NCBI RefSeq assembly: GCF_902779965.1
Contig: NZ_CACZDK010000009.1
Coordinates: 1 to 64,000, forward strand
Direction: 5' to 3'
Length of the DNA stretch: 64,000 nucleotides
Origin: Fibrobacter succinogenes
GTDB taxonomy: Bacteria > Fibrobacterota > Fibrobacteria > Fibrobacterales > Fibrobacteraceae
Shown piece by piece: positions 1 through 64,000 of this stretch (within the stretch, counting starts at the first letter, position 1; each line of letters opens with the position of its first letter). The position numbers and the translations under genes were made by a program. The notes beneath the pieces were generated by a model. The model made no database searches and was not told the DNA's origin. It worked only from the letters and a program-made list of their open reading frames with translations.

Positions 1-32
1 TCTTCTATTCGTAATGGCTTAAGCTCTAATCT

Positions 33-79
33 CACCCGCATAGCGGGTGGTTGTTAAAGCCGATGCTACGCATCGGCTT
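33..79. terminator. two hairpins at the left edge
   Basis: Two perfect stem-loops sit side by side: CACCCGC/GCGGGTG around 33-49 and AAGCCGATGC/GCATCGGCTT with a TAC loop at 57-79. The second is followed by a short pyrimidine run. They resemble rho-independent terminators of an upstream gene outside the window. They lie where the 5' part of the ORF6N gene should be, so the truncation point falls at or near a terminator. Confidence 0.4.
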
Positions 80-513
80 CTTACCTAAAGGACTTAATTT
101 GGTGAAGTCGCAAATTGCGACTTCACGGGCAGAGAGCTTCTTTTCTGGTCAAAATGGAGGACGAAGAAAAAAACCGTATGCATTTACAGAACAGGGAGTA
201 GCAATGCTTTCTGCCGTTCTTCATAGCAAAACAGCTATAAAAATGAGTATCGCCATTATGGAAGCATTCATTGCAATGCGTCATTATTTGATTGACAATG
301 CTGGGCTCATCAATCGACTTTCCAATGTAGAAGCAAAGGATTTAGAGCAAGACCAACGTTTACTCGCCCATACCCAGTGACAGCGTCCATGATCGATTTT
401 TATTTATCGATGACACAGCCTATCATTTTGGAGCATCTCTAAAAGACTTGGGCAAAAACACATTCTTCTTTTCAAAAGAAGATTTTACGCTAGAAGAAGT
501 TTTAAAGAAATGA
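51..513 (+). pseudogene. ORF6N-domain protein remnant
   Basis: The open stretch 51-380 carries the second half of an ORF6N DNA-binding domain, recognisable by KSQIATS, GGRRK-PYAFTEQGVAML and the IAIMEAFIAMR helix. Its N-terminal third is missing. After the stop at 378-380, a second frame (382-513) encodes the usual C-terminal end of this family: SVHDRF-FIDD, then YHFGASLKDLGK and FFFSK. The residues that normally lie between these parts are absent, so there is both a frame change and an internal deletion. ORF6N proteins are phage or mobile-element associated, probably DNA-binding. This copy is almost certainly dead. No mobile element is visible beside it. Confidence 0.75.
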
Positions 514-619
514 AAGCTCACATTTTTGATTCTTTGAAAGAATCTCCACAATCTCAATAATTTAAACACCTTTGGATGATTATATTTAAACTCAAATATC
601 GTAAAAAAGTTGAGGTAAA

Positions 620-1177
620 ATGCGGCGCAAGGACAGAGAAGTTTTAGGCGATGAAAACATCGCAAAGATTATCGAACAGTGCACAACATGCCATGTCGCG
701 ATGGTGGATGACACAAACGCAGGCCTACCCTACGTAATTCCGTTGTCATTCGGATACAGCCTAAACAGCGGCGTTCTGGAACTGTATTTCCATTGTGCAC
801 ATGTCGGCAAGAAACTCGACTGCATCCGCAAAAATCCGAATGTCGCATTCAGCATGTGCGTCGAGAACCGCATCGAAATTCACGAAGAAGCCTATTGCAA
901 AAGCGGTCGTTTTTACGCAAGCGTCGTCGGGCAAGGCAAAGCCGAAATCGTCAATGACATCGCCGAAAAATGCCACGGTCTTTCACTCCTGATGGAACGG
1001 CAAGCAGCAAGTTCCGCGCAGTGTTCGCAATCCACAAGTTCCGCGCATTCCATGCAATCAGCGATCCCGCACAAGTTCGAATTCACACCCGAGCAAGCCG
1101 CCACAGTGACAGTCTTTAAAATAACCAGCACTAACTTTACCGGCAAAGCGAAAAACGATTATGCTCAAAAGTGTTAG
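620..1177 (+). CDS. pyridoxamine 5'-phosphate oxidase-like (NimA-type) flavin-binding protein
   Basis: The 185-residue protein has the split-barrel PNPOx fold pattern of NimA-like proteins. An N-terminal MRRKDREV helix is followed by CHVAMVDD, then PYVIPLSFGY, then a strand ending in ELYFHCAHVGKK, where the family usually has a conserved HxA-GxK segment. These proteins bind FMN or haem and reduce small molecules; some members reduce nitroimidazoles. The substrate here is unknown. A Ser/Gln-rich stretch (about residues 130-150) interrupts the C-terminal half. The ATG has a GAGG Shine-Dalgarno 6 bases upstream. The stop overlaps the ATG at 1161 of the next gene's leader, suggesting co-transcription. 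Confidence 0.75.
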   Translation: MRRKDREVLGDENIAKIIEQCTTCHVAMVDDTNAGLPYVIPLSFGYSLNSGVLELYFHCAHVGKKLDCIRKNPNVAFSMCVENRIEIHEEAYCKSGRFYASVVGQGKAEIVNDIAEKCHGLSLLMERQAASSAQCSQSTSSAHSMQSAIPHKFEFTPEQAATVTVFKITSTNFTGKAKNDYAQKC

Positions 1178-1220
1178 AAAGATACTGGCGTTAGCCTTGG
1201 TATGTTCTGCCCTTTGCTAG
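1161..1220 (+). other. signal-peptide-like leader ending in an in-frame amber codon
   Basis: An ATG at 1161 opens a 19-codon leader, MLKSVRKILALALVCSALC, which has the charged start, hydrophobic core and small residues of a secretion signal. It is then closed by TAG at 1218-1220. The next codons (Ala-Glu-Glu-Gln) are in the same frame as the coding region from 1233, so leader and body look like one gene split by a single nonsense change. The leader start overlaps the end of the preceding gene, as is normal in operons. Confidence 0.65.
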
Positions 1221-1232
1221 GCGGAAGAACAA

Positions 1233-1973
1233 ATGCTAAATCTATCCCTGCAAATCACGAAGAACTATATGGTCATCGGTGCATTCGGAGGTTTTTCAAA
1301 AAATTTTTATTACAGAGCCGCTCACGACTTATATGAGAGCCGCTACATTTCGCTTCACAAGGAATACGAAGATGATGCCGGACGTATCGTATGGGCAATT
1401 TACTCCGAAAAGAACGGCATGCTGGATAGCGTGATTGTCGATGAGAACAACGATATCTATTCAGCCGTTGGCCTCGGCGAAGGCGGGATATGGCCGCCCC
1501 ATCTGAAGCACAAACTTACACCACACAGGGACGATAAAGTCGCCGTCGCCCCTTTATCCATATTCGATGAAGTTTTTAGGGACCTGCTTAAATACCGTCA
1601 TGCACCAAGTTATGCACCGAAATATGACACAAATGATATTGTCATTGTTTTGGACCCAGATAAAATTGCAGAACCGAATGATAATAGAGAAAACTTCTTG
1701 AAGAAACTTCAATCCTATAAGCCGCTAATACAGATGATAAAAGATGCAGGGTTTACCTACATCGCCATCGCTATTACAACACATAACATTAAAGAAACTG
1801 GACTTGACTATGGTGATATCGCGATTTTGGTCCAGGATATGTACAAGACATTGGGACTGGAAACTCCACCAAAACGGGAAGGACAAGGCAAGCTTCTTCT
1901 ACGCAAAATAGACAAGAAATACCTTGAGAAAAGCGAGAAAGCTTATCTAGAAATGAAAAAAGCAAAAAAATAA
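1233..1973 (+). CDS. unrecognised protein, probable secreted protein missing its signal peptide
   Basis: I do not recognise the family. The 246-residue product has no membrane segment. A central stretch (about residues 130-190) reads like an alpha/beta fold with DIVIVLDPDKI and YIAIAITTHN strands, and the C-terminus is Lys-rich and helical. The start at 1233 has a weak GGAAG 6 bases upstream. The same frame continues upstream through an amber codon into a convincing signal peptide starting at 1161, so the intended product is probably exported. As it stands, either the gene is broken, reinitiation gives a cytoplasmic product, or the amber is read through. Confidence 0.55.
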   Translation: MLNLSLQITKNYMVIGAFGGFSKNFYYRAAHDLYESRYISLHKEYEDDAGRIVWAIYSEKNGMLDSVIVDENNDIYSAVGLGEGGIWPPHLKHKLTPHRDDKVAVAPLSIFDEVFRDLLKYRHAPSYAPKYDTNDIVIVLDPDKIAEPNDNRENFLKKLQSYKPLIQMIKDAGFTYIAIAITTHNIKETGLDYGDIAILVQDMYKTLGLETPPKREGQGKLLLRKIDKKYLEKSEKAYLEMKKAKK

Positions 1974-2015
1974 TTCAGCCGCAATAGTTCTCGGAATTAG
2001 AATCTATTCCTTTCT

Positions 2016-2909
2016 CTACTCCGCCCAGTGATTTCCGTTATAATTTTTGGCAGTGTCGGCATCCATGCCAATCTGGCGGACCAAATCTTCGATGCTTGCG
2101 AACTTCTTTTCGGGGCGCAAGAAGGCGAGCAAGTCTAGCGCTAAATGCTGGCCGTAAATGTCTTCGTTAAAGTCAAGCAGATACGCTTCGACTGCAAGGT
2201 TATGCGTTCCTGGCGTTGTCGGTTGCGTTCCGATGTTCACGACAGAGCGGAAAATGCGACCGTCCGAGAGTCTAGCGCTTGCGACATACACACCGCCTTT
2301 CGGCAAGAACTTGTACTGTTCCATCTGCACATTCGCCGTCGGGAATCCTATAGTGTGACCAAGTCGTTTGCCGACCACGACTGTTCCAGACAAGCGGTAC
2401 GGGCGACCCAAATACGTCTGGGCACGATCCACATCGCCGTTCAAAAGCGCATTGCGCACCGCAGAAGAGCTCACGCGTTCGCCCTTGTGCAGCACCATCG
2501 AAAGCATCTGCGTCGAGAGTTCCGGGAACGCAGCGGTAATCGTCTCGTAATTGCCCTTGCCGCCAGCACCAAAGCAATGGTCGTGTCCAAAGAACATCGA
2601 AACAACTTCGCGCTTTTCAATCAGTTCCGTGCGGACAAATTTATCGAACGGGAGTTTTGCCAATTCATGCGTGAACGGCAATACCAAAAATTCAATGCCG
2701 AGGCTCTCAACGAACTCGCGTTTTTCTTCGGTTGTCGTGAGGAGCAGCGGATCGCCCGGTCCACGCAAAACGTAATTGGAATGCGGTTCAAAGCTGATGA
2801 CCGTCGGCTGCAAATGGTTCACTTCGGCAACCGCTTTCAATGTGCGGAAAAGCGCCTGGTGCCCCAAATGGCATCCGTCAAAATTACCCATTGTCACAGC
2901 GCGTTTCAT
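2016..2909 (-). CDS. ribF: bifunctional riboflavin kinase / FAD synthetase
   Basis: RibF makes FMN from riboflavin and ATP, then FAD from FMN and ATP. The N-terminal nucleotidyltransferase domain begins with the signature MGNFDGCHLGHQ, which contains the HxGH-type motif. The C-terminal flavokinase domain carries GHTIGFPTANV, the PTAN motif that binds Mg-ATP. The length of 297 residues is normal. I chose ATG at 2909 over an upstream GTG at 2915 because GGA lies about 8 bases before it and the sequence MKRAVTMGNFDG is typical. It is the last gene of the rimP-nusA-infB-rbfA-truB-ribF operon, separated by 67 bases from truB. No FMN riboswitch is visible, as expected inside an operon. Confidence 0.93.
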   Translation of the reverse strand: MKRAVTMGNFDGCHLGHQALFRTLKAVAEVNHLQPTVISFEPHSNYVLRGPGDPLLLTTTEEKREFVESLGIEFLVLPFTHELAKLPFDKFVRTELIEKREVVSMFFGHDHCFGAGGKGNYETITAAFPELSTQMLSMVLHKGERVSSSAVRNALLNGDVDRAQTYLGRPYRLSGTVVVGKRLGHTIGFPTANVQMEQYKFLPKGGVYVASARLSDGRIFRSVVNIGTQPTTPGTHNLAVEAYLLDFNEDIYGQHLALDLLAFLRPEKKFASIEDLVRQIGMDADTAKNYNGNHWAE

Positions 2910-2976
2910 TTTCACAATCCTTCAAATACCGTAGCAATCTAATATCAATGACAAGGTCCCTGAGCCTGCCGAAGGG

Positions 2977-3942
2977 CTATTCATCCTGGCCCAAATAAAA
3001 TTTGGGGCAAATACGGCCCGGGTCATAGACGCCAAGCCCAATCACAGCGCCATCTTTATCGGCGGTAAAGACAAACTTTTCCGACCCAGGCGTCGTGCTT
3101 AAATTTTCAACAGGAGTGCGCCACGGCACCCAATTTCCTAAACGAATTGCTTTTACCTGGTCGTCATTCAAGCGGACTACCGGGAAATCAAGCACCTGGT
3201 CCACAGGGAGCAAATGTTCCGGCGTGAGAGCGTCCCCGCGAACAGCGCGATCCACAGTCACATTACCAATGCGATGGCGGCGGATCATAGAGACGCAGCC
3301 GTACGTTCCGAGCGCACGTGCCAAATCTCGACCGAGCGAACGGATGTACGTTCCCTTGCTACAGTTGCATTCCAAATCAAACGTGGCAAAGCACTTGCCG
3401 GTACAGCCTTCCGTCACAAGCCCCTCGCCCACAACTTTGAGCGATTCGATATGAATACGACGAGGCTTGAGTTCCACATCACGACCACGATTCGCCAAGT
3501 CACTAGCACGATGACCGTTAATTTTCACGGCACAGTAATTCGGCGGAACCTGGTCAATGTCGCCAATGAACTGCGGGAGAACGCATTCCAAGTCTTCACG
3601 AGAGATTCTGCTCGGCCCTTCGGCTGGCTCAGGGCTCTTACCAAGGTCGCTGAGCTTGTCGAAGCGCGCATCCTGTTCCACGACTTCCCCGTCCCACTCT
3701 AAAGTGTCGGTTTCATAGCCAAGGTGGAGCCTGAACGTATAGCACTTGTCCTTCGCCTCGATGTAGGGCAAAAGGCGCGTAGCACGCCCCGTAGCCGCAA
3801 TAATGAGCCCGCTTGCACGCAAGTCGAGCGTACCCGCATGGCCCACGCGCTTAGTACAAAAGACCCTTTTCAGAGGGAAAAGGGCCTTAAAAGATGTTTC
3901 ACCTGCAATTTTGTCCAAGAGGACGAAGCCGGAAGGGGTCAA
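2977..3942 (-). CDS. truB: tRNA pseudouridine(55) synthase TruB
   Basis: TruB isomerises U55 in the T-loop of tRNAs. The catalytic Asp sits in GHAGTLDLRASGL near the N-terminus, followed by GRATRLLPY. Further on are the PPNYCAVKINGHRA box and the KGTYIRSLGRDLA segment, both typical of the family. The length of 321 residues is normal. The start codon is TTG at 3942, placed directly after the rbfA stop (TAATTG) with an AAGGGGAA Shine-Dalgarno about 6 bases upstream; no ATG fits the conserved start. Residues about 115-135 contain a Pro/Glu/Ser-rich insertion (KSPEPAEGPSR) whose DNA resembles the dispersed CTTCGGCTGGCTCAGGG-type repeat found elsewhere in the window. Confidence 0.93.
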   Translation of the reverse strand: MTPSGFVLLDKIAGETSFKALFPLKRVFCTKRVGHAGTLDLRASGLIIAATGRATRLLPYIEAKDKCYTFRLHLGYETDTLEWDGEVVEQDARFDKLSDLGKSPEPAEGPSRISREDLECVLPQFIGDIDQVPPNYCAVKINGHRASDLANRGRDVELKPRRIHIESLKVVGEGLVTEGCTGKCFATFDLECNCSKGTYIRSLGRDLARALGTYGCVSMIRRHRIGNVTVDRAVRGDALTPEHLLPVDQVLDFPVVRLNDDQVKAIRLGNWVPWRTPVENLSTTPGSEKFVFTADKDGAVIGLGVYDPGRICPKFYLGQDE

Positions 3943-4296
3943 TTAAAGTTCCCCTTTCTGCTTCAGTTCTGCAAGGATTTCTTCGATGTGCATGGCATGT
4001 TCGAGATTTTCATCAAGAACGAACTTGAGTTCCGGAACCTTGAAAATTTTCAAGGACTTGCCCAAGACGCCACGAATAAAGCCGGCGGAATTGTTGAGCC
4101 CGACAAGCGTATCGCGCTTTTCTTTATCGGAACCCATCACCGAGACGAGAGCCTTTGCATAGCTCAGGTCTTCGGTAATATCCACACGGGTAATGCTCGC
4201 GAGAGAACTCACGCGCGGATCCTTCAAGCCCTTCTGGATGAGCTTTCCGATTTCCTCGCGGAATTGTTCGCCTAATCTATCGGTTCTTCTAGTCAT
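3943..4296 (-). CDS. rbfA: 30S ribosome-binding factor A
   Basis: RbfA binds immature 30S subunits and helps process the 5' end of 16S rRNA, especially in the cold. The 117-residue protein is a single KH-like domain starting MTRRTDRLGEQFREEIG, with the family pattern KDPRVSSLASITRVDITEDLSYAKALVSV. It lies between infB and truB as in most bacteria, and its stop abuts the truB start. Confidence 0.92.
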   Translation of the reverse strand: MTRRTDRLGEQFREEIGKLIQKGLKDPRVSSLASITRVDITEDLSYAKALVSVMGSDKEKRDTLVGLNNSAGFIRGVLGKSLKIFKVPELKFVLDENLEHAMHIEEILAELKQKGEL

Positions 4297-4432
4297 TCGT
4301 ATCAGTGGTTAGTAAACAGTGGTTAGTAAGCAGGAATGAATTTAGTGATTAGTAAACAGTGGTTAGTAAGCAGGAATATAAAAAAGAACTTTTAAATGCA
4401 ATCCTAACCACTAACCACCAACCACTAATCAC
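4297..4432. repeat. intergenic GTTAGTG-type inverted repeat inside the translation operon
   Basis: Between infB and rbfA lies a low-complexity element. Its left part repeats AGTGGTTAGTAAACAGTGG and GGTTAGTAAGCAGGAAT twice. Its right part is the reverse complement (ATCCTAACCACTAACCACC). The RNA would fold into a long hairpin. Similar elements are found at 29242-29335, 50400-50455 and 53393-53410. It has no T-tract, so it may be an RNA processing or stabilising element rather than a terminator, since the operon continues downstream. Confidence 0.6.
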
Positions 4433-7400
4433 TTAAGTATTACTTTCCTTCGCGGCGGCAGCTTCTTCAGCGGCCTTCTTGGCCTTTTCTTCAGCTTCTT
4501 CGCGGGCAACGTCTTCCAACGTACGGGCGACCTTGACTTCCTTGAAGAAGATGAGGCTATCGCCTTCCTTGATATCGTCGTAACCCTTGAGGCCGATACC
4601 GCACTCGAAGCCACGAGCGACAGACTTGACGTCGTCCTTCATGCGCTTGAGAGACTGAACTGCGGTCGTACCGAGTTCCACACCATTGCGGTATACGCGA
4701 ACGTGAGAGGTACGGTCGACTTCGCCGTCGGTAACCATACAGCCAGCGATGAGACCAACCTTCGGGACCTTGAACACCTGGCGGATTTCGGCTTCGCCAA
4801 CGAGTTCTTCGCGCATGATCGGCTTGAGGAGGCCTTCCACGGCGTTCTTGATATCTTCAATGCAGTCGTAAATCACGCGGTAGTTGCGGATTTCGATGCC
4901 TTCCTTCTGGGCCATTTCGCGAACAGCGAGAGACGGCATAAGGTGGAAGGAGATGATGATTGCCTGTGCAGTCGTTGCAAACAGGATATCGGATTCCGTA
5001 ATCGTACCCACACCCTTGCGGATGATGTTGACGCGGACTTCCTTGTTGGTAAGCTTTTCGAGGGAAGCGGCCAAAGCTTCTGCAGAACCACCCACGTCGG
5101 CCTTGACGATGAGGTTGAGTTCGGAGAGCGTACCTTCCTTCTTGGCGTTGAAGGAGTTTTCGAGAGACACAGTCTTACGAGCGCGGAGATCGCGTTCACG
5201 AGCAGCCATACGGCGCTTAGAAGCAATTTCACGTGCGGTTTTTTCGTCTTCCACCACGACAAGTTCATCACCAGCCTGCGGAGTACCGTCAAAGCCGAGC
5301 ACCTGGCACGGAGCAGAAGGCGGAACTTCCTTCAACTGGACACCACGTTCATTGAACATGGCACGGACACGACCAGCGTAGATACCGCAAACAAACGGGT
5401 CACCCACATGGAGTGTACCGTTCTGCACGAGGATCGTTGCCATAGAACCCTTACCCACGTCAAGCTTGGATTCAACGACAGCGCCACGGGCGTGCGTATC
5501 CGGATTGGCCTTAAGTTCAAGAATTTCAGCTTCGAGAGCGAGCGTTTCGAGGAGGACATCCATGCCCTGACCCGTACGTGCAGAAACTTCGATACAGCTG
5601 GTCTGACCGCCCCACTGTTCGACTTCTACACCGCGTTCTGCGAGCTGGGCGCGAATCTTGTCCGGATTTGCAGTCGGCAAGTCCATCTTCGTAATGGCAA
5701 CGACCATCGGGACGTTTTCGCGCTTTGCAAGTTCAATACATTCAACCGTCTGCGGCATGACCATGGAGTCTGCTGCCACGACGAGAACGATAACGTCGGT
5801 CACCTGTGAACCGCGAGCACGCATTGCACTGAACGCTTCGTGACCCGGGGTATCGAGGAAGGTAACCTTGCCCTGCTTGGTGGTGACTTCGTATGCACCG
5901 ATGTGCTGCGTAATGCCACCCGATTCGCCAGACACCACGTGGGTCTTACGAATCCAGTCGAGGAGAGAAGTCTTACCGTGGTCAACGTGGCCCATAACAG
6001 TAACCACCGGATGACGCGGCTGGAGATTTTCCTGAGATTCTTCCTCGATGCCGAGAGCTTCTTCTTCGTATTCTTCCATCAGCTGAGCTTCGTAACCGAA
6101 TTCATCAGCCAAAATCTGGATCGTTTCGAAATCAAGGCGAGCGTTGATGGTCACCATCATGCCCATTTCCATGCACTTCGCAATAACGCGTGCCGGCATC
6201 TGGTCCATGAGGCCAGCGAGTTCGCCCACGGTAATGAAGTCCGAAGTCTTGAGGATTTTCTTTTCTTCACCCGTATTGTTTTCGGAGTGATCCTTGTGAT
6301 AAACTTTCTTGACCGGGTTCTTGGAGAGGGAGGCCATCACGCGGGAGACGTTCTGACGTACGGCTTCCTGCTGCTGTTCCTTCTGCATTTCCTGACGGTC
6401 TTTAGTATTGCTACGACGGTTCTTGTCGTTGTTATGGCGACCGTTCTGGCCCTTGCCATTGCCCTTGCCATTCTGGTTCTGACCAAGCGCCTGGTTGTTG
6501 CTGTTGGAAGCGTTGAAAGCTTCCTGCATGGAACCGCTGGAGAACCCGCCGTTGCGTCCGGTATAGCCGCGGCTACTGCTGCTAGCGTTACCGCCGTTCG
6601 GGCGACGATTATTGTTGTTATTGTTGCGGTTATCAGAACCGTTGTTGTTGCCGTTGTTCGAGAGACGGCCAAACGTACCCGTGTAACCCTGGCCGTTGCC
6701 GCCATTGCGGTTTCCGCCATTCGGACGATGGTTGTTGCGAGCGGCCTGAGCCTGCTGGCGAGACTTTTCGATACGAGCGAGAATAGCGGCATCGGGCTTG
6801 AACACCTGAGCCTTCATCGGCGGCTGCTTGAGTTCTGTAGAAGCAGACATCATAGTCGGCTGCGGAGCAGCGGGCTTTGCAGCGGCAGGAGCCGGTGCAG
6901 CAGGCTTCGGAGGAACCGGTGCGGCAGGTTTTGCCGGAGCCGATTGTGCAGGAGCCGGAGCAGGCGCGGGAGCCGCAGGCTTCGGTGCCGGAGCCGCTTG
7001 AGCCGGGGCTGGATTTGCAGCCGGAGCGGGAGCAGCGGGCTTAACAGCTGCAGGTGCAGGTGTTGCTGGAGCAGCCGGTTTTGCGACCGGTGCGGGAGCC
7101 GCCTGAACCGGAGCCGGAGCGGCTGGCTTCGGTGCCGGAGCAACCTGAGCTGGAGCTGGAGCAGCAGGCTTCACAAAAGCCGGAGCTGCGGGCTTTGCTA
7201 TCGGGGACTTCGGATCCTGTTTTGCGACAGCCTTCGGGGCTTCCTTGCGGGCGCCCGGGCCTTTCTTAAGGCTCACCTTCAAGCCGAGCTTGTTCGTCGC
7301 AACCGACGTTTCCTTCTTCTTTGCAGGAGCGGAAGCGGAAGAATCAGCTTCAGAAGCAGTCGGCCTCTTCAGATTCTTGTTGCGGGCATCCTGCTTCTGT

Positions 7401-7570
7401 TTTTCGGCAGCGGCAGCCTCCTCAATCTTTTCAAAGTCTGCCATATCCAATTTGGACATATGGGTACGAACTGCAACGCCTGCATCGCGGAGCAGCTTCA
7501 TCACCACATCAACCTTCAATCCATGAGCATCAGCCCAATCCTTAGGTTTCATTTGAGATTCATTCGTCAT
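4433..7570 (-). CDS. infB: translation initiation factor IF-2
   Basis: IF-2 is the GTPase that brings initiator tRNA to the 30S subunit. The N-terminus has a small IF2_N domain (KDWADAHGLKVDVVMKLL). The second half is canonical: G1 motif GHVDHGKTSLLD (near residue 545), G3 DTPGHEAF, G4 TKMD, then the C-terminal IF2 domains. The protein is long at 1,045 residues because about 400 residues between these parts are low-complexity: first Pro/Ala repeats of the PAPAQ-APAPKPA kind, then an Asn/Gly/Arg-rich stretch with NNNN runs. I chose ATG at 7570 over an in-frame TTG at 7585; AGG lies 6 bases before the ATG. It follows nusA in the operon. Confidence 0.95.
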   Translation of the reverse strand: MTNESQMKPKDWADAHGLKVDVVMKLLRDAGVAVRTHMSKLDMADFEKIEEAAAAEKQKQDARNKNLKRPTASEADSSASAPAKKKETSVATNKLGLKVSLKKGPGARKEAPKAVAKQDPKSPIAKPAAPAFVKPAAPAPAQVAPAPKPAAPAPVQAAPAPVAKPAAPATPAPAAVKPAAPAPAANPAPAQAAPAPKPAAPAPAPAPAQSAPAKPAAPVPPKPAAPAPAAAKPAAPQPTMMSASTELKQPPMKAQVFKPDAAILARIEKSRQQAQAARNNHRPNGGNRNGGNGQGYTGTFGRLSNNGNNNGSDNRNNNNNNRRPNGGNASSSSRGYTGRNGGFSSGSMQEAFNASNSNNQALGQNQNGKGNGKGQNGRHNNDKNRRSNTKDRQEMQKEQQQEAVRQNVSRVMASLSKNPVKKVYHKDHSENNTGEEKKILKTSDFITVGELAGLMDQMPARVIAKCMEMGMMVTINARLDFETIQILADEFGYEAQLMEEYEEEALGIEEESQENLQPRHPVVTVMGHVDHGKTSLLDWIRKTHVVSGESGGITQHIGAYEVTTKQGKVTFLDTPGHEAFSAMRARGSQVTDVIVLVVAADSMVMPQTVECIELAKRENVPMVVAITKMDLPTANPDKIRAQLAERGVEVEQWGGQTSCIEVSARTGQGMDVLLETLALEAEILELKANPDTHARGAVVESKLDVGKGSMATILVQNGTLHVGDPFVCGIYAGRVRAMFNERGVQLKEVPPSAPCQVLGFDGTPQAGDELVVVEDEKTAREIASKRRMAARERDLRARKTVSLENSFNAKKEGTLSELNLIVKADVGGSAEALAASLEKLTNKEVRVNIIRKGVGTITESDILFATTAQAIIISFHLMPSLAVREMAQKEGIEIRNYRVIYDCIEDIKNAVEGLLKPIMREELVGEAEIRQVFKVPKVGLIAGCMVTDGEVDRTSHVRVYRNGVELGTTAVQSLKRMKDDVKSVARGFECGIGLKGYDDIKEGDSLIFFKEVKVARTLEDVAREEAEEKAKKAAEEAAAAKESNT

Positions 7571-7633
7571 GAATAGCCTATTCAATTCCTTTTCTTATTC
7601 TTCCGTTAAACTATTTGCCCTGCGCAAAAGTTT

Positions 7634-8845
7634 TTAAGCGTTACCCTTGACAGCCTTTGCCTTTCTGTCTTCGTCCATGCGCTTCGCTCTCATTCTTCTT
7701 TCATCCTCATAGTTTGCGGCGAGGATGCTGTTCTTGGATTCTTCATCCATCTGAGACCATTCCTGTTCGCCGTGAACATCGAGCTTGCGATCTACGAGAC
7801 GACCAGCGAGTTCCACGTTCTGGCCACCCTTACCGATAGCCTGAGCGAGGTTTTCGTCATCAACGATGATCACGATACGGTCTGTATCCGGAACCGGGAA
7901 CATCTTGAGGACAGATGCCGGAGCCAAAGAACGTTGTACGAAAACGTCGAAGTTTTCGTCCCAGTGAACGATGTCGATGCGTTCGTTGCCAAGTTCGCGA
8001 ACAATAGTCTGGACGCGAGCACCCTTCATGCCGACGCAAGCGCCAACCGGGTCAATCTTTTCGTCGCGAGAGTAAACAGCAATCTTTGCACGGCGATTCT
8101 TGGAGTCACGAGCCACAGCCTTGATTTCGACAGTGCCTTCGTAGATTTCCGGAACTTCCTGACGGAGCAAAGCCTTGAGGAAGTCAGCGTTAGATCTAGA
8201 CAAAATAACTTGAGCACCGCTCTTTGTCGATTCTTCGACGCGGGCAATCACAGCCTTCACAGAAGCGCCCTGAGTCAAGCGTTCGTGCGGGATCTGTTCG
8301 CGAGCCGGGAGTTCAGCTTCAATCTTGTTGCCAAGGTCAACGATAACATTACGTTGTTCCAAACGAAGCACTGTACCGTTGATGATTGTACCGATGCGGC
8401 TGCGGTAGATATCCATGATGCGCTGGCATTCGGCGCTGCGGATGTGCTGCGTCAAAAGCTGCTTTGCAGTCTGGATAGCCTGACGACCAAAGGAGGAGGT
8501 CGGGAGTTCCATATAAAGACTGTCGCCTGCCTGAGCGTCTTCGTTAAAGTCGCGAGCTTCATCGACGAGCATGTAGCCTTCGTCCATTTCAGCCACTTCT
8601 TCAGCAGTCATGTTCGGATCGTAGTCCGGATAATCGTCCACAACTTCAACATTCAAGAACACATGGACTTCATTGGTTTCCATGTCGATATCAACGTTGA
8701 TTTTCTTTTCGATGTGCAGATACTTGCGAGCCGCAGAAATAAGAGCCTTCTTGAGGGCATCCAAAATCACGGAATCATCGACACTCTTGTCTTCAACGAC
8801 TTCCTTGAGCACGTCGAGCAAGCTAATTTTCGGTTCGTTCTTCAT
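7634..8845 (-). CDS. nusA: transcription termination/antitermination factor NusA
   Basis: NusA binds RNA polymerase and nascent RNA and modulates pausing, termination and antitermination. The order is: N-terminal RNAP-binding domain, S1 domain (GTIINGTVLRLEQRNVIVDLG), then two KH domains (VGACVGMKGARVQTIVREL and AQAIGKGGQNVELAGRL). There are no C-terminal acidic repeats, so the 403-residue length matches the short non-proteobacterial form. The C-terminus ends in a Lys/Arg-rich helix. An AGGAAGG Shine-Dalgarno precedes the ATG. It lies 12 bases downstream of rimP. Confidence 0.95.
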   Translation of the reverse strand: MKNEPKISLLDVLKEVVEDKSVDDSVILDALKKALISAARKYLHIEKKINVDIDMETNEVHVFLNVEVVDDYPDYDPNMTAEEVAEMDEGYMLVDEARDFNEDAQAGDSLYMELPTSSFGRQAIQTAKQLLTQHIRSAECQRIMDIYRSRIGTIINGTVLRLEQRNVIVDLGNKIEAELPAREQIPHERLTQGASVKAVIARVEESTKSGAQVILSRSNADFLKALLRQEVPEIYEGTVEIKAVARDSKNRRAKIAVYSRDEKIDPVGACVGMKGARVQTIVRELGNERIDIVHWDENFDVFVQRSLAPASVLKMFPVPDTDRIVIIVDDENLAQAIGKGGQNVELAGRLVDRKLDVHGEQEWSQMDEESKNSILAANYEDERRMRAKRMDEDRKAKAVKGNA

Positions 8846-8857
8846 AAGTTGACCTTC

Positions 8858-9310
8858 CTATTTAATTTCTACTTCGACCTTGGCCGAAAGCACTTCGGAC
8901 CGCGGTATGACGATTTCGCCGGCATTGCCCTTAAGCTTGAGCTTCAAATTTTCTTCGTCGGCATCTAAAAGTTCGCCCGTCACTGGCTTACCCGTCGAGC
9001 GGGTCACGCGGAGCAAACGGCCCTTGTTGCGGTTAAAGTCCGCCATAGACTTGAGGGGGCGGTCTATTCCCGGAGAAGAAACTTCAAGCGTGTAAGCGCC
9101 CTCGATCAACTCGGGATCCAGGTCCAGCGCATCCGAAAGGAAATGACTCACGTTCGTGCAGTCATCGATAGTAACACCTTCGGGCTTGTCGATAAAAATC
9201 CGCAATGTCTTGCGCTTGCCGGCACGGAACACATCAGCTTCTACAAGCGTCACAGATGCAGACTTGCAGGCGTCGGCAATGAGAGAATTCAGTTTTTCTT
9301 GGGCGACCAA
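8858..9310 (-). CDS. rimP: ribosome maturation factor RimP
   Basis: RimP is needed for 30S maturation. The family pattern is clear: an N-terminal domain with RKTLRIFIDKPEGVTIDDC and SHFLSDALD, then the diagnostic YTLEVSSPGIDRPLK, then an SH3-like C-terminal domain. The 150-residue length is normal. The start is TTG at 9310, preceded by AAGAGG at a good distance (about 6 bases); no suitable ATG is available. It is the first gene of the nusA-infB operon, so the promoter should lie in 9311-9500. Confidence 0.92.
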   Translation of the reverse strand: MVAQEKLNSLIADACKSASVTLVEADVFRAGKRKTLRIFIDKPEGVTIDDCTNVSHFLSDALDLDPELIEGAYTLEVSSPGIDRPLKSMADFNRNKGRLLRVTRSTGKPVTGELLDADEENLKLKLKGNAGEIVIPRSEVLSAKVEVEIK

Positions 9311-9503
9311 ATAAACCTCTTATATTAAAATAGACGTTCGCTTACGGACCTTCTCCAGAAACCTTTGGGACCAAAATCCGGGGTTTCAACGGAAAAAATC
9401 CACGAACAGTCTAAAAACCGATACAAATAGAGAAATTTTTTTGCACTCAGGCAACCGCTATTATAAAAATAGGGGCTAATTAGTGACAAGAGTATAAAAT
9501 TTA

Positions 9504-11381
9504 TCAATGCGTGAGGCAATAATTCCGATCGTATATAAGGCGAATGGGGAGACGAGCTTTTCGAACATCGTCCGTCATCTCAGACTTCGAAGATTCGCCA
9601 TTTTCATAGAAGCAGTAAGCGGCCAATTTACTTGGATTACTCGGACTATTTAACCGTATCCAAAAACAAGTTTTAAGTCTTTTATTGCCCGTCAAACTCA
9701 AAAACACAGCTTCACGATCGTAGTAACCGGCTGGGAGAAGATTAAACTTAGATTCGTTGTCCCCACCCATTTCTTCAGAATAAAGTTTTGTTATATCATG
9801 ACCAACGATACCTATCAGTTCCTTAACTTCTTGCGAATCCGGCAAGACCCAGCAATCATTCGGATCCGTAGACAGCCTATGGATGAAAAGAGCCTCCTCT
9901 GTATTATAATAGCGCCCATATTTTTTGCAAAGATCAACGCCATTATCTCGTTCATAAGCATAATAATCATCAAAGCACGTTTTTTCTGTTGACGTAAAGC
10001 TATCATCCCAATACTGCAAGTTTTCCGCCATCCATTTTTGATGAAGATTCATGTTCCCTTCCTCGGCATTAAAATCAACAACCGAGTAGGAATCGCCTAG
10101 AATCGTTGCGGACAGCTTCGAGACAGAGAATGACGAAGAGGACTGCACTGAGCTGCTTGACGACTTGGCAACCGTCTTTTTTTCGCCCTTAATGCAGCGA
10201 ATAGAATACAAGGACGTTTTTGACCTTTTCTGCCACTTAGCCTCGTTTTCATCGGAAGAGAAACACAAAACAGCCGCATTTTCTCCATCTGTTTCACTAC
10301 TAGTCCAGAAACATGATTCTGAGGCATCGTAACTCTGTTTCCAATCATCACTAACTTTGCCAGAGCCAGCAGGAAGAACTCCAAATCCGAATTCATCCGA
10401 ACCCGCCCACTGTTCAGACTTGAGCTTTTTAGCAGATTTATTACCAACGACTTCAAGTAAAATTTTCCAGTCCGTCGTATCCGGCACATGCCATCCATCA
10501 GGGCAAGCATCCTCCGTCAGACTGAACGTATAAAGCCGACCATACATTTCACAATAATCTGTTCGGTTCTGGAAACAGTAAGGAGACATATATTGAGAAT
10601 AAAGATTTTCTGCCATCCATGTCTGAGAACCAATCGTTACAATATCATATGATTCCGAATAATCATCCCAATAAAGCGAAACATCTTTTTGGACAACAGC
10701 GCCAGATGCCAATGTTATTATCGAAGAGCTACTTACTGAAGACGACGAAATAGCCGCAGCAGAAGAAGACTCTGCAGATGACGACGATGATTCTTCCTTC
10801 AATCCTTTTTCAACAACAAATTCTTTCGAGCTCGCACCCTTATTACTCTTGTTATACGGAATAACACGAATAATACCATTCGAAGTTGCATCTACACCAT
10901 ATTCAGCATCTAGTTTGACCTTAACAGAATAACAAGTTTTGCCATCAGCCGGGCCATTCAAATCGAAGGATTCGTCGAGCAAATCCACACCTGCATCGCT
11001 AGTATTTTTCCTAAAAACGATGCGATAGCTATCATCTACAGATGTACCAAACACAACATCAATCGTTTGCCCAACCTTGAATTTTTCGCCACCGGCAGGA
11101 TAAACAACTTTCACGCCATCAGACACAGAACAATCGTAGTCTCCATCAGAGCCATTCGATTTTACACTAGACGATGAAACTGGTTCACTACTACTGGATT
11201 CAGCAACGCTAGACGAGGATTCATCCGATTCTATTTCTGAATGAGCCTTTTTCCAACCCTCAAAATCATCTTCCATTTGCGAGACATAATCCGTGCAAGC
11301 AGAAAAGAAAGACGCTACGGATAAAATAATTATAGATAGCTTCGCTACGCTCGCAATGACGTTTTTTCTCTCGTTTTTCAT
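9504..11381 (-). CDS. lipoprotein with two FISUMP domains
   Basis: The 625-residue protein begins with a lipoprotein signal (hydrophobic stretch ending FFSAC). An acidic/serine linker follows, then an Ig-like domain starting VVYPAGGEKFKVGQ. A second poly-Ser linker leads to two copies of the Fibrobacter succinogenes major paralogous domain (FISUMP, PF09603/TIGR02145). These are marked by QTWMAENL and HQKWMAENLQYW, by DTTDWKILLEVVGNKSA and DSQEVKELIGIVGHD, and by FWTSSE and FWIRL. Poly-Ser linkers between modules are a Fibrobacter habit. It is probably surface-exposed on the outer membrane; its function is unknown. I chose ATG at 11381 because the longer reading starts before the signal peptide with unlikely sequence. 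Confidence 0.85.
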   Translation of the reverse strand: MKNERKNVIASVAKLSIIILSVASFFSACTDYVSQMEDDFEGWKKAHSEIESDESSSSVAESSSSEPVSSSSVKSNGSDGDYDCSVSDGVKVVYPAGGEKFKVGQTIDVVFGTSVDDSYRIVFRKNTSDAGVDLLDESFDLNGPADGKTCYSVKVKLDAEYGVDATSNGIIRVIPYNKSNKGASSKEFVVEKGLKEESSSSSAESSSAAAISSSSVSSSSIITLASGAVVQKDVSLYWDDYSESYDIVTIGSQTWMAENLYSQYMSPYCFQNRTDYCEMYGRLYTFSLTEDACPDGWHVPDTTDWKILLEVVGNKSAKKLKSEQWAGSDEFGFGVLPAGSGKVSDDWKQSYDASESCFWTSSETDGENAAVLCFSSDENEAKWQKRSKTSLYSIRCIKGEKKTVAKSSSSSVQSSSSFSVSKLSATILGDSYSVVDFNAEEGNMNLHQKWMAENLQYWDDSFTSTEKTCFDDYYAYERDNGVDLCKKYGRYYNTEEALFIHRLSTDPNDCWVLPDSQEVKELIGIVGHDITKLYSEEMGGDNESKFNLLPAGYYDREAVFLSLTGNKRLKTCFWIRLNSPSNPSKLAAYCFYENGESSKSEMTDDVRKARLPIRLIYDRNYCLTH

Positions 11382-11444
11382 CAGTAAAGTTTCACCCGAT
11401 CTCTCGTCTCTAGTCTTTCGTCTCTCGTCGAACATAAACCCCTC

Positions 11445-12380
11445 CTAGAACGCAAAGCTAAGTCCAATACCAACAGCACCGGCAATCGCAATACCGATAC
11501 CTACACCACGCAAAGTCTGCCCAGATTTGGCATCATCGTGATTCTTTTTGTATTCCGCTTCAGTCGAATACTTTTTCTCGGAAGAATTCTTCGCCTTACT
11601 GTTTCCGACCACGGCAAGTACAACTCCGGTCACAGTTGCGGCAGCGCCGATACTCAGCGGCACCCAACGGATGCCTTTCTTTGCATACTTTTCCTTCGTC
11701 GGAGCATTCTGACCGACATTCGCAGGAATACTTTCACCAATCTTATTCTCGCCCACCGCTTCTGTTTTTGCGGCAAGCGGAGTTTCAACAACAGGAACAT
11801 TAACGGGCGTCGGATCCGGCAACGGAGCAACAATTGAATCTGCAACAGTCGTTTCTTGAACTACAGAATTTCCAGCCTTGCCTCTTTTGAACATTTCCAA
11901 TTCTTTAACGCTATGGAAAAATTCAGGCGACTTCGCTTCAATAACTGCCAGAAGTTCATTCACATCAGAACCACGCCCGTTGAAACTTGCAATGAGCTTG
12001 TTCCCTGCAGTTTCGTAGAGTTCCGCCGAGAGCGTAAGCGAATTTCCAAAGCGACCCACGCGAGCCTGGCAAACATAATCGGCCGCAATATTCTTGCCCG
12101 TTTCTACAAGGCAGCTCCCTTCGCACTCCTCAAGAGCCTTGCTCGGCGGCAACATCTGTTGGATGTTTTCACGAGTCATGATGGTGTAATTCTGCACCGC
12201 CGGGAGTTCCTTGACAGCCTGCTCTCGCAATACGTTAGTAAGGTACTGGCGGTCCAAAAACGGCACACTATCCTTGGCACTGCCATCTGCCGCCGTTTCA
12301 AGCACAGCAACAAAGGCTGCCGATGCATTTATGGAAAGAATAAAAATCAAAATAGCGAAAAATAAGCGATTCATACCCAT
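11445..12380 (-). CDS. signal-peptide protein with CsgG/FlgO-like N-terminal half
   Basis: The 311-residue product starts with a cleavable signal (LFFAILIFILSINASAA). It continues with a domain reminiscent of CsgG/FlgO/TolB-type proteins: VAVLETAADG, then a long helix and YTIMTRENIQQMLPPSKALEECEGSCLVETGKNIAADYV. That pattern normally helps assemble outer-membrane or secretion complexes. A Pro/Val-rich linker leads to two hydrophobic segments near the C-terminus, separated by a Lys-rich stretch. Another ATG at 12374 could be the true start. It lies 63 bases upstream of the FISUMP lipoprotein on the same strand and may be co-transcribed. The exact role is unknown. Confidence 0.7.
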   Translation of the reverse strand: MGMNRLFFAILIFILSINASAAFVAVLETAADGSAKDSVPFLDRQYLTNVLREQAVKELPAVQNYTIMTRENIQQMLPPSKALEECEGSCLVETGKNIAADYVCQARVGRFGNSLTLSAELYETAGNKLIASFNGRGSDVNELLAVIEAKSPEFFHSVKELEMFKRGKAGNSVVQETTVADSIVAPLPDPTPVNVPVVETPLAAKTEAVGENKIGESIPANVGQNAPTKEKYAKKGIRWVPLSIGAAATVTGVVLAVVGNSKAKNSSEKKYSTEAEYKKNHDDAKSGQTLRGVGIGIAIAGAVGIGLSFAF

Positions 12381-12572
12381 AAAGTAACATTTTTGAAAAC
12401 AACCGTCAAACCAAATTGCACTAAGGGTTGTTCTACATCACTTTTGTAAACCGCCACAATGAGCTTTGGAAAAAGCGAGAAGAACACGAACTATGGTCCA
12501 AAGCACTCAAAAATAAAACCTTCTCTAAGTTCTAAACTCAAAGTTCAAAGTTCTAATTACTATATTTAAACC

Positions 12573-12782
12573 ATGGCATACGTACTTCTCATTCTTATCA
12601 GCATCGGCGGGCTTGCGCTCTGCGGTTTTTATCTCAAGAAAAACATTATCCGCATCAAGGATAAAAATAAGGATGAACCTCAAAAGTACAAGCGCATCCT
12701 GAACTACGTCCCGACGGGACTTTGGTACGGCTATTTGATTATTTTCTTCGCCGGCCTTACGATTAATAATTTGATTTTTTAG
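12573..12782 (+). CDS. small two-helix membrane protein
   Basis: The 69-residue product has a hydrophobic helix at residues 2-22, a basic loop (KKNIIRIKDKNKDEPQKYKR) and a second helix ending in NNLIF. It has a clear topology but no recognised family. The ATG lies in a Kozak-like CC context with no strong Shine-Dalgarno. It stands alone on the plus strand between two minus-strand genes. It is probably real because the two-helix hairpin with a positive loop is well formed. Confidence 0.5.
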   Translation: MAYVLLILISIGGLALCGFYLKKNIIRIKDKNKDEPQKYKRILNYVPTGLWYGYLIIFFAGLTINNLIF

Positions 12783-12895
12783 TATGCCGTGATTAGTGGC
12801 TAATGCGTCTTCCTCGAAGAGGATCCATACTATTTGCGAAATATGTATGGTTCCTCGCGAAGCGAGGATGACTGTGATACTGTTTCGAACCGCTT
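12783..12895. repeat. intergenic dispersed-repeat material
   Basis: No gene is seen. It contains GGATCCATAC, its mirror GTATGGTTCC a few bases on, and CTCGCGAAGCGAGGATGAC. The last block recurs at 63870-63900 and belongs to the genome's family of short palindromic sequences ending in GGATGAC. Confidence 0.45.
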
Positions 12896-13609
12896 TTATT
12901 TTTTGGATGCCAACCAGCGTTCGTACAGGAACAGCGCGATAAAATTCTTTCCATCAATGAACTGATGCGCGGCTTCTTCGTAAGGCAACACTTCCGTACG
13001 GATCCATTCGTTCTCATCGGTGTAAGTCTGGTTCTTGCCATCCATCGCTTCAAGTTCAGCACGCGTCACATGGCGTTCGATGGCATAAAGTCGAATGCGC
13101 TCGTCCAAAAGCCCGCAGCTTCCGGCAAAGCCATCGCTTGCGCCCTTGTACCAAAAGTCCATCAAGTCGATAAGTTCTGAATCCTTCGCCTTGATTTGCG
13201 CTTCTTCTTCCAGTTCCGAAAGAGCCACCTTGCGGAAGTCGCCCGACCAGTCGAGAATTCCCGCCGGGATTTCGAGCGATGCAGTTTCTGAAATGGCAAA
13301 TCGCGGTTGGCGCACCAAGAGCAAATAGCGTTTGCCCTCGCAATGGAGCACAACGAGCACGCCCACGGCATGGCCACGTACAAGCACAATCCCGTGCACC
13401 GGCTTACCATCCGGCAAAAACGCCGTCGCGTTCAACTTGATAAACAACGGCTCATGCTTTTTGTTAAAGTAATCGACCGAAGCAAAATGAACTTTCGTGA
13501 TTTTGAATTTTTTCTCAGAAGCTTCAAGCCACTGCTTATAGATTTTGCTTTCAAGAATTATAGGTTTGTCTTCTTCGGGAATTTCAGCAGCAAAGGTATA
13601 TTCAATCAT
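12896..13609 (-). CDS. Nudix hydrolase-like protein
   Basis: The 237-residue protein resembles ADP-sugar pyrophosphatase-type Nudix enzymes, which split NDP-X compounds. A strand with RYLLLVRQPRFAISETASLEIPAG leads into the Nudix box region GILDWSGDFRKVALSELEEEAQI. The two metal-binding Glu residues (EE in ELEEE) are kept, but the box is imperfect: Asp replaces the first Glu, Ser replaces the Arg before the EL, and Gln replaces the Gly. It may still be active or may have drifted. It is the last gene of the 17703-12896 operon; its ATG overlaps the stop of the upstream lipoprotein gene by 4 bases (ATGA). Confidence 0.72.
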   Translation of the reverse strand: MIEYTFAAEIPEEDKPIILESKIYKQWLEASEKKFKITKVHFASVDYFNKKHEPLFIKLNATAFLPDGKPVHGIVLVRGHAVGVLVVLHCEGKRYLLLVRQPRFAISETASLEIPAGILDWSGDFRKVALSELEEEAQIKAKDSELIDLMDFWYKGASDGFAGSCGLLDERIRLYAIERHVTRAELEAMDGKNQTYTDENEWIRTEVLPYEEAAHQFIDGKNFIALFLYERWLASKK

Positions 13610-14721
13610 TTCGACTCCGTCGAATCGGCGCGAAGCGTATCAGGAGCAACCGTCGCCGACTTCCAGACTTTGTACAAACTATCTATTTGCGTTTTGTTTT
13701 CGCCGTCATCGCTTTCCGTCAAGATGTTATTACTCTCTAAGCGATAGGCAATCCAATCTTTCTTTGTCGAAGGGCCGCAAGAACGTTCGCCTTCGCTTGG
13801 CACAAAGAGTTCTCGCACAAAGGTAGCCTTGCTGTTATAAGCAAAACCGCCATATGCAAAATTATTCATCATAGCGCACGAAGGAATGTTCTCGACATAA
13901 TATGTGCTCATGTGCCAAATCGTATCCAATCGTTCATTTACTTTTCCAAGCGCAGTCGAATCATATTCCCACTTGGTATTCAAGCAGTAAACGGAATCCG
14001 CAGAAGCACAGGCGTAACGCACCGGCACAAGCGCTGTGTCGTTTACGTTCCAACTCGCAGGATAAACAGTATCGGCAACAACGTCACCGCACATATCGAC
14101 GCGCATGGTGCAATTTGCACGGAGAGTCCGCCAGAAAAATTTTTGCGGCGTAATGGAATCAAGCACTCGCAAAATCGAGGGAGATTCTTTTGTACGTAAC
14201 GGAAGCGAATCATGCACAGCAAAAGCGGAATCGATAAAGATACTGAACGTATCGCGTTCCAGTTTTCCACGGCGGAGCATGATGGAATCCAGCAAGGAAT
14301 CCACATCGTTCTTGACAATCACATTCGTCACCTGCGAAGGCAAATCCTTCAGCACCATCTTGAAAGTCGTATCCGGGCGGTACATGGGAGCCGGGCAATC
14401 ATCCGTATTCACCTTGATCTCGATTTTCGGAGCAATCACAAATACCGAATCGTTTACGCTTTCGTTCAAATCGATCGACGTGAGCGAGCAATTCGAGAAA
14501 GACCAAATCTGCGAAAGCGTCACATAAAGCGTATCCGAAATCAGGTGAAGCGTCTTTCCAGAATCAAGAGTTGCGCCCAAAAAGAACCCGTTACCTTCAA
14601 AGTTTTCCCCATTCGGCATCACATCGAGAGGGCCATCGCCATCCTGCGCGCACGAAGCGAAAAACGCCATCAACAAAGAAAGCAAATAAACCGGAAAAAA
14701 TGCTGCGAACTTACGCTTCAT
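13606..14721 (-). CDS. lipoprotein of unknown function
   Basis: The 371-residue product has a lipoprotein signal with Cys after LLMAFFAS. The mature part is rich in Asp, Ser and Thr and predicted mainly beta. It contains eight or more Cys residues, many spaced so they could form disulfides (NCSLTS, DDCPAP, RANCTMRVDMCGD, YACASADSVYCLN). I recognise no family. It sits 10 bases downstream of the LytM-like gene and is translationally coupled to the Nudix gene, so it probably acts with the other envelope proteins of this operon, likely in the outer membrane. Confidence 0.65.
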   Translation of the reverse strand: MKRKFAAFFPVYLLSLLMAFFASCAQDGDGPLDVMPNGENFEGNGFFLGATLDSGKTLHLISDTLYVTLSQIWSFSNCSLTSIDLNESVNDSVFVIAPKIEIKVNTDDCPAPMYRPDTTFKMVLKDLPSQVTNVIVKNDVDSLLDSIMLRRGKLERDTFSIFIDSAFAVHDSLPLRTKESPSILRVLDSITPQKFFWRTLRANCTMRVDMCGDVVADTVYPASWNVNDTALVPVRYACASADSVYCLNTKWEYDSTALGKVNERLDTIWHMSTYYVENIPSCAMMNNFAYGGFAYNSKATFVRELFVPSEGERSCGPSTKKDWIAYRLESNNILTESDDGENKTQIDSLYKVWKSATVAPDTLRADSTESK

Positions 14722-14731
14722 ACAGACTCAC

Positions 14732-15646
14732 TCAAAAAGGCAGATTCTTTTTGAATATAGCAATTTGAGCAGAATCTACCGGATGCGTCGCCTTGTAAAA
14801 ATCTTTCCAGCGCACGAACAAACCATTTTGGCGGACCGTCAAGAAAAAAGAAGCGCTATCTTGCGGCGAAAGGCGCCCCACAGCATCGTTAATGCCAAGC
14901 GTCTTACCTACGGTAGGCGCCATCTTCCAGGAGCCTATACCGAACATACGCGAAGTAATTCCATTGCCGTGGTCAAATTCCACAAACATACCTAGCGAAT
15001 CGCGCCCCGCTTCAAGCACAATTCCCGGCAAAACCGGGTAAATCGGAGCTTCGCCAAGCCCCTTAAACAAATCCGCCGAAAGCAACTGTTCCAGGCCTTC
15101 AAAGTCAAAGTTATCGACAATCGCAAGAGCCGACCACCCCAGCGGAACATGCGGGCATGGCCCGGGGAAAAGGCAACCGGTCTTGCTCGAAATCCAGACC
15201 TTCGAAGAATCTTCACGTTTCATATGTAAAAAAACGTGACGGGTCGAATCTTCAAGCATGACAAGGAGCGCATCGCCAAAATCTCTCTTGGATGCCACCC
15301 AATGGATTTTCGCCCCATCGCTAGCCAAATTCCTGACATAGCGCAAAAAAGCATTCGGAAGTTCCAAAGAATCGTTCACAATCCACGAGCACTGCGCATA
15401 GCCTTTCTTGAGTTCAAACGGAGTGCCATCATACGATGTACAACCGGCAATCCATTCTTCAACGACCGGAGCAGGGATTTCTTCATTTCCGGGTAGCGGA
15501 AGCTTATCCACCAACTTGTGGAACCAGCCATTCGTATAGGCTACAACAATCAGGGAGAAAACTAAAACAATCCTTATCAACGGGAATTTACGACGAGCCC
15601 GCTTTTTTCTTTTTTTCCCTTGATACTCTGAAAATTCTACAGCCAT
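14732..15646 (-). CDS. membrane-anchored M23/LytM-like protein lacking zinc ligands
   Basis: The 304-residue protein has a basic N-terminus and one membrane helix (about residues 24-42), with the rest in the periplasm. The last 90 residues align by eye to an M23 (LytM) peptidase domain: VLPGIVLEAGRDS, FVEFDHGNGITSRM, APTVGKTLGINDAVGRL and FLTVRQNGLFVRW. The catalytic residues are gone: the HxH pair is replaced by FFL, and no HxxxD is present. Such EnvC/NlpD-like proteins normally activate cell-wall amidases rather than cut. The start overlaps the STAS gene stop by one base (TAATG). Confidence 0.72.
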   Translation of the reverse strand: MAVEFSEYQGKKRKKRARRKFPLIRIVLVFSLIVVAYTNGWFHKLVDKLPLPGNEEIPAPVVEEWIAGCTSYDGTPFELKKGYAQCSWIVNDSLELPNAFLRYVRNLASDGAKIHWVASKRDFGDALLVMLEDSTRHVFLHMKREDSSKVWISSKTGCLFPGPCPHVPLGWSALAIVDNFDFEGLEQLLSADLFKGLGEAPIYPVLPGIVLEAGRDSLGMFVEFDHGNGITSRMFGIGSWKMAPTVGKTLGINDAVGRLSPQDSASFFLTVRQNGLFVRWKDFYKATHPVDSAQIAIFKKNLPF

Positions 15647-16314
15647 TACTTCAAAACAAAATAAGAAACAACAGCGGCAGCGATGAGCAACAGCACGATT
15701 ATAATAACGATAGGAGTCTTCGAGGACGGAGTTTCATCCACTAACGGATTCTTGTCCAAAAGTCTCGATTCAACCTCCAGAAGCCTTGATTCAACTTCCA
15801 AGAGTCTCGATTCGACCAACTGCGGCGTAGTAGGCGGAGTTGCCGTTTTATATTTTGGTTTAGGCACAGACGCTATAGGAGAAGCAGACGAAGCCACCTT
15901 CTTCCTTACCATCGGCACCTTTTTCACTGGTCGCACAGCCGGTACAGTCGGGATCTTGACCTTCGAAATATCGACAGGTGTGTAATCGGCCATTTCAGCT
16001 TCATTCTTGAAGATTCGAATAAAGCGTTCGAGCCCCACTTTTTTGAGACTCTTCGCAAGGGATTCCTTGTTTGCAATAACCGCAAACGTACCCTTTCTTT
16101 TCAAGAGTTCCTGATGGAACTGCATAAAGGCGTTGTATGCATCGCTATAAACAAAATCAATGCCCGATAAATCCACAGCAACAAACTTGGCTTTGGAACT
16201 CGAACTTATTACAGAATGGAAATTAGCCTTGAAAAGTTCGGCATCGAAAGCTCCAATCGGATTGAGTGGAGCCGGAAGCAAAATGAATATTCCGACTTTT
16301 TTTGGATCAGCCAT
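15646..16314 (-). CDS. STAS-domain protein with C-terminal membrane helix
   Basis: Residues about 5-110 look like a STAS (anti-anti-sigma-like) domain: AKFVAVDLSGIDFVYSDAYNAFMQFHQELLKRKGTFAVIANKESLAKSLKKVGLERFIRIF. The usual phosphorylatable Ser corresponds to the YSDAYNA region, where Ser is present. A basic Pro/Ala/Val-rich linker follows, then three exact-phase heptads VESRLLE (a short coiled coil), then a C-terminal membrane helix (IVIIIVLLLIAAAVVSYFVLK type). The STAS domain would face the cytoplasm. The lack of a kinase or phosphatase nearby suggests a structural protein-protein role rather than sigma control. It lies between the PorV-like barrel gene and the LytM-like gene. Confidence 0.7.
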   Translation of the reverse strand: MADPKKVGIFILLPAPLNPIGAFDAELFKANFHSVISSSSKAKFVAVDLSGIDFVYSDAYNAFMQFHQELLKRKGTFAVIANKESLAKSLKKVGLERFIRIFKNEAEMADYTPVDISKVKIPTVPAVRPVKKVPMVRKKVASSASPIASVPKPKYKTATPPTTPQLVESRLLEVESRLLEVESRLLDKNPLVDETPSSKTPIVIIIVLLLIAAAVVSYFVLK

Positions 16315-16329
16315 ATCTACTTCCTTGCG

Positions 16330-17703
16330 TTATTCCAATATTTCATCGTCCGTTTCAATAATCGGAGTGGTAGGTGCTGGGGCAACAGGTACCTGAACAG
16401 GCGCTTGAGGTGCCGTAGGCGTTACAGGAGTCGAAGCCGGCGCCTTCGCTTCAGAGTTCACCGGAGAAACCACAGGTGCGACCGTATCCGCTGGCGCTAC
16501 AGAATCCGCAGGCGCTGTCGAAGTCGCTTTAGCCACAGAATCCACAGGAGCAGAAACCGGAACAACAGGTTCCACAACCGATTCCAGAACTGTTTCTTCC
16601 ACAAGATTTTCAGCAGGCAATTCATCTTCTGTCACAAGTTTCTTTGCGGCAGCAGTCTTGCTCAAATGGCCCTCTTCCCTCGGTTTATGCCCAAAGAGGT
16701 ACGGGCTAAAGCTTACGCTCACGCGATGCACCGGAGAGAACACCGGATGCGATTCAAACGCGTAATCCACGACAAGGAAATTGGCAATCGTAAGACCAGC
16801 ACCCGCCGTTACACTTTTAAACGTCGTAAAGCTGCTGAGACCTACACGCAACTTGAGCCCAAAGTCAAATGCAAATTCGACACCACCACGACCGCCAGAC
16901 AACCAGTCCAATGGATTTTCCCAAATGCGCTTGCCGTTAGTATCGGTCTCATAATCCAAATCCCTAGCTTCACGATGGAAAAGTCCAGCACTCTGCCAGT
17001 AGAAATTGAACTTGCCATAGAGGTATTGCACAGGCAAGCCATAGCTCAAAGCCAAGTAAAACTCAGGAGCCGAATATTCGAACTCGCCTGATTCCCAAGA
17101 TGCAGCTGATGAAGTCCAACCTTTCAAAAGACCCGCAACGTAAAAATCATCCATGATTTGGTAACGCGCACTGGCATCGCCACGGAAGCCCCAACCGCTT
17201 TGGTCCATATCGCGGTAAAGCACATGAAACGCAAGTCCCAAGTCCAAGCGGTCAATAATGCGACGGCCCCATGCTACTGAGAATACCCAGTCCGCAATCG
17301 AAAGCGTGTTGTAGTCCGAACCTTCCGGCAGCGGATCGCCTTCGCGAATGTAGGGAATATCATCGGCACCAAATCTAGAGAACGAAACTCCGATACCTTG
17401 ATTTTTCGGAAGCGGGATAACCATCGATGCATAATCGTACTTGGTATCTTCGTAGTACGCCGTATGCGAGAATGACGCCCACATATACTTGGCCTGCGTA
17501 AGCTGGTACGCATTCGTGCCAAGTCCCAGATAATCACCTTCAACCGCTAAAGTCGTTGAACCCAAGGCCGCAGAACGCGCACCCGGCTGAATATCAAGAG
17601 TTGCATTCGCACCCACCACGCGATCGGCAGCATAAGCCGACGAAACAAGCGCACAGGCAAGGAAACAAAACCGCAAAGAAATATTTTTTTTCAAAAAAGA
17701 CAT
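16330..17703 (-). CDS. PorV/UPF0164-like outer-membrane barrel with Pro/Ala tail
   Basis: A signal peptide ends at SSAYA. The start of the mature chain (LDIQPGARSAALGSTTLAVEGD, then LGTNAYQL) is the hallmark of PorV/UPF0164-type outer-membrane proteins. About 340 residues of amphipathic strands follow. The last 110 residues form a low-complexity Val/Pro/Ala/Ser tail, probably periplasmic or extracellular. I chose ATG at 17703 because the signal peptide starts there. It is the first gene of the operon running to 12896, divergent from the recombinase gene, with only 51 bases between the two start codons, so their promoters must overlap. Confidence 0.78.
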   Translation of the reverse strand: MSFLKKNISLRFCFLACALVSSAYAADRVVGANATLDIQPGARSAALGSTTLAVEGDYLGLGTNAYQLTQAKYMWASFSHTAYYEDTKYDYASMVIPLPKNQGIGVSFSRFGADDIPYIREGDPLPEGSDYNTLSIADWVFSVAWGRRIIDRLDLGLAFHVLYRDMDQSGWGFRGDASARYQIMDDFYVAGLLKGWTSSAASWESGEFEYSAPEFYLALSYGLPVQYLYGKFNFYWQSAGLFHREARDLDYETDTNGKRIWENPLDWLSGGRGGVEFAFDFGLKLRVGLSSFTTFKSVTAGAGLTIANFLVVDYAFESHPVFSPVHRVSVSFSPYLFGHKPREEGHLSKTAAAKKLVTEDELPAENLVEETVLESVVEPVVPVSAPVDSVAKATSTAPADSVAPADTVAPVVSPVNSEAKAPASTPVTPTAPQAPVQVPVAPAPTTPIIETDDEILE

Positions 17704-17754
17704 TTGGTGACATCTAAGATAGATTATTTTTTCTTTCGTAAACAATAAAAAAAA

Positions 17755-18684
17755 ATGCTTTTAAACGAATACATCCAAAATTTTTTGATATACCTGCAAA
17801 CGCAGCGAAGGTATTCCGAAAGAACGGTCGAAACATACCGAAAATCGCTAGAAAAATACCATTCGATGCTTGTTGGTAATGGGCGTTCCGGCCAAAGTGA
17901 TATTGCTAACAATGTGACGCTAGACACATTTTCCGAAACAAACGTTAAAAATTTTGTGTGGGATTTAAAAATCAAGCAGAAACTGGCGCCGACCAGCATC
18001 TGCGAACATCTTGCCGCACTCAAAAGCTTTGGAAAATACCTCGTTCGCTCCAAAATTCTCAACAAGAATCCCGCCGAAGCAGTCCCCATGCCCAAGCGCC
18101 CCAAGCGGCTCGTATCGTTCCTCGGGCAAAAAGACCTCGCCGAAGAAAAATTCCCAGAGTTGCCTGAAAATCCAACGCTAAAGCAAATCCGCGCTCGGCT
18201 CTTGCTAGAACTCATTTACGGGTCTGGGCTCCGCATTTCAGAATGCCAGAGTCTCTGCTGGAATCAATTACAAATAAAAGAACGTTTAGTTCGCATTATC
18301 GGTAAGGGCAATAAGGAACGCATCGTTCCCATCACAGACACGCTAATTACTTGGTTGGAACAATTTCGGGCTGCCGAAATCGAAGCGGGGCACGCCCCAA
18401 GCATCAAGAGCCCCGTATTCTTAAACGAAAACGGAAAGCCTTACGATGTACGCACACTCCGAAGCGACATTCATGACTTGTTGCGCGAAATCGGCTGGGA
18501 AGGCAAAGCGAGCCCGCACGTGCTGCGCCACAGCTTCGCCACGCACCTGCTCGAAAACGGCGCCGAAATCATGAGTGTCAAGGAAATGCTAGGGCACTCG
18601 AACATCTCGACAACGCAAATCTACACGCACGTGAACGCCGAACGCCTCCGCGAGGCATTCAAGAAAACACACCCCAGGGCGTAG
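17755..18684 (+). CDS. xerC: tyrosine recombinase XerC-type
   Basis: XerC/XerD recombinases resolve chromosome dimers at dif. The 309-residue protein has the N-terminal SAM-like core-binding domain, then the catalytic domain. The active residues are all present: R160 (GSGLRISE), K184 (GKGNKER), H255 and R258 (HVLRHSFATHLL), H281 (LGHSNISTTQ) and Y290 (IYTHV). The length and motifs fit a housekeeping XerC/D rather than a phage integrase. No dif-like site or mobile element is seen adjacent. Only AT-rich sequence precedes the ATG, without a clear Shine-Dalgarno. Confidence 0.88.
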   Translation: MLLNEYIQNFLIYLQTQRRYSERTVETYRKSLEKYHSMLVGNGRSGQSDIANNVTLDTFSETNVKNFVWDLKIKQKLAPTSICEHLAALKSFGKYLVRSKILNKNPAEAVPMPKRPKRLVSFLGQKDLAEEKFPELPENPTLKQIRARLLLELIYGSGLRISECQSLCWNQLQIKERLVRIIGKGNKERIVPITDTLITWLEQFRAAEIEAGHAPSIKSPVFLNENGKPYDVRTLRSDIHDLLREIGWEGKASPHVLRHSFATHLLENGAEIMSVKEMLGHSNISTTQIYTHVNAERLREAFKKTHPRA

Positions 18685-18787
18685 CCCTGAGAAGTAGGAA
18701 GTTAGAAGTAGGAAGTAGACAGTATAAGTCAGGCGGCGCGGCCGCGATTATAAAACTTCCTACCGACTACTTCCTACTGTCTACTAA
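18685..18787. repeat. intergenic inverted repeat with GC-rich core (copy 1)
   Basis: Between two convergent gene ends lies a long inverted repeat. The left arm is AGTAGGAAGTAGACAGTA-like; the right arm is TACTTCCTACTGTCTACTA-like. Between them is a core GGCGGCGCGGCCGCGATTAT. The same core and arm occur at 50376-50424 (same orientation) and 53416-53465 (reversed). A small hairpin CAGGGC-GTA-GCCCTG overlaps the recombinase gene end at 18676-18690. Confidence 0.6.
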
Positions 18788-19909
18788 CTAAAAGAAACTT
18801 CCCTTCACGCCGACAGCAATCGTCCACTGCTGGCCGATATCGCTCCAGTCCGGTGCGTTCCACTTTTTCATGGGAGATTCGTCATATTCATTGTGAGCGT
18901 TTGCGCCACCCGCCTTGTCATGAATCGGGAGCGAGAACGCGAGGAACACCGGGAAGTCCGGATTCGAGAATTCCAAGCCATAAACAAGCGACATAGACCA
19001 CGCCTGGTGATCCGGGTCCGGCCTCGGGTCATATTTCCCAACAGATTCAGAAGAAATCCATGCCACACCCAGCGGAATCGAGAAGTTCAGACCGAACGAT
19101 TGCACGATACCGGAACGTCCACGATAACCATAAGCGATAGAACCGCCAATGGAGGGAGGTGTAAATGCACCAAGGTCATTCTCGCCATACGGCTTGAAGC
19201 GGTACTTGAAACGGTCCCCATGTTTATTGAGATTACTCCAGTAGCTGTCGTTAAATTCATTTTCGCCCGAGAACAAGTGCATCGCAAACGGGTGCGTGTA
19301 GCTCAAGCTATAGAGCCAAATTCCCTTGTCCGTATCGCGGCTGTAGTCCCAACCAAGCGTAAGCGAGTAAAGCCCGCTCCCTTTCTGGAAACTGCTCGGC
19401 AAGATTTCCTTTCCAGCATCCGTACCGCGCTTGATGTCGTACTGCCCTGTCGGGATCGTGAGCGATGCCGAAAGCGATGCCGCACCGCCACTGCCTATCG
19501 TCTTCGAAAAATCAAACGAGATATCGCCAAGCCCGCCCGTGCTACGGTCAGCCGGATTCTGGTTGCTGCGATACTGCACTTCCCCACGATGGCTCATGAA
19601 AGGAACCGTCACACCCACCTTTGTATCCCATGTCGGCTTGATGGAAAAATGCGGATTCACCGAAAGAGCCGAAAAGTTTTGCCCAACATTGTATTTCGTA
19701 AAGACTTCCGCTTCAAGGTATCCGCCCGAAACGCCTTGGCCAATCCACTTGATGCCATCGCCAGAACCGCCTCCGGAACCGCCGGCACCGCAACCGCCAA
19801 TAGACTCCCACGGAGTCGCTGGAGCCACAGGAGAATTAAAGCCCGCATAAAAAGCAACCGCAACAAGTGCGACAAGAGAACAACCTTCAATCAAAAAATT
19901 CTTTTTCAT
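18788..19909 (-). CDS. outer-membrane beta-barrel protein
   Basis: The 373-residue product has a signal peptide (ALVAVAFYAGF) and a Gly/Ser-rich N-terminal stretch. Regular amphipathic strands with aromatic belts then run to a C-terminal ending VGVKGSFF, with a terminal Phe as in outer-membrane barrels. The pattern (LGDISFDFSKTIG, SLSASLTIPTGQYD, GSGLYSLTLGWDY) resembles the MetA-pathway/transporter-like barrel family. ATG at 19909 is preferred over GTG at 19921 because AGG lies 6 bases before it. It follows the lipoprotein gene at 19918 by 8 bases, so the two are probably one unit. Confidence 0.7.
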   Translation of the reverse strand: MKKNFLIEGCSLVALVAVAFYAGFNSPVAPATPWESIGGCGAGGSGGGSGDGIKWIGQGVSGGYLEAEVFTKYNVGQNFSALSVNPHFSIKPTWDTKVGVTVPFMSHRGEVQYRSNQNPADRSTGGLGDISFDFSKTIGSGGAASLSASLTIPTGQYDIKRGTDAGKEILPSSFQKGSGLYSLTLGWDYSRDTDKGIWLYSLSYTHPFAMHLFSGENEFNDSYWSNLNKHGDRFKYRFKPYGENDLGAFTPPSIGGSIAYGYRGRSGIVQSFGLNFSIPLGVAWISSESVGKYDPRPDPDHQAWSMSLVYGLEFSNPDFPVFLAFSLPIHDKAGGANAHNEYDESPMKKWNAPDWSDIGQQWTIAVGVKGSFF

Positions 19910-19917
19910 GTCGAACC

Positions 19918-21117
19918 TCACGGAAGCTTAAGCAAATAAGCGTTGTCAGTACCAGTCGCCAGGAATTTTCCATCAGGAGAACGTCCACCCATCATTGGAA
20001 TCGGAGCAATCTCCTTATTTTCCCCCACCCATTCCACAGCGAGGTCAGCCGGAGCCCCAGCCGTTAATCGAATTTCACGCATCACCGTGCGGCCTGCAGA
20101 ACCATCTTGAGCAGAAGCCTCCATCAAATTAACTCTGTTCTGCATCCTTGAACCAGCCGGGAACTCGGTCCACAACACAAAGAGTCTCCCGTTAAACGCA
20201 AACCAATGCGGTTGTGCCGGCTCTGACATCATGTCTTTTGTGCGTTCAATCTTTACCGGCTTCGAATCCTTGGAAAGCTCCTGGACATAAGCCTCCCAAG
20301 TTTTTTCATCGGATTGCATCGTCATGTTGTAAACCACAAAATTTCCATCCGGCGAGATGAGCGGACTATCAATCCTCCAGTCACCACGATCCACAGGTTT
20401 GTTGAGCTTAATAGCCTTCTCTTTACCGCCATTCGCAAAATCGATAAACACGATATCCAGAGGATGATTCTCCGTTCCATCGACATAGGTTAAGCGCACT
20501 TCTTTCGTTCCAAAAAATCCCTCAACGGTAGAGGCGTCACCATCTTTTTCGGTTTCTGCCGAAGGTTTCACCCACACATGCGGAGTCGCTTCCGAAATAA
20601 TATTTTTCTCGAAAAACCAAAACCTTTTCTTATCCGACATGCGAACAGCAAAAATCCCGAAATCCTTATTATGGCAAGCAGTGCTACCATCTATATCATA
20701 CCCACGCAAGGCAACAATGAAATTCGCATGAGTACTCCATTCCGGATCCTGGAATTCGCATTCGCCCTTGGACCGCATAAAATACCACTTCACATTATTT
20801 GCAGTATCCACAACAGTCAAACGATCGTGTAGATCCAACCCATCAGCCTGATGCAATGTGTAAACACTATCCGGGGCATTTACATTCAACGTGCCACCAA
20901 AATTCAACCACAGCATCGAAGCAGGATAGTTCACCGTATCTTGCGAGACCGATGGATTGCAAACCTGCTGGTCTTTATTTATGGGATAGATTTTCCCAAT
21001 CGCAGAAATTTTGTCGGACTCGGAAACTTCAGTAGTTTCCGCAACAAACGGATCAGGGCTATAGCACGCCAAAAGCGTAAGGGACAAGAGTCCCAGAAAT
21101 AAGGAATTCTTTTTCAT
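19918..21117 (-). CDS. lipoprotein with WD40/TolB-propeller-like repeats
   Basis: The 399-residue protein has a lipoprotein signal with Cys in LTLLACYSPD. The mature chain has beta-propeller-like features: DSPLISPDGNFVVYNM and GGRSPDGKFLATGTDNAYLLKLP resemble the SPDGk-la blades of TolB/PD40 repeats. It is probably periplasmic or on the inner face of the outer membrane. The ATG at 21117 is used (a TTG precedes it). It is co-transcribed with the downstream barrel gene (8-base gap). Substrate or partner is unknown. Confidence 0.65.
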   Translation of the reverse strand: MKKNSLFLGLLSLTLLACYSPDPFVAETTEVSESDKISAIGKIYPINKDQQVCNPSVSQDTVNYPASMLWLNFGGTLNVNAPDSVYTLHQADGLDLHDRLTVVDTANNVKWYFMRSKGECEFQDPEWSTHANFIVALRGYDIDGSTACHNKDFGIFAVRMSDKKRFWFFEKNIISEATPHVWVKPSAETEKDGDASTVEGFFGTKEVRLTYVDGTENHPLDIVFIDFANGGKEKAIKLNKPVDRGDWRIDSPLISPDGNFVVYNMTMQSDEKTWEAYVQELSKDSKPVKIERTKDMMSEPAQPHWFAFNGRLFVLWTEFPAGSRMQNRVNLMEASAQDGSAGRTVMREIRLTAGAPADLAVEWVGENKEIAPIPMMGGRSPDGKFLATGTDNAYLLKLP

Positions 21118-21220
21118 CAATATGCAATATAGTTATTAGTCACTAGTTAATAGTTGCTAGATAACTGCAAATAGAGGTAAATCTAGTTAGAATTCTGAAT
21201 TCAAAGATCCAAATTCCCCA

Positions 21221-21757
21221 TTAGCCGTTTTTTCTAGCTTTCTTGAACTTTTCGCGGATTAACTGCAAGTCGTGCTGGTACGGGTTCCGCATAAAATCGT
21301 CAAACGCCCACGCCGTCGGGTGGAAAACGCCCTTCGCATACGTCAAAAGCATATCGAGCCAAACGCCCTTACCCGCATAAAGTTTGAAAGGTCCACGTTT
21401 GTAGCTCGGCAGCACAACCTTGTCCATGTCCATATAGCCAATGTCAATATTCACATGGCGAAGTTCCGGCGCATCTGCCGAAGCCGTCGTGAGTTCCAGC
21501 GCATTGCTGCGATCCTTTTCTTCGGCAATCGTCTCCGGCGGGATTTCACGCTCGAACGAGACCACACCGCGATACAAGTCGTCACCCATCTCGGGCTTGT
21601 AATAATCCGTCTTGTCAAACGCAAAGAGGCGCCCTTTATGGCGAATTTTACCCCATGTTTTTTCAAGGAGTTCAATAACATTCGGGTCCCATTCGGAACC
21701 CTTTTGCAACACAAACGCAATCAACTGCGCATTTTCAGAAAATTGAGAAGCTTTCAT
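21221..21757 (-). CDS. DUF4416 family protein
   Basis: The 178-residue protein fits DUF4416: KGRLFAFDKTDYYKPEMGDDLYRGVVSFEREIPPE, then RHVNIDIGYMDMDKVVLPS, KLYAGKGVWLDMLLTYAKGVF and TAWAFDDF. The family is widespread in diverse bacteria and has no established function. The gene follows the metalloprotease lipoprotein gene after 3 bases and is probably translated from the same message. Confidence 0.75.
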   Translation of the reverse strand: MKASQFSENAQLIAFVLQKGSEWDPNVIELLEKTWGKIRHKGRLFAFDKTDYYKPEMGDDLYRGVVSFEREIPPETIAEEKDRSNALELTTASADAPELRHVNIDIGYMDMDKVVLPSYKRGPFKLYAGKGVWLDMLLTYAKGVFHPTAWAFDDFMRNPYQHDLQLIREKFKKARKNG

Positions 21758-21760
21758 TTT

Positions 21761-23050
21761 TTAATGCGGGAAAATCATCAACGACGAACGTATAATTTCC
21801 ATCTGTTGTTTTGAAAAAGAAATCACGCCCACTTTGTCAAGCGTCACAGGAAACATTATGTTATATTTATCTGGGCACGAATGTAAGTCCAATTCAAGAG
21901 CATAATCATCGGCTCCTTCGCTGCTCTTATAAAGGGTATTTCTAGGACTAGAAAAAACATCACAAAACGGAGTATCCTTCAAACCGTCCTCGACATTCGA
22001 CAAATCTTCAATAACGCCGTCGTCGTCTTCAACATCGTCAAGCAGTCCCAAGTCACGCTTTGTGGTCGAAGTATGCCTAAGTCCAAAGAAATGTCCTGTT
22101 TCGTGAAGCGCAGTTATAATAATATTATACGACGAAAGCAACTCATACCCATTACCCCTTTTAACATACTCACCAATCACAACTGAGCTCTGTTTGCCGG
22201 CCCCTAAAATTCCCGAAAATATACGAGAATACCCCATGACATCTTTATTTTTTATGCTATGGACAAGAACAATGTTCAGCGCATTGCGAAGTCCTTCTTC
22301 GGGCCAGCCAGCCAGTTCACTAACAAACATATCTTCAGAACTGATACCAGCCACCCACGGTTGATCACCCGGATAATACGGGCCCAAAGTTGGGTGATTG
22401 TGGGCATAGCGAACATAAAGGGTATCGATAGTTATGCCGTAATATTTTTCACGAAAAAGTTTTAGCATGTCGCTCGCCAGCTCATCAATATTTTTGCCGT
22501 CAAGCGTTTTATCCATAGAACCCACGACAATCAAATTAATCGAGATATGATCGCTATAAGAACCGAATCCCTGAAATCTGATGTTGTTTACTTTGCCCTT
22601 GTAATACTCTCCGTCCACGCCAAGCGAAGTAAGCCAAATCGACATTTTATTTTCTTCGCAAGTAAAAGAATATACATAGCGGTTCCCAACAACCGTAGGC
22701 GATAAAGTTCTAATCCTTGAAGACCCTACAAGATCTTTTGAATATGCCAAGTCATAAGTGCGGAACAACTGCAATTCTGGAGCCGGCTGAGTCGAATCAA
22801 TATCAAAAGAAAGTGTATAGGACGCTCCCGGATGGACCACAAGCGCAATTCCCCGAGCCAGATTAACCGCTGCAGAGTCATTTTTGGCAATGTCGTTCGG
22901 ATAAAGTTTATGAGCTATCGGGCGACTCGAATCAGGCGAAAGCACTGAACCACCATCAGCATCAACAGATTCTGAGCATGAAGTAAAAAAACTTGCACAA
23001 AAAATGCAAAGAAAAGCCCACAACAACTCTTTTTTACAAAACTTTTTCAT
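21761..23050 (-). CDS. lipoprotein zinc metalloprotease (metzincin-like)
   Basis: The 429-residue product has a lipoprotein signal (FFTSC, Cys25). The catalytic motif HETGHFFGLRH has H316, E317, H320 and H326, a complete HExxHxxGxxH zinc site. YNIMFP near residue 394 fits the Met-turn that defines metzincins. The upstream half is a beta-rich domain. This indicates a surface or periplasmic protease; the target is unknown. An AGGAG Shine-Dalgarno precedes the ATG. It is divergent from comEC, with start codons 76 bases apart. Confidence 0.78.
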   Translation of the reverse strand: MKKFCKKELLWAFLCIFCASFFTSCSESVDADGGSVLSPDSSRPIAHKLYPNDIAKNDSAAVNLARGIALVVHPGASYTLSFDIDSTQPAPELQLFRTYDLAYSKDLVGSSRIRTLSPTVVGNRYVYSFTCEENKMSIWLTSLGVDGEYYKGKVNNIRFQGFGSYSDHISINLIVVGSMDKTLDGKNIDELASDMLKLFREKYYGITIDTLYVRYAHNHPTLGPYYPGDQPWVAGISSEDMFVSELAGWPEEGLRNALNIVLVHSIKNKDVMGYSRIFSGILGAGKQSSVVIGEYVKRGNGYELLSSYNIIITALHETGHFFGLRHTSTTKRDLGLLDDVEDDDGVIEDLSNVEDGLKDTPFCDVFSSPRNTLYKSSEGADDYALELDLHSCPDKYNIMFPVTLDKVGVISFSKQQMEIIRSSLMIFPH

Positions 23051-23125
23051 AAACTCCTAATCCAAAAACTCCTCTAAAGCGTGTATAAAATACAGACTCA
23101 TTTAAAATACAAAAGAAATAAGAAA

Positions 23126-25576
23126 ATGAATAAAAATATCAAAGAAAAAATATTTAAAGCATTTCATGAGCTAATTGCACCTCTAGACGGGAAACCAGCC
23201 CTTGTGAGCGCGATCATTCTAACCGTCACTTTGGCTTCTCTGGATAGGCCCAATTTCGCCATATTCCTACTTGGAATGGTGTTTTTACTCACACATTCTT
23301 TCCGGCGACACCTGCAATGGGTGATTTTTATTTCAATGGCCGTCGGAATTGTCGTCCATGAGGGGATTCCGAGTTTTGGAACACTTTGGGGAAATGAAAA
23401 AGGCGCTCGGGAATACGCGGGGGAATGCGCAGAAAAAGGCGTGGGAGATTGTGACGGTAAATACGCGAAAATAAGCAATTTAGGCTGTGGAAAAATCGAA
23501 ATGCGCCTGCCGCGCCCCAAGGGAACTGCATTTATCATCAACGTTTCGCAAGAAAAAATCAGAAATACCGCAAATTCATTCGAAGAGACTCGCGATATTC
23601 ACTACAAAGTGCGATTGACCGAAAAGCGGGACATGCCGAACCTTCCTGAACCCGGCGATTCCATTTGCTACGAAGCTTCTTGGTACCCCGTTACACCGCC
23701 AACGGTTCCTGGAGCATTCGACACGCAAGGTTGGTTAAAGTCCCAGAATCTCGCCGCCTACGGAAAATTCAAGCACTGGGTATCGTACCCTGGCGATAGG
23801 ACTTTCGAGAGGAGTTTCTTCAAGTTCCGACAATTTTTGCAAGCGCGATTTGCAAAATTCCTCGATCCTGCCGAAACAGGACTCTTGATGGGGCTTTTGG
23901 CGGGCGACCGCTCAGGCATTCCAGAGGTTTTGCGAAGCGATTTTCAGCGTTCGGGGCTTGTGCATGTGCTTGCCATCAGCGGTTTTCACGTTGTTTTGCT
24001 CGCTGGGATGCTCATGGTATTCCTCAAAGCGACAGGACTTCCGCATAAAATCGTCATTTTCATTGCCGTGGCGCTCCTCGCGGTTTACGTCCCCGTAACA
24101 GGCGGCTCGCCTGCCGTTCGTCGCGCCGTCATGATGTTTGCCATCCCGCAAATCGGAACGTTATTCGGAAAACCGGCCAACACGCTCAACAGCTTAGGCG
24201 TCGCGTTGCTCCTCATCATTTTGCCGGAACCCAGCGTCATCTGGAATCCAGGATTCCAGCTTTCTTTTGCAGCCACCGCAGGCATCATCATCGGAACGCC
24301 GCACAACCCGACAAAATATTTACCCGAAAGCCTTAGCCGCAACAAGCTTTGGCAAAAAATCCAAGCATTCGCGATTGACCCCACGTACGTTACGCTCTGC
24401 GCCACACTCGCCACGGCACCTTTTTTGATTCATCACTTCAAGACACTCTCGCCGTTCGCCTGGTTCGGAAACATCATCATCGTGCCCGCCATTTCGCTCG
24501 GCATGCAAGCGGGGCTTTTCGCGCAGCTCTCCCCCATTGACTTTATCAGCGGCACATTCTGCGCCGCCGCACGATTCTTTTTGCGGCTCGCCTCGCTCCT
24601 CACGCGCATACTCTCGGACAGCGCCGCCGCCTCGATGACCGTCGGGCCGTTTTCGCCACCGGTATTGCTCGCGCTCGGATTCTTGATTTTACTTTTGCCG
24701 ATTTGCCGCAAGAATTACCTCGCCCGCAAATACGCTTTTTTATGCATGTTAGCCGGCGCCGCTTTGTTCTCATTCGAAAGCTACCGCGAAGTTCTGCACC
24801 CGTCGTGGACGCTTACGACCATCGATGTTGGGCAAGGCGATAGCCATCTTGTCAAGGCGCCATCCGGCAGGCATTTTCTCGTGGACGCCGGCGACAACAG
24901 CAGGCAAGATTCCGGCAAAGACATCATCGTTCCCTTTTTGCACCACATCGGCGTGCGAGAACTCGATGCTTTAATCATCACGCACCCCGACAAGGACCAT
25001 TTCGGAGGCGCCCTTTCGCTATTAAAAATGTTCCCCGTCAAGGAAATATGGGCGAGCAAATGTTCGCTAAAAGAACGCAAACCCGACTGGCAACAAGTCC
25101 TCCGCGAAGCAAACAAACGCCACATCCCGATTCGCGACGTACACCGCGGCCTCCTTTGGAAAGAAAACTTCTTTGAAATTCGAACGCTCCACCCTGTCGA
25201 AAACGTCTGCACCGAAGCAAACGAAGGAAGCATAACGCTGCGACTCAAGGGACTTGGGCATTCAGCCATCCTCACCGGAGACCTAACCACCGCCGGAGAA
25301 AAAACTATTATGAAAACCGACGTTTATCTGAAAAGCGACGTGCTGAAACTCGGACACCACGGTTCCAAAACATCGAGCAGTCTACCGTTCCTGACCGCCG
25401 TTGCCCCCACGTACGCCATCATCCCAAGCGGTCGCAAGAACAGGTTCCGCCACCCGCACAAACAAGTGACCGACCGCCTCGATTCGCTAAACATTCCCTA
25501 CATCAACACCGCCAAAAAAGGGACGATAACATTCACGTTCGTCCCTGATTCAGTAAGCTATACAACGATGTGGTAA
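23126..25576 (+). CDS. comEC: ComEC/Rec2 DNA-uptake channel
   Basis: ComEC forms the inner-membrane channel that takes up single-stranded DNA in natural transformation. The order is: two N-terminal membrane helices; a periplasmic OB-like (DUF4131) domain with GDSICYEASWYP; the Competence domain (LLMGLLAGDRSGIP, LVHVLAISGFHVVLLAGM, TGGSPAVRRAVMMF) with several helices; then a C-terminal metallo-beta-lactamase domain (IDVGQGDSHLVKAPSG, THPDKDHFGG, LGHHGSKTSSS). All three parts are present, so it is probably functional. ATG at 23126 is preferred to GTG at 23081. No other competence gene is in this window. Confidence 0.9.
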   Translation: MNKNIKEKIFKAFHELIAPLDGKPALVSAIILTVTLASLDRPNFAIFLLGMVFLLTHSFRRHLQWVIFISMAVGIVVHEGIPSFGTLWGNEKGAREYAGECAEKGVGDCDGKYAKISNLGCGKIEMRLPRPKGTAFIINVSQEKIRNTANSFEETRDIHYKVRLTEKRDMPNLPEPGDSICYEASWYPVTPPTVPGAFDTQGWLKSQNLAAYGKFKHWVSYPGDRTFERSFFKFRQFLQARFAKFLDPAETGLLMGLLAGDRSGIPEVLRSDFQRSGLVHVLAISGFHVVLLAGMLMVFLKATGLPHKIVIFIAVALLAVYVPVTGGSPAVRRAVMMFAIPQIGTLFGKPANTLNSLGVALLLIILPEPSVIWNPGFQLSFAATAGIIIGTPHNPTKYLPESLSRNKLWQKIQAFAIDPTYVTLCATLATAPFLIHHFKTLSPFAWFGNIIIVPAISLGMQAGLFAQLSPIDFISGTFCAAARFFLRLASLLTRILSDSAAASMTVGPFSPPVLLALGFLILLLPICRKNYLARKYAFLCMLAGAALFSFESYREVLHPSWTLTTIDVGQGDSHLVKAPSGRHFLVDAGDNSRQDSGKDIIVPFLHHIGVRELDALIITHPDKDHFGGALSLLKMFPVKEIWASKCSLKERKPDWQQVLREANKRHIPIRDVHRGLLWKENFFEIRTLHPVENVCTEANEGSITLRLKGLGHSAILTGDLTTAGEKTIMKTDVYLKSDVLKLGHHGSKTSSSLPFLTAVAPTYAIIPSGRKNRFRHPHKQVTDRLDSLNIPYINTAKKGTITFTFVPDSVSYTTMW

Positions 25577-25850
25577 ATTGCGGCTTCGCCGCAGTTACTA
25601 GTTACTAGATACTAGTTACTAGCAAAACGTCATCCTGACACCGAAGGTGGAAGGATCCAGTAAAGTCAGTTGATAGAACTTAGTGATGTCATTCTGGAGA
25701 GAGCCTTATTCAAATGCGAAGCCATTAATGTCTTTAGCCCCGAATTAAGGTTGGTGAGCCTGTCGAACCACCGAGCCGGGAGACCGATAGGATCCAGTAA
25801 AGTTTAGTGTTTAAGAGTTAGGTTATAGGGACTAATCTTAGAAAGATAAG
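25577..25850. repeat. intergenic stretch with dispersed repeats
   Basis: No gene is seen. It starts with a hairpin TGCGGC-TTC-GCCGCA just after comEC, then short direct repeats of TTACTAGTTACTAG type. Two copies of a sequence ending in GGATCCAGTAAAGT (about 25650 and 25792) follow. The phrases CATCCTGACACCGAAGGTGG and GAGCCTGTCGAACCACCGAG recur around 51340-51430 and elsewhere. These are dispersed palindromic repeats, not genes. Confidence 0.5.
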
Positions 25851-26495
25851 CTATTTACTTGTTCCAGCGCCCCCTATCTGGAAGAAAAATTTGCACTTAA
25901 AATCATCTGCAAAATTTTTCTCCAAACGAACGCCGGCTTCAAAATAACCTGTTCGCATTGGGGACCACCGCAAACCAATATCATTCACGTATGTAAAACT
26001 GCGCAAATGAAATCCTCGTTCATAAATAACATGAGTGATAATATGACTTTGATCCGTCAATCCCAACCATGATTTAGGAACTAAAGGGATATAAAGGTTT
26101 CCGCACCAGGCATATACAGGGACTCCTAGAAGTATATAGCCCAACACTTCTAGAACCTCATTTGAAGGAGAATATCCATCAAACGCCCATACAATCAAGC
26201 CCACCACTAAGGCTCCACCCAAGGAAAATAGAGCCTCGTCAGAAACTTTATTTGGATCAATGCTAACATGAAGCGGATCAAATCCAAAATAGACATCAAA
26301 TAAATTGCCTATATGGAAAGCGTCCGCTTCAGTCCCTGAACGAATATCAAACAGAGATATTTCCGCAGTCGTCGGATACACATAAGAAGCATGAAAAGTC
26401 ATTCCATAGGGCAAATAGCTTTCTTTGACCGGTTCTTTGCCCATGCCATTACAGCAAAGAAAAAGAACTAGCAAGCCTATAAGGATTCTTTTCAT
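25851..26495 (-). CDS. signal-peptide protein of unknown function
   Basis: The 214-residue product has an N-terminal hydrophobic segment (ILIGLLVLFLCCNG) that could be a signal peptide or lipobox (Cys pair). A further hydrophobic region at about residues 95-135 (LGGALVVGLIVWAF, GYILLGVPVYAW) suggests membrane segments. The C-terminal strands (HLRSFTYVNDIGLRWSPMRTGYFEAGVRLEKNF) look like a small barrel end. I recognise no family. ATG at 26495 is used rather than an upstream start whose extension is not signal-like. It ends a minus-strand run after hisN (gap of 35 bases). Confidence 0.5.
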   Translation of the reverse strand: MKRILIGLLVLFLCCNGMGKEPVKESYLPYGMTFHASYVYPTTAEISLFDIRSGTEADAFHIGNLFDVYFGFDPLHVSIDPNKVSDEALFSLGGALVVGLIVWAFDGYSPSNEVLEVLGYILLGVPVYAWCGNLYIPLVPKSWLGLTDQSHIITHVIYERGFHLRSFTYVNDIGLRWSPMRTGYFEAGVRLEKNFADDFKCKFFFQIGGAGTSK

Positions 26496-26530
26496 ACAAT
26501 CTACAAAAACAACTTTATATGCGACAAATC

Positions 26531-27373
26531 TTACTTCTTCAAGCAATCGAGTGCAGCGACGTGCAACAGTCCATTCGATGCGATACTCGTGAACCCTTCG
26601 TAAATGGGCGCCGTCGGCTTACCACTTGCATCAAAGAGTTCCATCTTGCCATCTATCGTGCTGAACTTGCCACCCGCTTCTTTCATCAAAAGCGGGAACG
26701 GTGCGATATCCCAAAGCGATACGATCGGATCCACCATGATTTCGGCACGGCCAGCCGCTACAAGATAATACCCATAGCAATCGCCCCAGCCGCGATGCAA
26801 GCGAGCGCTACGACGGAGCTTCGTAAAGCCTTCACCAAAGCCCTTGTCTTCCATCGTGTTAACAGTTCCCGAAAGCACAAGCGCATCGCTCAACTGCGAC
26901 ACCTTCGAAGCGTGGGCTTCGCGACCATCCAAGAATGCACCGCCTCCGTTGACCGCCCACACGGCGCTCTTCATCGCCGGCAAACGAATCACGCTTGCAA
27001 TCGGAACGTTCTTGTGGTAAAGCGCAATCAGCGTTCCGAACAACGGCACACCATGAATAAACGACTTCGTACCGTCAATCGGGTCAATCACCCACTGGAA
27101 TTCCGCATCAGGACTTTCAATGCCAAATTCTTCACCAATGACGCCAAAGCCGGGCGTTTCCTTGGCCCAGAATTTGCGCGCAAGTTCTTCGGTACCCTTG
27201 TCTGCAATTGTCACCGGAGTCTTGTCTGCTTTCCATTCAACGCCTACGTTGTTCTGGTAGTACTTGAGGATGTTTTCTTCGGCAAGTTCCGCCGTTTTGA
27301 GAGCAATCTTCAAGAGTTCCAGATTTTCAGGAGCAACTTCATCCCTTGCAATTCGATTTTCCGTTTCGAACAT
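26531..27373 (-). CDS. hisN: histidinol-phosphatase, inositol-monophosphatase type
   Basis: The family signature is intact: GEEFG (metal Glu), WVIDPIDGTKSFIHG (the DPIDGT metal loop) and SLWDIAPFPLLMKEAGG (the C-terminal Asp). Members hydrolyse small phosphate monoesters. Adjacency to hisC (the hisC stop lies 8 bases upstream of this ATG) supports the HisN role, turning histidinol phosphate into histidinol. GGAG precedes the ATG at 27373. An inositol-phosphatase role cannot be excluded from sequence alone. Confidence 0.82.
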   Translation of the reverse strand: MFETENRIARDEVAPENLELLKIALKTAELAEENILKYYQNNVGVEWKADKTPVTIADKGTEELARKFWAKETPGFGVIGEEFGIESPDAEFQWVIDPIDGTKSFIHGVPLFGTLIALYHKNVPIASVIRLPAMKSAVWAVNGGGAFLDGREAHASKVSQLSDALVLSGTVNTMEDKGFGEGFTKLRRSARLHRGWGDCYGYYLVAAGRAEIMVDPIVSLWDIAPFPLLMKEAGGKFSTIDGKMELFDASGKPTAPIYEGFTSIASNGLLHVAALDCLKK

Positions 27374-27381
27374 GCGATCTC

Positions 27382-28467
27382 CTAGCCGACCCACTTTTTA
27401 ACAAGCGAAACAAGCAGTTCATTTTCTTCGGGCTTGCCTACTGTAATACGGATGTGTTCCGGCATGCCAAAGCTCGTAAGCCCGCGGACAATCATCCCGT
27501 TCTGTTCCAAGAACGAAACAAGTTCCTTGGCCTTATCGCCAATGTGAACGCAAATAAAGTTCGCCTGCGTCGGGAGCACCTTGAAACCAAGAGCCGTAAA
27601 TTCGCGGTTCAAGTATTCAAACCCAATAGCGTTGTTCTTGCGCGTTGCTTCAACGTGGTCCGTATCAGCAAAAGCGGCAATCGCCGCCACCTGGGCAGCC
27701 TGGTTCACGTCAAACGGCGGCTTGATTTTCCACATGTGGCGCACAACTTCAGCATTCGCAATCGCATAACCCACGCGGAGTCCAGCCAATCCATAAATCT
27801 TACTGAAGGTGCGGTTGATGAACAAGTTCGGGAACTCGTCCAATGCAGACGCAAGCTTCGGGAAATCCGGAGCCGTTGCAAATTCCGCATAAGCCTCGTC
27901 CAAGAACACGAGAACGTTCTTCGGCACTTTAGCGAGGAACGCACGAATTTCAGTTTCGGTGTAATAGTGACCGGTCGGATTGTTCGGGTTACAAATGAAC
28001 ACCACGCGAGTCTTTTCGTTGATAGCCGCAGCAAGCTTATCAAGGCTTGCACGTTCTTCACCCTCGCCCACACCAATAAAATCAGCGCCGTTCGAAAGCG
28101 TCGTAAACTTGTAGACCGAGAACGTCGGCGTCACACCCACGCAATTATCACCCTGGCGGATAAATGCCTTACCCACCATGTCGATGATTTCATCAGAACC
28201 GTTGCCAATGACAATCTGGTTTTTGTTCACACCAAATTTTTTTGCAATATCGTCAATCAACTTCGGAGCATCGCCACGCGGGTACAAGTGCAAGGAATTC
28301 GCAATTTCATGGAACGCTTCCACCGCCTTCGGAGAAGCGCCAAGCGGGTTCTCGTTAGACGCAAGCTTTACAACATTCTTAAGACCATAACGTTCACGAA
28401 TTTCGTCGATGGACTTGCCAGGGACATAATCGGAAAGTTTAGAAAGTTCTGGACGCGGATCGACCAC
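27382..28467 (-). CDS. hisC: histidinol-phosphate aminotransferase
   Basis: HisC is a PLP fold-type I aminotransferase of histidine synthesis. Visible motifs are VKLASNENPLGASPKAVEAF, VIGNGSDEIIDMV, FICNPNNPTGHYY, LVFLDEAYAEF and the PLP-lysine loop NRTFSKIYGLAGLRVGYAI. A perfect GGAGG lies 5 bases before the GTG at 28467, so I prefer that start over the ATG at 28479, whose own upstream region has no ribosome site and inside which the GGAGG lies. It is co-transcribed with hisN. Confidence 0.9.
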   Translation of the reverse strand: MVDPRPELSKLSDYVPGKSIDEIRERYGLKNVVKLASNENPLGASPKAVEAFHEIANSLHLYPRGDAPKLIDDIAKKFGVNKNQIVIGNGSDEIIDMVGKAFIRQGDNCVGVTPTFSVYKFTTLSNGADFIGVGEGEERASLDKLAAAINEKTRVVFICNPNNPTGHYYTETEIRAFLAKVPKNVLVFLDEAYAEFATAPDFPKLASALDEFPNLFINRTFSKIYGLAGLRVGYAIANAEVVRHMWKIKPPFDVNQAAQVAAIAAFADTDHVEATRKNNAIGFEYLNREFTALGFKVLPTQANFICVHIGDKAKELVSFLEQNGMIVRGLTSFGMPEHIRITVGKPEENELLVSLVKKWVG

Positions 28468-28533
28468 AAATACCTCCATTTTAACGCGTGTAAATTTAGC
28501 TTTTACCAGAGGATTTATCTAACTTTGATAATC

Positions 28534-29241
28534 ATGAAGCACATTCTTTGCCTACTATTTGTCTTTTTAGCGACCAACGCTTTTGCACTCGACCACATGT
28601 GGGACATGAGGTACACCTTCGGCCCCGAAAGCCGTCCATCCCCAAAGATCGGTCTCGGTATCGGCATCCGCAGTCCCTTCAACTCGAACGTCCTCTTCCC
28701 CATCAACTTTACAACCCGACTGAACAAGCAATTCGATGTCGGCGCAAAACTCGATATCAACACATACAACCAATTAAACGAAACTAGGACAGCCCTTGAC
28801 CTTGGCGTTCGTTACCGCTACAAGCCAAGTTCTTTCCTCGCCTTCGATGGCTACCTGGACTTGAGCGACATCAGCGCAAGCGCAATCGTATTCACCATCG
28901 GAACACAACAGTTCATTGCAAAATGCTTCGCCAACTATTACGAACTCCGCGCGGGATTCCTCGACGGAGCAACAATGTATAACGGCGAAGAAGGTTACGT
29001 CAAGTTTTCTGGCGCCATGATTCCGACACTTGTTTTCGGACAAATGTTCCGCATTTTCCTTGAAATCAACACGTCGGCAAGTATAGGAAATCTCCGCGAC
29101 GACTTTATGCTAGACATTATTCCGAAGTTCGAACTGACATTCGGCGGCACGCACATCCGCATTGACTTCGGCGTCGGCGTAATGCAAGAAAAGAACAATG
29201 ATGTAAAAACCATTGCTCTTTACGTTATGACAGCATTGTAG
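28534..29241 (+). CDS. outer-membrane beta-barrel-like secreted protein
   Basis: The 235-residue product starts with a signal peptide (ILCLLFVFLATNAFA). The mature part has repeated amphipathic strands: KIGLGIGIRSP, FDVGAKLDINTY, TALDLGVRYRYKPSSFLAFDGYLDLSD, FELTFGGTHIRIDFGVGVM. This points to an 8- to 10-strand outer-membrane barrel. No family name is recognised. It is divergent from hisC with 66 bases between the starts. It lies within a larger open frame whose upstream part is only the shadow of hisC, so the start is set by the signal peptide. Confidence 0.62.
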   Translation: MKHILCLLFVFLATNAFALDHMWDMRYTFGPESRPSPKIGLGIGIRSPFNSNVLFPINFTTRLNKQFDVGAKLDINTYNQLNETRTALDLGVRYRYKPSSFLAFDGYLDLSDISASAIVFTIGTQQFIAKCFANYYELRAGFLDGATMYNGEEGYVKFSGAMIPTLVFGQMFRIFLEINTSASIGNLRDDFMLDIIPKFELTFGGTHIRIDFGVGVMQEKNNDVKTIALYVMTAL

Positions 29242-29335
29242 TAGGAAGTGGTTAGTAGACAGTATGCAGTAAACAGGAATGCAAAAAGAAACGTTCTTGT
29301 CGCAATCCTAACCACCAACCACTAACCACTAATCA
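29242..29335. repeat. GTTAGTG-type inverted repeat between convergent genes
   Basis: The left arm (GGAAGTGGTTAGTAGACAG, then AGTAAACAGGAAT) and right arm (GCAATCCTAACCACC, AACCACTAACCACTAATC) can pair into a long hairpin between the barrel gene and clpB. The internal GTAAACAGGAATGCAAAAAG and CGCAATCCTAACC match the element at 4297-4432. No T-tract is visible. Confidence 0.55.
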
Positions 29336-31903
29336 CTACTTCACCACAAACATTCCGTTCTTGTAATCGACTACAGCAGGCTTTGCCGCACTCACGGTTC
29401 CCGAGAGGATTGCATGGCTCAACGGACGTTCTATGTTGCGTTCGATGTAACGCTGGATCGGGCGAGCACCGAATTCCGGCTGGTAAGCACCTTCCGCAAT
29501 CGCATCAAGCGCCGCATCCGAAAGCGTAAGCACCAAGTCCTGACGGGCAGCGCGGTTCGCCAAATCTGCAAATTTGAGTTTCACGATTTCGCGAATCTGC
29601 TTTTTCGAGAGGCTCTGGAACACAAGCACTTCGTCCAAGCGGTTCAAGAATTCCGGGCGGAAGAACGCGTGCAAGTCACCTTCGACATCAGCAAGCGCAA
29701 CCTGCGGCGGTTCACCGTTCTTTGCACTAGCCGCACTCAAGCGGAACTTTTCGGCACCCAAGTTCGAGGTCATCAAAATCAAGGTGTTCTTGAAGTTCAC
29801 CGTACGACCCTTGCCGTCCGTCAAACGACCATCGTCCAACACCTGCAACAGCGTATTAAACACGTCCGGGTGCGCCTTCTCGATTTCATCGAGCAAAATC
29901 ACGCAGTACGGATGCGTACGCACAGCTTCGGTCAGCTGGCCGCCTTCTTCGTAACCCACGTATCCCGGAGGAGCACCGATCAAACGACTAACGCTATGCT
30001 TTTCCATGTATTCGCTCATGTCGATACGGACAAGCGCATTTTCGCTATCGAAAAGTTCCACAGCCAAAGCCTTTGCAAGTTCCGTCTTACCCACGCCCGT
30101 CGGGCCCAAGAAGAGGAAACTTCCAATCGGCGCATTTTCACGGCTTAAACCGCTACGGTTACGCAAAATCGCTTCGGACACGGCTTCAACAGCTTCGTCC
30201 TGGCCAATCACGCGGGCATGCAAACGTTCATCCAAGTGCAACAACTTTGCCTTTTCGCCTTCGCAAAGCTTTGTCACCGGAATACCCGTCCAACGGCTCA
30301 CCACAAGCGCAATCGTCTCTTCCGTGACTTCTTCGCTCAAGCCGCCTTCTTCGGCACTCTTGCGGAGCGCTTCGGTCTTTTCGGCAAGTTCCTTCTCGAT
30401 GTTCACAATCTTGTTGTACTTGAGTTCCGCGGCACGATTCAAGTCGTAACGGGCTTCCGCCTGTTCCATCTCGTCCTTCGCAGCCTTCAATGATTTCTTC
30501 AAGTCCTGCACTTCGGCAAATGCGGCACGGCGGTCTTGCCAGCGTTCCTGCATTTTCTTAACCTCGGCATCAGTACCCGCAAGTTCTTCACGGAGCTCTT
30601 TCAAGCGCTTTACGCTGTTTGCGTCCGTTTCTTTTGCCAAGGCCTGCTCCTCGATTTTCATCTGGAGTTCCTTACGCTGCAAGGTATCGAGCGCTTCCGG
30701 GACCGTGTCCATCTGCGTTTTCACAAGGCTTGCCGCCTCGTCAATCAAGTCAATAGCCTTGTCCGGCAAGAATCGATCACTGATGTAACGATTCGAAAGT
30801 TTCACTGCAGCCACGAGCGCGTTGTCGTGCAGACGTACGCCATGGTGCGCGTCAAAGCCTTCCTTAATGCCACGCAAGATGGAAATGGCTTCGTCTTCGC
30901 TCGGTTCCGAAACCTGCACCGGCTGGAATCGACGTTCCAAAGCAGAATCCTTTTCGATGTACTTGCGGTATTCCTGAGTCGTCGTCGCACCAATGCAATG
31001 GAGTTCACCACGAGCAAGCTTCGGCTTTAACATATTGCCAAGGTCCATCGAGCCTTCGGTCTTGCCGGCCCCCACAATGTTGTGGAGTTCATCGATGAAC
31101 ATAAGCGTGTTGCCATCTTCTTCAATAGCGTCAATAACCGCCTTGAGCCTTTCTTCAAAGTCGCCACGGTATTTTGCACCCGCCATCAACGCAGACAAAT
31201 CAAGCGCAAAGACCTTCTTGCCCTTCAACGCATCCGGCACGTCACCGCGGTAAATACGTTCGGCAAGGCCTTCGACAATAGCAGTCTTACCCACACCCGG
31301 TTCACCGACCAAGCACGGATTGTTCTTTGTCTTACGGCTCAAAATCAAAATCACACGACGGATTTCTTCTTCACGGCCAATCACCGGCGAAAGCTTTCCG
31401 TCAGCCGCCATTTCGACAAGTTCACGACCGTAGAGTTTCAGCGGAGACTGTTCTTCGGCATTCGCGGCACCCGCAAACGGGTCCGAAAGCCAAGTTTCCA
31501 CCACTTCTGTAGAACCAAGCGCATCGGCAAATACCTTCGAAAGCGCACGGTCGCCCGAGAACTTCATGAGCGCCACCAGCAAATCACCCGGCGTGACCAT
31601 TCGGCTGACCTGACGCGCCGCCTGCACAGCCGCACGCAAAATACGGTTCAAGTCGCTATCCGGTTCCACATCCGGGTTCACGCCTTCCATGCGCGGGATT
31701 TTCTGGACAAACGGTTCCAAACGGCCACGGAGTTCGTTCGTCTTGACGCCCTTGGATTTATAGAGTTTCTTCAAGGTCGCATCGGGACCTTCCACAAGGC
31801 CAACGGCCAAATGCGCCGCACCCAAGTAGGAATGCGAGCAACGGTCGCGCAAACTCTGCGCTTTTGCCAAAACCTTTTCTGCATCGTTAGTAAAATCGGA
31901 CAT
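29336..31903 (-). CDS. clpB: ATP-dependent disaggregase ClpB
   Basis: ClpB, with DnaK, rescues aggregated proteins. The order is: N-terminal Clp_N domain; first AAA+ module with Walker [16 protein letters not shown] and Walker [16 protein letters not shown]; the coiled-coil middle domain (about residues 400-520); second AAA+ module with [15 protein letters not shown] and [15 protein letters not shown]; then the D2-small domain. The 855-residue length is normal. I see no CIRCE element upstream, so heat control must use another signal. GAGG precedes the ATG. Confidence 0.95.
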
Positions 31904-32193
31904 TTTATCCTCGCTTTTCTTTTTTCCCCATCCCTATTGCAAACCGCGTGCCAAAAGTCCCCAAACATTCCAAAATCGCAAATTTCAACGAAAAAGTGGC
32001 AATTTCAGCCGTTCCAGGCCCCCCACCTATTCAAAAAATAACACGGTAGCGTTTCAAAAGCAACGATTCAGAGGATTTTTTTGAAACAGCCCCAAAGCGG
32101 CATTCCCAAAAGCCGCGTAGTTCGACGAGCTCACCAACCGAGTTCACCAACCTTAGCAGGAACCACCTCACTCATTTATCACAACGTGCTAGC
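31904..32193. other. intergenic gap upstream of clpB
   Basis: About 290 bases without a gene. The right part holds CGTAGTTCGACGAGCTCACCAACC, a phrase that recurs near 53465-53490 within dispersed repeat material. The clpB promoter must lie at 31904-32050 on the minus strand, but no convincing consensus is seen. No clear terminator for the peptide-modification operon (ending 32194) is visible. Confidence 0.4.
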
Positions 32194-33900
32194 CTACAGT
32201 CTCACCGTTTCATCGCACATTTCGCAAACCGCAGTACGGTGCGTCACGAAAATCATCGTCTTTTCCGGAAAAGCCTCAAATAAATGGCGGTAAAGTTCCG
32301 CTTCGGTTTCCTCATCCAGCGAAGAACTAATTTCGTCGAACAGCAAAATGTTGCCTGGGCGCAAAAGCCCACGGGCAATTGCAATACGCTGCGCCTGGCC
32401 TTCGCTAAGCCCATGCCCGCGTTCGCCAATTTCGCAATCCAGGCCATTCGGCAAATCATTCACAAATTCAGCACAAGCAATATGCAATACACGACGCATT
32501 TCTTCTTCAGTCGCATCGGTTTTTGCCAACTGCAAATTGTAGCGCACAGAGCCGTTCATCAGCGTGTTGCCTTGCGGCACATACACAAAATTCGAACGAG
32601 TCTCTTCCGAAACATCCACAACGGATCCATTCGAATAAATTACCATGCGACCGCTATCCGGCTTTACAAAACCGAGCAAAAGCCTGAACAAAGTCGTCTT
32701 GCCTTTACCAGTCTCGCCCATAATTGCAGCCTTGCTCCCGGGCATAAAATCGTGCGAAAAATTACGGACTATTTCGCAATCCCCACCGGCATACCCAAAG
32801 CGCACATTCTCAAACCGCAAGCCAAGGCGCCCGCGCAGTTCCTTTAACATTTTATCGGGCCGTTCTGAATGCGATTCCAAAGACATTTCAGAGGGAATTT
32901 TTCCGCACTCGTCCCCATGCGTTTCATCCGCGCACTCCCCTGCATCATCCGTGGCCTTTTTCTCCAGTTCATCCAATCGATCAATGCTAGCGGTCGAATG
33001 CACCAATTGCGGCACCATCCCAAGCAACGTCAAAATCGGGTGCTGGATTTGCCCAACCAACTGCAAAAAAGAAGTCATCACACCAAACGTAATCGTCCCA
33101 TCGCGCAGCCCAAGCCCGCCCCAAATAAAAGCTAGCAAATAGCCAAGTCCAAACGCAGAACCAATCGCAAAACGCGCGACCGTCGTAAAACGAGTCCGCC
33201 GCAGCACATCGCGTTCAAGCTTATTTTGTTTTAAACCAAGCCGTTCCATCACCCAGCTTTCGCTTTCGAGCGAACGCAACACGGCATTGTATTCCACGCC
33301 TTCTTGCACCTGCATCTGGATGCGGCTTTCGCCCTCGCGGATGTCCAACGTCATCTTGCGCAGCTTGCGCGAAATCAGCTTACCCACCACGACCATCACA
33401 GGCGTAAGCAACAGCAGCGCCCAAGCCAGCCGCGCATCAAACCAACGCATCAAAAGGAACGCACCCACAAGCTGGATTCCCGTCACCGCCATCTGCGGGA
33501 GCGTATCAATCACCGAAGTCGATACCGTTTCGATATCCTTCGAAAGCCTCGACGACACATCGCCCGAATGCAATTCATGCCCATCAAAAAGCGGTCGCTT
33601 AAACAACGTGCCAAAATAGAACAGCCTTAGCGCATTAGTCATTTTCACCGTAGCCGATGCGGTCATGTAATAATACAAGAGCCTAAGGACAATCGTCCCC
33701 ACCACAGTAAAAACAAGGAACGCAATCATACGCACAATATCATCTTGCGATCCAGTGCGTATCGTTTCGTCAATAAACCGCTTGCTGAGCCATATCATCA
33801 AAAGACCGCATGCCACGCGTGCGATCCCCGCGAAAATGCGAGCGACAATATTTACGCGAAAGCCCTTTGTTCCGCGCCACAGCCAAGCGATATATTTCAT
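32194..33900 (-). CDS. ABC exporter (fused permease and ATPase) of the peptide cluster
   Basis: The 568-residue half-transporter has a six-helix type I exporter domain (first about 290 residues) and a C-terminal ATPase with MGETGKGKTTLFRLL (Walker A), LSEGQAQRIAIARGLL (signature) and ILLFDEISSSLDEET (Walker B). There is no N-terminal C39 leader peptidase, unlike many peptide exporters. An acidic linker of about 45 residues with two Cys (GECADETHGDECGK) is inserted between permease and ATPase. The ATG at 33900 overlaps the PqqD-like gene stop (ATGA). It is the last gene of the operon, so the likely cargo is the modified peptide. Confidence 0.85.
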   Translation of the reverse strand: MKYIAWLWRGTKGFRVNIVARIFAGIARVACGLLMIWLSKRFIDETIRTGSQDDIVRMIAFLVFTVVGTIVLRLLYYYMTASATVKMTNALRLFYFGTLFKRPLFDGHELHSGDVSSRLSKDIETVSTSVIDTLPQMAVTGIQLVGAFLLMRWFDARLAWALLLLTPVMVVVGKLISRKLRKMTLDIREGESRIQMQVQEGVEYNAVLRSLESESWVMERLGLKQNKLERDVLRRTRFTTVARFAIGSAFGLGYLLAFIWGGLGLRDGTITFGVMTSFLQLVGQIQHPILTLLGMVPQLVHSTASIDRLDELEKKATDDAGECADETHGDECGKIPSEMSLESHSERPDKMLKELRGRLGLRFENVRFGYAGGDCEIVRNFSHDFMPGSKAAIMGETGKGKTTLFRLLLGFVKPDSGRMVIYSNGSVVDVSEETRSNFVYVPQGNTLMNGSVRYNLQLAKTDATEEEMRRVLHIACAEFVNDLPNGLDCEIGERGHGLSEGQAQRIAIARGLLRPGNILLFDEISSSLDEETEAELYRHLFEAFPEKTMIFVTHRTAVCEMCDETVRL

Positions 33901-34166
33901 TCGAGCACGTTCACCTTTTGCCATTCGGCGACAATCGCAGCCACATCGGCCTTAGCCTGTTCTGCGCTAACGTCGTATTCGCCGCAAAGCGCTTCAGCAA
34001 GGGAATCCACCGCAAAATCACCCATTTCTTCAGCTTTTTTCCAAAGCCAAGCCGCCGTTTCGTTCAAGCAAAGGAGGCGTCCAAAATCGAGAGCACCAAT
34101 ACCTTCACCCATAATCACCTGTTCACCGCACACATCGCGCAGCACAAAACCTTTCTTGATTTTCAT
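33897..34166 (-). CDS. PqqD-like peptide-recognition protein
   Basis: The 89-residue protein matches the PqqD fold pattern: a beta strand start KIKKGFVLRDVCGEQVIMGEG, then ALDFGRLLCLNETAAWLWKKAEE, then two helices (DSLAEALCGEYDVSAEQAKADVAAIVAEW). LNETAAWLWK corresponds to the family's LN-tga-iw segment. PqqD-like domains (RiPP recognition elements) bind leader peptides and hand them to modifying enzymes. Its place between the peptidase and exporter genes, with ATGA overlaps on both sides, supports that role here. Direct binding to the 37879-38016 peptide is inferred. Confidence 0.8.
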   Translation of the reverse strand: MKIKKGFVLRDVCGEQVIMGEGIGALDFGRLLCLNETAAWLWKKAEEMGDFAVDSLAEALCGEYDVSAEQAKADVAAIVAEWQKVNVLE

Positions 34167-34624
34167 TTTTTTATCTTCCTATAAATCCATAGTAAATAAC
34201 GTCTAACCGGTAACAGAATATACCATATTTTTGCAGCGATTCGGTATTGCCAAGCCGCCATAGCGTATTTTTTCCCATTCGGTTTTACAACGCAAATCAC
34301 CTTGGCACAAACATCCGATACTTCACAATGTTCCCGCAAAGCAAGATTTCCATCACCCATGAGCACCACATGCTCGCCATCCAGTGCAACAATTCGATGT
34401 ACAACGTAATGTTTTTCGGGTCCATTCGTTTTAACAAGAGCAAGCACCACATCGCCACGCTGTAAAGATTTCGGTTTTTCCAGAATGACGCTATCGCGCC
34501 CGCCCACGATAAACGGCAACATGCTCCGCCCGTTTACCGGAAACGTGACGCTTACGCCACTCTTGACCAGGCGAATCGCCTCGGCAAGAATCAGCGAGTC
34601 ATCTTTTTTTCCCGAACCGTTCAT
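34163..34624 (-). CDS. S24/S26-type serine peptidase
   Basis: The 153-residue protein resembles signal-peptidase-like S24/S26 proteins. The nucleophile Ser34 lies in VNGRSMLPFI (SxM motif). A second box, YVVHRIVAL with His76, replaces the usual catalytic Lys, as in S26B-type signal peptidases. GDGN follows. A C-terminal basic amphipathic or membrane segment (YILLPVRRYLLWIYRKIKK) could anchor it to the inner membrane. In this operon, with an exporter that has no C39 domain, it is the natural candidate for leader removal, but this is inference. ATGA overlaps link it to both neighbours. Confidence 0.75.
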   Translation of the reverse strand: MNGSGKKDDSLILAEAIRLVKSGVSVTFPVNGRSMLPFIVGGRDSVILEKPKSLQRGDVVLALVKTNGPEKHYVVHRIVALDGEHVVLMGDGNLALREHCEVSDVCAKVICVVKPNGKKYAMAAWQYRIAAKIWYILLPVRRYLLWIYRKIKK

Positions 34625-35544
34625 GGCGCGGAATCCCCATTTTTGCGAACGACGGTTTTACAACACAACTTTGCAGCCGCTTCATCCGGTAGGCATTCTA
34701 AATACCACGACGGAACACTAGCCACAAGAGCGTTTTGCGTTTTATGCAATCCATCGGCCATTTCTTTATTCCATCGCATTCCTGAAATACACGGCAAAAT
34801 GGCAGCGTATGCCGCCACACCTTTCAACGGCGAAATCCTATTGAACGGAGCTTGCGCAAGCAACACAAATCCGCCCATTTCCATTTCGACATTTTTGTAG
34901 CAAGGCGTCTTACCGCTCCACGGCGAGCCGAAAACTTTAGCAATCGGTTTTCCATCCGAATTTTTGAACAAACGCACTACAGGATTATCGTCATTAAACA
35001 GCTCGGAGCCCTCGTTGTACTTGAGCCAGAGCCTTGCATGGGTGCTTTTACCCGTTCCGCTCTTGCCCAAGAATAAATAGCCAAGGCCATTGTAACGGAT
35101 TCCCGCCGCATGGAACAACGCCGTATCCAATTCAGACGTTGCAAGCGCAAACAAAACCATCAACGAATTGTTCAAAGCAAAAACATGCTTTCGCTGGACA
35201 TCATCAACCGACATCGCCAAAACATCTCTCGGAGTCAAATATAAAGCGGACTGTTTTAGCGTACTATCGCAAACCAAAACACCCGTAGATATGCCGAACA
35301 ATAAAAATTCAAAAACGAGCAATCCATCAGCAGTACGCCCGCAAATAATAGATTGACCTTCTTCATCCTGACGGATTTCTTCGGTGTATCTGGGCGCGGT
35401 AGCTTCTTGCACGGCAACCGAAAATACAGGATTTTCACACAAATCAACCGCAAATGGAGCGTAATTACTCATTTGCGATAAAATTTCATCGCCGGTTTCT
35501 ACCGCAAAAAAATGTTCTGCAACTTTAAAAAACTTCTTAATCAT
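34621..35544 (-). CDS. HPr-kinase-like (HprK) protein
   Basis: The 307-residue protein has a C-terminal P-loop kinase domain like HPr kinase/phosphorylase. Walker A is GKSGTGKST (residues 160-168), and the acidic pair in LFNDDNPVV (D185, D186) matches the family's catalytic loop. The N-terminal half lacks the usual HprK Hpr_kinase_N fold, so it is the stand-alone relative also annotated as PEP-carboxykinase-like. Related kinases in lasso-peptide clusters phosphorylate a Ser of the precursor. Here the precursor-like peptide or a partner could be the substrate. The start is coupled to the upstream nucleotidyltransferase gene by ATGA. Confidence 0.78.
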   Translation of the reverse strand: MIKKFFKVAEHFFAVETGDEILSQMSNYAPFAVDLCENPVFSVAVQEATAPRYTEEIRQDEEGQSIICGRTADGLLVFEFLLFGISTGVLVCDSTLKQSALYLTPRDVLAMSVDDVQRKHVFALNNSLMVLFALATSELDTALFHAAGIRYNGLGYLFLGKSGTGKSTHARLWLKYNEGSELFNDDNPVVRLFKNSDGKPIAKVFGSPWSGKTPCYKNVEMEMGGFVLLAQAPFNRISPLKGVAAYAAILPCISGMRWNKEMADGLHKTQNALVASVPSWYLECLPDEAAAKLCCKTVVRKNGDSAP

Positions 35545-36701
35545 CGAGCTTCTTTTTTTACAAATTTAGAGTGAGACAAATCCCAAAGCGACAATCGCCG
35601 CAATTTAATCCTAACAGAAATAGATCTAGCAAAACGTTTCCAGTATTCCAATTCGCACATTAAAACATCAACAGGAGCAAACCAAAACACATGCAGATTA
35701 CGCCAACGATGCTTCAAAAAGCGAACAACAAAGTTCCTTGAAAATTCATTCAACGAATCCGTTGCATAAATGCCAAAATTACCGCCTTTTTGTATTAAGG
35801 ATAGCATTTTTCGGCCAAGTTTTTCATCAGGTTTGCAAAGCATCATGTGTTCATCGAGTTCAAACACGTAGCCCATAATCCACATGAGCGCCTTGCAAAC
35901 TTTCAAAAGTCCAAAATTCGAAAGTTCCTTTGCAATTTCGCACCGATCATCCTCGGAAGAATGTTTCAGCAACATGCAGTAATCCAGAATTTGTTTTAGC
36001 CCTACACCATCCCTAATAAAATGAACATGAATGTGGGCCAACTGCATCGCAAGCGCAAACTTGATTGACGGAACATAAAAACCTTCGCAACTCCGTTCTA
36101 CATTCCGGATTTCTTTTTCCAAAAAACACAAGAGACGCGAACTCGCAAACGGATTCCACGTGCCAAAAGACGGCCTGTAATGAACCTCTACGGGAATACC
36201 ATTTTCTTCTGGATCCAAGTGAACATGGTGCGGTGCGTTTAAATCCCATTCATGAATTTTATACCCCAATTTTTTCAATATCGCAAAAACATGGTCGCGC
36301 CCGCCATCAACCCACAAGTCAATATCCCCGACCTGTCGCATATAGGGGTCCGGGTAAAGCAAAGCATTGGCAGGCCCCTTGAGCACCGCTGTTTTGCACC
36401 CTTGTACCGCAAACAATTCCGTAAGCCTAGCAGCTTCCGCATTCAAAAGCTTATTCTGCCCCTTGATGGTTTCCGCTTCGAGAGCCCAACGCAATACAAT
36501 TTTATGAGGCGGCTGTAAATCATGAGGCAAACGGCAAATAGCCCTATAAACAACCCCTGTAACAAGTTGCTTGGCACATTCCGTATGTAGATTATCCCAA
36601 GATTCTGCGATCAGCTTATGCGAAAAAGAGCACGGCGAGCGTTCGTCATCTAGCGCTATCCGCAAAAGTTCATACAAAGCATCTTTTTCAAAGCGTTCCA
36701 T
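35541..36701 (-). CDS. PF14907-type nucleotidyltransferase family protein (second copy)
   Basis: The 386-residue protein belongs to the uncharacterised nucleotidyltransferase family NTP_transf_5. The family pattern is AVLKGPANALLYPDPYMRQVGDIDLWV: K108 and the metal-binding pair D126 and D128 (DxD) are present. HLDPEENGIPVEVHYRP continues the domain, with a helical C-terminal half. It is paralogous to the upstream copy at 36775 along most of its length. The start at 36701 aligns exactly with that paralogue; an ATG at 36755 would add a hydrophobic extension and has no ribosome site. The substrate is unknown: it may transfer a nucleotide or sugar-like group onto the peptide. Confidence 0.8.
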   Translation of the reverse strand: MERFEKDALYELLRIALDDERSPCSFSHKLIAESWDNLHTECAKQLVTGVVYRAICRLPHDLQPPHKIVLRWALEAETIKGQNKLLNAEAARLTELFAVQGCKTAVLKGPANALLYPDPYMRQVGDIDLWVDGGRDHVFAILKKLGYKIHEWDLNAPHHVHLDPEENGIPVEVHYRPSFGTWNPFASSRLLCFLEKEIRNVERSCEGFYVPSIKFALAMQLAHIHVHFIRDGVGLKQILDYCMLLKHSSEDDRCEIAKELSNFGLLKVCKALMWIMGYVFELDEHMMLCKPDEKLGRKMLSLIQKGGNFGIYATDSLNEFSRNFVVRFLKHRWRNLHVFWFAPVDVLMCELEYWKRFARSISVRIKLRRLSLWDLSHSKFVKKEAR

Positions 36702-36774
36702 CAATTCACAAATTAGTAAAAAAATGTGTAAAATAAAAAAAGAGGACTCCGCCATGGCGAAGTTTCAATTTTAG

Positions 36775-37875
36775 TTAAAGTGCAATTTTCCGACGTCGAA
36801 CACGCTCGGGAATAAGCGAAATTGTTTTTACCCAGTAATTAGATTCCTTATAAATGTAATACCGGGGAGCTATCGGGAATATGCGCAAATTCTGAACACG
36901 GTCGTCGAACCAGCGCTTAAGCACATTACGACGATAAGCTTTTTTCGCCCCAAAATCGCCCTCTGCAAATGTAGACTTGTATAGGACTCTGCTATAAAAT
37001 CTGCTAGGCTTGCAAAGCATTTTATCTTGAGGTAACTTGAAAACACGCCCAAGAACACCCATGATGGCGGCACAACCGCTTTTCATACCAATTTTTTTTG
37101 CAAACTCCCACGCATATTGGCGATCGGCCTCAGTTGAACGAGTCAGCAGTATATAATAATCCATATAATGCCTCAGGCTCACTCCAGAAAGCAACGCGTG
37201 TTTGAACAAATGAACTAATTGCATCAGCAAAGCAAATCGGATACTCGGGCTATAAAATCCTTCAGGCGTAAGCGTTACATTCTCAAGTTCAGGTTCAAGA
37301 ACTTTTAGGACTTCGTCATAGGTTTTATTTAACCGAATCGCGTATGTTGCAGAAGTAGGCTTGTGATGAACCTCTACAAGAACACCTTTCTCGTTTATAA
37401 ATTCAATGTCGTGATAATCAGGAGTTAAATGTTCAAGGTTTTGAATCCCCAGACTATGCAATAACTCCTGAACTTTGTCGTAACCGCCGGGAACATAGAT
37501 GTCGATATCGCCGGGTTGCCTTGAAAACGGATCAGGATACAAGCGAGCGTTAGCTTGACCTTTCAAAATAGCACTGCGGAACCCGCGTTCGGCAAACAGT
37601 TGTGTGTAACGGGCCGATTCCTGATTCATAAGGCGGTTCTTGCCGCGGATAGCTTCGGCATCCCTCGCCCAAAGCAACATTAACAAATGCGGAGGCAGCG
37701 ATTCCTTGGGCAAATGGGCAAAGGCATTATAAACAACCCCTAAAAGCGTTTGGCGGTGCGCCATTGTATAGAGCGACTGCCATTCTTCAGAAGTCGGAAT
37801 ATACGGAAAAACCTGCGAGAGCCCGAGAGACACTCGCAGGAGTTCACAAAACATTTCGTCAAGAGAATTTTTCAA
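36775..37875 (-). CDS. PF14907-type nucleotidyltransferase family protein (first copy)
   Basis: The 366-residue protein is a paralogue of the next gene. Motifs are AILKGQANARLYPDPFSRQPGDIDIYV (K105, D123, D125) and NEKGVLVEVHHKPTS. It starts with TTG at 37875, three bases after the stop of the precursor-like peptide gene, with AAGG in that gene's last codons as the ribosome site. The TTG start aligns with the ATG of the paralogue, which supports it. Two divergent copies in one operon suggest either a heterodimer or two successive modifications. Confidence 0.8.
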   Translation of the reverse strand: MKNSLDEMFCELLRVSLGLSQVFPYIPTSEEWQSLYTMAHRQTLLGVVYNAFAHLPKESLPPHLLMLLWARDAEAIRGKNRLMNQESARYTQLFAERGFRSAILKGQANARLYPDPFSRQPGDIDIYVPGGYDKVQELLHSLGIQNLEHLTPDYHDIEFINEKGVLVEVHHKPTSATYAIRLNKTYDEVLKVLEPELENVTLTPEGFYSPSIRFALLMQLVHLFKHALLSGVSLRHYMDYYILLTRSTEADRQYAWEFAKKIGMKSGCAAIMGVLGRVFKLPQDKMLCKPSRFYSRVLYKSTFAEGDFGAKKAYRRNVLKRWFDDRVQNLRIFPIAPRYYIYKESNYWVKTISLIPERVRRRKIAL

Positions 37876-37878
37876 GGC

Positions 37879-38016
37879 TTAAGCCTTGGGATTTGTAACA
37901 TCGTCATTATTCATGCCAAAGATAACATTTTCCCTAGCAGAACCGGCCAAAAGGGTTGTCTTGTATTCGAAATCAATTGTATCCATCTTAGGAGTTTCGT
38001 ATTCTTTTTTCTTCAT
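37879..38016 (-). CDS. 45-residue precursor-like peptide of the modification cluster
   Basis: This short gene lies in the gap between the secreted-protein gene and the first nucleotidyltransferase gene. ATG at 38014-38016 has an excellent AAAAGGAG Shine-Dalgarno 8 bases upstream; TAA is at 37879-37881. The peptide begins MKKKEYETPK, continues with acidic and aromatic residues, then TTLLAGS at residues 20-26, and a C-terminal part with RENVIFGMNNDD (28-39) ending in Lys-Ala. It has no Cys and no signal peptide. Small leader peptides of this kind (Lys-rich start, PKM, then LLAGS) are typical of RiPP precursors in related bacteria. A likely leader/core border is after Gly25 or Ser26. Its position as the gene before five modification and export genes is the main support. 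Confidence 0.75.
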   Translation of the reverse strand: MKKKEYETPKMDTIDFEYKTTLLAGSARENVIFGMNNDDVTNPKA

Positions 38017-38034
38017 AATTTTTGCTCCTTTTGA

Positions 38035-38916
38035 CTAGTGCTTAATGACTTTCTTGTTGACGTACATGATTTTGTTCTGGGGCTTGCCGTTCAGCTTGCG
38101 GCCCTTGAGGTCATAGTAACGGTCCTGCATCTGGATGTCGCCGGTTCTGGTGTTCATCTTGCCGATGGACAATGTCCCGCCGTCCTTATCCAAGAAACGA
38201 ACTTTGATGACATCCGGGAGAGTTTCCTCGGCTGCAACTTTACCCAAACCATACACAGGGCTAGCATTTTTACAGGTCAAGTAAGCACGCATTGGATAAA
38301 TTGTCGCGCTGAGAGCTTTAACAAAAACACCATCAGCAGCATCGAAACCATAAAGGTTTTCCGCAGATCCCCAACTATTTTGCACATATGAACCAGTGAA
38401 TTGCCAGCAAGTACTATTCAACGTAGTAGCATGTTCGTTATCGCCGGTAGACACAATTGTATAAGAACCTGAAGTTTTTTCGAAATCAAATCTTTGAGGA
38501 GTACCCGAGACCTCAACAATGTATGGAGTGTTCGCTTTAATTTCATCGGTACTTTTCATGTCAAGCGTGAACGTCTCCGGATTATAGCTCTCCGGGTAAT
38601 AAGCAGCTTCCACCTTTCCTTCGCCCATCGTAAATTCCTTAGCTTCGTTTACCTTAACGGCCACCGGAAGCATAAGAGTGGAGTACGTTTTTGCAGCTGC
38701 ATCACGAAAAACGACAATTTTATTAATCCCAGATAAATTAGAGGAAATATCATCATCTCCAATCAAGACTTTATTCGTAGTCCCCCTCGAAAACAGCTGC
38801 AATTCAGTATTAGCAACAGTAGACCAACCAGTCCCATCCGCTCCCCACGCAGCGGTTGTCCCCATCAGAGCGACTGTCGCCACGGCGGCAAAACGTGTCA
38901 GATGTAATTTTTTCAT
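38035..38916 (-). CDS. secreted protein, first gene of the peptide cluster operon
   Basis: The 293-residue product has a clear signal peptide (FAAVATVALMGTTAAWGA). The mature protein is beta-rich, with many Thr/Ser and strand pairs such as TYSTLMLPVAVKVNEAKEFTMG. The C-terminus (YYDLKGRKLNGKPQNKIMYVNKKVIKH) resembles the short C-terminal domain of many Prevotella/Bacteroidetes secreted proteins (YDLxGRK, then IYxxNGKK). I do not know its function. The stop is 18 bases before the precursor peptide ATG, so they share a transcript. An AAGGA ribosome site lies 10 bases before the ATG. Confidence 0.65.
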   Translation of the reverse strand: MKKLHLTRFAAVATVALMGTTAAWGADGTGWSTVANTELQLFSRGTTNKVLIGDDDISSNLSGINKIVVFRDAAAKTYSTLMLPVAVKVNEAKEFTMGEGKVEAAYYPESYNPETFTLDMKSTDEIKANTPYIVEVSGTPQRFDFEKTSGSYTIVSTGDNEHATTLNSTCWQFTGSYVQNSWGSAENLYGFDAADGVFVKALSATIYPMRAYLTCKNASPVYGLGKVAAEETLPDVIKVRFLDKDGGTLSIGKMNTRTGDIQMQDRYYDLKGRKLNGKPQNKIMYVNKKVIKH

Positions 38917-38949
38917 TGTTTTTCATCCTTCTTTTAAATTTCTAACAGA

Positions 38950-38978
38950 AAAATAGTTTAACGCGCTTGAACTTGCAA
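38950..38978 (-). promoter_or_regulatory. candidate sigma70 promoter of the peptide cluster
   Basis: On the minus strand, TTGCAA (38973-38978) and TATTTT (38950-38955) are separated by 17 bases, giving a start about 27 bases before the secreted-protein ATG. The spacing and -10 hexamer are the same as in the promoter proposed at 47689-47717 for the AbrB-like gene. This is pattern matching only. Confidence 0.45.
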
Positions 38979-39039
38979 TAGAAAATTCATAATTTCGTAT
39001 ATTTTTTGTAAGTTTTCATCTTTTCACCTTTCACAAAAC

Positions 39040-39080
39040 GGAACAAAAAGTTCCAGTAGCGTAAAATTTTCACGTGAAAA
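39040..39080. promoter_or_regulatory. operator-like palindromes upstream of the peptide cluster
   Basis: Two inverted repeats lie about 65-100 bases upstream of the candidate -35 box: GGAAC-N5-GTTCC (39040-39054) and the perfect 14-base palindrome TTTTCACGTGAAAA (39067-39080). They are in a gene-free AT-rich stretch and are candidates for regulator binding. Confidence 0.4.
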
Positions 39081-39177
39081 AGCGTTGTAAAACTTTACAT
39101 CGGAAAAGTACCAAAAACGACCATGAATATTCCAAAATAAACTATTTTAAGAATACAAAACCAAACATCCCATACAC

Positions 39178-39219
39178 CAAAACAACGGCACCTCTCACGA
39201 GATGCCGTTGTTTCTTTTT
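39178..39219. terminator. hairpin terminator between the peptide cluster and tldD
   Basis: The stem AACAACGGCA/TGCCGTTGTT (39180-39189 and 39202-39211) is followed on the plus strand by a run of six T. On the minus strand, four T follow the stem, so it can serve both ways. It insulates the cluster promoter region from the tldD side. Confidence 0.7.
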
Positions 39220-39287
39220 TACATAGTTTTCTTGTTTTATTCGAAATCGTTTTGTACTTTACCTCGCGATGACAACCCATAATACTC

Positions 39288-39312
39288 AAAAGCCCTCTTA
39301 CGAGGGCTTTTT
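39288..39312. terminator. bidirectional hairpin terminator
   Basis: AAAGCCCTC and GAGGGCTTT pair around a TTAC loop, flanked by A on one side and T on the other. The same hairpin is the core of the tandem array that starts at 39401. Confidence 0.65.
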
Positions 39313-39398
39313 CCTTTATAGGATTTTCAAAATTTTAGCTGATGGTCGCATCCCCGTCGTCCTGAGTGTAACGAAGGACCCAGTCAAATCTTGTACAG

Positions 39399-39697
39399 CA
39401 AAGCCCTCTTACGAGGGCTTCTTCGCATCGGATAATCGGCTACCGCCCTCCAACTGTTTTTGATGAACCTTCGATACTCAAAAGCCCTCTCACGAGGGCT
39501 TCTTCGTATCGGATAATCGGCTACCGCCCTCCGACTGATTTTGATGAACCTTCGATACTCAAAAGCCCTCTCACGAGGGCTTCTTCGTATCGGATAATCG
39601 GCTACCGCCCTCCGACTGTTTTTGATGAACCTTCGATACTCAAAAGCCCTCTCACGAGGGCTTCTTCGCATCGGATAATCGGCTACCGCCCTCCGAC
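39399..39697. repeat. 81-bp tandem array copying the tldD stop and terminator
   Basis: Four units with an exact 81-base period. Each unit carries the hairpin AAGCCCTC-TNAC-GAGGGCTT, at 39401, 39482, 39563 and 39644. Each also carries the 15 bases that end tldD (CTACCGCCCTCCGAC on the plus strand), at 39440, 39521, 39602 and 39683; only the last belongs to the real gene. The other three are duplicated gene tails with their terminator. The period is a multiple of three, so it also makes a 95-codon open frame, which I take to be meaningless. The rest of the gap (38917-39398) holds promoter, palindromes and terminators but no gene. Confidence 0.8.
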
Positions 39698-41083
39698 TAA
39701 GATTTGATCGACTTTAATAGACGGTTGCCCAACGGTTACTGGCACATGTCCCGACGAAGCGCCACAAACGCCAGCGGCTTGCTCAAAGTCCGACCCCACC
39801 ATGCTGATTCTCGGCATGATTTCGTGGCCTTTGCCAATAAGAGTTGCACCTCGCACCGGTTCGCAAATTTTTCCATTACGGATAACATATCCTTCATCCA
39901 CGGCAAAGTTAAACTCGCCCGTCGCCGGATTTACAGAACCGCCAGCCATGCGGGCAGCGTAAAGTCCGTTATCCACGCTAGCAACCATGGAATCGAGCGA
40001 ATCCTTGCCCGGAGCGATAAACGTATTGCGCATGCGGCTTACAGGAGCATACTTGTAGCTTTCGCGGCGAGCACTTCCCGTGCGGGCAATGCCCACTTCC
40101 ATAGCGCCCACGCGGTCGCTCATGTAAGTCTTCAAGATTCCGTTTTCAATCAGCACCGTGCGCTGCGTCGGAGTGCCTTCGTCGTCATACTTGAGGCTGC
40201 CCCATACGCCATCCATCGTGCCATCGTCAATGGCGGTAAGGCATGGCTGGCCAATTGCTTCGCCAAGCTTTCCGCAGAACGGACTTGCATTACGACGCAC
40301 CGATTCCGTTTCAAGCGGATGTCCGCAAGCTTCATGGAAAATCACACCGCCAAAGCCATTCCCCATCACCACCGGCATCTGGCCACCAGCAATATAACCG
40401 GCATCCAACATGCGCAGCACGCGCTCGCCGCATACCGTGGCCAACGCTTCTGGAGAATAGTTTGTTAAAAGTTCGTAGCCGCCGAGAGCGCCCGGTGCTT
40501 CGTGCGTTGTCAATCGTTCCGTTCCGTCCGTTGCCGTCACGTTCACATTCACGCGCAAGCGACCGCGCGTCATTTCGAGGTGCAAGCCTTCGCTGTTCAT
40601 AAGCGAAATCGAAGTGCAGCTATCTGTCACGCTCGCGCCCACTTGCGCAATCTTGGACGAAAGTGCACGAGCCGCTTTATCTGCACGGAACAAAAAATCC
40701 TGCTTCATGGACTGACCCAGCACACGCGGATCCTTATAGGCAGCAGCGTTAAAATCGCAAACGCGCTTTTCAGGTGCAAATTCAAAAGGCCTTGCGGCCG
40801 AGCCTTCCGCCCCCGCCGCTGCGGCAATGCGCCCGAACGCGAGCGTTTTCACTAGCTTTACCAGCGCCTCTTCGCTGTCGTCGCTCGTAAAGCCGTACAG
40901 GACTTCCGTCCCGTACAAAAGGCGAACGCCGATACCGTACTCGGTACCCGCGGTCGCGGTTTCAATCTGGCGATCTTTCAAGCCGAGGCTTGAACTGCGG
41001 GTTTCCTCTTCGAAAATTTCAACAAAGTCAGCCCCGGCACTTTTGCCAGCTTCAAAAATCTTTACGGCAACTTCTGGATTCAA
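39683..41083 (-). CDS. tldD: metalloprotease TldD
   Basis: TldD pairs with TldE to form a protease that degrades leader and core peptides, for example of microcin B17, and antitoxins. The HExxxH zinc motif is present in GGVIFHEACGHPLE. Family signatures RGRLRVNVNVTATDG, GIARTGSARRESY, NTFIAPG and GRGATLIGKG-type segments follow; the end is VDQILVGGR. The 466-residue length is normal. The start is TTG at 41083, one base after the hisF stop, with CGAGG upstream. No tldE is in the window. Its stop is followed by the 81-bp terminator array. Confidence 0.88.
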   Translation of the reverse strand: MNPEVAVKIFEAGKSAGADFVEIFEEETRSSSLGLKDRQIETATAGTEYGIGVRLLYGTEVLYGFTSDDSEEALVKLVKTLAFGRIAAAAGAEGSAARPFEFAPEKRVCDFNAAAYKDPRVLGQSMKQDFLFRADKAARALSSKIAQVGASVTDSCTSISLMNSEGLHLEMTRGRLRVNVNVTATDGTERLTTHEAPGALGGYELLTNYSPEALATVCGERVLRMLDAGYIAGGQMPVVMGNGFGGVIFHEACGHPLETESVRRNASPFCGKLGEAIGQPCLTAIDDGTMDGVWGSLKYDDEGTPTQRTVLIENGILKTYMSDRVGAMEVGIARTGSARRESYKYAPVSRMRNTFIAPGKDSLDSMVASVDNGLYAARMAGGSVNPATGEFNFAVDEGYVIRNGKICEPVRGATLIGKGHEIMPRISMVGSDFEQAAGVCGASSGHVPVTVGQPSIKVDQILVGGR

Positions 41084-41084
41084 C

Positions 41085-41876
41085 TTATACCTCGCCGTTC
41101 ATCTTCTTGCGCACAGGGATTCCGGCGGCAAGCATTTCGCTCTTGATTCCCGGCACAGTATAATCGCCAAAATGCACCATAGACGCGACCAGCGCAGCAT
41201 CTGCACTCGTCTTGCGGAACAAATCTACAATGTGGTCCGGCGTTCCGGCACCACCGCTTGCAATCACCGGCACCTGCACCGCTTTTGCAATCATGTCGGT
41301 AATCGTGAGTTCGTAACCGTTCTTAACGCCATCCGTATCGATGGAGTTCAAACAAATTTCGCCCACACCAAGCTCTTCGGCTCGCTTTGCCCACTGCAAA
41401 GCATCGATGCCCATCGCCTGGCGACCGCCGCGAATAAACACTTCGTAACCGCTCGGAATCTTGTCCGATACGCCCACGAACTTCGCATCCATGCCAAGCA
41501 CAATGCACTGGCGTCCAAAAGCCTTGGCACCTTCGGCAATGATTTCCGGGTGCAACACGGCAAGGCTGTTCACGCTCACCTTCTCGGCACCAGCCAAAAG
41601 CGCTTCGTGCATATCGTCCAGGTTGCGGATACCACCGCCAACAGCAAACGGAATAAACACGCGCTTTGCAATCTGGCGAATCATTTCCATGTCGCACGGA
41701 CGATTCTCGGCACTCGCGGTGATATCGTAAAAGACGAGTTCATCGACACCATCATCACTGTAATGCGCTCCCATTTCTACGGGATCGCCAATGTCGATAT
41801 TGCCCTTAAACTTTACACCCTTCGTGACCTTGCGGTTACGCACATCCAAGCAGACAATTAAACGTTTTGTGAGCAT
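41085..41876 (-). CDS. hisF: imidazole glycerol phosphate synthase subunit HisF
   Basis: HisF is the (beta/alpha)8 cyclase that makes IGP and AICAR with ammonia from HisH. The catalytic Asp residues are in IVCLDVRNRKVTKGVKF near the start and in NSIDTDGVKNGYEL. FAVGGGIRN and VIASGGAG bind the phosphates. The length is 263 residues, slightly longer than usual because of a short insert near KFVGVSDKIPSGY. HisH is not nearby, and hisC-hisN lie 13 kb away, so histidine genes are scattered. It is directly upstream of tldD on the same transcript. Confidence 0.92.
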   Translation of the reverse strand: MLTKRLIVCLDVRNRKVTKGVKFKGNIDIGDPVEMGAHYSDDGVDELVFYDITASAENRPCDMEMIRQIAKRVFIPFAVGGGIRNLDDMHEALLAGAEKVSVNSLAVLHPEIIAEGAKAFGRQCIVLGMDAKFVGVSDKIPSGYEVFIRGGRQAMGIDALQWAKRAEELGVGEICLNSIDTDGVKNGYELTITDMIAKAVQVPVIASGGAGTPDHIVDLFRKTSADAALVASMVHFGDYTVPGIKSEMLAAGIPVRKKMNGEV

Positions 41877-41966
41877 GTTATAAATGGATATTAGTCGTTA
41901 GTTGTTGGTCATTAGTTATTAGTCATTAGAGTTTATATCCGGCAACCAATGACCCTAGACCAAATT

Positions 41967-42290
41967 TTACAGGTTCTTCTCGATGGCACTCTTGAGCGTT
42001 GCCTTAGGCACAGCACCGACAACGTTACCCACTTCGACGCCATTCCTGAACAGCTTCATATTCGGGATGTTCGTGATGCCAAAGCGGCCGCAAATGTCCG
42101 AAACGCCTTCGTCATCAACGTTAATCTTCGCCACAACGACGCGACCATCAAATTCGTTAGCAAGATCTTCAACGATTGGTCCCATCATCATGCACGGACG
42201 GCACCAAGTAGCCCAAAAGTCAACAAGCACAAGTTGACCACTAGAAATAACCTGATCAAAGGATTCTGCAGTAAGATTTAAAGCAGCCAT
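41967..42290 (-). CDS. trxA: thioredoxin
   Basis: The 107-residue thioredoxin fold is complete: LVLVDFWATWC, the redox pair C30/C33, the cis-Pro loop ITNIPNMKLF, and EVGNVVGAVPK. The active site reads CRPC instead of the common CGPC; the Arg would be expected to change the redox potential or partner choice. I chose ATG at 42290 with an upstream GAGAT site; the longer reading adds a non-conserved segment. Confidence 0.88.
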   Translation of the reverse strand: MAALNLTAESFDQVISSGQLVLVDFWATWCRPCMMMGPIVEDLANEFDGRVVVAKINVDDEGVSDICGRFGITNIPNMKLFRNGVEVGNVVGAVPKATLKSAIEKNL

Positions 42291-42317
42291 AAAAAATCTC
42301 CTATTTACCGATAGCAA

Positions 42318-42440
42318 TATAGCAATTATTAGTATTTAGTGATTTGTGGTTAGTGATTAGTAGGCAGAACTTAGCCCGCTTCGCTCTTAGAATTTAGTTA
42401 TTTTCTTTTAGAGCAAAAGGAGTGTTCTAAGTTCTAAGCT
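42318..42440. repeat. intergenic repeat material
   Basis: No gene is seen. It contains GTGGTTAGTGATTAGTAGG-type repeats. A short inverted arrangement AGAACTTAG-CCCGCTTCGCTCTT-AGAATTTAG recurs at 56694-56723 as AGAACTTAGACCGCTGCGCTCTTAGAACTTAG in two halves. Confidence 0.45.
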
Positions 42441-43202
42441 CTAACACACCTTCCGCATCTTCGCGCAATAGATAGGCCCGCAGCCATGGGCCTTGTCCGG
42501 CAAAATATGCACCCCAAGTTCAGTGCGGTCAGCGCCCTCCGGCAAGTCTTCAATACGAACAAATTCCATCATCTTGCGTTTTTTCAAGATCTTTGCCACC
42601 ACGGCATCGTTTTCCAACGGCGAAAGAGCGCAAGTTCCGTAAATCAGCTCTCCACCCGGCCGAAGTGCATCTACCGCTGATGCCAAAAGCGAGCCCTGCT
42701 CCACCGAAAGGCGTTTCACACGCTTCACCGACCAAACTTCCAAATGCGCAGGAGCATTGAGCACATGCCTGTCCGACGAGCAAGGAGCATCAAGCAAAAT
42801 ACGGTCGTAACATTCTTTTTTGTGCATGCCGAACTTCACGCCATCGTAGCCCGTCACGTTAATAATCGAACGCCAAGACTGCGGCAAGGAATTTTCAAGA
42901 ACATGCTGCAAGCGAAGCCTTCTGTCCGGCGAACGGTCGTTGCATTGAAGAGAGCCCTCACCCTTGAGCATCGATGCAATCACAAGCGACTTCCCACCCG
43001 GAGCCGCACACATATCGAGCACATCCATTCCAGGCTCAACGCCAAGCGCTTTAGCAGCAAAGACCGAAGCCTCGTCCAAAAAGTACGGTTCAAGCGATTC
43101 CCCAAACTGGAGCTTTGTCGCGCATCCTTCGCCCTTCAGCGATTCTAGCAATGCAGGCCAGCGCTCGCCATAAACCTCTTCAAAGTAGTCAAAAAATTCC
43201 AT
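42441..43202 (-). CDS. RNA m5C methyltransferase of the RsmB/NOP2/Sun family
   Basis: The 253-residue protein has the Rossmann SAM site MDVLDMCAAPGGKSLVIA, the DRILLDAPCSSDRH motif with the PCxx Cys, and YGTCALSPLENDAVV with the second catalytic Cys (TCA in place of the common TCS). These two Cys residues drive m5C formation. It is short: the N-terminal RNA-binding part of RsmB is missing, so it resembles the compact NSUN4-like form. Target RNA is unknown, probably rRNA. Confidence 0.82.
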   Translation of the reverse strand: MEFFDYFEEVYGERWPALLESLKGEGCATKLQFGESLEPYFLDEASVFAAKALGVEPGMDVLDMCAAPGGKSLVIASMLKGEGSLQCNDRSPDRRLRLQHVLENSLPQSWRSIINVTGYDGVKFGMHKKECYDRILLDAPCSSDRHVLNAPAHLEVWSVKRVKRLSVEQGSLLASAVDALRPGGELIYGTCALSPLENDAVVAKILKKRKMMEFVRIEDLPEGADRTELGVHILPDKAHGCGPIYCAKMRKVC

Positions 43203-43724
43203 GGTTCAAATATAGGAATTAGGTTGTAGGTCACAAGTTATAAGAATATCATCACGCGCTCCGCACGTCCATAATAATCGGCGTAGCCGCCCCCCCCCCT
43301 AACACCTAATAAAAGCCGACAAAGCAATCGAGCAAGAACAAACTAAATAATCTGTAATAATTCAAATTTCTAAAAAACGCCCTAATTTACGTAAAAACAA
43401 CCCAATATCATCCATTTCTTACGTAAATTTTTAACTTTATCTGTAATATTTTTTGATTTTTTTACGTTTTCAGCTACCTTTCAAGGCTATTTTTCGAGCC
43501 AAAAAGCAACAAAACACCCCAAAAAGCGCCAACTTCACCCTAATTTTGTTTAATTTGTACGCAAAATTACGTAAACATCCCCGCATTTTCCAACTTTTTT
43601 ACGTAAAAAACGCAATTTTTTCAAATTTTCAATTCTTTAAGCACTAATTATCTGAAATTACGCAACATGAGCAATCACAATTGTCCCAATAACAAAAAAG
43701 CCCCTCGGAGTAGAGGGACTTTAG
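43203..43724. other. AT-rich gene-free stretch with TTACGTAA palindromes
   Basis: About 520 bases without a convincing gene. It has a C10 homopolymer at 43290-43299. Four copies of the perfect palindrome TTACGTAA lie at 43387, 43419, 43567 and 43599, arranged as two pairs each exactly 32 bases apart, with a half-site (TTACGTTT) at 43462. The two pairs sit in a longer imperfect direct repeat of about 45 bases separated by 180 bases. The 64-codon frame at 43453 is not gene-like. Confidence 0.6.
43694..43718 (-). terminator. terminator of tRNA-Gln
   Basis: On the minus strand, CCCTC and GAGGG pair around a six-base loop and are followed by six T. It lies 6 bases downstream of the tRNA 3' end. 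Confidence 0.75.
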
Positions 43725-43795
43725 TTGAGCTACCAGGATTCGAACCTAGACAAACAGAGTCAGAATCTGTTGTGCTACCGTTACACCATAGCTCA
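43725..43795 (-). tRNA. tRNA-Gln (anticodon CUG)
   Basis: The cloverleaf is complete. The acceptor arms are TGAGCTA and TAGCTCA. The anticodon arm is ACAGA/TCTGT around loop TTCTGAC, which puts CTG in the anticodon position. The T arm contains TTCGAAT. A D loop with GGTAGC is present. The length is 71 bases, and CCA is not encoded. It reads CAG glutamine codons. Confidence 0.9.
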
Positions 43796-43852
43796 TCAGT
43801 GCGCACCAATTTTAGAAAATAATTTTCATTTTTGCAAGGGGTATTTTGAAAA

Positions 43853-45319
43853 TTATTTATCAGTCTTTAAAGTTGGAGGCTCAAAAGTCATCCACTGCTG
43901 GTCAAGCGTATCACCTTTAGGCAACTGCACGTGCGTAATCGTCACGATAGAGTCCAAAGAAAGCCCAACTTCCTTAAGCGTCTTGACCACCTTGGGGTCG
44001 CCCGAGTAAAGCACGAGGTCATGTCCGCCGGCAGGGAGGTTGCTGATCTTAAACATATTGCAAGTCACGTCTCTTACAAAATGAGAAGTTCCCTTGAGGC
44101 CAACAACCACGCTATTCAAGCTATTCACCTTACAATTATCCGACTGGATCGAATTATCATCGGGCTGTTTTTGCGCTTGTTCATCTACGGCTTTAGCAGA
44201 ATCCGCAGCAACATTGATAGCCAGCATCACACCGCTCACGAGAACAGAAGTCTTGGTAAGTTCCGTAGAATCCACCAAAAGAGTATCCTTCAAGTCCTTG
44301 ATTTCCGAGGCGCGCACATAGCGGCTAAGCCCAGCCAGAGTCACATTGCCTTCGTTGTCCAGCAAACGATATTCCATGCGAAGGCTATCATACGGAACAG
44401 ATTTCGGCACCTGCAAGAACCAGCGCCCAGAATCATCCGTCTCGGTCTGCATCACAAAGCGAGTGGAATCACCTTCGACAAAATCAAAGCCATAAAGGTC
44501 CGTAATCATCTGCACCTGGACTTTCGAACAAACGCTATCCTTATTGCATTTCACGACACCCGACAAATATGCAGGCTTCTTTTCTTTCTTTTTCTTTTCT
44601 TCAAGCTTTATCAACGAATCGACATCCATCGTCGGGCTCCAAATGAACGGGCCCTTCGAAATCGTATCCCCAGACTTGACATCGCCATCAATGTTCCATG
44701 TACGATAAATTAACGAATCTGCAACTCCGGAATCCGCAAGTCGAGCCACAATCTGCGGATCACCTGGGCAGAAGCCGAACCACGACGAACCTTCAGGAAT
44801 CAAGATCGAGAAGGAATCACCGGCAAATACGCTCTGCGAGAACGGAGTTCCAGGCACATAGACCTTGAAGTGAGAGCCAACCGCCATAGAAGGTTCAACC
44901 ATATCTTCGTAATAAAGCACACTGCTGAACACGGCTGCCTTTTTAAGCTTGATGCTATCCTGCTTTCCGGAATTCTTTGTAGCACGCGGCTCATACGAAA
45001 TTTCTTGATATTCCGCATCGACAACGGCAAGCTGGAAGGTATCGGCAAATACAGAATCGAACGAGAACACGCCCTGCGAGTCCGTAAGCGTTTCGATATA
45101 TTCAGCTTCAACAAGAGAATCACCGGCATCTGGTTCACGAGCAACGCGGACCAAGGCTGCTACAGCAGGCGAACCATTGGTACGAGTCACCACGCCCCCG
45201 AGAGCAATTGTATTACCCGTATCCGTAACAGTGCCAGCGACATCATGGTCGCTTGAGCAAGCGAGCATGCCGGCACAAACTGCAGCAAACAGTCCTATGT
45301 ACGATTTAATCAACTTCAT
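43853..45319 (-). CDS. lipoprotein with carboxypeptidase-regulatory-like domain
   Basis: The 488-residue product has a lipoprotein signal with Cys in GMLACSSD. The first domain (GGVVTRTNGSPAVAALVRVAREP, LTDSQGVFSFDSV, FQLAVVDAEY) is like a CarboxypepD_reg beta-sandwich. A second such unit is seen at LSGVVKCNKDSVCSKVQVQM, TETDDSGRWFLQVP. Lys/Glu-rich linkers separate them. The ATG at 45319 has GGAGG 6 bases upstream and overlaps the end of the upstream TIGR02147 gene by 14 bases. Such regulator-lipoprotein pairs recur in Fibrobacter. It is probably on the outer membrane; its role is unknown. Confidence 0.7.
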   Translation of the reverse strand: MKLIKSYIGLFAAVCAGMLACSSDHDVAGTVTDTGNTIALGGVVTRTNGSPAVAALVRVAREPDAGDSLVEAEYIETLTDSQGVFSFDSVFADTFQLAVVDAEYQEISYEPRATKNSGKQDSIKLKKAAVFSSVLYYEDMVEPSMAVGSHFKVYVPGTPFSQSVFAGDSFSILIPEGSSWFGFCPGDPQIVARLADSGVADSLIYRTWNIDGDVKSGDTISKGPFIWSPTMDVDSLIKLEEKKKKEKKPAYLSGVVKCNKDSVCSKVQVQMITDLYGFDFVEGDSTRFVMQTETDDSGRWFLQVPKSVPYDSLRMEYRLLDNEGNVTLAGLSRYVRASEIKDLKDTLLVDSTELTKTSVLVSGVMLAINVAADSAKAVDEQAQKQPDDNSIQSDNCKVNSLNSVVVGLKGTSHFVRDVTCNMFKISNLPAGGHDLVLYSGDPKVVKTLKEVGLSLDSIVTITHVQLPKGDTLDQQWMTFEPPTLKTDK

Positions 45320-46175
45320 CAACACCCTCCTCTACGTCCGCTTCCGGAGGCAGAGCCACCTTTTCCTTGCTCAGCGGGAAGAACTGGATGTTCAATTCGC
45401 AAACCATGGATTCGCCTTCATCAGAACGAACAATATCCACAATCTCCTTTCGGAACAAATCAATCTTGCTGATGATCCTTTCCAATCCCTGCGCCGAGAC
45501 GCTCATCGTCATACAAGATACATTTCTACGTTCGGTACTGTAGTGATCCAGCGCATCTTTACCCAAATCAATCATCTGCTTTTGGAACTGATGAACGAAA
45601 AGCGGGGCGATTTCACTGCCATTCGTAATCGCCTTATTTACGGAATGGTAGAATCCATCTTCGCCGAGCTCTATAAGTCCCAAATTAAGAAGGAGCTGGA
45701 TAGTTTGCTTAGCCTGCGGGAGAGAAATTTTCGGATTCAAGAAAAGCGCAAGTTCCTGAATATTCTTGTCGTTGATTTTCAAGACGGCAAGAGCTTCGCG
45801 CGCTACAACATAATACCACTTACTATAGTATTCCTGCTGGTTCTTGGTCAAGTTCTTGATCGTGCGCGGTAAAAGAGCCGACATCTGGTCAAAGATTTGC
45901 TGCTTCGAAGATGCCGTCGTAGCATGCGTGAAATCCACCATCAAAGCAAAGTAACGGCCTTCCCTTTCATTAAGTCCGAGAGCTTCGATAAACTTCGGAA
46001 TCATTTGTTGGGTAAGCGACTTTCGACCACGAATCAAATCCAGATACAAACCGGACGAAGAATACCCAGCCTTCTTTGCGAAAGACCGGTACGAGAAATA
46101 TCTTTGGACGGACTTACGGTACTCGTAATAGTCCTGAAGATACTTTCGATAATTATAATAGGCGTATACGTTCAT
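45306..46175 (-). CDS. TIGR02147 family (DUF4423) regulator-like protein
   Basis: This 289-residue protein belongs to the Fibrobacter paralogous family TIGR02147. The opening YAYYNYRKYLQDYYEYRK, then YFSYRSFAKKAGYSSSGLYLDLIRGRKSLTQQMIPKFIEALGLNEREGRYFALMV, is diagnostic. This segment resembles an HTH (XRE-like) DNA-binding region, so it is probably a transcription regulator. The C-terminal half is DUF4423-like. ATG at 46175 is used (a TTG precedes it). The region upstream of it contains several GGAACAC-type motifs that may be its sites. The stop overlaps the start of the downstream lipoprotein gene. Confidence 0.8.
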   Translation of the reverse strand: MNVYAYYNYRKYLQDYYEYRKSVQRYFSYRSFAKKAGYSSSGLYLDLIRGRKSLTQQMIPKFIEALGLNEREGRYFALMVDFTHATTASSKQQIFDQMSALLPRTIKNLTKNQQEYYSKWYYVVAREALAVLKINDKNIQELALFLNPKISLPQAKQTIQLLLNLGLIELGEDGFYHSVNKAITNGSEIAPLFVHQFQKQMIDLGKDALDHYSTERRNVSCMTMSVSAQGLERIISKIDLFRKEIVDIVRSDEGESMVCELNIQFFPLSKEKVALPPEADVEEGVDEVD

Positions 46176-46207
46176 CAATAGAAAATCTAATTTTTTTTGA
46201 CTTTTTT

Positions 46208-46347
46208 GGGAACACCTATTTTTCGAAAATACCCCTTAAAAGCCGTCTGTTCCTTATAGAACTTGTGAAAAAGAACACCTTGGGAACACTTTTTATTTTC
46301 GAAGTGATACGTTTTCAAAAAAAATAGCGTAATTTAAAGGAACACCC
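46208..46347. promoter_or_regulatory. GGAACAC-type direct repeats upstream of the TIGR02147 gene
   Basis: Motif copies occur at 46208-46216 (GGGAACACC), 46271-46279 (AAGAACACC), 46282-46289 (GGGAACAC) and 46339-46347 (GGAACACCC), with an inverted TGTTCC at 46249. Two copies are followed by TATTTTTCGAA and then ATAC at nearly the same distance, so the repeat unit is longer than the heptamer. They are candidate operators of the adjacent regulator. Confidence 0.45.
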
Positions 46348-46360
46348 AATCCCATCCCTC

Positions 46361-46394
46361 GGACTCCCGGTTGTACTCCACCGGGAGTCCTTTT
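46361..46394 (+). terminator. strong hairpin terminator without an assigned gene
   Basis: GGACTCCCGGT pairs perfectly with ACCGGGAGTCC around an eight-base loop, followed by four T. It points along the plus strand, yet no plus-strand gene ends upstream; a small RNA or an antisense transcript from the 46180-46360 region could end here. Confidence 0.6.
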
Positions 46395-46788
46395 GCGTTA
46401 TAGGCCCTTCGGGCCATAACGCCAAATGCTGGTCTCGGTCATACCCAAGCCAGCTTGGGTGCGACGCTCGCCTTACGCATTTGCACTTCGTGCAACACCT
46501 TACGGCTCGGATATAGGATTGCAAGCAATCCTGCATCACTCGCCTTTCAGGTGTTTGTGCTATTTTCACTTCTATTGGCTTACGCATGTGTGAATTCTTA
46601 TACTGCATTGTCACCCCGGCACCATGTCGGGGCACCTTACGACGTCATCCAGAAGCCCGCAGGGCTGAAGGATCCAGTTACAGTTCCCCTCTTACAACGT
46701 GTGACCAAGTCACAACTCCTTTATTAAAGAAATACTAGATTTACAAATGAACTCGCTAGTAACCAATGACTATTGACCAATAACTACT
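46395..46788. repeat. gene-free stretch with palindromic dispersed elements
   Basis: Dispersed repeats fill this gap. A GGCCCTTCGGGCC hairpin lies near 46403. A palindrome CCCAAGC-CA-GCTTGGG followed by a CGCTCGCCTTACGCA tail (46444-46480) resembles the element at 50511-50555. Then come GATTGCAAGCAATC, CCCCGGCACCATGTCGGGG (near 46613) and GCCCGCAGGGC before a GGATCCAGT end. The reverse-strand 106-codon frame across it is repeat sequence, not a gene. Confidence 0.5.
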
Positions 46789-47565
46789 ATGAAAATAAAA
46801 GAACTCGCTTTGGGAACAATCGGCCGGATTCTCAGATTCACGGGAATCCTCCTCCTTATATATATTAGTATGGTCTTTTATTTAGCCTTGACCGAACGAA
46901 GGAACGCCTTCCCACGTGCCATCACCCACAACGAAGCCCGCGACGCCATTGCAGATAAGGCCCAAAGCATCTCCTGCACCCTCGACGACAACACTATTCT
47001 TGAAGGTTTTGTTATCGGAAACAAACATGATAACGTTCTTCTCTACTATCCCGACGCCGAAGAAGATGCCGCCCAGTTCCTCGCCGAGCTCGACAGCCTC
47101 CCCGACTACGCTGCCGTCACGTTCAACTATCGCGGTAGCGGGAACAATAAAGGAACACCTTCACAAGAAACATTCGAACCCGACGCCCAAATGATCTATG
47201 AATGCGCCTCACAAATAAACGGCAAAGCCCCAAAAATCGTGGCAGGACGCGGCACAGGTGCAATTTTGGCCACCAAACAAGTGAAAAAGGACAACATAGC
47301 CCTTTTAATCGACCCTGTTTTTAGTATAGCCGACGCAATTTCAGACAAGTATCGACTCTTATACCCCAAATTTCTTATTCGCGCTGACGTAAAAATCAAT
47401 GTAAACGACATCTCTGAAACACAAAACGTAATAATTCTCTCGGATAGAGCGCGTTTTAAAGACCGCACACAAGCTGTCAAAAGCCAATTTCAAGACGTAA
47501 AAGTGTCCAATCGAGCCTCTGAAACCCTTTCAGAATGCATTTCTAGCGTGATATCAGGCAAATAA
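46789..47565 (+). CDS. membrane-anchored alpha/beta-hydrolase-like protein without nucleophile Ser
   Basis: The 258-residue protein has one N-terminal membrane helix (about residues 15-33). The rest looks like an alpha/beta hydrolase of the YfhR/BEM46 kind: LEGFVIGNKHDNVLLYYPDAEED, AAVTFNYRGSGNNKGTPSQETFEPDAQMIYECA. At the nucleophile elbow, the family's GxSxG is replaced by GRGTG (VAGRGTGAILA), so the Ser is lost. An Asp follows in LLIDPVFS. It may be a non-catalytic relative. It stands alone, with a repeat-filled gap upstream and the AbrB-like gene downstream. Confidence 0.62.
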   Translation: MKIKELALGTIGRILRFTGILLLIYISMVFYLALTERRNAFPRAITHNEARDAIADKAQSISCTLDDNTILEGFVIGNKHDNVLLYYPDAEEDAAQFLAELDSLPDYAAVTFNYRGSGNNKGTPSQETFEPDAQMIYECASQINGKAPKIVAGRGTGAILATKQVKKDNIALLIDPVFSIADAISDKYRLLYPKFLIRADVKINVNDISETQNVIILSDRARFKDRTQAVKSQFQDVKVSNRASETLSECISSVISGK

Positions 47566-47688
47566 AGAAAATTTTTTTTCATTTGTTGCAACATTTTACA
47601 TTTTTATTATTATTTTTTATACAACAAATGTTATTGGTTACGAAAAAGCTATTTTTATCCTTTGTACATGCTTTTTTTGTGAAAATCT

Positions 47689-47717
47689 TTGACATTTGGA
47701 CAATAAATTGTTATTTT
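47689..47717 (+). promoter_or_regulatory. candidate sigma70 promoter of the AbrB-like gene
   Basis: TTGACA at 47689-47694 and TATTTT at 47712-47717 with a 17-base spacer, in a very AT-rich stretch 31 bases before the ATG. The -35 box is perfect. The same -10 hexamer appears at the peptide cluster. Confidence 0.6.
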
Positions 47718-47748
47718 ATCGACAATCAAACAAACAAAAGAGGTGTAA

Positions 47749-48486
47749 ATGGAAAACGTAATCGTAAAAATGGATGTCCGTGGCTTCATCAGATTCCCGG
47801 AAGAAGCCGTCAAGGCACTCAAGCTCGACAAGCTTGCCACTCAGACAAAGACTGATGATGGTAGAACCGTCGATGTGGGTCCTTATGTAGACGTCGAAGT
47901 CGACCCGGTTGGCAAGCGCGTGGCTATCACGCCTATTAAGACACCGAAGTCCACTTCCTTCCGCTTTATTAACGGAATCATCGGCTCCAAGTCCAAATTC
48001 CTTTATTTCAAGGGCGCATTCAATGCTATCGGTCTTCCGGTTGCAACTGGCGCTTACACGCTCGTCAAGGAAGGCAACAAGTATGTCTTCACCGCTAAGG
48101 GCGCAAAGAAGAAGGGCGAATGGACGACTCTCGCATGCCGTAATGCCGTGGGCAACAAGACCATGCTCTCTATTGATACCCGTGGAACCATCATTTTTGA
48201 CCACAACACCAAAAATGCTCTGAACACCAAGGAAAACAAGACCATGGTTGCCGAATACGATGCGGCCAAGAAGACCTTCAAGCTGACCTTCAGCAAGAAC
48301 AAGGGCTTCATCAACGTCCGTACCATTGCAAGCCATGCAAACGCCTCCTTCATGGGCACACTTTCTTCTCACGGCATCGCTCTCCCGCTCAAGAGCTTCC
48401 GTACCGAAAGCCAGGTCGATAAGAACGTTCTTACGTTCAGCGTCGCAGCTCTCGTTGCACAGCAGAAGGCAGCCAAGAAGAAGTAA
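47749..48486 (+). CDS. duplicated AbrB/SpoVT-like protein
   Basis: The 245-residue protein contains two similar halves. Each starts with a strand-turn unit like SpoVT/AbrB (VIVKMDVRGFIRFPEEAVKAL near residue 4; MLSIDTRGTIIFDHNTKNAL near residue 138). Each continues with a matching segment containing G-x5-GI/G-x-LP (KGAFNAIGLPVATG and MGTLSSHGIALPL) and a final hydrophobic strand (YVFTA, LTFSV). Codons favour those used in highly expressed genes, and the promoter is strong, so it is probably abundant. The tail is Lys-rich. It may bind DNA, but I cannot name the family. The next gene lies 27 bases downstream and is probably co-transcribed. Confidence 0.55.
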   Translation: MENVIVKMDVRGFIRFPEEAVKALKLDKLATQTKTDDGRTVDVGPYVDVEVDPVGKRVAITPIKTPKSTSFRFINGIIGSKSKFLYFKGAFNAIGLPVATGAYTLVKEGNKYVFTAKGAKKKGEWTTLACRNAVGNKTMLSIDTRGTIIFDHNTKNALNTKENKTMVAEYDAAKKTFKLTFSKNKGFINVRTIASHANASFMGTLSSHGIALPLKSFRTESQVDKNVLTFSVAALVAQQKAAKKK

Positions 48487-48513
48487 TCTTCAATTTTTTA
48501 GAGGACAGATAAA

Positions 48514-48945
48514 ATGATTGAAGTATTCAAAGTATTTTATCCGACTCACTATAACTTCGCAGCAGTCAGTTTATTATTGGTTCTACTAGTAATATATCTG
48601 CTGACGAAGAAAAACTTCAAGTGGAGCCTAATTTTCCTAGCAATTTTGTTGGTATTCAATATCGCTATTTACAAGCGTACAGCCGACAAAGTTTGGACAA
48701 TCACCATTGAACCGGAAAAAACGTCCGATCCCTACTTTACCCCGCAAGTTCAGACAATGAGCTTCTCGGCAAAGCATAATTGGACAATCACCGATGAAAA
48801 AGGCGAAGTCCACCACTGGTGCTGGGTAGAAGAATATTGGCAATCATTTGCAGGCACGGACATTATTGCAAAACTTTGGGGATCTGAATCAAAGAAAAAG
48901 ATGATCAAATCCACCGAAGATCGTGCTAGCGATATTAGCGAATAA
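48514..48945 (+). CDS. small membrane protein of unknown function
   Basis: The 143-residue product has two membrane helices (about residues 16-32 and 38-53), then a soluble part with KVWTITIEPEKTSDPYF, Trp/His-rich VHHWCWVEEYW and a charged tail. GAGGA precedes the ATG by 7 bases. It follows the AbrB-like gene and is probably on the same transcript. No family is recognised. Confidence 0.55.
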   Translation: MIEVFKVFYPTHYNFAAVSLLLVLLVIYLLTKKNFKWSLIFLAILLVFNIAIYKRTADKVWTITIEPEKTSDPYFTPQVQTMSFSAKHNWTITDEKGEVHHWCWVEEYWQSFAGTDIIAKLWGSESKKKMIKSTEDRASDISE

Positions 48946-48960
48946 TCTTCATCGATCCGC

Positions 48961-49680
48961 TTAAAGCGAAACCAATTTCAACCCGCCATTCTCCAAGCTG
49001 AGGATGGTGGGCTTTTTTATAAACTCCCCTGGGGAGGCCACCACGCCATTGGGCATATTCCAAATTCCTGAAATGTGATGATGACCGTGAATGCAAAAAT
49101 CGCAATGTTCCTTCTTAAGCATGCGGTCGCCCCATTCCAAGTATTCTTCGATCTTTACCTTGCGGCTTTCGCCATACTTACGACTGTTACGACCGACAAA
49201 ACGAGCAAGTCCCATCCCCCAATCTGGATGTATTTGCTTAAAGAGGAACCGGTTGAGCGGAAAATCCAGCACTTTGCGTAAAAAACGGTAACCGCAATCG
49301 GACTTGGGAACGCCATCGCCGTGAGTCACAAAAATGCGTTTGCCCTGTATTTCTAGGATTACAGACTTGTGGACCTGCACCCCAAGCTTCTTCGGGAAAA
49401 AATCGCCATAAGCAAAATCATGGTTGCCTTGCAAAAGATGCACCTCGACTCCAGACTCCACAAGCTCAGCAAAGGCACGGTACAAATCGAAATGCGCTGA
49501 CGCTATATAATAGTTGTACTCGTACCAGAATTCAAATAGGTCGCCAATCACGACAACATGGCTAGCCTTGCCTTTCCACGAAGAAAGGAGTTCTATTAAT
49601 TTTTTTTCCCTATTGGGAACTGCCCCGGGAGGTTCAATACCCAAATGGGCGTCACTAATAAAATAAGCAGGCAAATCCAT
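48961..49680 (-). CDS. lpxH: UDP-2,3-diacylglucosamine diphosphatase LpxH-like
   Basis: LpxH cleaves UDP-2,3-diacylglucosamine to lipid X in lipid A synthesis. The metallophosphoesterase motifs are in order: FISDAHLG, VVVIGDLFEFWYEY, LLQGNHDFAYG, VTHGDGVP and CIHGHHHISG. The length of 239 residues matches the family. A substrate-binding helical cap is present between the GNHD and HGHHH boxes. An in-frame GTG at 49686 is an alternative start. Calcineurin-like relatives with other substrates exist, so the assignment is likely but not certain. It is divergent from the lipoprotein gene at 49733. Confidence 0.82.
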   Translation of the reverse strand: MDLPAYFISDAHLGIEPPGAVPNREKKLIELLSSWKGKASHVVVIGDLFEFWYEYNYYIASAHFDLYRAFAELVESGVEVHLLQGNHDFAYGDFFPKKLGVQVHKSVILEIQGKRIFVTHGDGVPKSDCGYRFLRKVLDFPLNRFLFKQIHPDWGMGLARFVGRNSRKYGESRKVKIEEYLEWGDRMLKKEHCDFCIHGHHHISGIWNMPNGVVASPGEFIKKPTILSLENGGLKLVSL

Positions 49681-49732
49681 ACTCACAATCTTAATAAAAT
49701 CGATGGCGTTCGTTTTTTTATATCTTTAGTAC

Positions 49733-50305
49733 ATGCGCTCCATCGTTAAATTTTTGAGCCCTGCACTTGTTTTTTCAACCATCCTTTCTGGATGCTCCAT
49801 GAAACTCACGCAGGGCGACCTCGAAGGGATCTCCCTAACCGACGAAAAGTACAGCTTTTTCGGGAATATTCCCTTTTTGTACGGAAACGATTCTTTGGAG
49901 CTTTCGCAAGACCTGTTGCGCGCTTACACCAAAGCGGTGAGCGAAACAGAGTTCCCGCGAGAGGCCTGCCGCGGCGAAGCGACTATCAAGGCGACAGTCC
50001 AGCAAAACGAAACGACTTCCGCATGGTATCTCGGGGTGTTAATACCCCTGTGGCCAATACTTCCCGTCAACGAATCGTGGACTTATGCACTTTCCGCACG
50101 TGTGTTCTGCAACGGCACCCTAGTCCGCCATGTAGAATTCATTGAGCAGCAAGACATCAACGCTATTCTCTATGGGCGGTTACGTACCGACCTCGTGAAC
50201 AAGGCTTCTAACGAAATGCACCGCAAGCTCGTGCAGCGATTGACATTCGAACTCAACTCGAACAGACTCACCGACCTGAACAGCGCAAGCGATTGGGCGG
50301 AGTGA
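49733..50305 (+). CDS. lipoprotein of unknown function
   Basis: The 190-residue product has a lipoprotein signal (FSTILSGCSMK). The mature part resembles small outer-membrane lipoproteins, with an alternating strand pattern (WTYALSARVFCNGTLVRHVEFIE) and helices rich in Asn and Arg at the C-terminus. There is no recognised family. It shares its upstream region with lpxH (52 bases between starts). Confidence 0.6.
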   Translation: MRSIVKFLSPALVFSTILSGCSMKLTQGDLEGISLTDEKYSFFGNIPFLYGNDSLELSQDLLRAYTKAVSETEFPREACRGEATIKATVQQNETTSAWYLGVLIPLWPILPVNESWTYALSARVFCNGTLVRHVEFIEQQDINAILYGRLRTDLVNKASNEMHRKLVQRLTFELNSNRLTDLNSASDWAE

Positions 50306-50577
50306 GACGAAAGAACGGACCTACGGTCCTACAGACGAAAGACGAAAGAGAAGTTGCAGTGGGCAGGAATAGTTAGGCGGCAAGGCCGCGATCATTAAAA
50401 CTTCCTACTGACTACATCCTACTAACCACTAATCACTAACCACCAACCACTTTCATTTACTATCTTTGGACTTTCGCTTAGCTCAAGTCCCAACTGCTGG
50501 GCTCAATCATGCCAAAAACATGTTTTTGGCGCGATATTCGCCCTACGCAGTTGTCGTCTAAAATCTATTTTTACATC
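50306..50577. repeat. intergenic repeats: GC-rich core (copy 2) and palindrome element
   Basis: No gene is seen. A hairpin GGACC-TAC-GGTCC lies near 50314. The core GGCGGCAAGGCCGCGATCAT at 50376, followed by TTCCTACTGACTACATCC, matches the elements at 18732 and 53416. A GTTAGTG-type arm (AACCACTAATCACTAACC) then leads to a palindrome CCAAAAACATGTTTTTGG with a CGATATTCGCCCTACGCA tail at 50511-50555. The tail resembles that of the element at 46444. Confidence 0.55.
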
Positions 50578-51264
50578 ATGCCATTTACCTTATACATTGT
50601 TGCAACTCCTATCGGGAACATGGAAGACATCACGTACCGCGCTGTGCGCATCCTCAAGGAAGTCCCCCTCGTCCTTGCCGAAGACACCCGTCATTCGAGA
50701 GTTCTCTTTGACAACTACGGCATCACGACCCCCATGGAAGCCTATCACGACTTCAACAAAGAAAAAGTCACGCCGAAGTACGTCGAATTTCTAAAGAATA
50801 CCGGCGACATTGCTCTCATAAGCGATGCGGGAACGCCCGGCGTCGCAGACCCGGCATTCAATCTCGTCCGCGAATGCGTGCGCGAAGGCATTGACGTGCG
50901 CGCCATCCCAGGCCCATGTGCCATGATTACTGCACTCGTTTCGTGCGGCATGCCGACCGACCATTTTACGTTCCAGTATTTCTCGCCCAAGAAAAGCGCC
51001 CAGCGCATCCACCTCTTGGAAAAACTGAAAGACGAAGAAGCGACGCAAATCTTTTACGCAAGCCCGCACAACATCGACAAGTTCGTCGAAGAAATCAAGC
51101 AAGTCTTTGGCGACATCAAGATAGCGCTCATGCGCGAACTCACCAAGAAGTTCGAGGAACACCTCATCGGAACGCCCACGGAAATTTCGGCGCACTTCAA
51201 GGTGCACCCGCCCAAAGGCGAATTCGTACTCGTGTTCAATCCCCAAGACAAAAGCGGACTGTAA
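50578..51264 (+). CDS. rsmI: 16S rRNA (cytidine-1402 2'-O)-methyltransferase RsmI
   Basis: RsmI methylates C1402 of 16S rRNA. Motifs are LYIVATPIGNMEDITYRAVRIL, LAEDTRHSRVLFDNYGI, ALISDAGTPGVADPA, AIPGPCAMITALVSCGMPTD and FYASPHNI, all diagnostic. The 228-residue length is normal, and the start at ATG 50578 is set by the conserved N-terminus; an upstream extension from 50509 is repeat-derived. No Shine-Dalgarno is clear. Confidence 0.93.
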   Translation: MPFTLYIVATPIGNMEDITYRAVRILKEVPLVLAEDTRHSRVLFDNYGITTPMEAYHDFNKEKVTPKYVEFLKNTGDIALISDAGTPGVADPAFNLVRECVREGIDVRAIPGPCAMITALVSCGMPTDHFTFQYFSPKKSAQRIHLLEKLKDEEATQIFYASPHNIDKFVEEIKQVFGDIKIALMRELTKKFEEHLIGTPTEISAHFKVHPPKGEFVLVFNPQDKSGL

Positions 51265-51460
51265 AATTAGGGTATGAGGTCGAGCTACGCTCTCTGAGCA
51301 CGCTACGCTTTGAGCAATGAGTTAAACATAATGCGTCATCCTGAGCGAAATGCCCAAGGCATGAAGTCGAAGGATCCAGTGAATTATCACAGAAATGCCC
51401 TGGATTCTTCCACCTACGGTGTCAGAATGACGATGTAAGCATTTACACAATCTAAGAAAA
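51265..51460. repeat. intergenic repeat with GGATCCAGT elements
   Basis: No gene is seen. A CGTCATCCTGAGCGAAATGCC...GAAGGATCCAGT arm and an inverted arm CTGGATTCTTCCACCTACGG flank a central GAATTATCACAGAAATGCC. Related sequence occurs at 25625-25800 and 63730-63780. Confidence 0.5.
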
Positions 51461-53392
51461 ATGACCCCAAACGATTTTCTAACTAAACTTAAAGCTCTTC
51501 CGAAGGCGTACAAGATTTACGCCTCTGTACTTGCGGCTATAGAACTTGTGCTGTTCTTTGTGCGTCCGGAAACGCCGGGGCTTTACATACAACTTCCGCA
51601 GTTGTTGCCAATCATTGCAGCACTCCCGTTCTTATTCATGAAGAATGTTCGCCATCCGTTTTCGCGATACATGAACACATACGGGATTATCGTCTTTGCA
51701 TTCCTCGCCATAGATTATCTCACGCGTAGCCATGCCGGGCTTTTCCAGATTGTCGCGACATTCATCCCGATGATGCTTTATTGGTTATCGCTTTTCGCAC
51801 GTTGGAACGCCAAACTATTCAAGCAAAAAGAAGCCCGCATCGCCCTTGCGCTTGCAACGCTTTCTTGGGGTTTTGTCGCATTCGCTTTCCCGCCTCTCCC
51901 ACTCGGCCCCGCAATGCTTATTCTGCTTGTGCCGTGGTTCATCGTCTTGAACAAATACAATCGCGAGACCGCAGTCTTTGCGACATTCTGGGCAAGCATG
52001 GTCTACAACACCGTGAACTATTACTGGATCCGCAATGTGATGAACGTGGAAACAGCGCCCTCCGGCCTCATTTTTCTCGGACTCATTCTCCTCATCGCCT
52101 ACCTCAGTTTGTTCAACGTTCTCGCTTCATTCGTTTATTCTACCGCCAAGAATTTAAATATTAAAGGCAAGGCTTATCTGCTTGTCCTCTTCCCCATTTT
52201 CTATGCCTCCATCGAAGTGCACCGCACTACTGGCGATTTCGCTTTCCCATGGAACCACTTGGGATACACATTCGGAAACCATCTTGAATTACTCCAAGCA
52301 CTTTCAATTATCGGCGTTTTCGGCTATACGATTCTCATCGTCGCCTCAAACCAAATTGTCGCTTACGCCTTCTTGCTAAAGAGCCGCAAAAGATTCGCAC
52401 TCTTTGCACTTCCGTTCGTCATTTTTGCAGCCCTCTTGATTCACGGAAGCTGCGTTCTTTCAGCACCGGAGGCAGCCCCGTTCTACAACGCACAAGCACA
52501 AGAGAATCCGGCCATCGCGATGGTGCAACCCAGCATTGCCCAAGGAGCCAAGTGGAGCAAGGAGCGCTTTGATTCCATAGTCAACAAAACATTCAAAATG
52601 GCAATGGACAGCACAACCCCCGACATAGACCTCATTCTCCTTGCCGAGACCGCAGTTCCCGATCACATCCGCAGACAGCACGAAGTCATAAAACGATTGC
52701 ACCAGATGGCTGACATGAGAAACGCAAGCATTCTGACCGGCGCACTCGACTATAAGCACGTTTCCTTCGACAAAAATAATCCTCGCCAATACGAAATCTA
52801 CAACGCATCGTTTCTCTTTACGCCAGGCAACCACAGCTTTCCGCAGCGCTACATCAAAAAGCACCTTGTACCGTTTAGCGAACGCATTCCCTTCGATGAC
52901 GTGTTCCCCATCTTGAACTATGTGGATCTTGGCGAAGGCGACTTTGTTCCTGGAAAAGAAACACCCGTTTACGGCCCTTACAATTGGACGCCCTACATTT
53001 GCTACGACGCCATTTTTGGAGACCTCGTCCGCGAAGCAATCAACGCAGGTTCACGCCTGATGGTGAACATCACGAACGACGGTTGGTTCGGACGGAGCAC
53101 GGCCCCGTTCCAGCACTTGAACATCGTACGCCACCTCGCCATCTCTTACGGTTACCCGGTTGCACGCCTAGCAAACAGCGGCGTGTCCGCATTCATCGAC
53201 CAATACGGGCACTACGACCAAAACACCAAGATTTTTGAAACACGCGTCATACAAAGAAAAATGCCCCTTAAGACAAGGAGCACATTCTATACATCTATAG
53301 GCAACACTTTCGAAAAAACATTACTATGGTTCTTTGCGATTTACCTAGTAGCACTGATTGTGATTGCAAAGCTCAAAAAGTTTAAGAAGTGA
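51461..53392 (+). CDS. lnt: apolipoprotein N-acyltransferase
   Basis: Lnt adds the third acyl chain to lipoproteins at the inner membrane. The N-terminal part has eight or so membrane helices, then a nitrilase-like catalytic domain in the periplasm with Glu (LLAETAVPDH), Lys (RYIKKHLVPF) and Cys (TPYICYDAIFGDLVR). MVNITNDGWFG and LAISYGYPVARLANSGVSAFID are typical. The 643-residue length exceeds the usual 500-540 owing to extra N-terminal helices. The many lipoproteins in the window are its expected substrates. A final helix anchors the C-terminus. Confidence 0.9.
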   Translation: MTPNDFLTKLKALPKAYKIYASVLAAIELVLFFVRPETPGLYIQLPQLLPIIAALPFLFMKNVRHPFSRYMNTYGIIVFAFLAIDYLTRSHAGLFQIVATFIPMMLYWLSLFARWNAKLFKQKEARIALALATLSWGFVAFAFPPLPLGPAMLILLVPWFIVLNKYNRETAVFATFWASMVYNTVNYYWIRNVMNVETAPSGLIFLGLILLIAYLSLFNVLASFVYSTAKNLNIKGKAYLLVLFPIFYASIEVHRTTGDFAFPWNHLGYTFGNHLELLQALSIIGVFGYTILIVASNQIVAYAFLLKSRKRFALFALPFVIFAALLIHGSCVLSAPEAAPFYNAQAQENPAIAMVQPSIAQGAKWSKERFDSIVNKTFKMAMDSTTPDIDLILLAETAVPDHIRRQHEVIKRLHQMADMRNASILTGALDYKHVSFDKNNPRQYEIYNASFLFTPGNHSFPQRYIKKHLVPFSERIPFDDVFPILNYVDLGEGDFVPGKETPVYGPYNWTPYICYDAIFGDLVREAINAGSRLMVNITNDGWFGRSTAPFQHLNIVRHLAISYGYPVARLANSGVSAFIDQYGHYDQNTKIFETRVIQRKMPLKTRSTFYTSIGNTFEKTLLWFFAIYLVALIVIAKLKKFKK

Positions 53393-53538
53393 TTAGTGGT
53401 TAGTGATTAGGGAATAGTAGGAAGTAGTCGGTAGGAAGTAGAAAGTTTTTATAATCGCGGCATGGTTCGGCAAGCTCACCAACCTAGTCAGGTCCCTGAG
53501 CCTGTCGAAGGGCTGCCTACTAACCACTGTCTACTTGC
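53393..53538. repeat. intergenic repeat, GC-rich core (copy 3, reversed) and GTTAGTG arms
   Basis: No gene is seen. It contains GATTAGTGGTTAGTGATTAG, then AGTCGGTAGGAAGTAG and TTTTTATAATCGCGGC, the reverse complement of the core at 18732. A segment GGTCCCTGAGCCTGTCGAAGGG follows; the same phrase occurs near 2953-2975 and 25755. The right end CCTACTAACCACTGTCTAC closes the inverted repeat. Confidence 0.55.
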
Positions 53539-54177
53539 TTAAAGCAACAACATCGGTGGCCAATGGCCAGCCTTGGGGCGTTCCTTAAATTCCGCCTTGG
53601 GCAAAAATTCCTTGAGCTTTAACGTCCATTCAGGTTGAACGGTCGCATCCAGTCGCCCGTAAATCACTTGAATATTTTCACTGTTCGGAACTATGGAATC
53701 CACGCGATGTTCGGCTAAATACATAAGCCCTTTAGCGAGCGCCTCTGCGTTGTACTTTTTAGCCTCGGCCAACCAGTCATCCTGCCAATCGCCAAAATCA
53801 TCTTCAAAGAGTTCCATGAAGGCCTTGAGTGCAGGTTCCGTGGTCGTTTCGAGCTGGTGTGCCATAAAATGCAAGTTCGGTACAGTCCAATTGCCTATTT
53901 CATCACAGAAATCGGCATACGGCGAAAGTAAAATCCACTTTTGCCCCTTTTGCGGCCCCGCCCCCGAACACATGAGTGACAAGGCGCCAAGCCCCCAGGC
54001 AACAACCGTAGAAGCCGTCTTGAATTCCAGGATATCCTCCGGCTTTTCCAAAAAATCAGCTAATTGACTATACGGCACATAAACGTGGCTTGCAGAAGGA
54101 GCCACATCCGCCAAATCATCTTCCCAAATGCCAAGATTTGAGGCCCAATCAGGCAGCCAGATCCATTTTTCACTCAT
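53539..54177 (-). CDS. BioH/BioG-like alpha/beta hydrolase with nucleophile Ser replaced
   Basis: The 212-residue protein follows the pattern of short alpha/beta hydrolases that act as pimeloyl-ACP esterases: WIWLPDWASNLGIWEDDL, then VVAWGLGALSLM, then an Asp in IYGRLDATVQP and a His in KAGHWPPML. The nucleophile elbow normally reads GWSLGG; here it reads AWGLGA, so the Ser is Gly. Asp and His remain. Either it is a non-catalytic relative or another residue serves. GGGAGG lies 6 bases before the ATG at 54177. Confidence 0.6.
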   Translation of the reverse strand: MSEKWIWLPDWASNLGIWEDDLADVAPSASHVYVPYSQLADFLEKPEDILEFKTASTVVAWGLGALSLMCSGAGPQKGQKWILLSPYADFCDEIGNWTVPNLHFMAHQLETTTEPALKAFMELFEDDFGDWQDDWLAEAKKYNAEALAKGLMYLAEHRVDSIVPNSENIQVIYGRLDATVQPEWTLKLKEFLPKAEFKERPKAGHWPPMLLL

Positions 54178-54401
54178 TTTCAACCTCCCTCAAGAGAAGT
54201 TTAAACCTAACACACTCCAAACTACAATTCTTTATTGTAAAAAAAAGTAGCCTCAAGGATATATATATCCAATTTTCTCTTTGATAGCAACTGATAAAAA
54301 AAGTATTTTACAATTCGTATTATTTGTTTACTTCCGAACACAAAACATTGTATATTATCTGTATAAAAAATGTACGAAACCTTTTAAGAGATATCTGTAA
54401 T

Positions 54402-55454
54402 ATGAGACACTTGATTCCATCTCTCTGCTTAGCCCTTCTTCTGGCCGAAACCGCTTGTTCCGCGCCGCACGCTGTAAAGCGCAATGATTCCGACAATCGT
54501 CAAAAGGCCGCCGCCACTCGTCAAAGAGCTGAAAGCGCCTACAACGAACTAGATGGTTTCGGCACGTCAGCAACTAATTCTACCGCCAATACACCTACGG
54601 CCTTCAATACGGGCGCAACAACCGCCTCTCAGAAAATAGCCGCAGCAAATGACGCTGTTACAGAGACTTACGCAAACGCCAGTGCAGTCCAAGATATCGG
54701 CCAACCGGTCATCATGGTCTCCCCGAACTTGAGCACCAAGGACGGAGTCCCGGACCTCTCTAGCGAAAGCCCGTACTCCCGCACCACGGCAGAAGCCATT
54801 AACGGTTACCTCACCAAGAAAAACTACGAAGTCAAGTCTGTCGATGGTCAGGCCGAACTGAACGGCATCCTCCAGATGCAGAGCGATATCGCCAACACCG
54901 AAGACGACTTGTCTTACCTGGCTAGCGTTGCCTTGGACGCCGATATCTATATCAAGTACACTCCGGAAGTCACAAACGACGAAGTGTCCGTTGAAGTATC
55001 CGCTTACGAGACTTCGACAGCTCGTCTCCTCGGCTCGCAGACCGCAGTAGTCCGCAACAACGGCCATACCTCCAAGATCAATATCAATTCGAACATCGGT
55101 GCTGCCGTCCGCAAAGCCATGCCCGGACTCGAACAGAAGATTCTCGGTTACTGGAAGACGGACCTCGCCAAGGGCACCCAGTACAAGGTTGTCGCCAACA
55201 TCAAGGGCGAATACTCCGACAGCCAGACCGAAGACTTGCACGATGCCATCATGAAGGGACTCAAGAGCAACTTCAATTCCGTGAAGGTGAACGTCATGAC
55301 GGCAAAGACTTTGGACTTCGTCATTTACGCCAATCCCTTGAAGTACAAGGATTCTCAGGAAGTTTATGCGAAAATCCGCCAGATTTTCAAGCCGATTGCG
55401 GAAACGAAGAAGAACAACATCACTCGTAAGCTGATTTTGATGGAGCTGAACTAG
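54402..55454 (+). CDS. lipoprotein with DUF6175-like domain
   Basis: The 350-residue product starts with a lipoprotein signal (ALLLAETACSAP). Then comes a Ser/Thr/Ala-rich linker. From about residue 110, the pattern QPVIMVSPNLSTKDG, then AINGYLTKKNYEVKSVDGQAE, ALDADIYIKYTPEV and VEVSAYETSTARLLGSQ resembles DUF6175, a domain found in secreted proteins of Bacteroidetes. The function is unknown. The start at 54402 is set by the signal peptide. Its stop is 2 bases before the next gene's ATG, so the two are co-transcribed. Confidence 0.62.
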   Translation: MRHLIPSLCLALLLAETACSAPHAVKRNDSDNRQKAAATRQRAESAYNELDGFGTSATNSTANTPTAFNTGATTASQKIAAANDAVTETYANASAVQDIGQPVIMVSPNLSTKDGVPDLSSESPYSRTTAEAINGYLTKKNYEVKSVDGQAELNGILQMQSDIANTEDDLSYLASVALDADIYIKYTPEVTNDEVSVEVSAYETSTARLLGSQTAVVRNNGHTSKININSNIGAAVRKAMPGLEQKILGYWKTDLAKGTQYKVVANIKGEYSDSQTEDLHDAIMKGLKSNFNSVKVNVMTAKTLDFVIYANPLKYKDSQEVYAKIRQIFKPIAETKKNNITRKLILMELN

Positions 55455-55456
55455 TA

Positions 55457-56671
55457 ATGAATATCAAAAGCCTTATCCTTTGCGCTTGCCTTGCGGTAGT
55501 CCCAGCGTTGGCCGGGAAAATCGTCACCTACACCGCCACTTCCAAAGTTTCGCAGGAAGAAGCAAACAATTCCGCAATGGCCGGTGTCGCTAAGCAGATT
55601 AAGTCCCAAGTTTCCGCAACTCAAACACTTACCAAATACGAAGACATCAACGATGGTAAGAGCGTTCTTGGCGAAACATACAGGGCAAAAAGCAATGTGA
55701 AGAGCAACGTCGTCCTCAAGGGCGTTAAGGTTGTTCCTATAAAAGTGGATAAAGGCTTCAAGGCAACGGCAACTCTCGACATGGACGAGTTCACCGCAAG
55801 CCTCCAGTTCCGTTTGAAAACTTTGCAGCAAGATATTGCAAAACTTGAAAAGTCTGCCCGCAAAGCTCTGGATAACCGCACCTACGCCAACGCAGCCTCC
55901 GACTTGGAGATTGCCGAAGACAAGGTCAACGAATACAATTTCTACTTGCAGCAGCTTGCCGATGTCTATCCGCTTAACGACAGCCATCGCTTGCAACATA
56001 CGCTCCCGGAAATCGAGAAGCTTTTGGTCGAAAGACTTTCAAGCATTACTATTACAACGACTGCCGAACCGAACTTTGAACTGACCAAGGCCGAAATGCC
56101 TTCTTGGAATGTCATCGTCAAGGATTCCATCGGTCCGGTGCCGAACTTCCCGCTTATTGCTCGCCAGAGCAAGACGCTTTCGGAACGCCGCACACAGAAG
56201 AACGGCATTGCAACGTTCAAGCTGCGCAATGTGAACTTCGAAAAGGGCCCGTACGAAATTATCGTCGAACCGAATCTTTCGCTTGAACTCTTGAAAAAGA
56301 CAGGCTTGAGAAACGCTCTCGAAGTTCCATATCGCGTAAAGATTTCCCGTTGCCAGATCAAGCTTTATTGTGAAATGGAAGCGAATGTTTGCAGCGCTCT
56401 TGAAAACGCTCTTTCCAAGAAATCCATCTTTGCAATAGATGACGAAGAATCGACTGCACCGGAACTCAGCGTGGAAATAGAAAACACGTTTAGAGGCAGA
56501 CTCGGGTTCATTTCGTCCTTCGATTTCACTATTGCAATCAAAGGTGAAGGAGTCAATTTCTTTACAACGGGTAAAGGCGTCGGAAAGACTGAAGCCGCAG
56601 CTACTATTAGTGCAATCAAAAAGACTGATTTTGCTCCGCTCCAGAAGCAGCTAACACCGTTGTGCAAGTAG
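55457..56671 (+). CDS. secreted protein with LPP20-like N-terminal domain
   Basis: The 404-residue product has a signal peptide (LILCACLAVVPALAG). An N-terminal domain (GKIVTYTATSKVSQEEANNSAMAGVAKQIKSQVSATQT) follows, resembling LPP20 or FlgO-associated proteins, then a coiled-coil helix (FRLKTLQQDIAKLEKSARKAL) and a C-terminal beta domain. FRGRLGFISSFDFTIAIKGEGVNFF shows another strand pair. It follows the DUF6175-like lipoprotein gene by 2 bases, so the two probably act together in the envelope. Function is unknown. Confidence 0.6.
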   Translation: MNIKSLILCACLAVVPALAGKIVTYTATSKVSQEEANNSAMAGVAKQIKSQVSATQTLTKYEDINDGKSVLGETYRAKSNVKSNVVLKGVKVVPIKVDKGFKATATLDMDEFTASLQFRLKTLQQDIAKLEKSARKALDNRTYANAASDLEIAEDKVNEYNFYLQQLADVYPLNDSHRLQHTLPEIEKLLVERLSSITITTTAEPNFELTKAEMPSWNVIVKDSIGPVPNFPLIARQSKTLSERRTQKNGIATFKLRNVNFEKGPYEIIVEPNLSLELLKKTGLRNALEVPYRVKISRCQIKLYCEMEANVCSALENALSKKSIFAIDDEESTAPELSVEIENTFRGRLGFISSFDFTIAIKGEGVNFFTTGKGVGKTEAAATISAIKKTDFAPLQKQLTPLCK

Positions 56672-56693
56672 GCGCCGGAAGCGCAGTTGGTAG

Positions 56694-56723
56694 AACTTAG
56701 ACCGCTGCGCTCTTAGAACTTAG
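56694..56723. repeat. short inverted element AGAACTTAG
   Basis: AGAACTTAGACCGCTGCG, then CTCTTAGAACTTAG. A nearly identical element occurs at 42370-42399 (AGAACTTAGCCCGCTTCG, then CTCTTAGAATTTAG). Confidence 0.45.
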
Positions 56724-56743
56724 ATAACTTTATTATCTTTACG

Positions 56744-56767
56744 AAGCCGCGGCAAAGCGGCTTTTTT
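56744..56767 (+). terminator. hairpin terminator ending three bases before the TPM gene ATG
   Basis: AAGCCGC pairs with GCGGCTT around GGCAAA, followed by a run of six T (56762-56767). It fits a rho-independent terminator for the 54402-56671 pair, but it leaves no room for a ribosome site before the ATG at 56770. Confidence 0.65.
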
Positions 56768-56769
56768 CT

Positions 56770-57567
56770 ATGCCAAAAAGAATTTTATCGATACTGTTCA
56801 TCCTGATGCTCGCAATCCCTGTTGCGGCTGGATTCAAGGTAAACAAGGCGGGGCTCCCCAAGCGCCCGCAAAACAGCTACGTGTACGACGAAGACCGTTT
56901 GCTTTCGAAGCAAGAAGTGCAATTCATCAATACGCTTTCTGAAGAGCTTTACAAGAAGGCTAAAGTCGGGCTTGCCGTTGCGCTTGTGCATGATATCGGT
57001 TACGCCGACTTTAGAGATTACGCCGTAAACATCGCCCAAAACTGGGGCGTTGGCGGCAAGACGGATGAAGGCATCTTGATTTTTGCCGCGATGAAGCAAC
57101 GTCGCAGAAGCGTTGAAGTCGGCTATGGCGCCGAAGGCTACCTGCCCGATGTGCTTGTAGAACGGCTCCAGCAAAAGACGATTGTGCCGGCATTCAAGGT
57201 TGAAAAGTATGGCCAAGGAGTCATCACGCTTGCTTGGGAAATCGCTCAAGTTGTCGCAAAAGAAAAAGGTATTACGCTACAGGTCAATACCGACCAACTC
57301 CCGCAAGAAGAAGACGATCCGCTTTGGCTCCCGCTCGTCATTTTCGTGATTTTATTCTTGCTGGTCTCGAAAAACGGCGGCGGACGCGGAAACGGTTGCC
57401 TTTGGTTCTTGCTCGGAAACGCGCTCAGCAATAGCAGCCGTGGCCACCACCGCGGCGGTTTCGGCGGGGGCTTTGGCGGTTTTGGCGGAGGCGGCTTTGG
57501 TGGCGGTTTCGGCGGTGGATTTGGTGGAGGCCACTTTGGCGGTGGCGGCTCCGGCGGAAGTTGGTAA
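56770..57567 (+). CDS. TPM-domain protein with Gly-rich tail
   Basis: The 265-residue product has a signal peptide (SILFILMLAIPVAAG). The TPM (YgcG/Psb32) domain follows: VYDEDRLLSKQEVQFINTLSEELYKKAKVGLAVALVHDIG, GVGGKTDEGILIFAAMKQRRRSVEVGYGAEGYLPD. A membrane helix (LPLVIFVILFLLV) and a tail of FGGG/GFGG repeats come next, the same layout as YgcG-like proteins. TPM domains have been linked to acid phosphatase activity and to photosystem repair; in bacteria the role is unsettled. The start at 56770 has a terminator directly upstream and no Shine-Dalgarno. Confidence 0.82.
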   Translation: MPKRILSILFILMLAIPVAAGFKVNKAGLPKRPQNSYVYDEDRLLSKQEVQFINTLSEELYKKAKVGLAVALVHDIGYADFRDYAVNIAQNWGVGGKTDEGILIFAAMKQRRRSVEVGYGAEGYLPDVLVERLQQKTIVPAFKVEKYGQGVITLAWEIAQVVAKEKGITLQVNTDQLPQEEDDPLWLPLVIFVILFLLVSKNGGGRGNGCLWFLLGNALSNSSRGHHRGGFGGGFGGFGGGGFGGGFGGGFGGGHFGGGGSGGSW

Positions 57568-57582
57568 TTTAGAGGTTCCCTT

Positions 57583-58269
57583 ATGAAGAAGAATTTAAGC
57601 GTAGCGGAATTACAGAACTCGGAATGGCCGAAGCTTTTTGAAGAAGCGCTCGGCGACAATCTCGTATCGGCATTCGTTCATGGCGATTGCCTTATGGAAG
57701 GGTTCTCTGCGTTGGAAGCCCCGTGGACCGTGAGCTTTATTCTCAAGTCCAATTCCGTCGAGGATATGCTGCCGCTGCAGAAGCTTACGCAAAAAGCAAA
57801 ATACGACAACATCCAATTCAATCACGTGTTCTCGCGTTTTGAAATCAAGTCGTCGCAAGACGTGTTCCCGCTGGAATTCTTGCATATCAAGAGCAAGAAC
57901 ATCACGCTTTGCGGTGAAACGCCGCTCGCAGATTTCAGCCCGAATCTTGCGGAACTGCGTATCGAATGCGAACGCGAACTGCGCGGTTTGCTAGTGCATT
58001 TACGTCGTGCATTCCTCTACATCAAAGAAGATCGCCATCCTCATGGAATTTATGTGCGTTCTCAGCCGACGCTTTTACCATTGCTTTATGGCGTCTATTT
58101 CCTTGCGACCGGCAACTATCCCGAAAGCCACGAACAAGTTTACGAGATGTTCCCTGACGTGCGCATCCCCAATGCGACCAGTGACAAGAACGTGATTGTG
58201 TCAAACATCAACAAGTACATCGAAGCCGTGACTGCAATCGTCAATCAAGTCGATGCGATGAAAGTTTAG
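57583..58269 (+). CDS. unrecognised protein, possibly nucleotidyltransferase-like
   Basis: The 228-residue cytoplasmic protein begins KKNLSVAELQNSEWPKLFEEALGDNLVSAFVHGDCLMEGF. That spacing of a helix and an xFVxGD-type strand is faintly like a nucleotidyltransferase start (a G-S motif is absent), and FPLEFLHIKSKNITLCGETPL is like its third strand. The helical C-terminal half (LRGLLVHLRRAFLYIKEDR) is unassigned. AGAGG lies 9 bases before the ATG. It follows the TPM gene by 15 bases. Confidence 0.5.
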   Translation: MKKNLSVAELQNSEWPKLFEEALGDNLVSAFVHGDCLMEGFSALEAPWTVSFILKSNSVEDMLPLQKLTQKAKYDNIQFNHVFSRFEIKSSQDVFPLEFLHIKSKNITLCGETPLADFSPNLAELRIECERELRGLLVHLRRAFLYIKEDRHPHGIYVRSQPTLLPLLYGVYFLATGNYPESHEQVYEMFPDVRIPNATSDKNVIVSNINKYIEAVTAIVNQVDAMKV

Positions 58270-58270
58270 A

Positions 58271-59551
58271 TCATATATATTTTGCTTTTGGGTCTGGTTT
58301 TAAAGAACATTCATATCCGCCAATTCTATTCCACTTTGTCCAAGTACGGTCTTCTCCAATGTAACGATCACCATCATATCCATCGAATTTATACGTACCC
58401 TCATTTTTCAACATTCCGTTTTCATCCCATTCTTTCCAAATTCCATCTGGTTCGCCATTTTTATATGAGCCTTCAAATGCCAATCGTCCATTTTCATGAT
58501 AGACTTTCCATACGCCAACTTTCTTGCTTGATTTATAGGCACCTTCATACATTAATTGTCCATTTTCATAATACCACGATTTCACATAACCATCACCTTC
58601 AAACCCATCAATAGAGTGACACATTCCTTTTTTAAATAGGAGGAAAAATGGAGAACTACTTTTACCTTCAGGAAATTTTTCTTGTTTTTCCAGACGACCG
58701 TTTCCATACCAGATTTTAAGTTCATACATTTTTCCATTCTTATAAATTCCTTTTTCCTTCAATCGGCCATTCTCATACCAAATTTTAGAAACACCCTCTT
58801 TTTCACCATTTGCATAGAATTCCTCTGATTCTAATTTTCCATTTTCATACCATGCTTCCCAAACGCTATCTTTCTTACCGGCTTTGTAATATTCCACTGA
58901 TTTTAACAACCCACTTTCATACCATGTTTTCCAAGCACCATCTCTTTTTCCATCCTTAAAATATTCCTCATATTCCAAACGACCATTGTCATACCAACTT
59001 TTTTCAAAGCCATGGCCTACAGAATGATTTGAACAATCTTTATATGCACCATAAGGATAGCTAATTTTTAATGGGCACTCACCATTAGAAAAAATTTTAT
59101 CAAACTTGGGATTTCCATTCTCAAGCCACATTCTTGACACATACAAAGTTCCATCTTTATATTTTTTATACCCTTTCATTTTTCCATCAGCATACCATTC
59201 AATCCAATCACCATCTGGTTTACCTGCTTTATGATTATGTTCTTCTATCAGGTTTCCCTTTTCATCCCATACTCGCCAAACACCATCAAATTCATCATCT
59301 TTAAATTGCCCCTTTGCCCATACTTTTCCATTTTCATAAAAAGAAATGGCCTCGCTTTTTTCACCATTACAATATGTCACGATGGATTGTAACGCACCGT
59401 TATCGTAATATTCTTTGTGTTCTTCTTTTTCGCAAGTATCGTAATATTCCTTGCGATTATCTTTGTCGGAATGTTCTTCTTTGTCGCAAGCGGCGAGGAG
59501 CAAAGCAGAAGCAAAAAGCAGCGTGAATAAAATGATTTTTCTCAATTTCAT
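58271..59551 (-). CDS. MORN_2/YwqK-repeat lipoprotein 3 (shortest of the trio)
   Basis: The 426-residue lipoprotein has Cys in LLLAACDKEE. The rest is tandem repeats of about 23-24 residues with the pattern WYENGKL-x-EEFYANGEKEGVSKI, typical of PF07661 (MORN variant, YwqK family). Such repeats form elongated beta solenoids. The label YwqK antitoxin used for this family does not fit an exported lipoprotein. It is probably surface-exposed. The start at 59551 is set by the signal. It is paralogous to the two upstream genes and shares the signal peptide MKLRKIILFTLLFAS-like with the 63638 gene. Confidence 0.75.
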   Translation of the reverse strand: MKLRKIILFTLLFASALLLAACDKEEHSDKDNRKEYYDTCEKEEHKEYYDNGALQSIVTYCNGEKSEAISFYENGKVWAKGQFKDDEFDGVWRVWDEKGNLIEEHNHKAGKPDGDWIEWYADGKMKGYKKYKDGTLYVSRMWLENGNPKFDKIFSNGECPLKISYPYGAYKDCSNHSVGHGFEKSWYDNGRLEYEEYFKDGKRDGAWKTWYESGLLKSVEYYKAGKKDSVWEAWYENGKLESEEFYANGEKEGVSKIWYENGRLKEKGIYKNGKMYELKIWYGNGRLEKQEKFPEGKSSSPFFLLFKKGMCHSIDGFEGDGYVKSWYYENGQLMYEGAYKSSKKVGVWKVYHENGRLAFEGSYKNGEPDGIWKEWDENGMLKNEGTYKFDGYDGDRYIGEDRTWTKWNRIGGYECSLKPDPKAKYI

Positions 59552-59669
59552 AATAGGACTTGTTTGTTGCAAAATACCATTTATTTAGAATAAACATTAC
59601 TTGAAGGAATATGATATTCCATAAAAAACTCTACATTTTGTACACCATTACAATATGTCGTGATGGGTT

Positions 59670-61412
59670 TTAGCGCACCATCATTTTGATCCATGGACGC
59701 TTTGGAAACAAGTCTTTTTTAAATTGATGTTTTTCAAGCAACTTTCCATTTTCATGCCATGATTTACGAGCTCCATCAAGTTCACCATCTTTATAATATT
59801 CTTTTAGCCTTAATTGTCCGTTTTCATGCCATTCCCTCCTAATACCATCCAGTAGCCCAGCTTTATAGTTTTCTTCCATTTCCAATCGACCATTTTCATA
59901 CCAAGTTTTCCAAGCACCATTTTCCTGTCCATCTTTATAGCTCTCGATATTTTTCAATTTGCCGTTTTCATACCATTCTTTCCAAGAACCGTCTTCCAAA
60001 CCCTCTTTGTAATATTGTACACTTCGTAATTTTCCACTTTCATACCAAGTTTTCCAAACACCATTTTCCTGTCCATCTTTATAGCTCTCGATATTTTTTA
60101 ATTTGCCGTTTTCATACCATTCCTTCCAAGAACCATCTTCAAAATCATCTTTGTAATATTTTTCACTTCGTAATTTCCCGTTTTCATACCACTCCCTCCA
60201 TTTTCCTGCTTTTTTACCTAATTTATATGAATATTCCGATTGTAACCGACCATTTTCGAACCATTCTTTCCAAACACCATTTTTCCATCCATCCTTGTAG
60301 CTCTCGATATTTTTCATTTTTCCGTTTTCATACCATTCCTTCCAAGAGCCTTCTTCCAAATTTTCTTTGTAATATTGTACACTTCGTATTTTCCCATTTT
60401 CATACCATTCCTGGCATTTTCCGTCTTGTTTGCCTAATTTATATGAACATTCCGATTGCAAACGACCATTTTCATGCCATGATTTCCAAAGACTATCACG
60501 TCCATCTTTGTAATATCTTTCTCTTCGTAATTTTCCATCATCATACCATTCTTTTCGAATAGCATTCCGAATAGACGTAGCACCATTTTTCCACCCTTTT
60601 TTGATGTTCTCAATATTTTTCCATTTCCAGTTTTCAAGCCATTCCTTCAAAAATCCTTCTTCACTAAAAGACTCTGCAAGTAACTTACGAGATCCATATT
60701 CTTCAACACAAGTGCGCCATTTTCCATCATCAAACCCTTTAGATGATACTATTTCTTCTTGCAGATTGCCATTTACATACCAACATTTATAAGTAAATAT
60801 TTTACCATCTTTATAATCCAGAACCTCTTTTAATTGTCCATTCATATACCATATTTTCACAACGCATTTTTCCTCATTTTCAGTTTTATAACGCCATTCC
60901 TTCAATTGTCCATTTTCATACCATTCTTTTTCAAAACAAACTTTATCATAATCGGCTTTATATTTGCAAAAACATGCGTCACAAACACCAGCTTCGTATT
61001 TCACCTCAGTTTTCTGTTGACCGTTTTCAAACCATTCTTTCCAAGAGCCATCTTCCAAATTCTCTTTGTAATATTGTACACTTCGTAATTTTCCGCTTTC
61101 ATACCAAGTTTTCCATTCTCCATCTACTTGACCCGATTTATAATTTACTTCTTCTGCGATTTTTCCATTTTCGCGATATGTATTCCAAGCCCCATCTTTC
61201 TCGTCATTTTTATATTGCCCCTTTTCCCATACTTTTCCATTCTCGTAATACGAGATGTACGGGCCGTCTTTTACACTATCACGATATGTCGTAATAGATC
61301 TTAACGGTCCGCTATTGTAATATTCTTTGCGTTCTTCTTTGTCGCAAGCGGCGAGGAAGAGAAGGATAAAGGAAAAGAGGAATGTAAAGCGAATGAAGGT
61401 CTTTAAGTTCAT
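59670..61412 (-). CDS. MORN_2/YwqK-repeat lipoprotein 2
   Basis: The 580-residue lipoprotein has Cys in LLFLAACDKEE and at least 16 tandem repeats of the WYENGKLKNIESYKDGQENG type. Two nearly identical segments start at 59941 and 60085 (CTCTCGATATTTTT on the plus strand), 144 bases (48 codons) apart. A third lies at 60301, 216 bases later, so repeats have duplicated in whole units. The repeat lattice stays in frame. It is the middle paralogue; its start may be either 61412 or 61424. Confidence 0.75.
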   Translation of the reverse strand: MNLKTFIRFTFLFSFILLFLAACDKEERKEYYNSGPLRSITTYRDSVKDGPYISYYENGKVWEKGQYKNDEKDGAWNTYRENGKIAEEVNYKSGQVDGEWKTWYESGKLRSVQYYKENLEDGSWKEWFENGQQKTEVKYEAGVCDACFCKYKADYDKVCFEKEWYENGQLKEWRYKTENEEKCVVKIWYMNGQLKEVLDYKDGKIFTYKCWYVNGNLQEEIVSSKGFDDGKWRTCVEEYGSRKLLAESFSEEGFLKEWLENWKWKNIENIKKGWKNGATSIRNAIRKEWYDDGKLRRERYYKDGRDSLWKSWHENGRLQSECSYKLGKQDGKCQEWYENGKIRSVQYYKENLEEGSWKEWYENGKMKNIESYKDGWKNGVWKEWFENGRLQSEYSYKLGKKAGKWREWYENGKLRSEKYYKDDFEDGSWKEWYENGKLKNIESYKDGQENGVWKTWYESGKLRSVQYYKEGLEDGSWKEWYENGKLKNIESYKDGQENGAWKTWYENGRLEMEENYKAGLLDGIRREWHENGQLRLKEYYKDGELDGARKSWHENGKLLEKHQFKKDLFPKRPWIKMMVR

Positions 61413-61439
61413 AAAAATAATCATTTATTGTAAATTACA

Positions 61440-63638
61440 TTATTCATTATAGATATGGTGGATCAGATCCTTCAGGACTTTTCTGATACGATAAGGGTCC
61501 CAATCCCTTCGACGGAGTTTATCCTGAGCTTGTCGAATGGGCTCAGGATGACGATGTTTAGGTATTCCGATTTCTTCCCATTTTTTCCAGGCTTGTTCAT
61601 TTGATTTGTAAGGACCTTCTCTTGTCAGATCCCCATTTTCATCCCATTCTTTCCAAATGCCGACGGGTTCGTCTAATGTATATGCGCCTTCAAACGCCAA
61701 CTTGCCATTTTTATGGTACACTTTCCATACACCATTCTTTCTGTCTTTATCATAAGAACCTTCATACCATAATTGACCATTTTCATACAACGCTTTCCAT
61801 TCCCAAACATTAAGCAATACCCATCGCTTTTCTATTTTCAATTCTCCACTTTCATACCATTCCTTCCATACACCAACTTCAGAGCCTTTTTTGTAAAAAC
61901 CTTCATATCGTAATTGTCCATTTGCATACCAACCATTCCATTTTCCATCTTTCTTGTCTGTTTTACACTTCAAGCGGTCCAAACGACATTCATGCCATTC
62001 GTAATTTCGGTACTTTTTATCGTAGAGTTTATAAGCACCTTCTTCTGCCAATTGGCCATTTTCATGCCACAATTTCCAAATGCCATCGCGCTTACCGCCC
62101 TTATAATTTCCTTCACTTGCCAACCGTCCATTTTCATGCCATAATTTCCAAATTCCTTCTCGTTTATCAGATTCGAAAAGACCTTTCCATTTCAATTTAC
62201 CGCTTTCAAAAAATTCTTTCCGTACACATCCATCCATACCCAATCTGCATTCTTCCTCAGCAATCAATTTTCCATTTTCATCCCACCATTTCCCAACGCC
62301 AACTTCATGGCCCGCTTTATAATATTCAACAGCTTTTAACTTTCCGTTTTTATACCATGTTTTTCGAGGGCCATCAAGTTCTCCGTCCTTATAATTTTTT
62401 TCTTCATACAATCGGCCTTCATCATCCCATTCTTTATAAATGCCGTCCGGTTCATCATCTTTAAAAGTTTCGTATTCCTTCAATTTTCCATTTTCACCCC
62501 ACCATTTCGAATAGCCATCAAGTTTTCCATTTTTATAATTTCTTTCTTCTATCAACAAGCCATCATTATTCCACTCTTTCTGAACGCCATTCAACTTACC
62601 AGCCTTATAATTTTCCAATTTTTTCAATTTACCATTTTCTTGCCATTCTTTCCATGAACCTTCTTCCAAGCCATTTTTATAAAAACGAACCGATTTCAAT
62701 TTGCCACTTTCATACCATTCTTTCCAAGAGCCTTTTTCCACGCCTGATTTATAAAAACGGATTGATTTCAATTTGCCATTTTCATACATTTCTCTCCAAG
62801 TGCTATCTTCTTTTCCCTCCTTATAAAAAGTTTCTACTTTCAACGATCCATCTCTATACCACAATTTGTATGTTCCACCTAATTTATCAGATTTATAAAT
62901 TTCCTCTGAACGCAATTGTCCGTTTTCATACCATGTTTTCCATACGCTATCTCTCTTGCTTTCTTTGTAATACCTTTCGGATTTCAATTGACCATTTTCA
63001 TACCATTTTTTTTCAAAGCCATTTCCAACAAAAAAAGTATCACAAATAGAGGTAATCACAGACCATCTATCATTCCGCAAAGACCATCTATCACGCCCCG
63101 GCACCGTTCGACAACGTTCCTCCCATCCACCTGAGGACTCTTTTTCTTCTATTAGATTACCTTTTTCATCAAAGTATTTATAGGAAAATAATTTTCCACC
63201 TTTATAAAATTTCTCCTCTTTTATTTGGCCATTTTCATACCACCATTTCCATACGCCTTCACGCAGCCCCCCTTTGTATTTTCCTTCCAATCGATCTTTT
63301 CCATACCATGATTTTATAAAACATATTTCATTTTCTTCAGCTTTGCAATTTTGTTCCGTTATCAACGATCCATGTTTTGACCATTCCTTCCAAGCGCCAT
63401 CTTTTTTACCATTTTTATATTGACCTTCTTGCAGCTTATTTCCATTCTCATAAAATGAGACGTATGGGCCGTCTTTTACACTATCGCGATATGTTGTGAT
63501 GGATTTTACAGTGCCGTCTGCGTAATATTCTTTGCGCTCCTCGGAGCCATTGTCGCAGGCAACGTCTTTGTCGCAGGCGAAGAAGAAGAAAAGTGAAGAA
63601 AAAAGCAATGTGAATAAGGTAATCTTTCGGAATTTCAT
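61440..63638 (-). CDS. MORN_2/YwqK-repeat lipoprotein 1 (longest)
   Basis: The 732-residue lipoprotein has Cys in SLFFFFACDKD and more than 20 repeats of the WYENGKL-x-YKxGxxDGxWKxW pattern, with several longer spacers containing extra Cys pairs. The N-terminal 60 residues closely match the other two genes. The last 40 residues are no longer repeat-like: KHRHPEPIRQAQDKLRRRDWDPY reads through a dispersed repeat (CATCCTGAGCCCATTCGACAAG-type DNA at 61510-61560). The sequence therefore appears to have acquired a non-native C-terminus by a repeat inserting at its 3' end. Confidence 0.75.
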   Translation of the reverse strand: MKFRKITLFTLLFSSLFFFFACDKDVACDNGSEERKEYYADGTVKSITTYRDSVKDGPYVSFYENGNKLQEGQYKNGKKDGAWKEWSKHGSLITEQNCKAEENEICFIKSWYGKDRLEGKYKGGLREGVWKWWYENGQIKEEKFYKGGKLFSYKYFDEKGNLIEEKESSGGWEERCRTVPGRDRWSLRNDRWSVITSICDTFFVGNGFEKKWYENGQLKSERYYKESKRDSVWKTWYENGQLRSEEIYKSDKLGGTYKLWYRDGSLKVETFYKEGKEDSTWREMYENGKLKSIRFYKSGVEKGSWKEWYESGKLKSVRFYKNGLEEGSWKEWQENGKLKKLENYKAGKLNGVQKEWNNDGLLIEERNYKNGKLDGYSKWWGENGKLKEYETFKDDEPDGIYKEWDDEGRLYEEKNYKDGELDGPRKTWYKNGKLKAVEYYKAGHEVGVGKWWDENGKLIAEEECRLGMDGCVRKEFFESGKLKWKGLFESDKREGIWKLWHENGRLASEGNYKGGKRDGIWKLWHENGQLAEEGAYKLYDKKYRNYEWHECRLDRLKCKTDKKDGKWNGWYANGQLRYEGFYKKGSEVGVWKEWYESGELKIEKRWVLLNVWEWKALYENGQLWYEGSYDKDRKNGVWKVYHKNGKLAFEGAYTLDEPVGIWKEWDENGDLTREGPYKSNEQAWKKWEEIGIPKHRHPEPIRQAQDKLRRRDWDPYRIRKVLKDLIHHIYNE

Positions 63639-63649
63639 AATCAAACCGC

Positions 63650-63932
63650 AATTTAAAATTATTCTTCCTGCAAATTACAACATACAAAGGAGATTGATTA
63701 TAGACAATCTGTTAAATCAGAGTAAAATTTTACTGGATCCTTCCCCTATCGCTACGCTCCAGGATCAGGATGACGATGTCAGGGTGAATGCAATCCCCAT
63801 CCCGAAACGGTGTCCGGGATGACTTGGGCGCAAGAAGACAAAGTCCTTCCCAAAAGCAAGTCAAGAAATTATGGTTCCTCGCGTACGCGAGGATGACAAA
63901 TTCCTAACCACTGTTTACTGTCTACTAGCCAC
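63650..63932. repeat. intergenic dispersed repeats before the AraC-type gene
   Basis: No gene is seen. It contains ACTGGATCCTTCCCCTATCGCTACGCTCCAGGATCAGGATGACG, a palindrome CCCGAAACGGTGTCCGGG, and CTCGCGTACGCGAGGATGAC, close to the element at 12868. The AACCACTGTTTACTGTCTACTAG end is GTTAGTG-like repeat. Confidence 0.5.
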
Positions 63933-64000
63933 TTATTCAGCGGTTTTGCGGTAGGCTTTGGGCGAGACGCCGACGAGGCGCTTGAAGAACTTTCCAAAGA
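63933..64000 (-). CDS. AraC-family transcription regulator, C-terminal end (partial)
   Basis: The minus-strand frame that ends at TAA 63933-63935 encodes FGKFFKRLVGVSPKAYRKTAE. This matches the second HTH of AraC/XylS regulators (F-xxFkrxxGxsPxxYR). The gene runs off the right edge of the window; only about 22 residues are visible. Confidence 0.75.
   Translation of the reverse strand, partial: FGKFFKRLVGVSPKAYRKTAE

Follow-up and report, generated by a model that had tools for sequence, protein, structure and literature searches.

The analysed window, a 64,000-nucleotide stretch of Fibrobacter succinogenes DNA, holds an eight-gene locus which, with reasonable confidence, we interpret as a RiPP-like maturation and export cassette serving dispersed leader/core peptides coupled to cargo of the type IX secretion system (T9SS). 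Judging from the sequences, each genome carries one such cassette and many short precursors, with a gene for T9SS cargo that ends in a short C-terminal sorting domain (short CTD) immediately upstream of nearly every precursor gene, and a single set of enzymes probably phosphorylates, trims and exports the whole family of tiny peptides. Two traits of RiPP pathways can be recognized in the predicted proteins, namely, a short precursor made up of a conserved leader and a variable core, and a PF05402 RiPP recognition element (RRE), the candidate leader-binding domain. An earlier, sequence-only reading of the locus as a single peptide-modification operon is partly supported, and strengthened, by these results: the RiPP-like gene set fits and the cassette is real, but that reading missed the role of its ‘secreted protein’ as cargo systematically paired with the peptide, the dispersed multi-copy peptides served by the one cassette, and the sharing of the system with Prevotella.

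All eight open reading frames are real and lie on the (-) strand, within 32194-38916, as originally described. The locus opens with SEC (38035..38916), a 293-aa secreted protein with a Sec signal peptide and a T9SS short-CTD-like tail, LPDVIKVRFLDKDGGTLSIGKMNTRTGDIQMQDRYYDLKGRKLNGKPQNKIMYVNKKVIKH, the motifs of which were compared with those in PMC11969387; the C-terminal sorting tail, which alignment A5 shows to be common to the system's cargo proteins, occupies 38038..38247. It is followed by the 45-aa precursor peptide PEP (37879..38016; leader MKKKEYETPKMDTIDFEYKTTLLAGS, core ARENVIFGMNNDDVTNPKA) and, with a TTG start codon 3 bp past the PEP stop, by the nucleotidyltransferase NT1 (36775..37875). 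The second nucleotidyltransferase, NT2 (35541..36755), an HprK-fold kinase (34621..35544), an S26-type signal-peptidase-like protease (34163..34624), a PqqD-like stand-alone RRE (33897..34166) and an ABC exporter without a C39 peptidase domain (32194..33924; likely start, ATG 33900) complete the set. The four ATGA overlaps reported from NT2 onwards were borne out, at NT2/HprK (35541-35544), HprK/S26 (34621-34624), S26/PqqD (34163-34166) and, provided that the exporter starts at its second Met, PqqD/ABC (33897-33900).

The gene identities proposed earlier are supported by Pfam and NCBIfam profiles and, for the kinase, by the predicted fold. NT1 and NT2 match PF14907 (E 1e-45 and 6e-45, respectively), the PqqD-like protein matches PF05402 (E 1e-13), the exporter PF00664 and PF00005, and the peptidase PF10502 (Peptidase_S26; E 3e-5, exceeding the curated cut-off). 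The kinase is weakly matched by HPr-kinase models at the sequence level (PF07475, E 0.07; TIGR04355, 0.003; TIGR04249 ScmC, 0.002); its AlphaFold model (pLDDT 93.6) has the HPr-kinase/PEPCK fold, and those listed among its 51 Foldseek matches at E<=1e-3 are PEPCK or HprK/P. Profile searches against the PDB yielded weak matches only, of the kinase to 1ko7 (E 0.8), the protease to LexA/signal peptidase (E 0.06-0.1) and the PqqD-like protein to the TfuB1 lasso RRE (0.016). The catalytic residues of the kinase, protease and nucleotidyltransferase are intact: His145, Lys166, Asp185 and Asp186 of the kinase, a motif as in PadeK (PMC9266682), are invariant in alignments of 12 and 32 sequences. D123, D125 and E168 of NT1 are likewise invariant, and so are Ser34, His76 (replacing Lys) and Asp91 of the protease, which correspond to the Ser, His and Asp boxes of the Ser-His type.

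PEP belongs to a large leader/core family with the pattern K-K-x-Y-x-x-P-x-M…L-L-x-x-S followed by a variable acidic core. Leader residues Y6, P9, L22 and S26 are invariant in alignment A4, Ser26 being near-invariant in the family at large, and the cores are hypervariable (mean charge -3.6), several of them containing no Ser or Thr. The peptides were found, scattered and in up to 13 copies per genome, in 35 of the 38 Fibrobacter genomes, and exactly one PqqD is present in 34 of these 35, whereas the three peptide-free genomes (G001, G014 and G032) are also without a strong PqqD match. The resulting co-occurrence (34 genomes with both, three with neither and one discordant MAG, G018; Fisher p 5e-4) concerns a single genus, the genomes of which are not independent. 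Many Prevotella cassette loci have no called peptide with the profile used, which is Fibrobacter-based. Neither the peptide nor the cargo tail has a name among the curated NCBIfam and Pfam models.

SEC itself is part of the system, and it is assigned to short-CTD cargo of the T9SS on its signal peptide (identified by eye), C-terminal motifs B, D and E and an Ile-containing cleavage region (alignments A5 and A8 against the motifs in PMC11969387). None of the NCBIfam sorting-domain models matches the cargo tail, and its AlphaFold model is poor (pLDDT 47), its Foldseek matches being meaningless. The T9SS component SprA/Sov (SprA_N, PF14349) was detected in 36 of the 38 genomes, cassette-free ones included. 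Across five genomes searched whole, a peptide gene lies <=300 bp downstream of 25 of the 33 tail cargo genes (6/7 in the genome of the window), and of the 93 tail genes in the loci that were fetched, 78 have a peptide downstream, versus 2.2 expected; the gap is 0-40 bp in most loci, and the copy numbers of tails and peptides per genome correlate (rho 0.76). The same pairing occurs in Prevotella.

The gene set is conserved together in other genomes, with the peptide conserved next to it. Some 20 other Fibrobacter genomes keep the order NT(PF14907)-HprK-S26-PqqD-ABC, and the shorter run HprK-S26-PqqD-ABC is present in the majority of 80 contigs or loci from Fibrobacter, Prevotella/Segatella and Bacteroidales, so that the arrangement is not due to chance. 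An all-against-all comparison of the surroundings of 105 HprK loci revealed no further gene family recurring above 10 loci; a hidden extra cassette enzyme had been considered, and the first such comparison gave antisense shadow ORFs only. The absence of radical SAM, lasso cyclase and YcaO genes, on which the sequence-only reading had insisted, extends beyond the locus: no radical SAM gene or Asn-synthetase-like cyclase recurs in the 105 loci, and neither a lasso B2 protease (PF13471) nor a YcaO protein was found in the whole genome of the window. Some nucleotidyltransferase genes, such as the C18 pair of the same genome, have no peptide or cassette close by, so the enzyme may act elsewhere too.

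Under the cassette interpretation, the PqqD protein would bind the leader KKxYxxPxM...LLxxS and the HprK-fold kinase would phosphorylate a hydroxyl, most likely that of the junction Ser26, since this residue is near-invariant while several cores lack Ser and Thr. The PF14907 enzyme might then place a sugar or nucleotide onto that phosphate, in analogy to PsmN, which acts after PsmK on pseudomycoidin, whereas the S26 Ser-His protease would cut off the leader near LLxxS and the ABC exporter carry the product into the periplasm. There, the product could meet its Sec-exported partner cargo, and both could be displayed or released together at the surface. The phosphate- or nucleotide-derived groups suggested originally, like the chemistry and product of the pathway as a whole, are what we infer from this gene set.

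Where peptides stand in tandem, the last mature strand of the accompanying cargo is mimicked by the core of the first peptide (z 4.9, 0/5000 permutations), as exemplified by locus L061 (DDLPESLDVIIIGK versus DELPESMDVVIRGE). Such pairs mostly use different codons and, hence, do not represent a fresh DNA copy. The first mimicry test, on the best 8-mer over all classes, gave a suggestive result only, and mimicry as a rule for all peptides was rejected, being confined to the first of tandem pairs: none was seen in single and last-of-tandem peptides, nor between PEP of the window and its own cargo. Tentatively, and leaning against it for now, we consider a bolder form of the cassette interpretation, namely, that it represents a new RiPP class. 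A single cassette would then modify and export numerous peptides, every one of them matched beforehand to a particular T9SS cargo protein; some cores would copy the last mature strand of the cargo just before the sortase cleavage region, and the modified peptide would bind to this surface protein, compete with it or use it for display.

The close cargo-peptide spacing and the codon-divergent mimicry are also what one would expect if the peptides were not natural products but dedicated T9SS cargo partners (beta-strand donors, folding or sorting factors), processed and exported by the cassette to bind the last strand or CTD of the cargo in the periplasm. This appears unlikely, given that single and last-of-tandem peptides, including that of the window, show no mimicry and that a kinase, a nucleotidyltransferase and an RRE exceed the needs of a chaperone peptide. 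The two interpretations are nevertheless compatible and can hold together. Even more doubtful is the idea that the product is a conventional secreted RiPP, acting as a bacteriocin or signal, for which the surface protein serves as receptor, immunity or carrier protein: although hypervariable short peptides alongside an RRE, a protease and an ABC exporter form the usual bacteriocin layout, the 105 loci have no recurring gene for immunity, regulation or an outer-membrane export partner, the cores are acidic rather than cationic, and a genome may encode as many as 13-15 different peptides, the majority of which have a large cargo protein to themselves. A lasso-peptide pathway with cyclase and protease acting in trans is disfavoured as highly improbable. 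The closest models for the PqqD protein are indeed those of lasso PqqD (NF033530, E 2e-5), and kinase and nucleotidyltransferase are known lasso tailoring enzymes (PMC9266682), but the NF033530 score is 24.4 bits against a cut-off of 70, and the pathway was rejected because PF13471 is missing from the genome and a C-terminal Ser is not conserved (among 113 unique cores, a single one has Ser as its last residue).

If the cassette interpretation is correct, an abundant system of dominant fibre-degrading and rumen bacteria uses a kinase and a nucleotidyltransferase in place of the usual class-defining RiPP enzymes and connects the study of peptide natural products with that of type IX secretion. 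Its predictions, including leader binding, a phosphate or sugar on the junction Ser, LLxxS cleavage and peptide-cargo interaction, are open to direct test in cultured strains, Segatella baroniae B14 among them, and the new precursor profile can be used for genome mining. We found no published description of the system or of the cargo-peptide pairing in the open-access literature, RiPP mining included, so that this peptide-modification system apparently has been undescribed so far.

The closest experimental precedent is PsmK/PsmN, which add a phosphate plus a hexose: PadeK, ThcoK and PsmK are HprK-like kinases, and PsmN a nucleotidyltransferase, that tailor lasso peptides (paeninodin, pseudomycoidin) with a PqqD-type B1 protein (PMC9266682). 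Like these tailoring pairs, the cassette combines an HprK-fold kinase, in which His-Lys-Asp-Asp is present, with a nucleotidyltransferase, a stand-alone PqqD and an ABC exporter, and a short precursor is encoded next to them. Unlike lasso pathways, it has an S26 Ser-His protease instead of the B2 protease (PF13471), no cyclase in the cluster, precursors without the C-terminal Ser that PadeK and PsmK modify, and many of these dispersed through each genome, the majority preceded by a gene for T9SS cargo. With HPr-rel-A type systems (TIGR04352 and related) it has in common the HprK-like kinase family, although the kinase scores 11.6 against a cut-off of 200. SynChlorMet (Scm) likewise combines an HprK-like (ScmC) and a PqqD-like (ScmD) protein with a small peptide. 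The SynChlorMet cassette, however, includes radical SAM proteins, which are absent here, and the ScmC and ScmD models score the cassette proteins far under cut-off (17.5 versus 125 and 13.2 versus 100 bits, respectively).

The cargo tails carry the same motifs as the T9SS short-CTD cargo of Prevotella intermedia, that is, Ile in the cleavage region, YDLxGR (motif B), GxY (motif D) and a basic end (motif E) (PMC11969387). That study makes no mention of downstream small proteins, whereas the tail genes described here are paired with peptides and a central cassette. Finally, in prochlorosin-type pathways (PMC10783134), one enzyme serves many scattered precursors; the parallel extends to a single processing machinery, unlinked precursor genes, a conserved leader and a variable core, but here there is no lanthionine synthetase and the precursors are linked to genes for secreted cargo.

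All eight open reading frames that the sequence-only reading had placed on one strand are present, on the minus strand: a secreted protein (38035-38916), a 45-aa peptide (37879-38016), the PF14907 nucleotidyltransferases NT1 (36775-37875; TTG start, E 1e-45) and NT2 (35541-36755), a kinase (34621-35544), an S26-like protease (34163-34624; Peptidase_S26, E 3e-5), a PqqD-like protein (33897-34166; PF05402, E 1e-13) and an ABC exporter (32194-33924; PF00664/PF00005). The four ATGA overlaps described there are borne out provided that the second methionine is the ABC start. The kinase match is weak by sequence, and the AlphaFold model (32 sequences; pLDDT 93.6) has an HprK/PEPCK fold. Just upstream of the operon, an open reading frame of near-identical repeats (RRSPRERAFEYRRFIKNSRRAVADYPI; 39384-39671) forms a direct-repeat array.

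PF14907 matches were found in 41 of 61 relatives, and the order NT-HprK-S26-PqqD-ABC is kept, with frequent 4-bp overlaps, in fetched neighbourhoods of ~20 other Fibrobacter genomes, some ending at contig edges. Searching a bacterial and archaeal genome collection with the kinase alignment yielded 588 relatives; the best 80, a good number of them of rumen origin, come only from Fibrobacter, Prevotella/Segatella and other Bacteroidales, and most of these 80 loci retain HprK-S26-PqqD-ABC. The gene set singled out in the sequence-only reading thus stays together across these lineages, and its lack of classical RiPP-class enzymes was upheld: neither a PF13471 lasso protease nor YcaO was detected in the window's own genome (4.09 Mb), and around 105 kinase loci no additional gene family recurs in more than 10. 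Five Prevotella/Bacteroidales loci (L137, L139, L144, L153 and L166) carry the same set permuted, with PqqD first, S26 before HprK or the block inverted, and in a Prevotella locus (L150, 1-13600) the cassette genes diverge around the kinase. In a distant relative from another family of the phylum (L070, from 8453), a PqqD-like frame and a PF14907 gene overlap by 11 bp, which suggests that the NT-PqqD partnership predates the cassette.

The 45-aa peptide, on whose conservation that reading hinged, belongs to a large family with the leader pattern K-K-x-Y-x-x-P-x-M-x-V-V...L-L-x-x-S (Y6, P9, L22 and S26 invariant among 30 aligned Fibrobacter and Prevotella sequences) and a core that varies between members (median length 18 aa, mean charge -3.6, with 14% Asp and 12% Gly), which is the classical leader/core signature. 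Its profile matches 35 of 38 Fibrobacter genomes, at up to 13 places per genome on different contigs, and 1-15 places in each of six Prevotella/Bacteroidales genomes; tandem pairs are common. PqqD is a single-copy gene in 34 of the 38 genomes and is absent or only weakly matched in the peptide-free G001, G014 and G032 (Fisher p 5e-4 for co-occurrence, congeneric genomes not being independent). The only clear break is a Fibrobacter MAG (G018) with six peptides, five cargo tails and no detected PqqD, perhaps an incomplete assembly. Elsewhere in the window's own genome (L005, contig C18, 7108-9474) lies a second tandem PF14907 pair, beside which neither a peptide nor a tail gene nor the cassette was found; the nucleotidyltransferases may serve an additional function or work on peptides encoded far away.

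Almost every peptide lies directly downstream of a secreted-protein gene (gap typically 0-40 bp), and the secreted protein is part of the peptide system. These partners, of about 290 to >2000 aa and some with InlB/GLUG-type repeats, have a common C-terminal tail with the motifs of the short C-terminal domains described for the Prevotella intermedia T9SS, namely an Ile-containing cleavage region, YDLxGR, GxY and a basic end (PMC11969387). No curated sorting-domain model matches the tail; the assignment of these proteins as probable T9SS short-CTD cargo therefore rests on motif comparison and the presence of SprA/Sov (36 of 38 genomes). Of 93 tail genes in the fetched loci, 78 are followed by a peptide, against 2.2 (maximum 6) under random placement; as these loci were selected around NT, kinase or peptide matches, the fairer figure comes from five genomes searched whole, with a peptide within 300 bp downstream of at least 25 of 33 tail genes (at least 6 of 7 in the window's own genome, where the lone exception is at 95582-95767 of contig C10). 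Tail and peptide numbers correlate across genomes (rho 0.76), and genomes without the cassette have zero tail matches or one weak match. The Prevotella locus L150 holds three tail genes in one 13-kb stretch, two of them followed by a peptide.

In tandem pairs, the core of the first peptide resembles the LPxxIxVxxxD strand of the adjoining cargo, which would end up as the final strand of the mature protein if cleavage follows the published motif. Examples are DDLPESLDVIIIGK / DELPESMDVVIRGE (L061), MDVEFINRD / MDVEFVNRE (L050) and MEVEFIER / MEVDFVER (L038). The mean own-locus score was 25.0 versus 19.9 for permuted pairings (z 4.9, 0/5000 permutations); the same comparison gave no excess for last-of-tandem or single peptides, and the window's own single peptide showed no such match to its cargo. 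A fresh DNA copy of the cargo strand is excluded in L061, since codons differ at 6 of 9 identical residues.

The catalytic residues of the kinase (His145-Lys166-Asp185-Asp186, the same motif as in lasso kinases; PMC9266682), the nucleotidyltransferase (D123, D125, E168) and the protease (Ser34, His76, Asp91) are intact, and in pseudomycoidin Ser is phosphorylated by PsmK and hexoses are put on the phospho-Ser by PsmN (PMC9266682). From these gene-level facts and that precedent we infer a pathway in which PqqD would bind the leader, the peptide would be phosphorylated and then receive a sugar or nucleotide, the leader would be cut off near LLxxS, and the product would be exported by the ABC protein to meet its partner cargo in the periplasm. 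Of 113 unique cores, 18 lack both Ser and Thr; if all members are phosphorylated at one common residue, that residue would therefore have to be the junction Ser, which is near-invariant (101 of 113).

Within the open-access literature, keyword searches of surveys that cover RiPPs of anaerobes, of Bacteroidales and of the rumen (PMC7533575, PMC10352776, PMC13289728, PMC4289311) gave no description of the system; PMC4289311 lists no RiPP for its single Fibrobacteres genome, and the T9SS paper (PMC11969387) does not mention downstream peptides. The generic 'RRE-containing' calls of PMC13289728 may include the system unnoticed. We class it with the RiPP pathways; on the most far-reaching reading, its link to T9SS cargo would be genuinely new.
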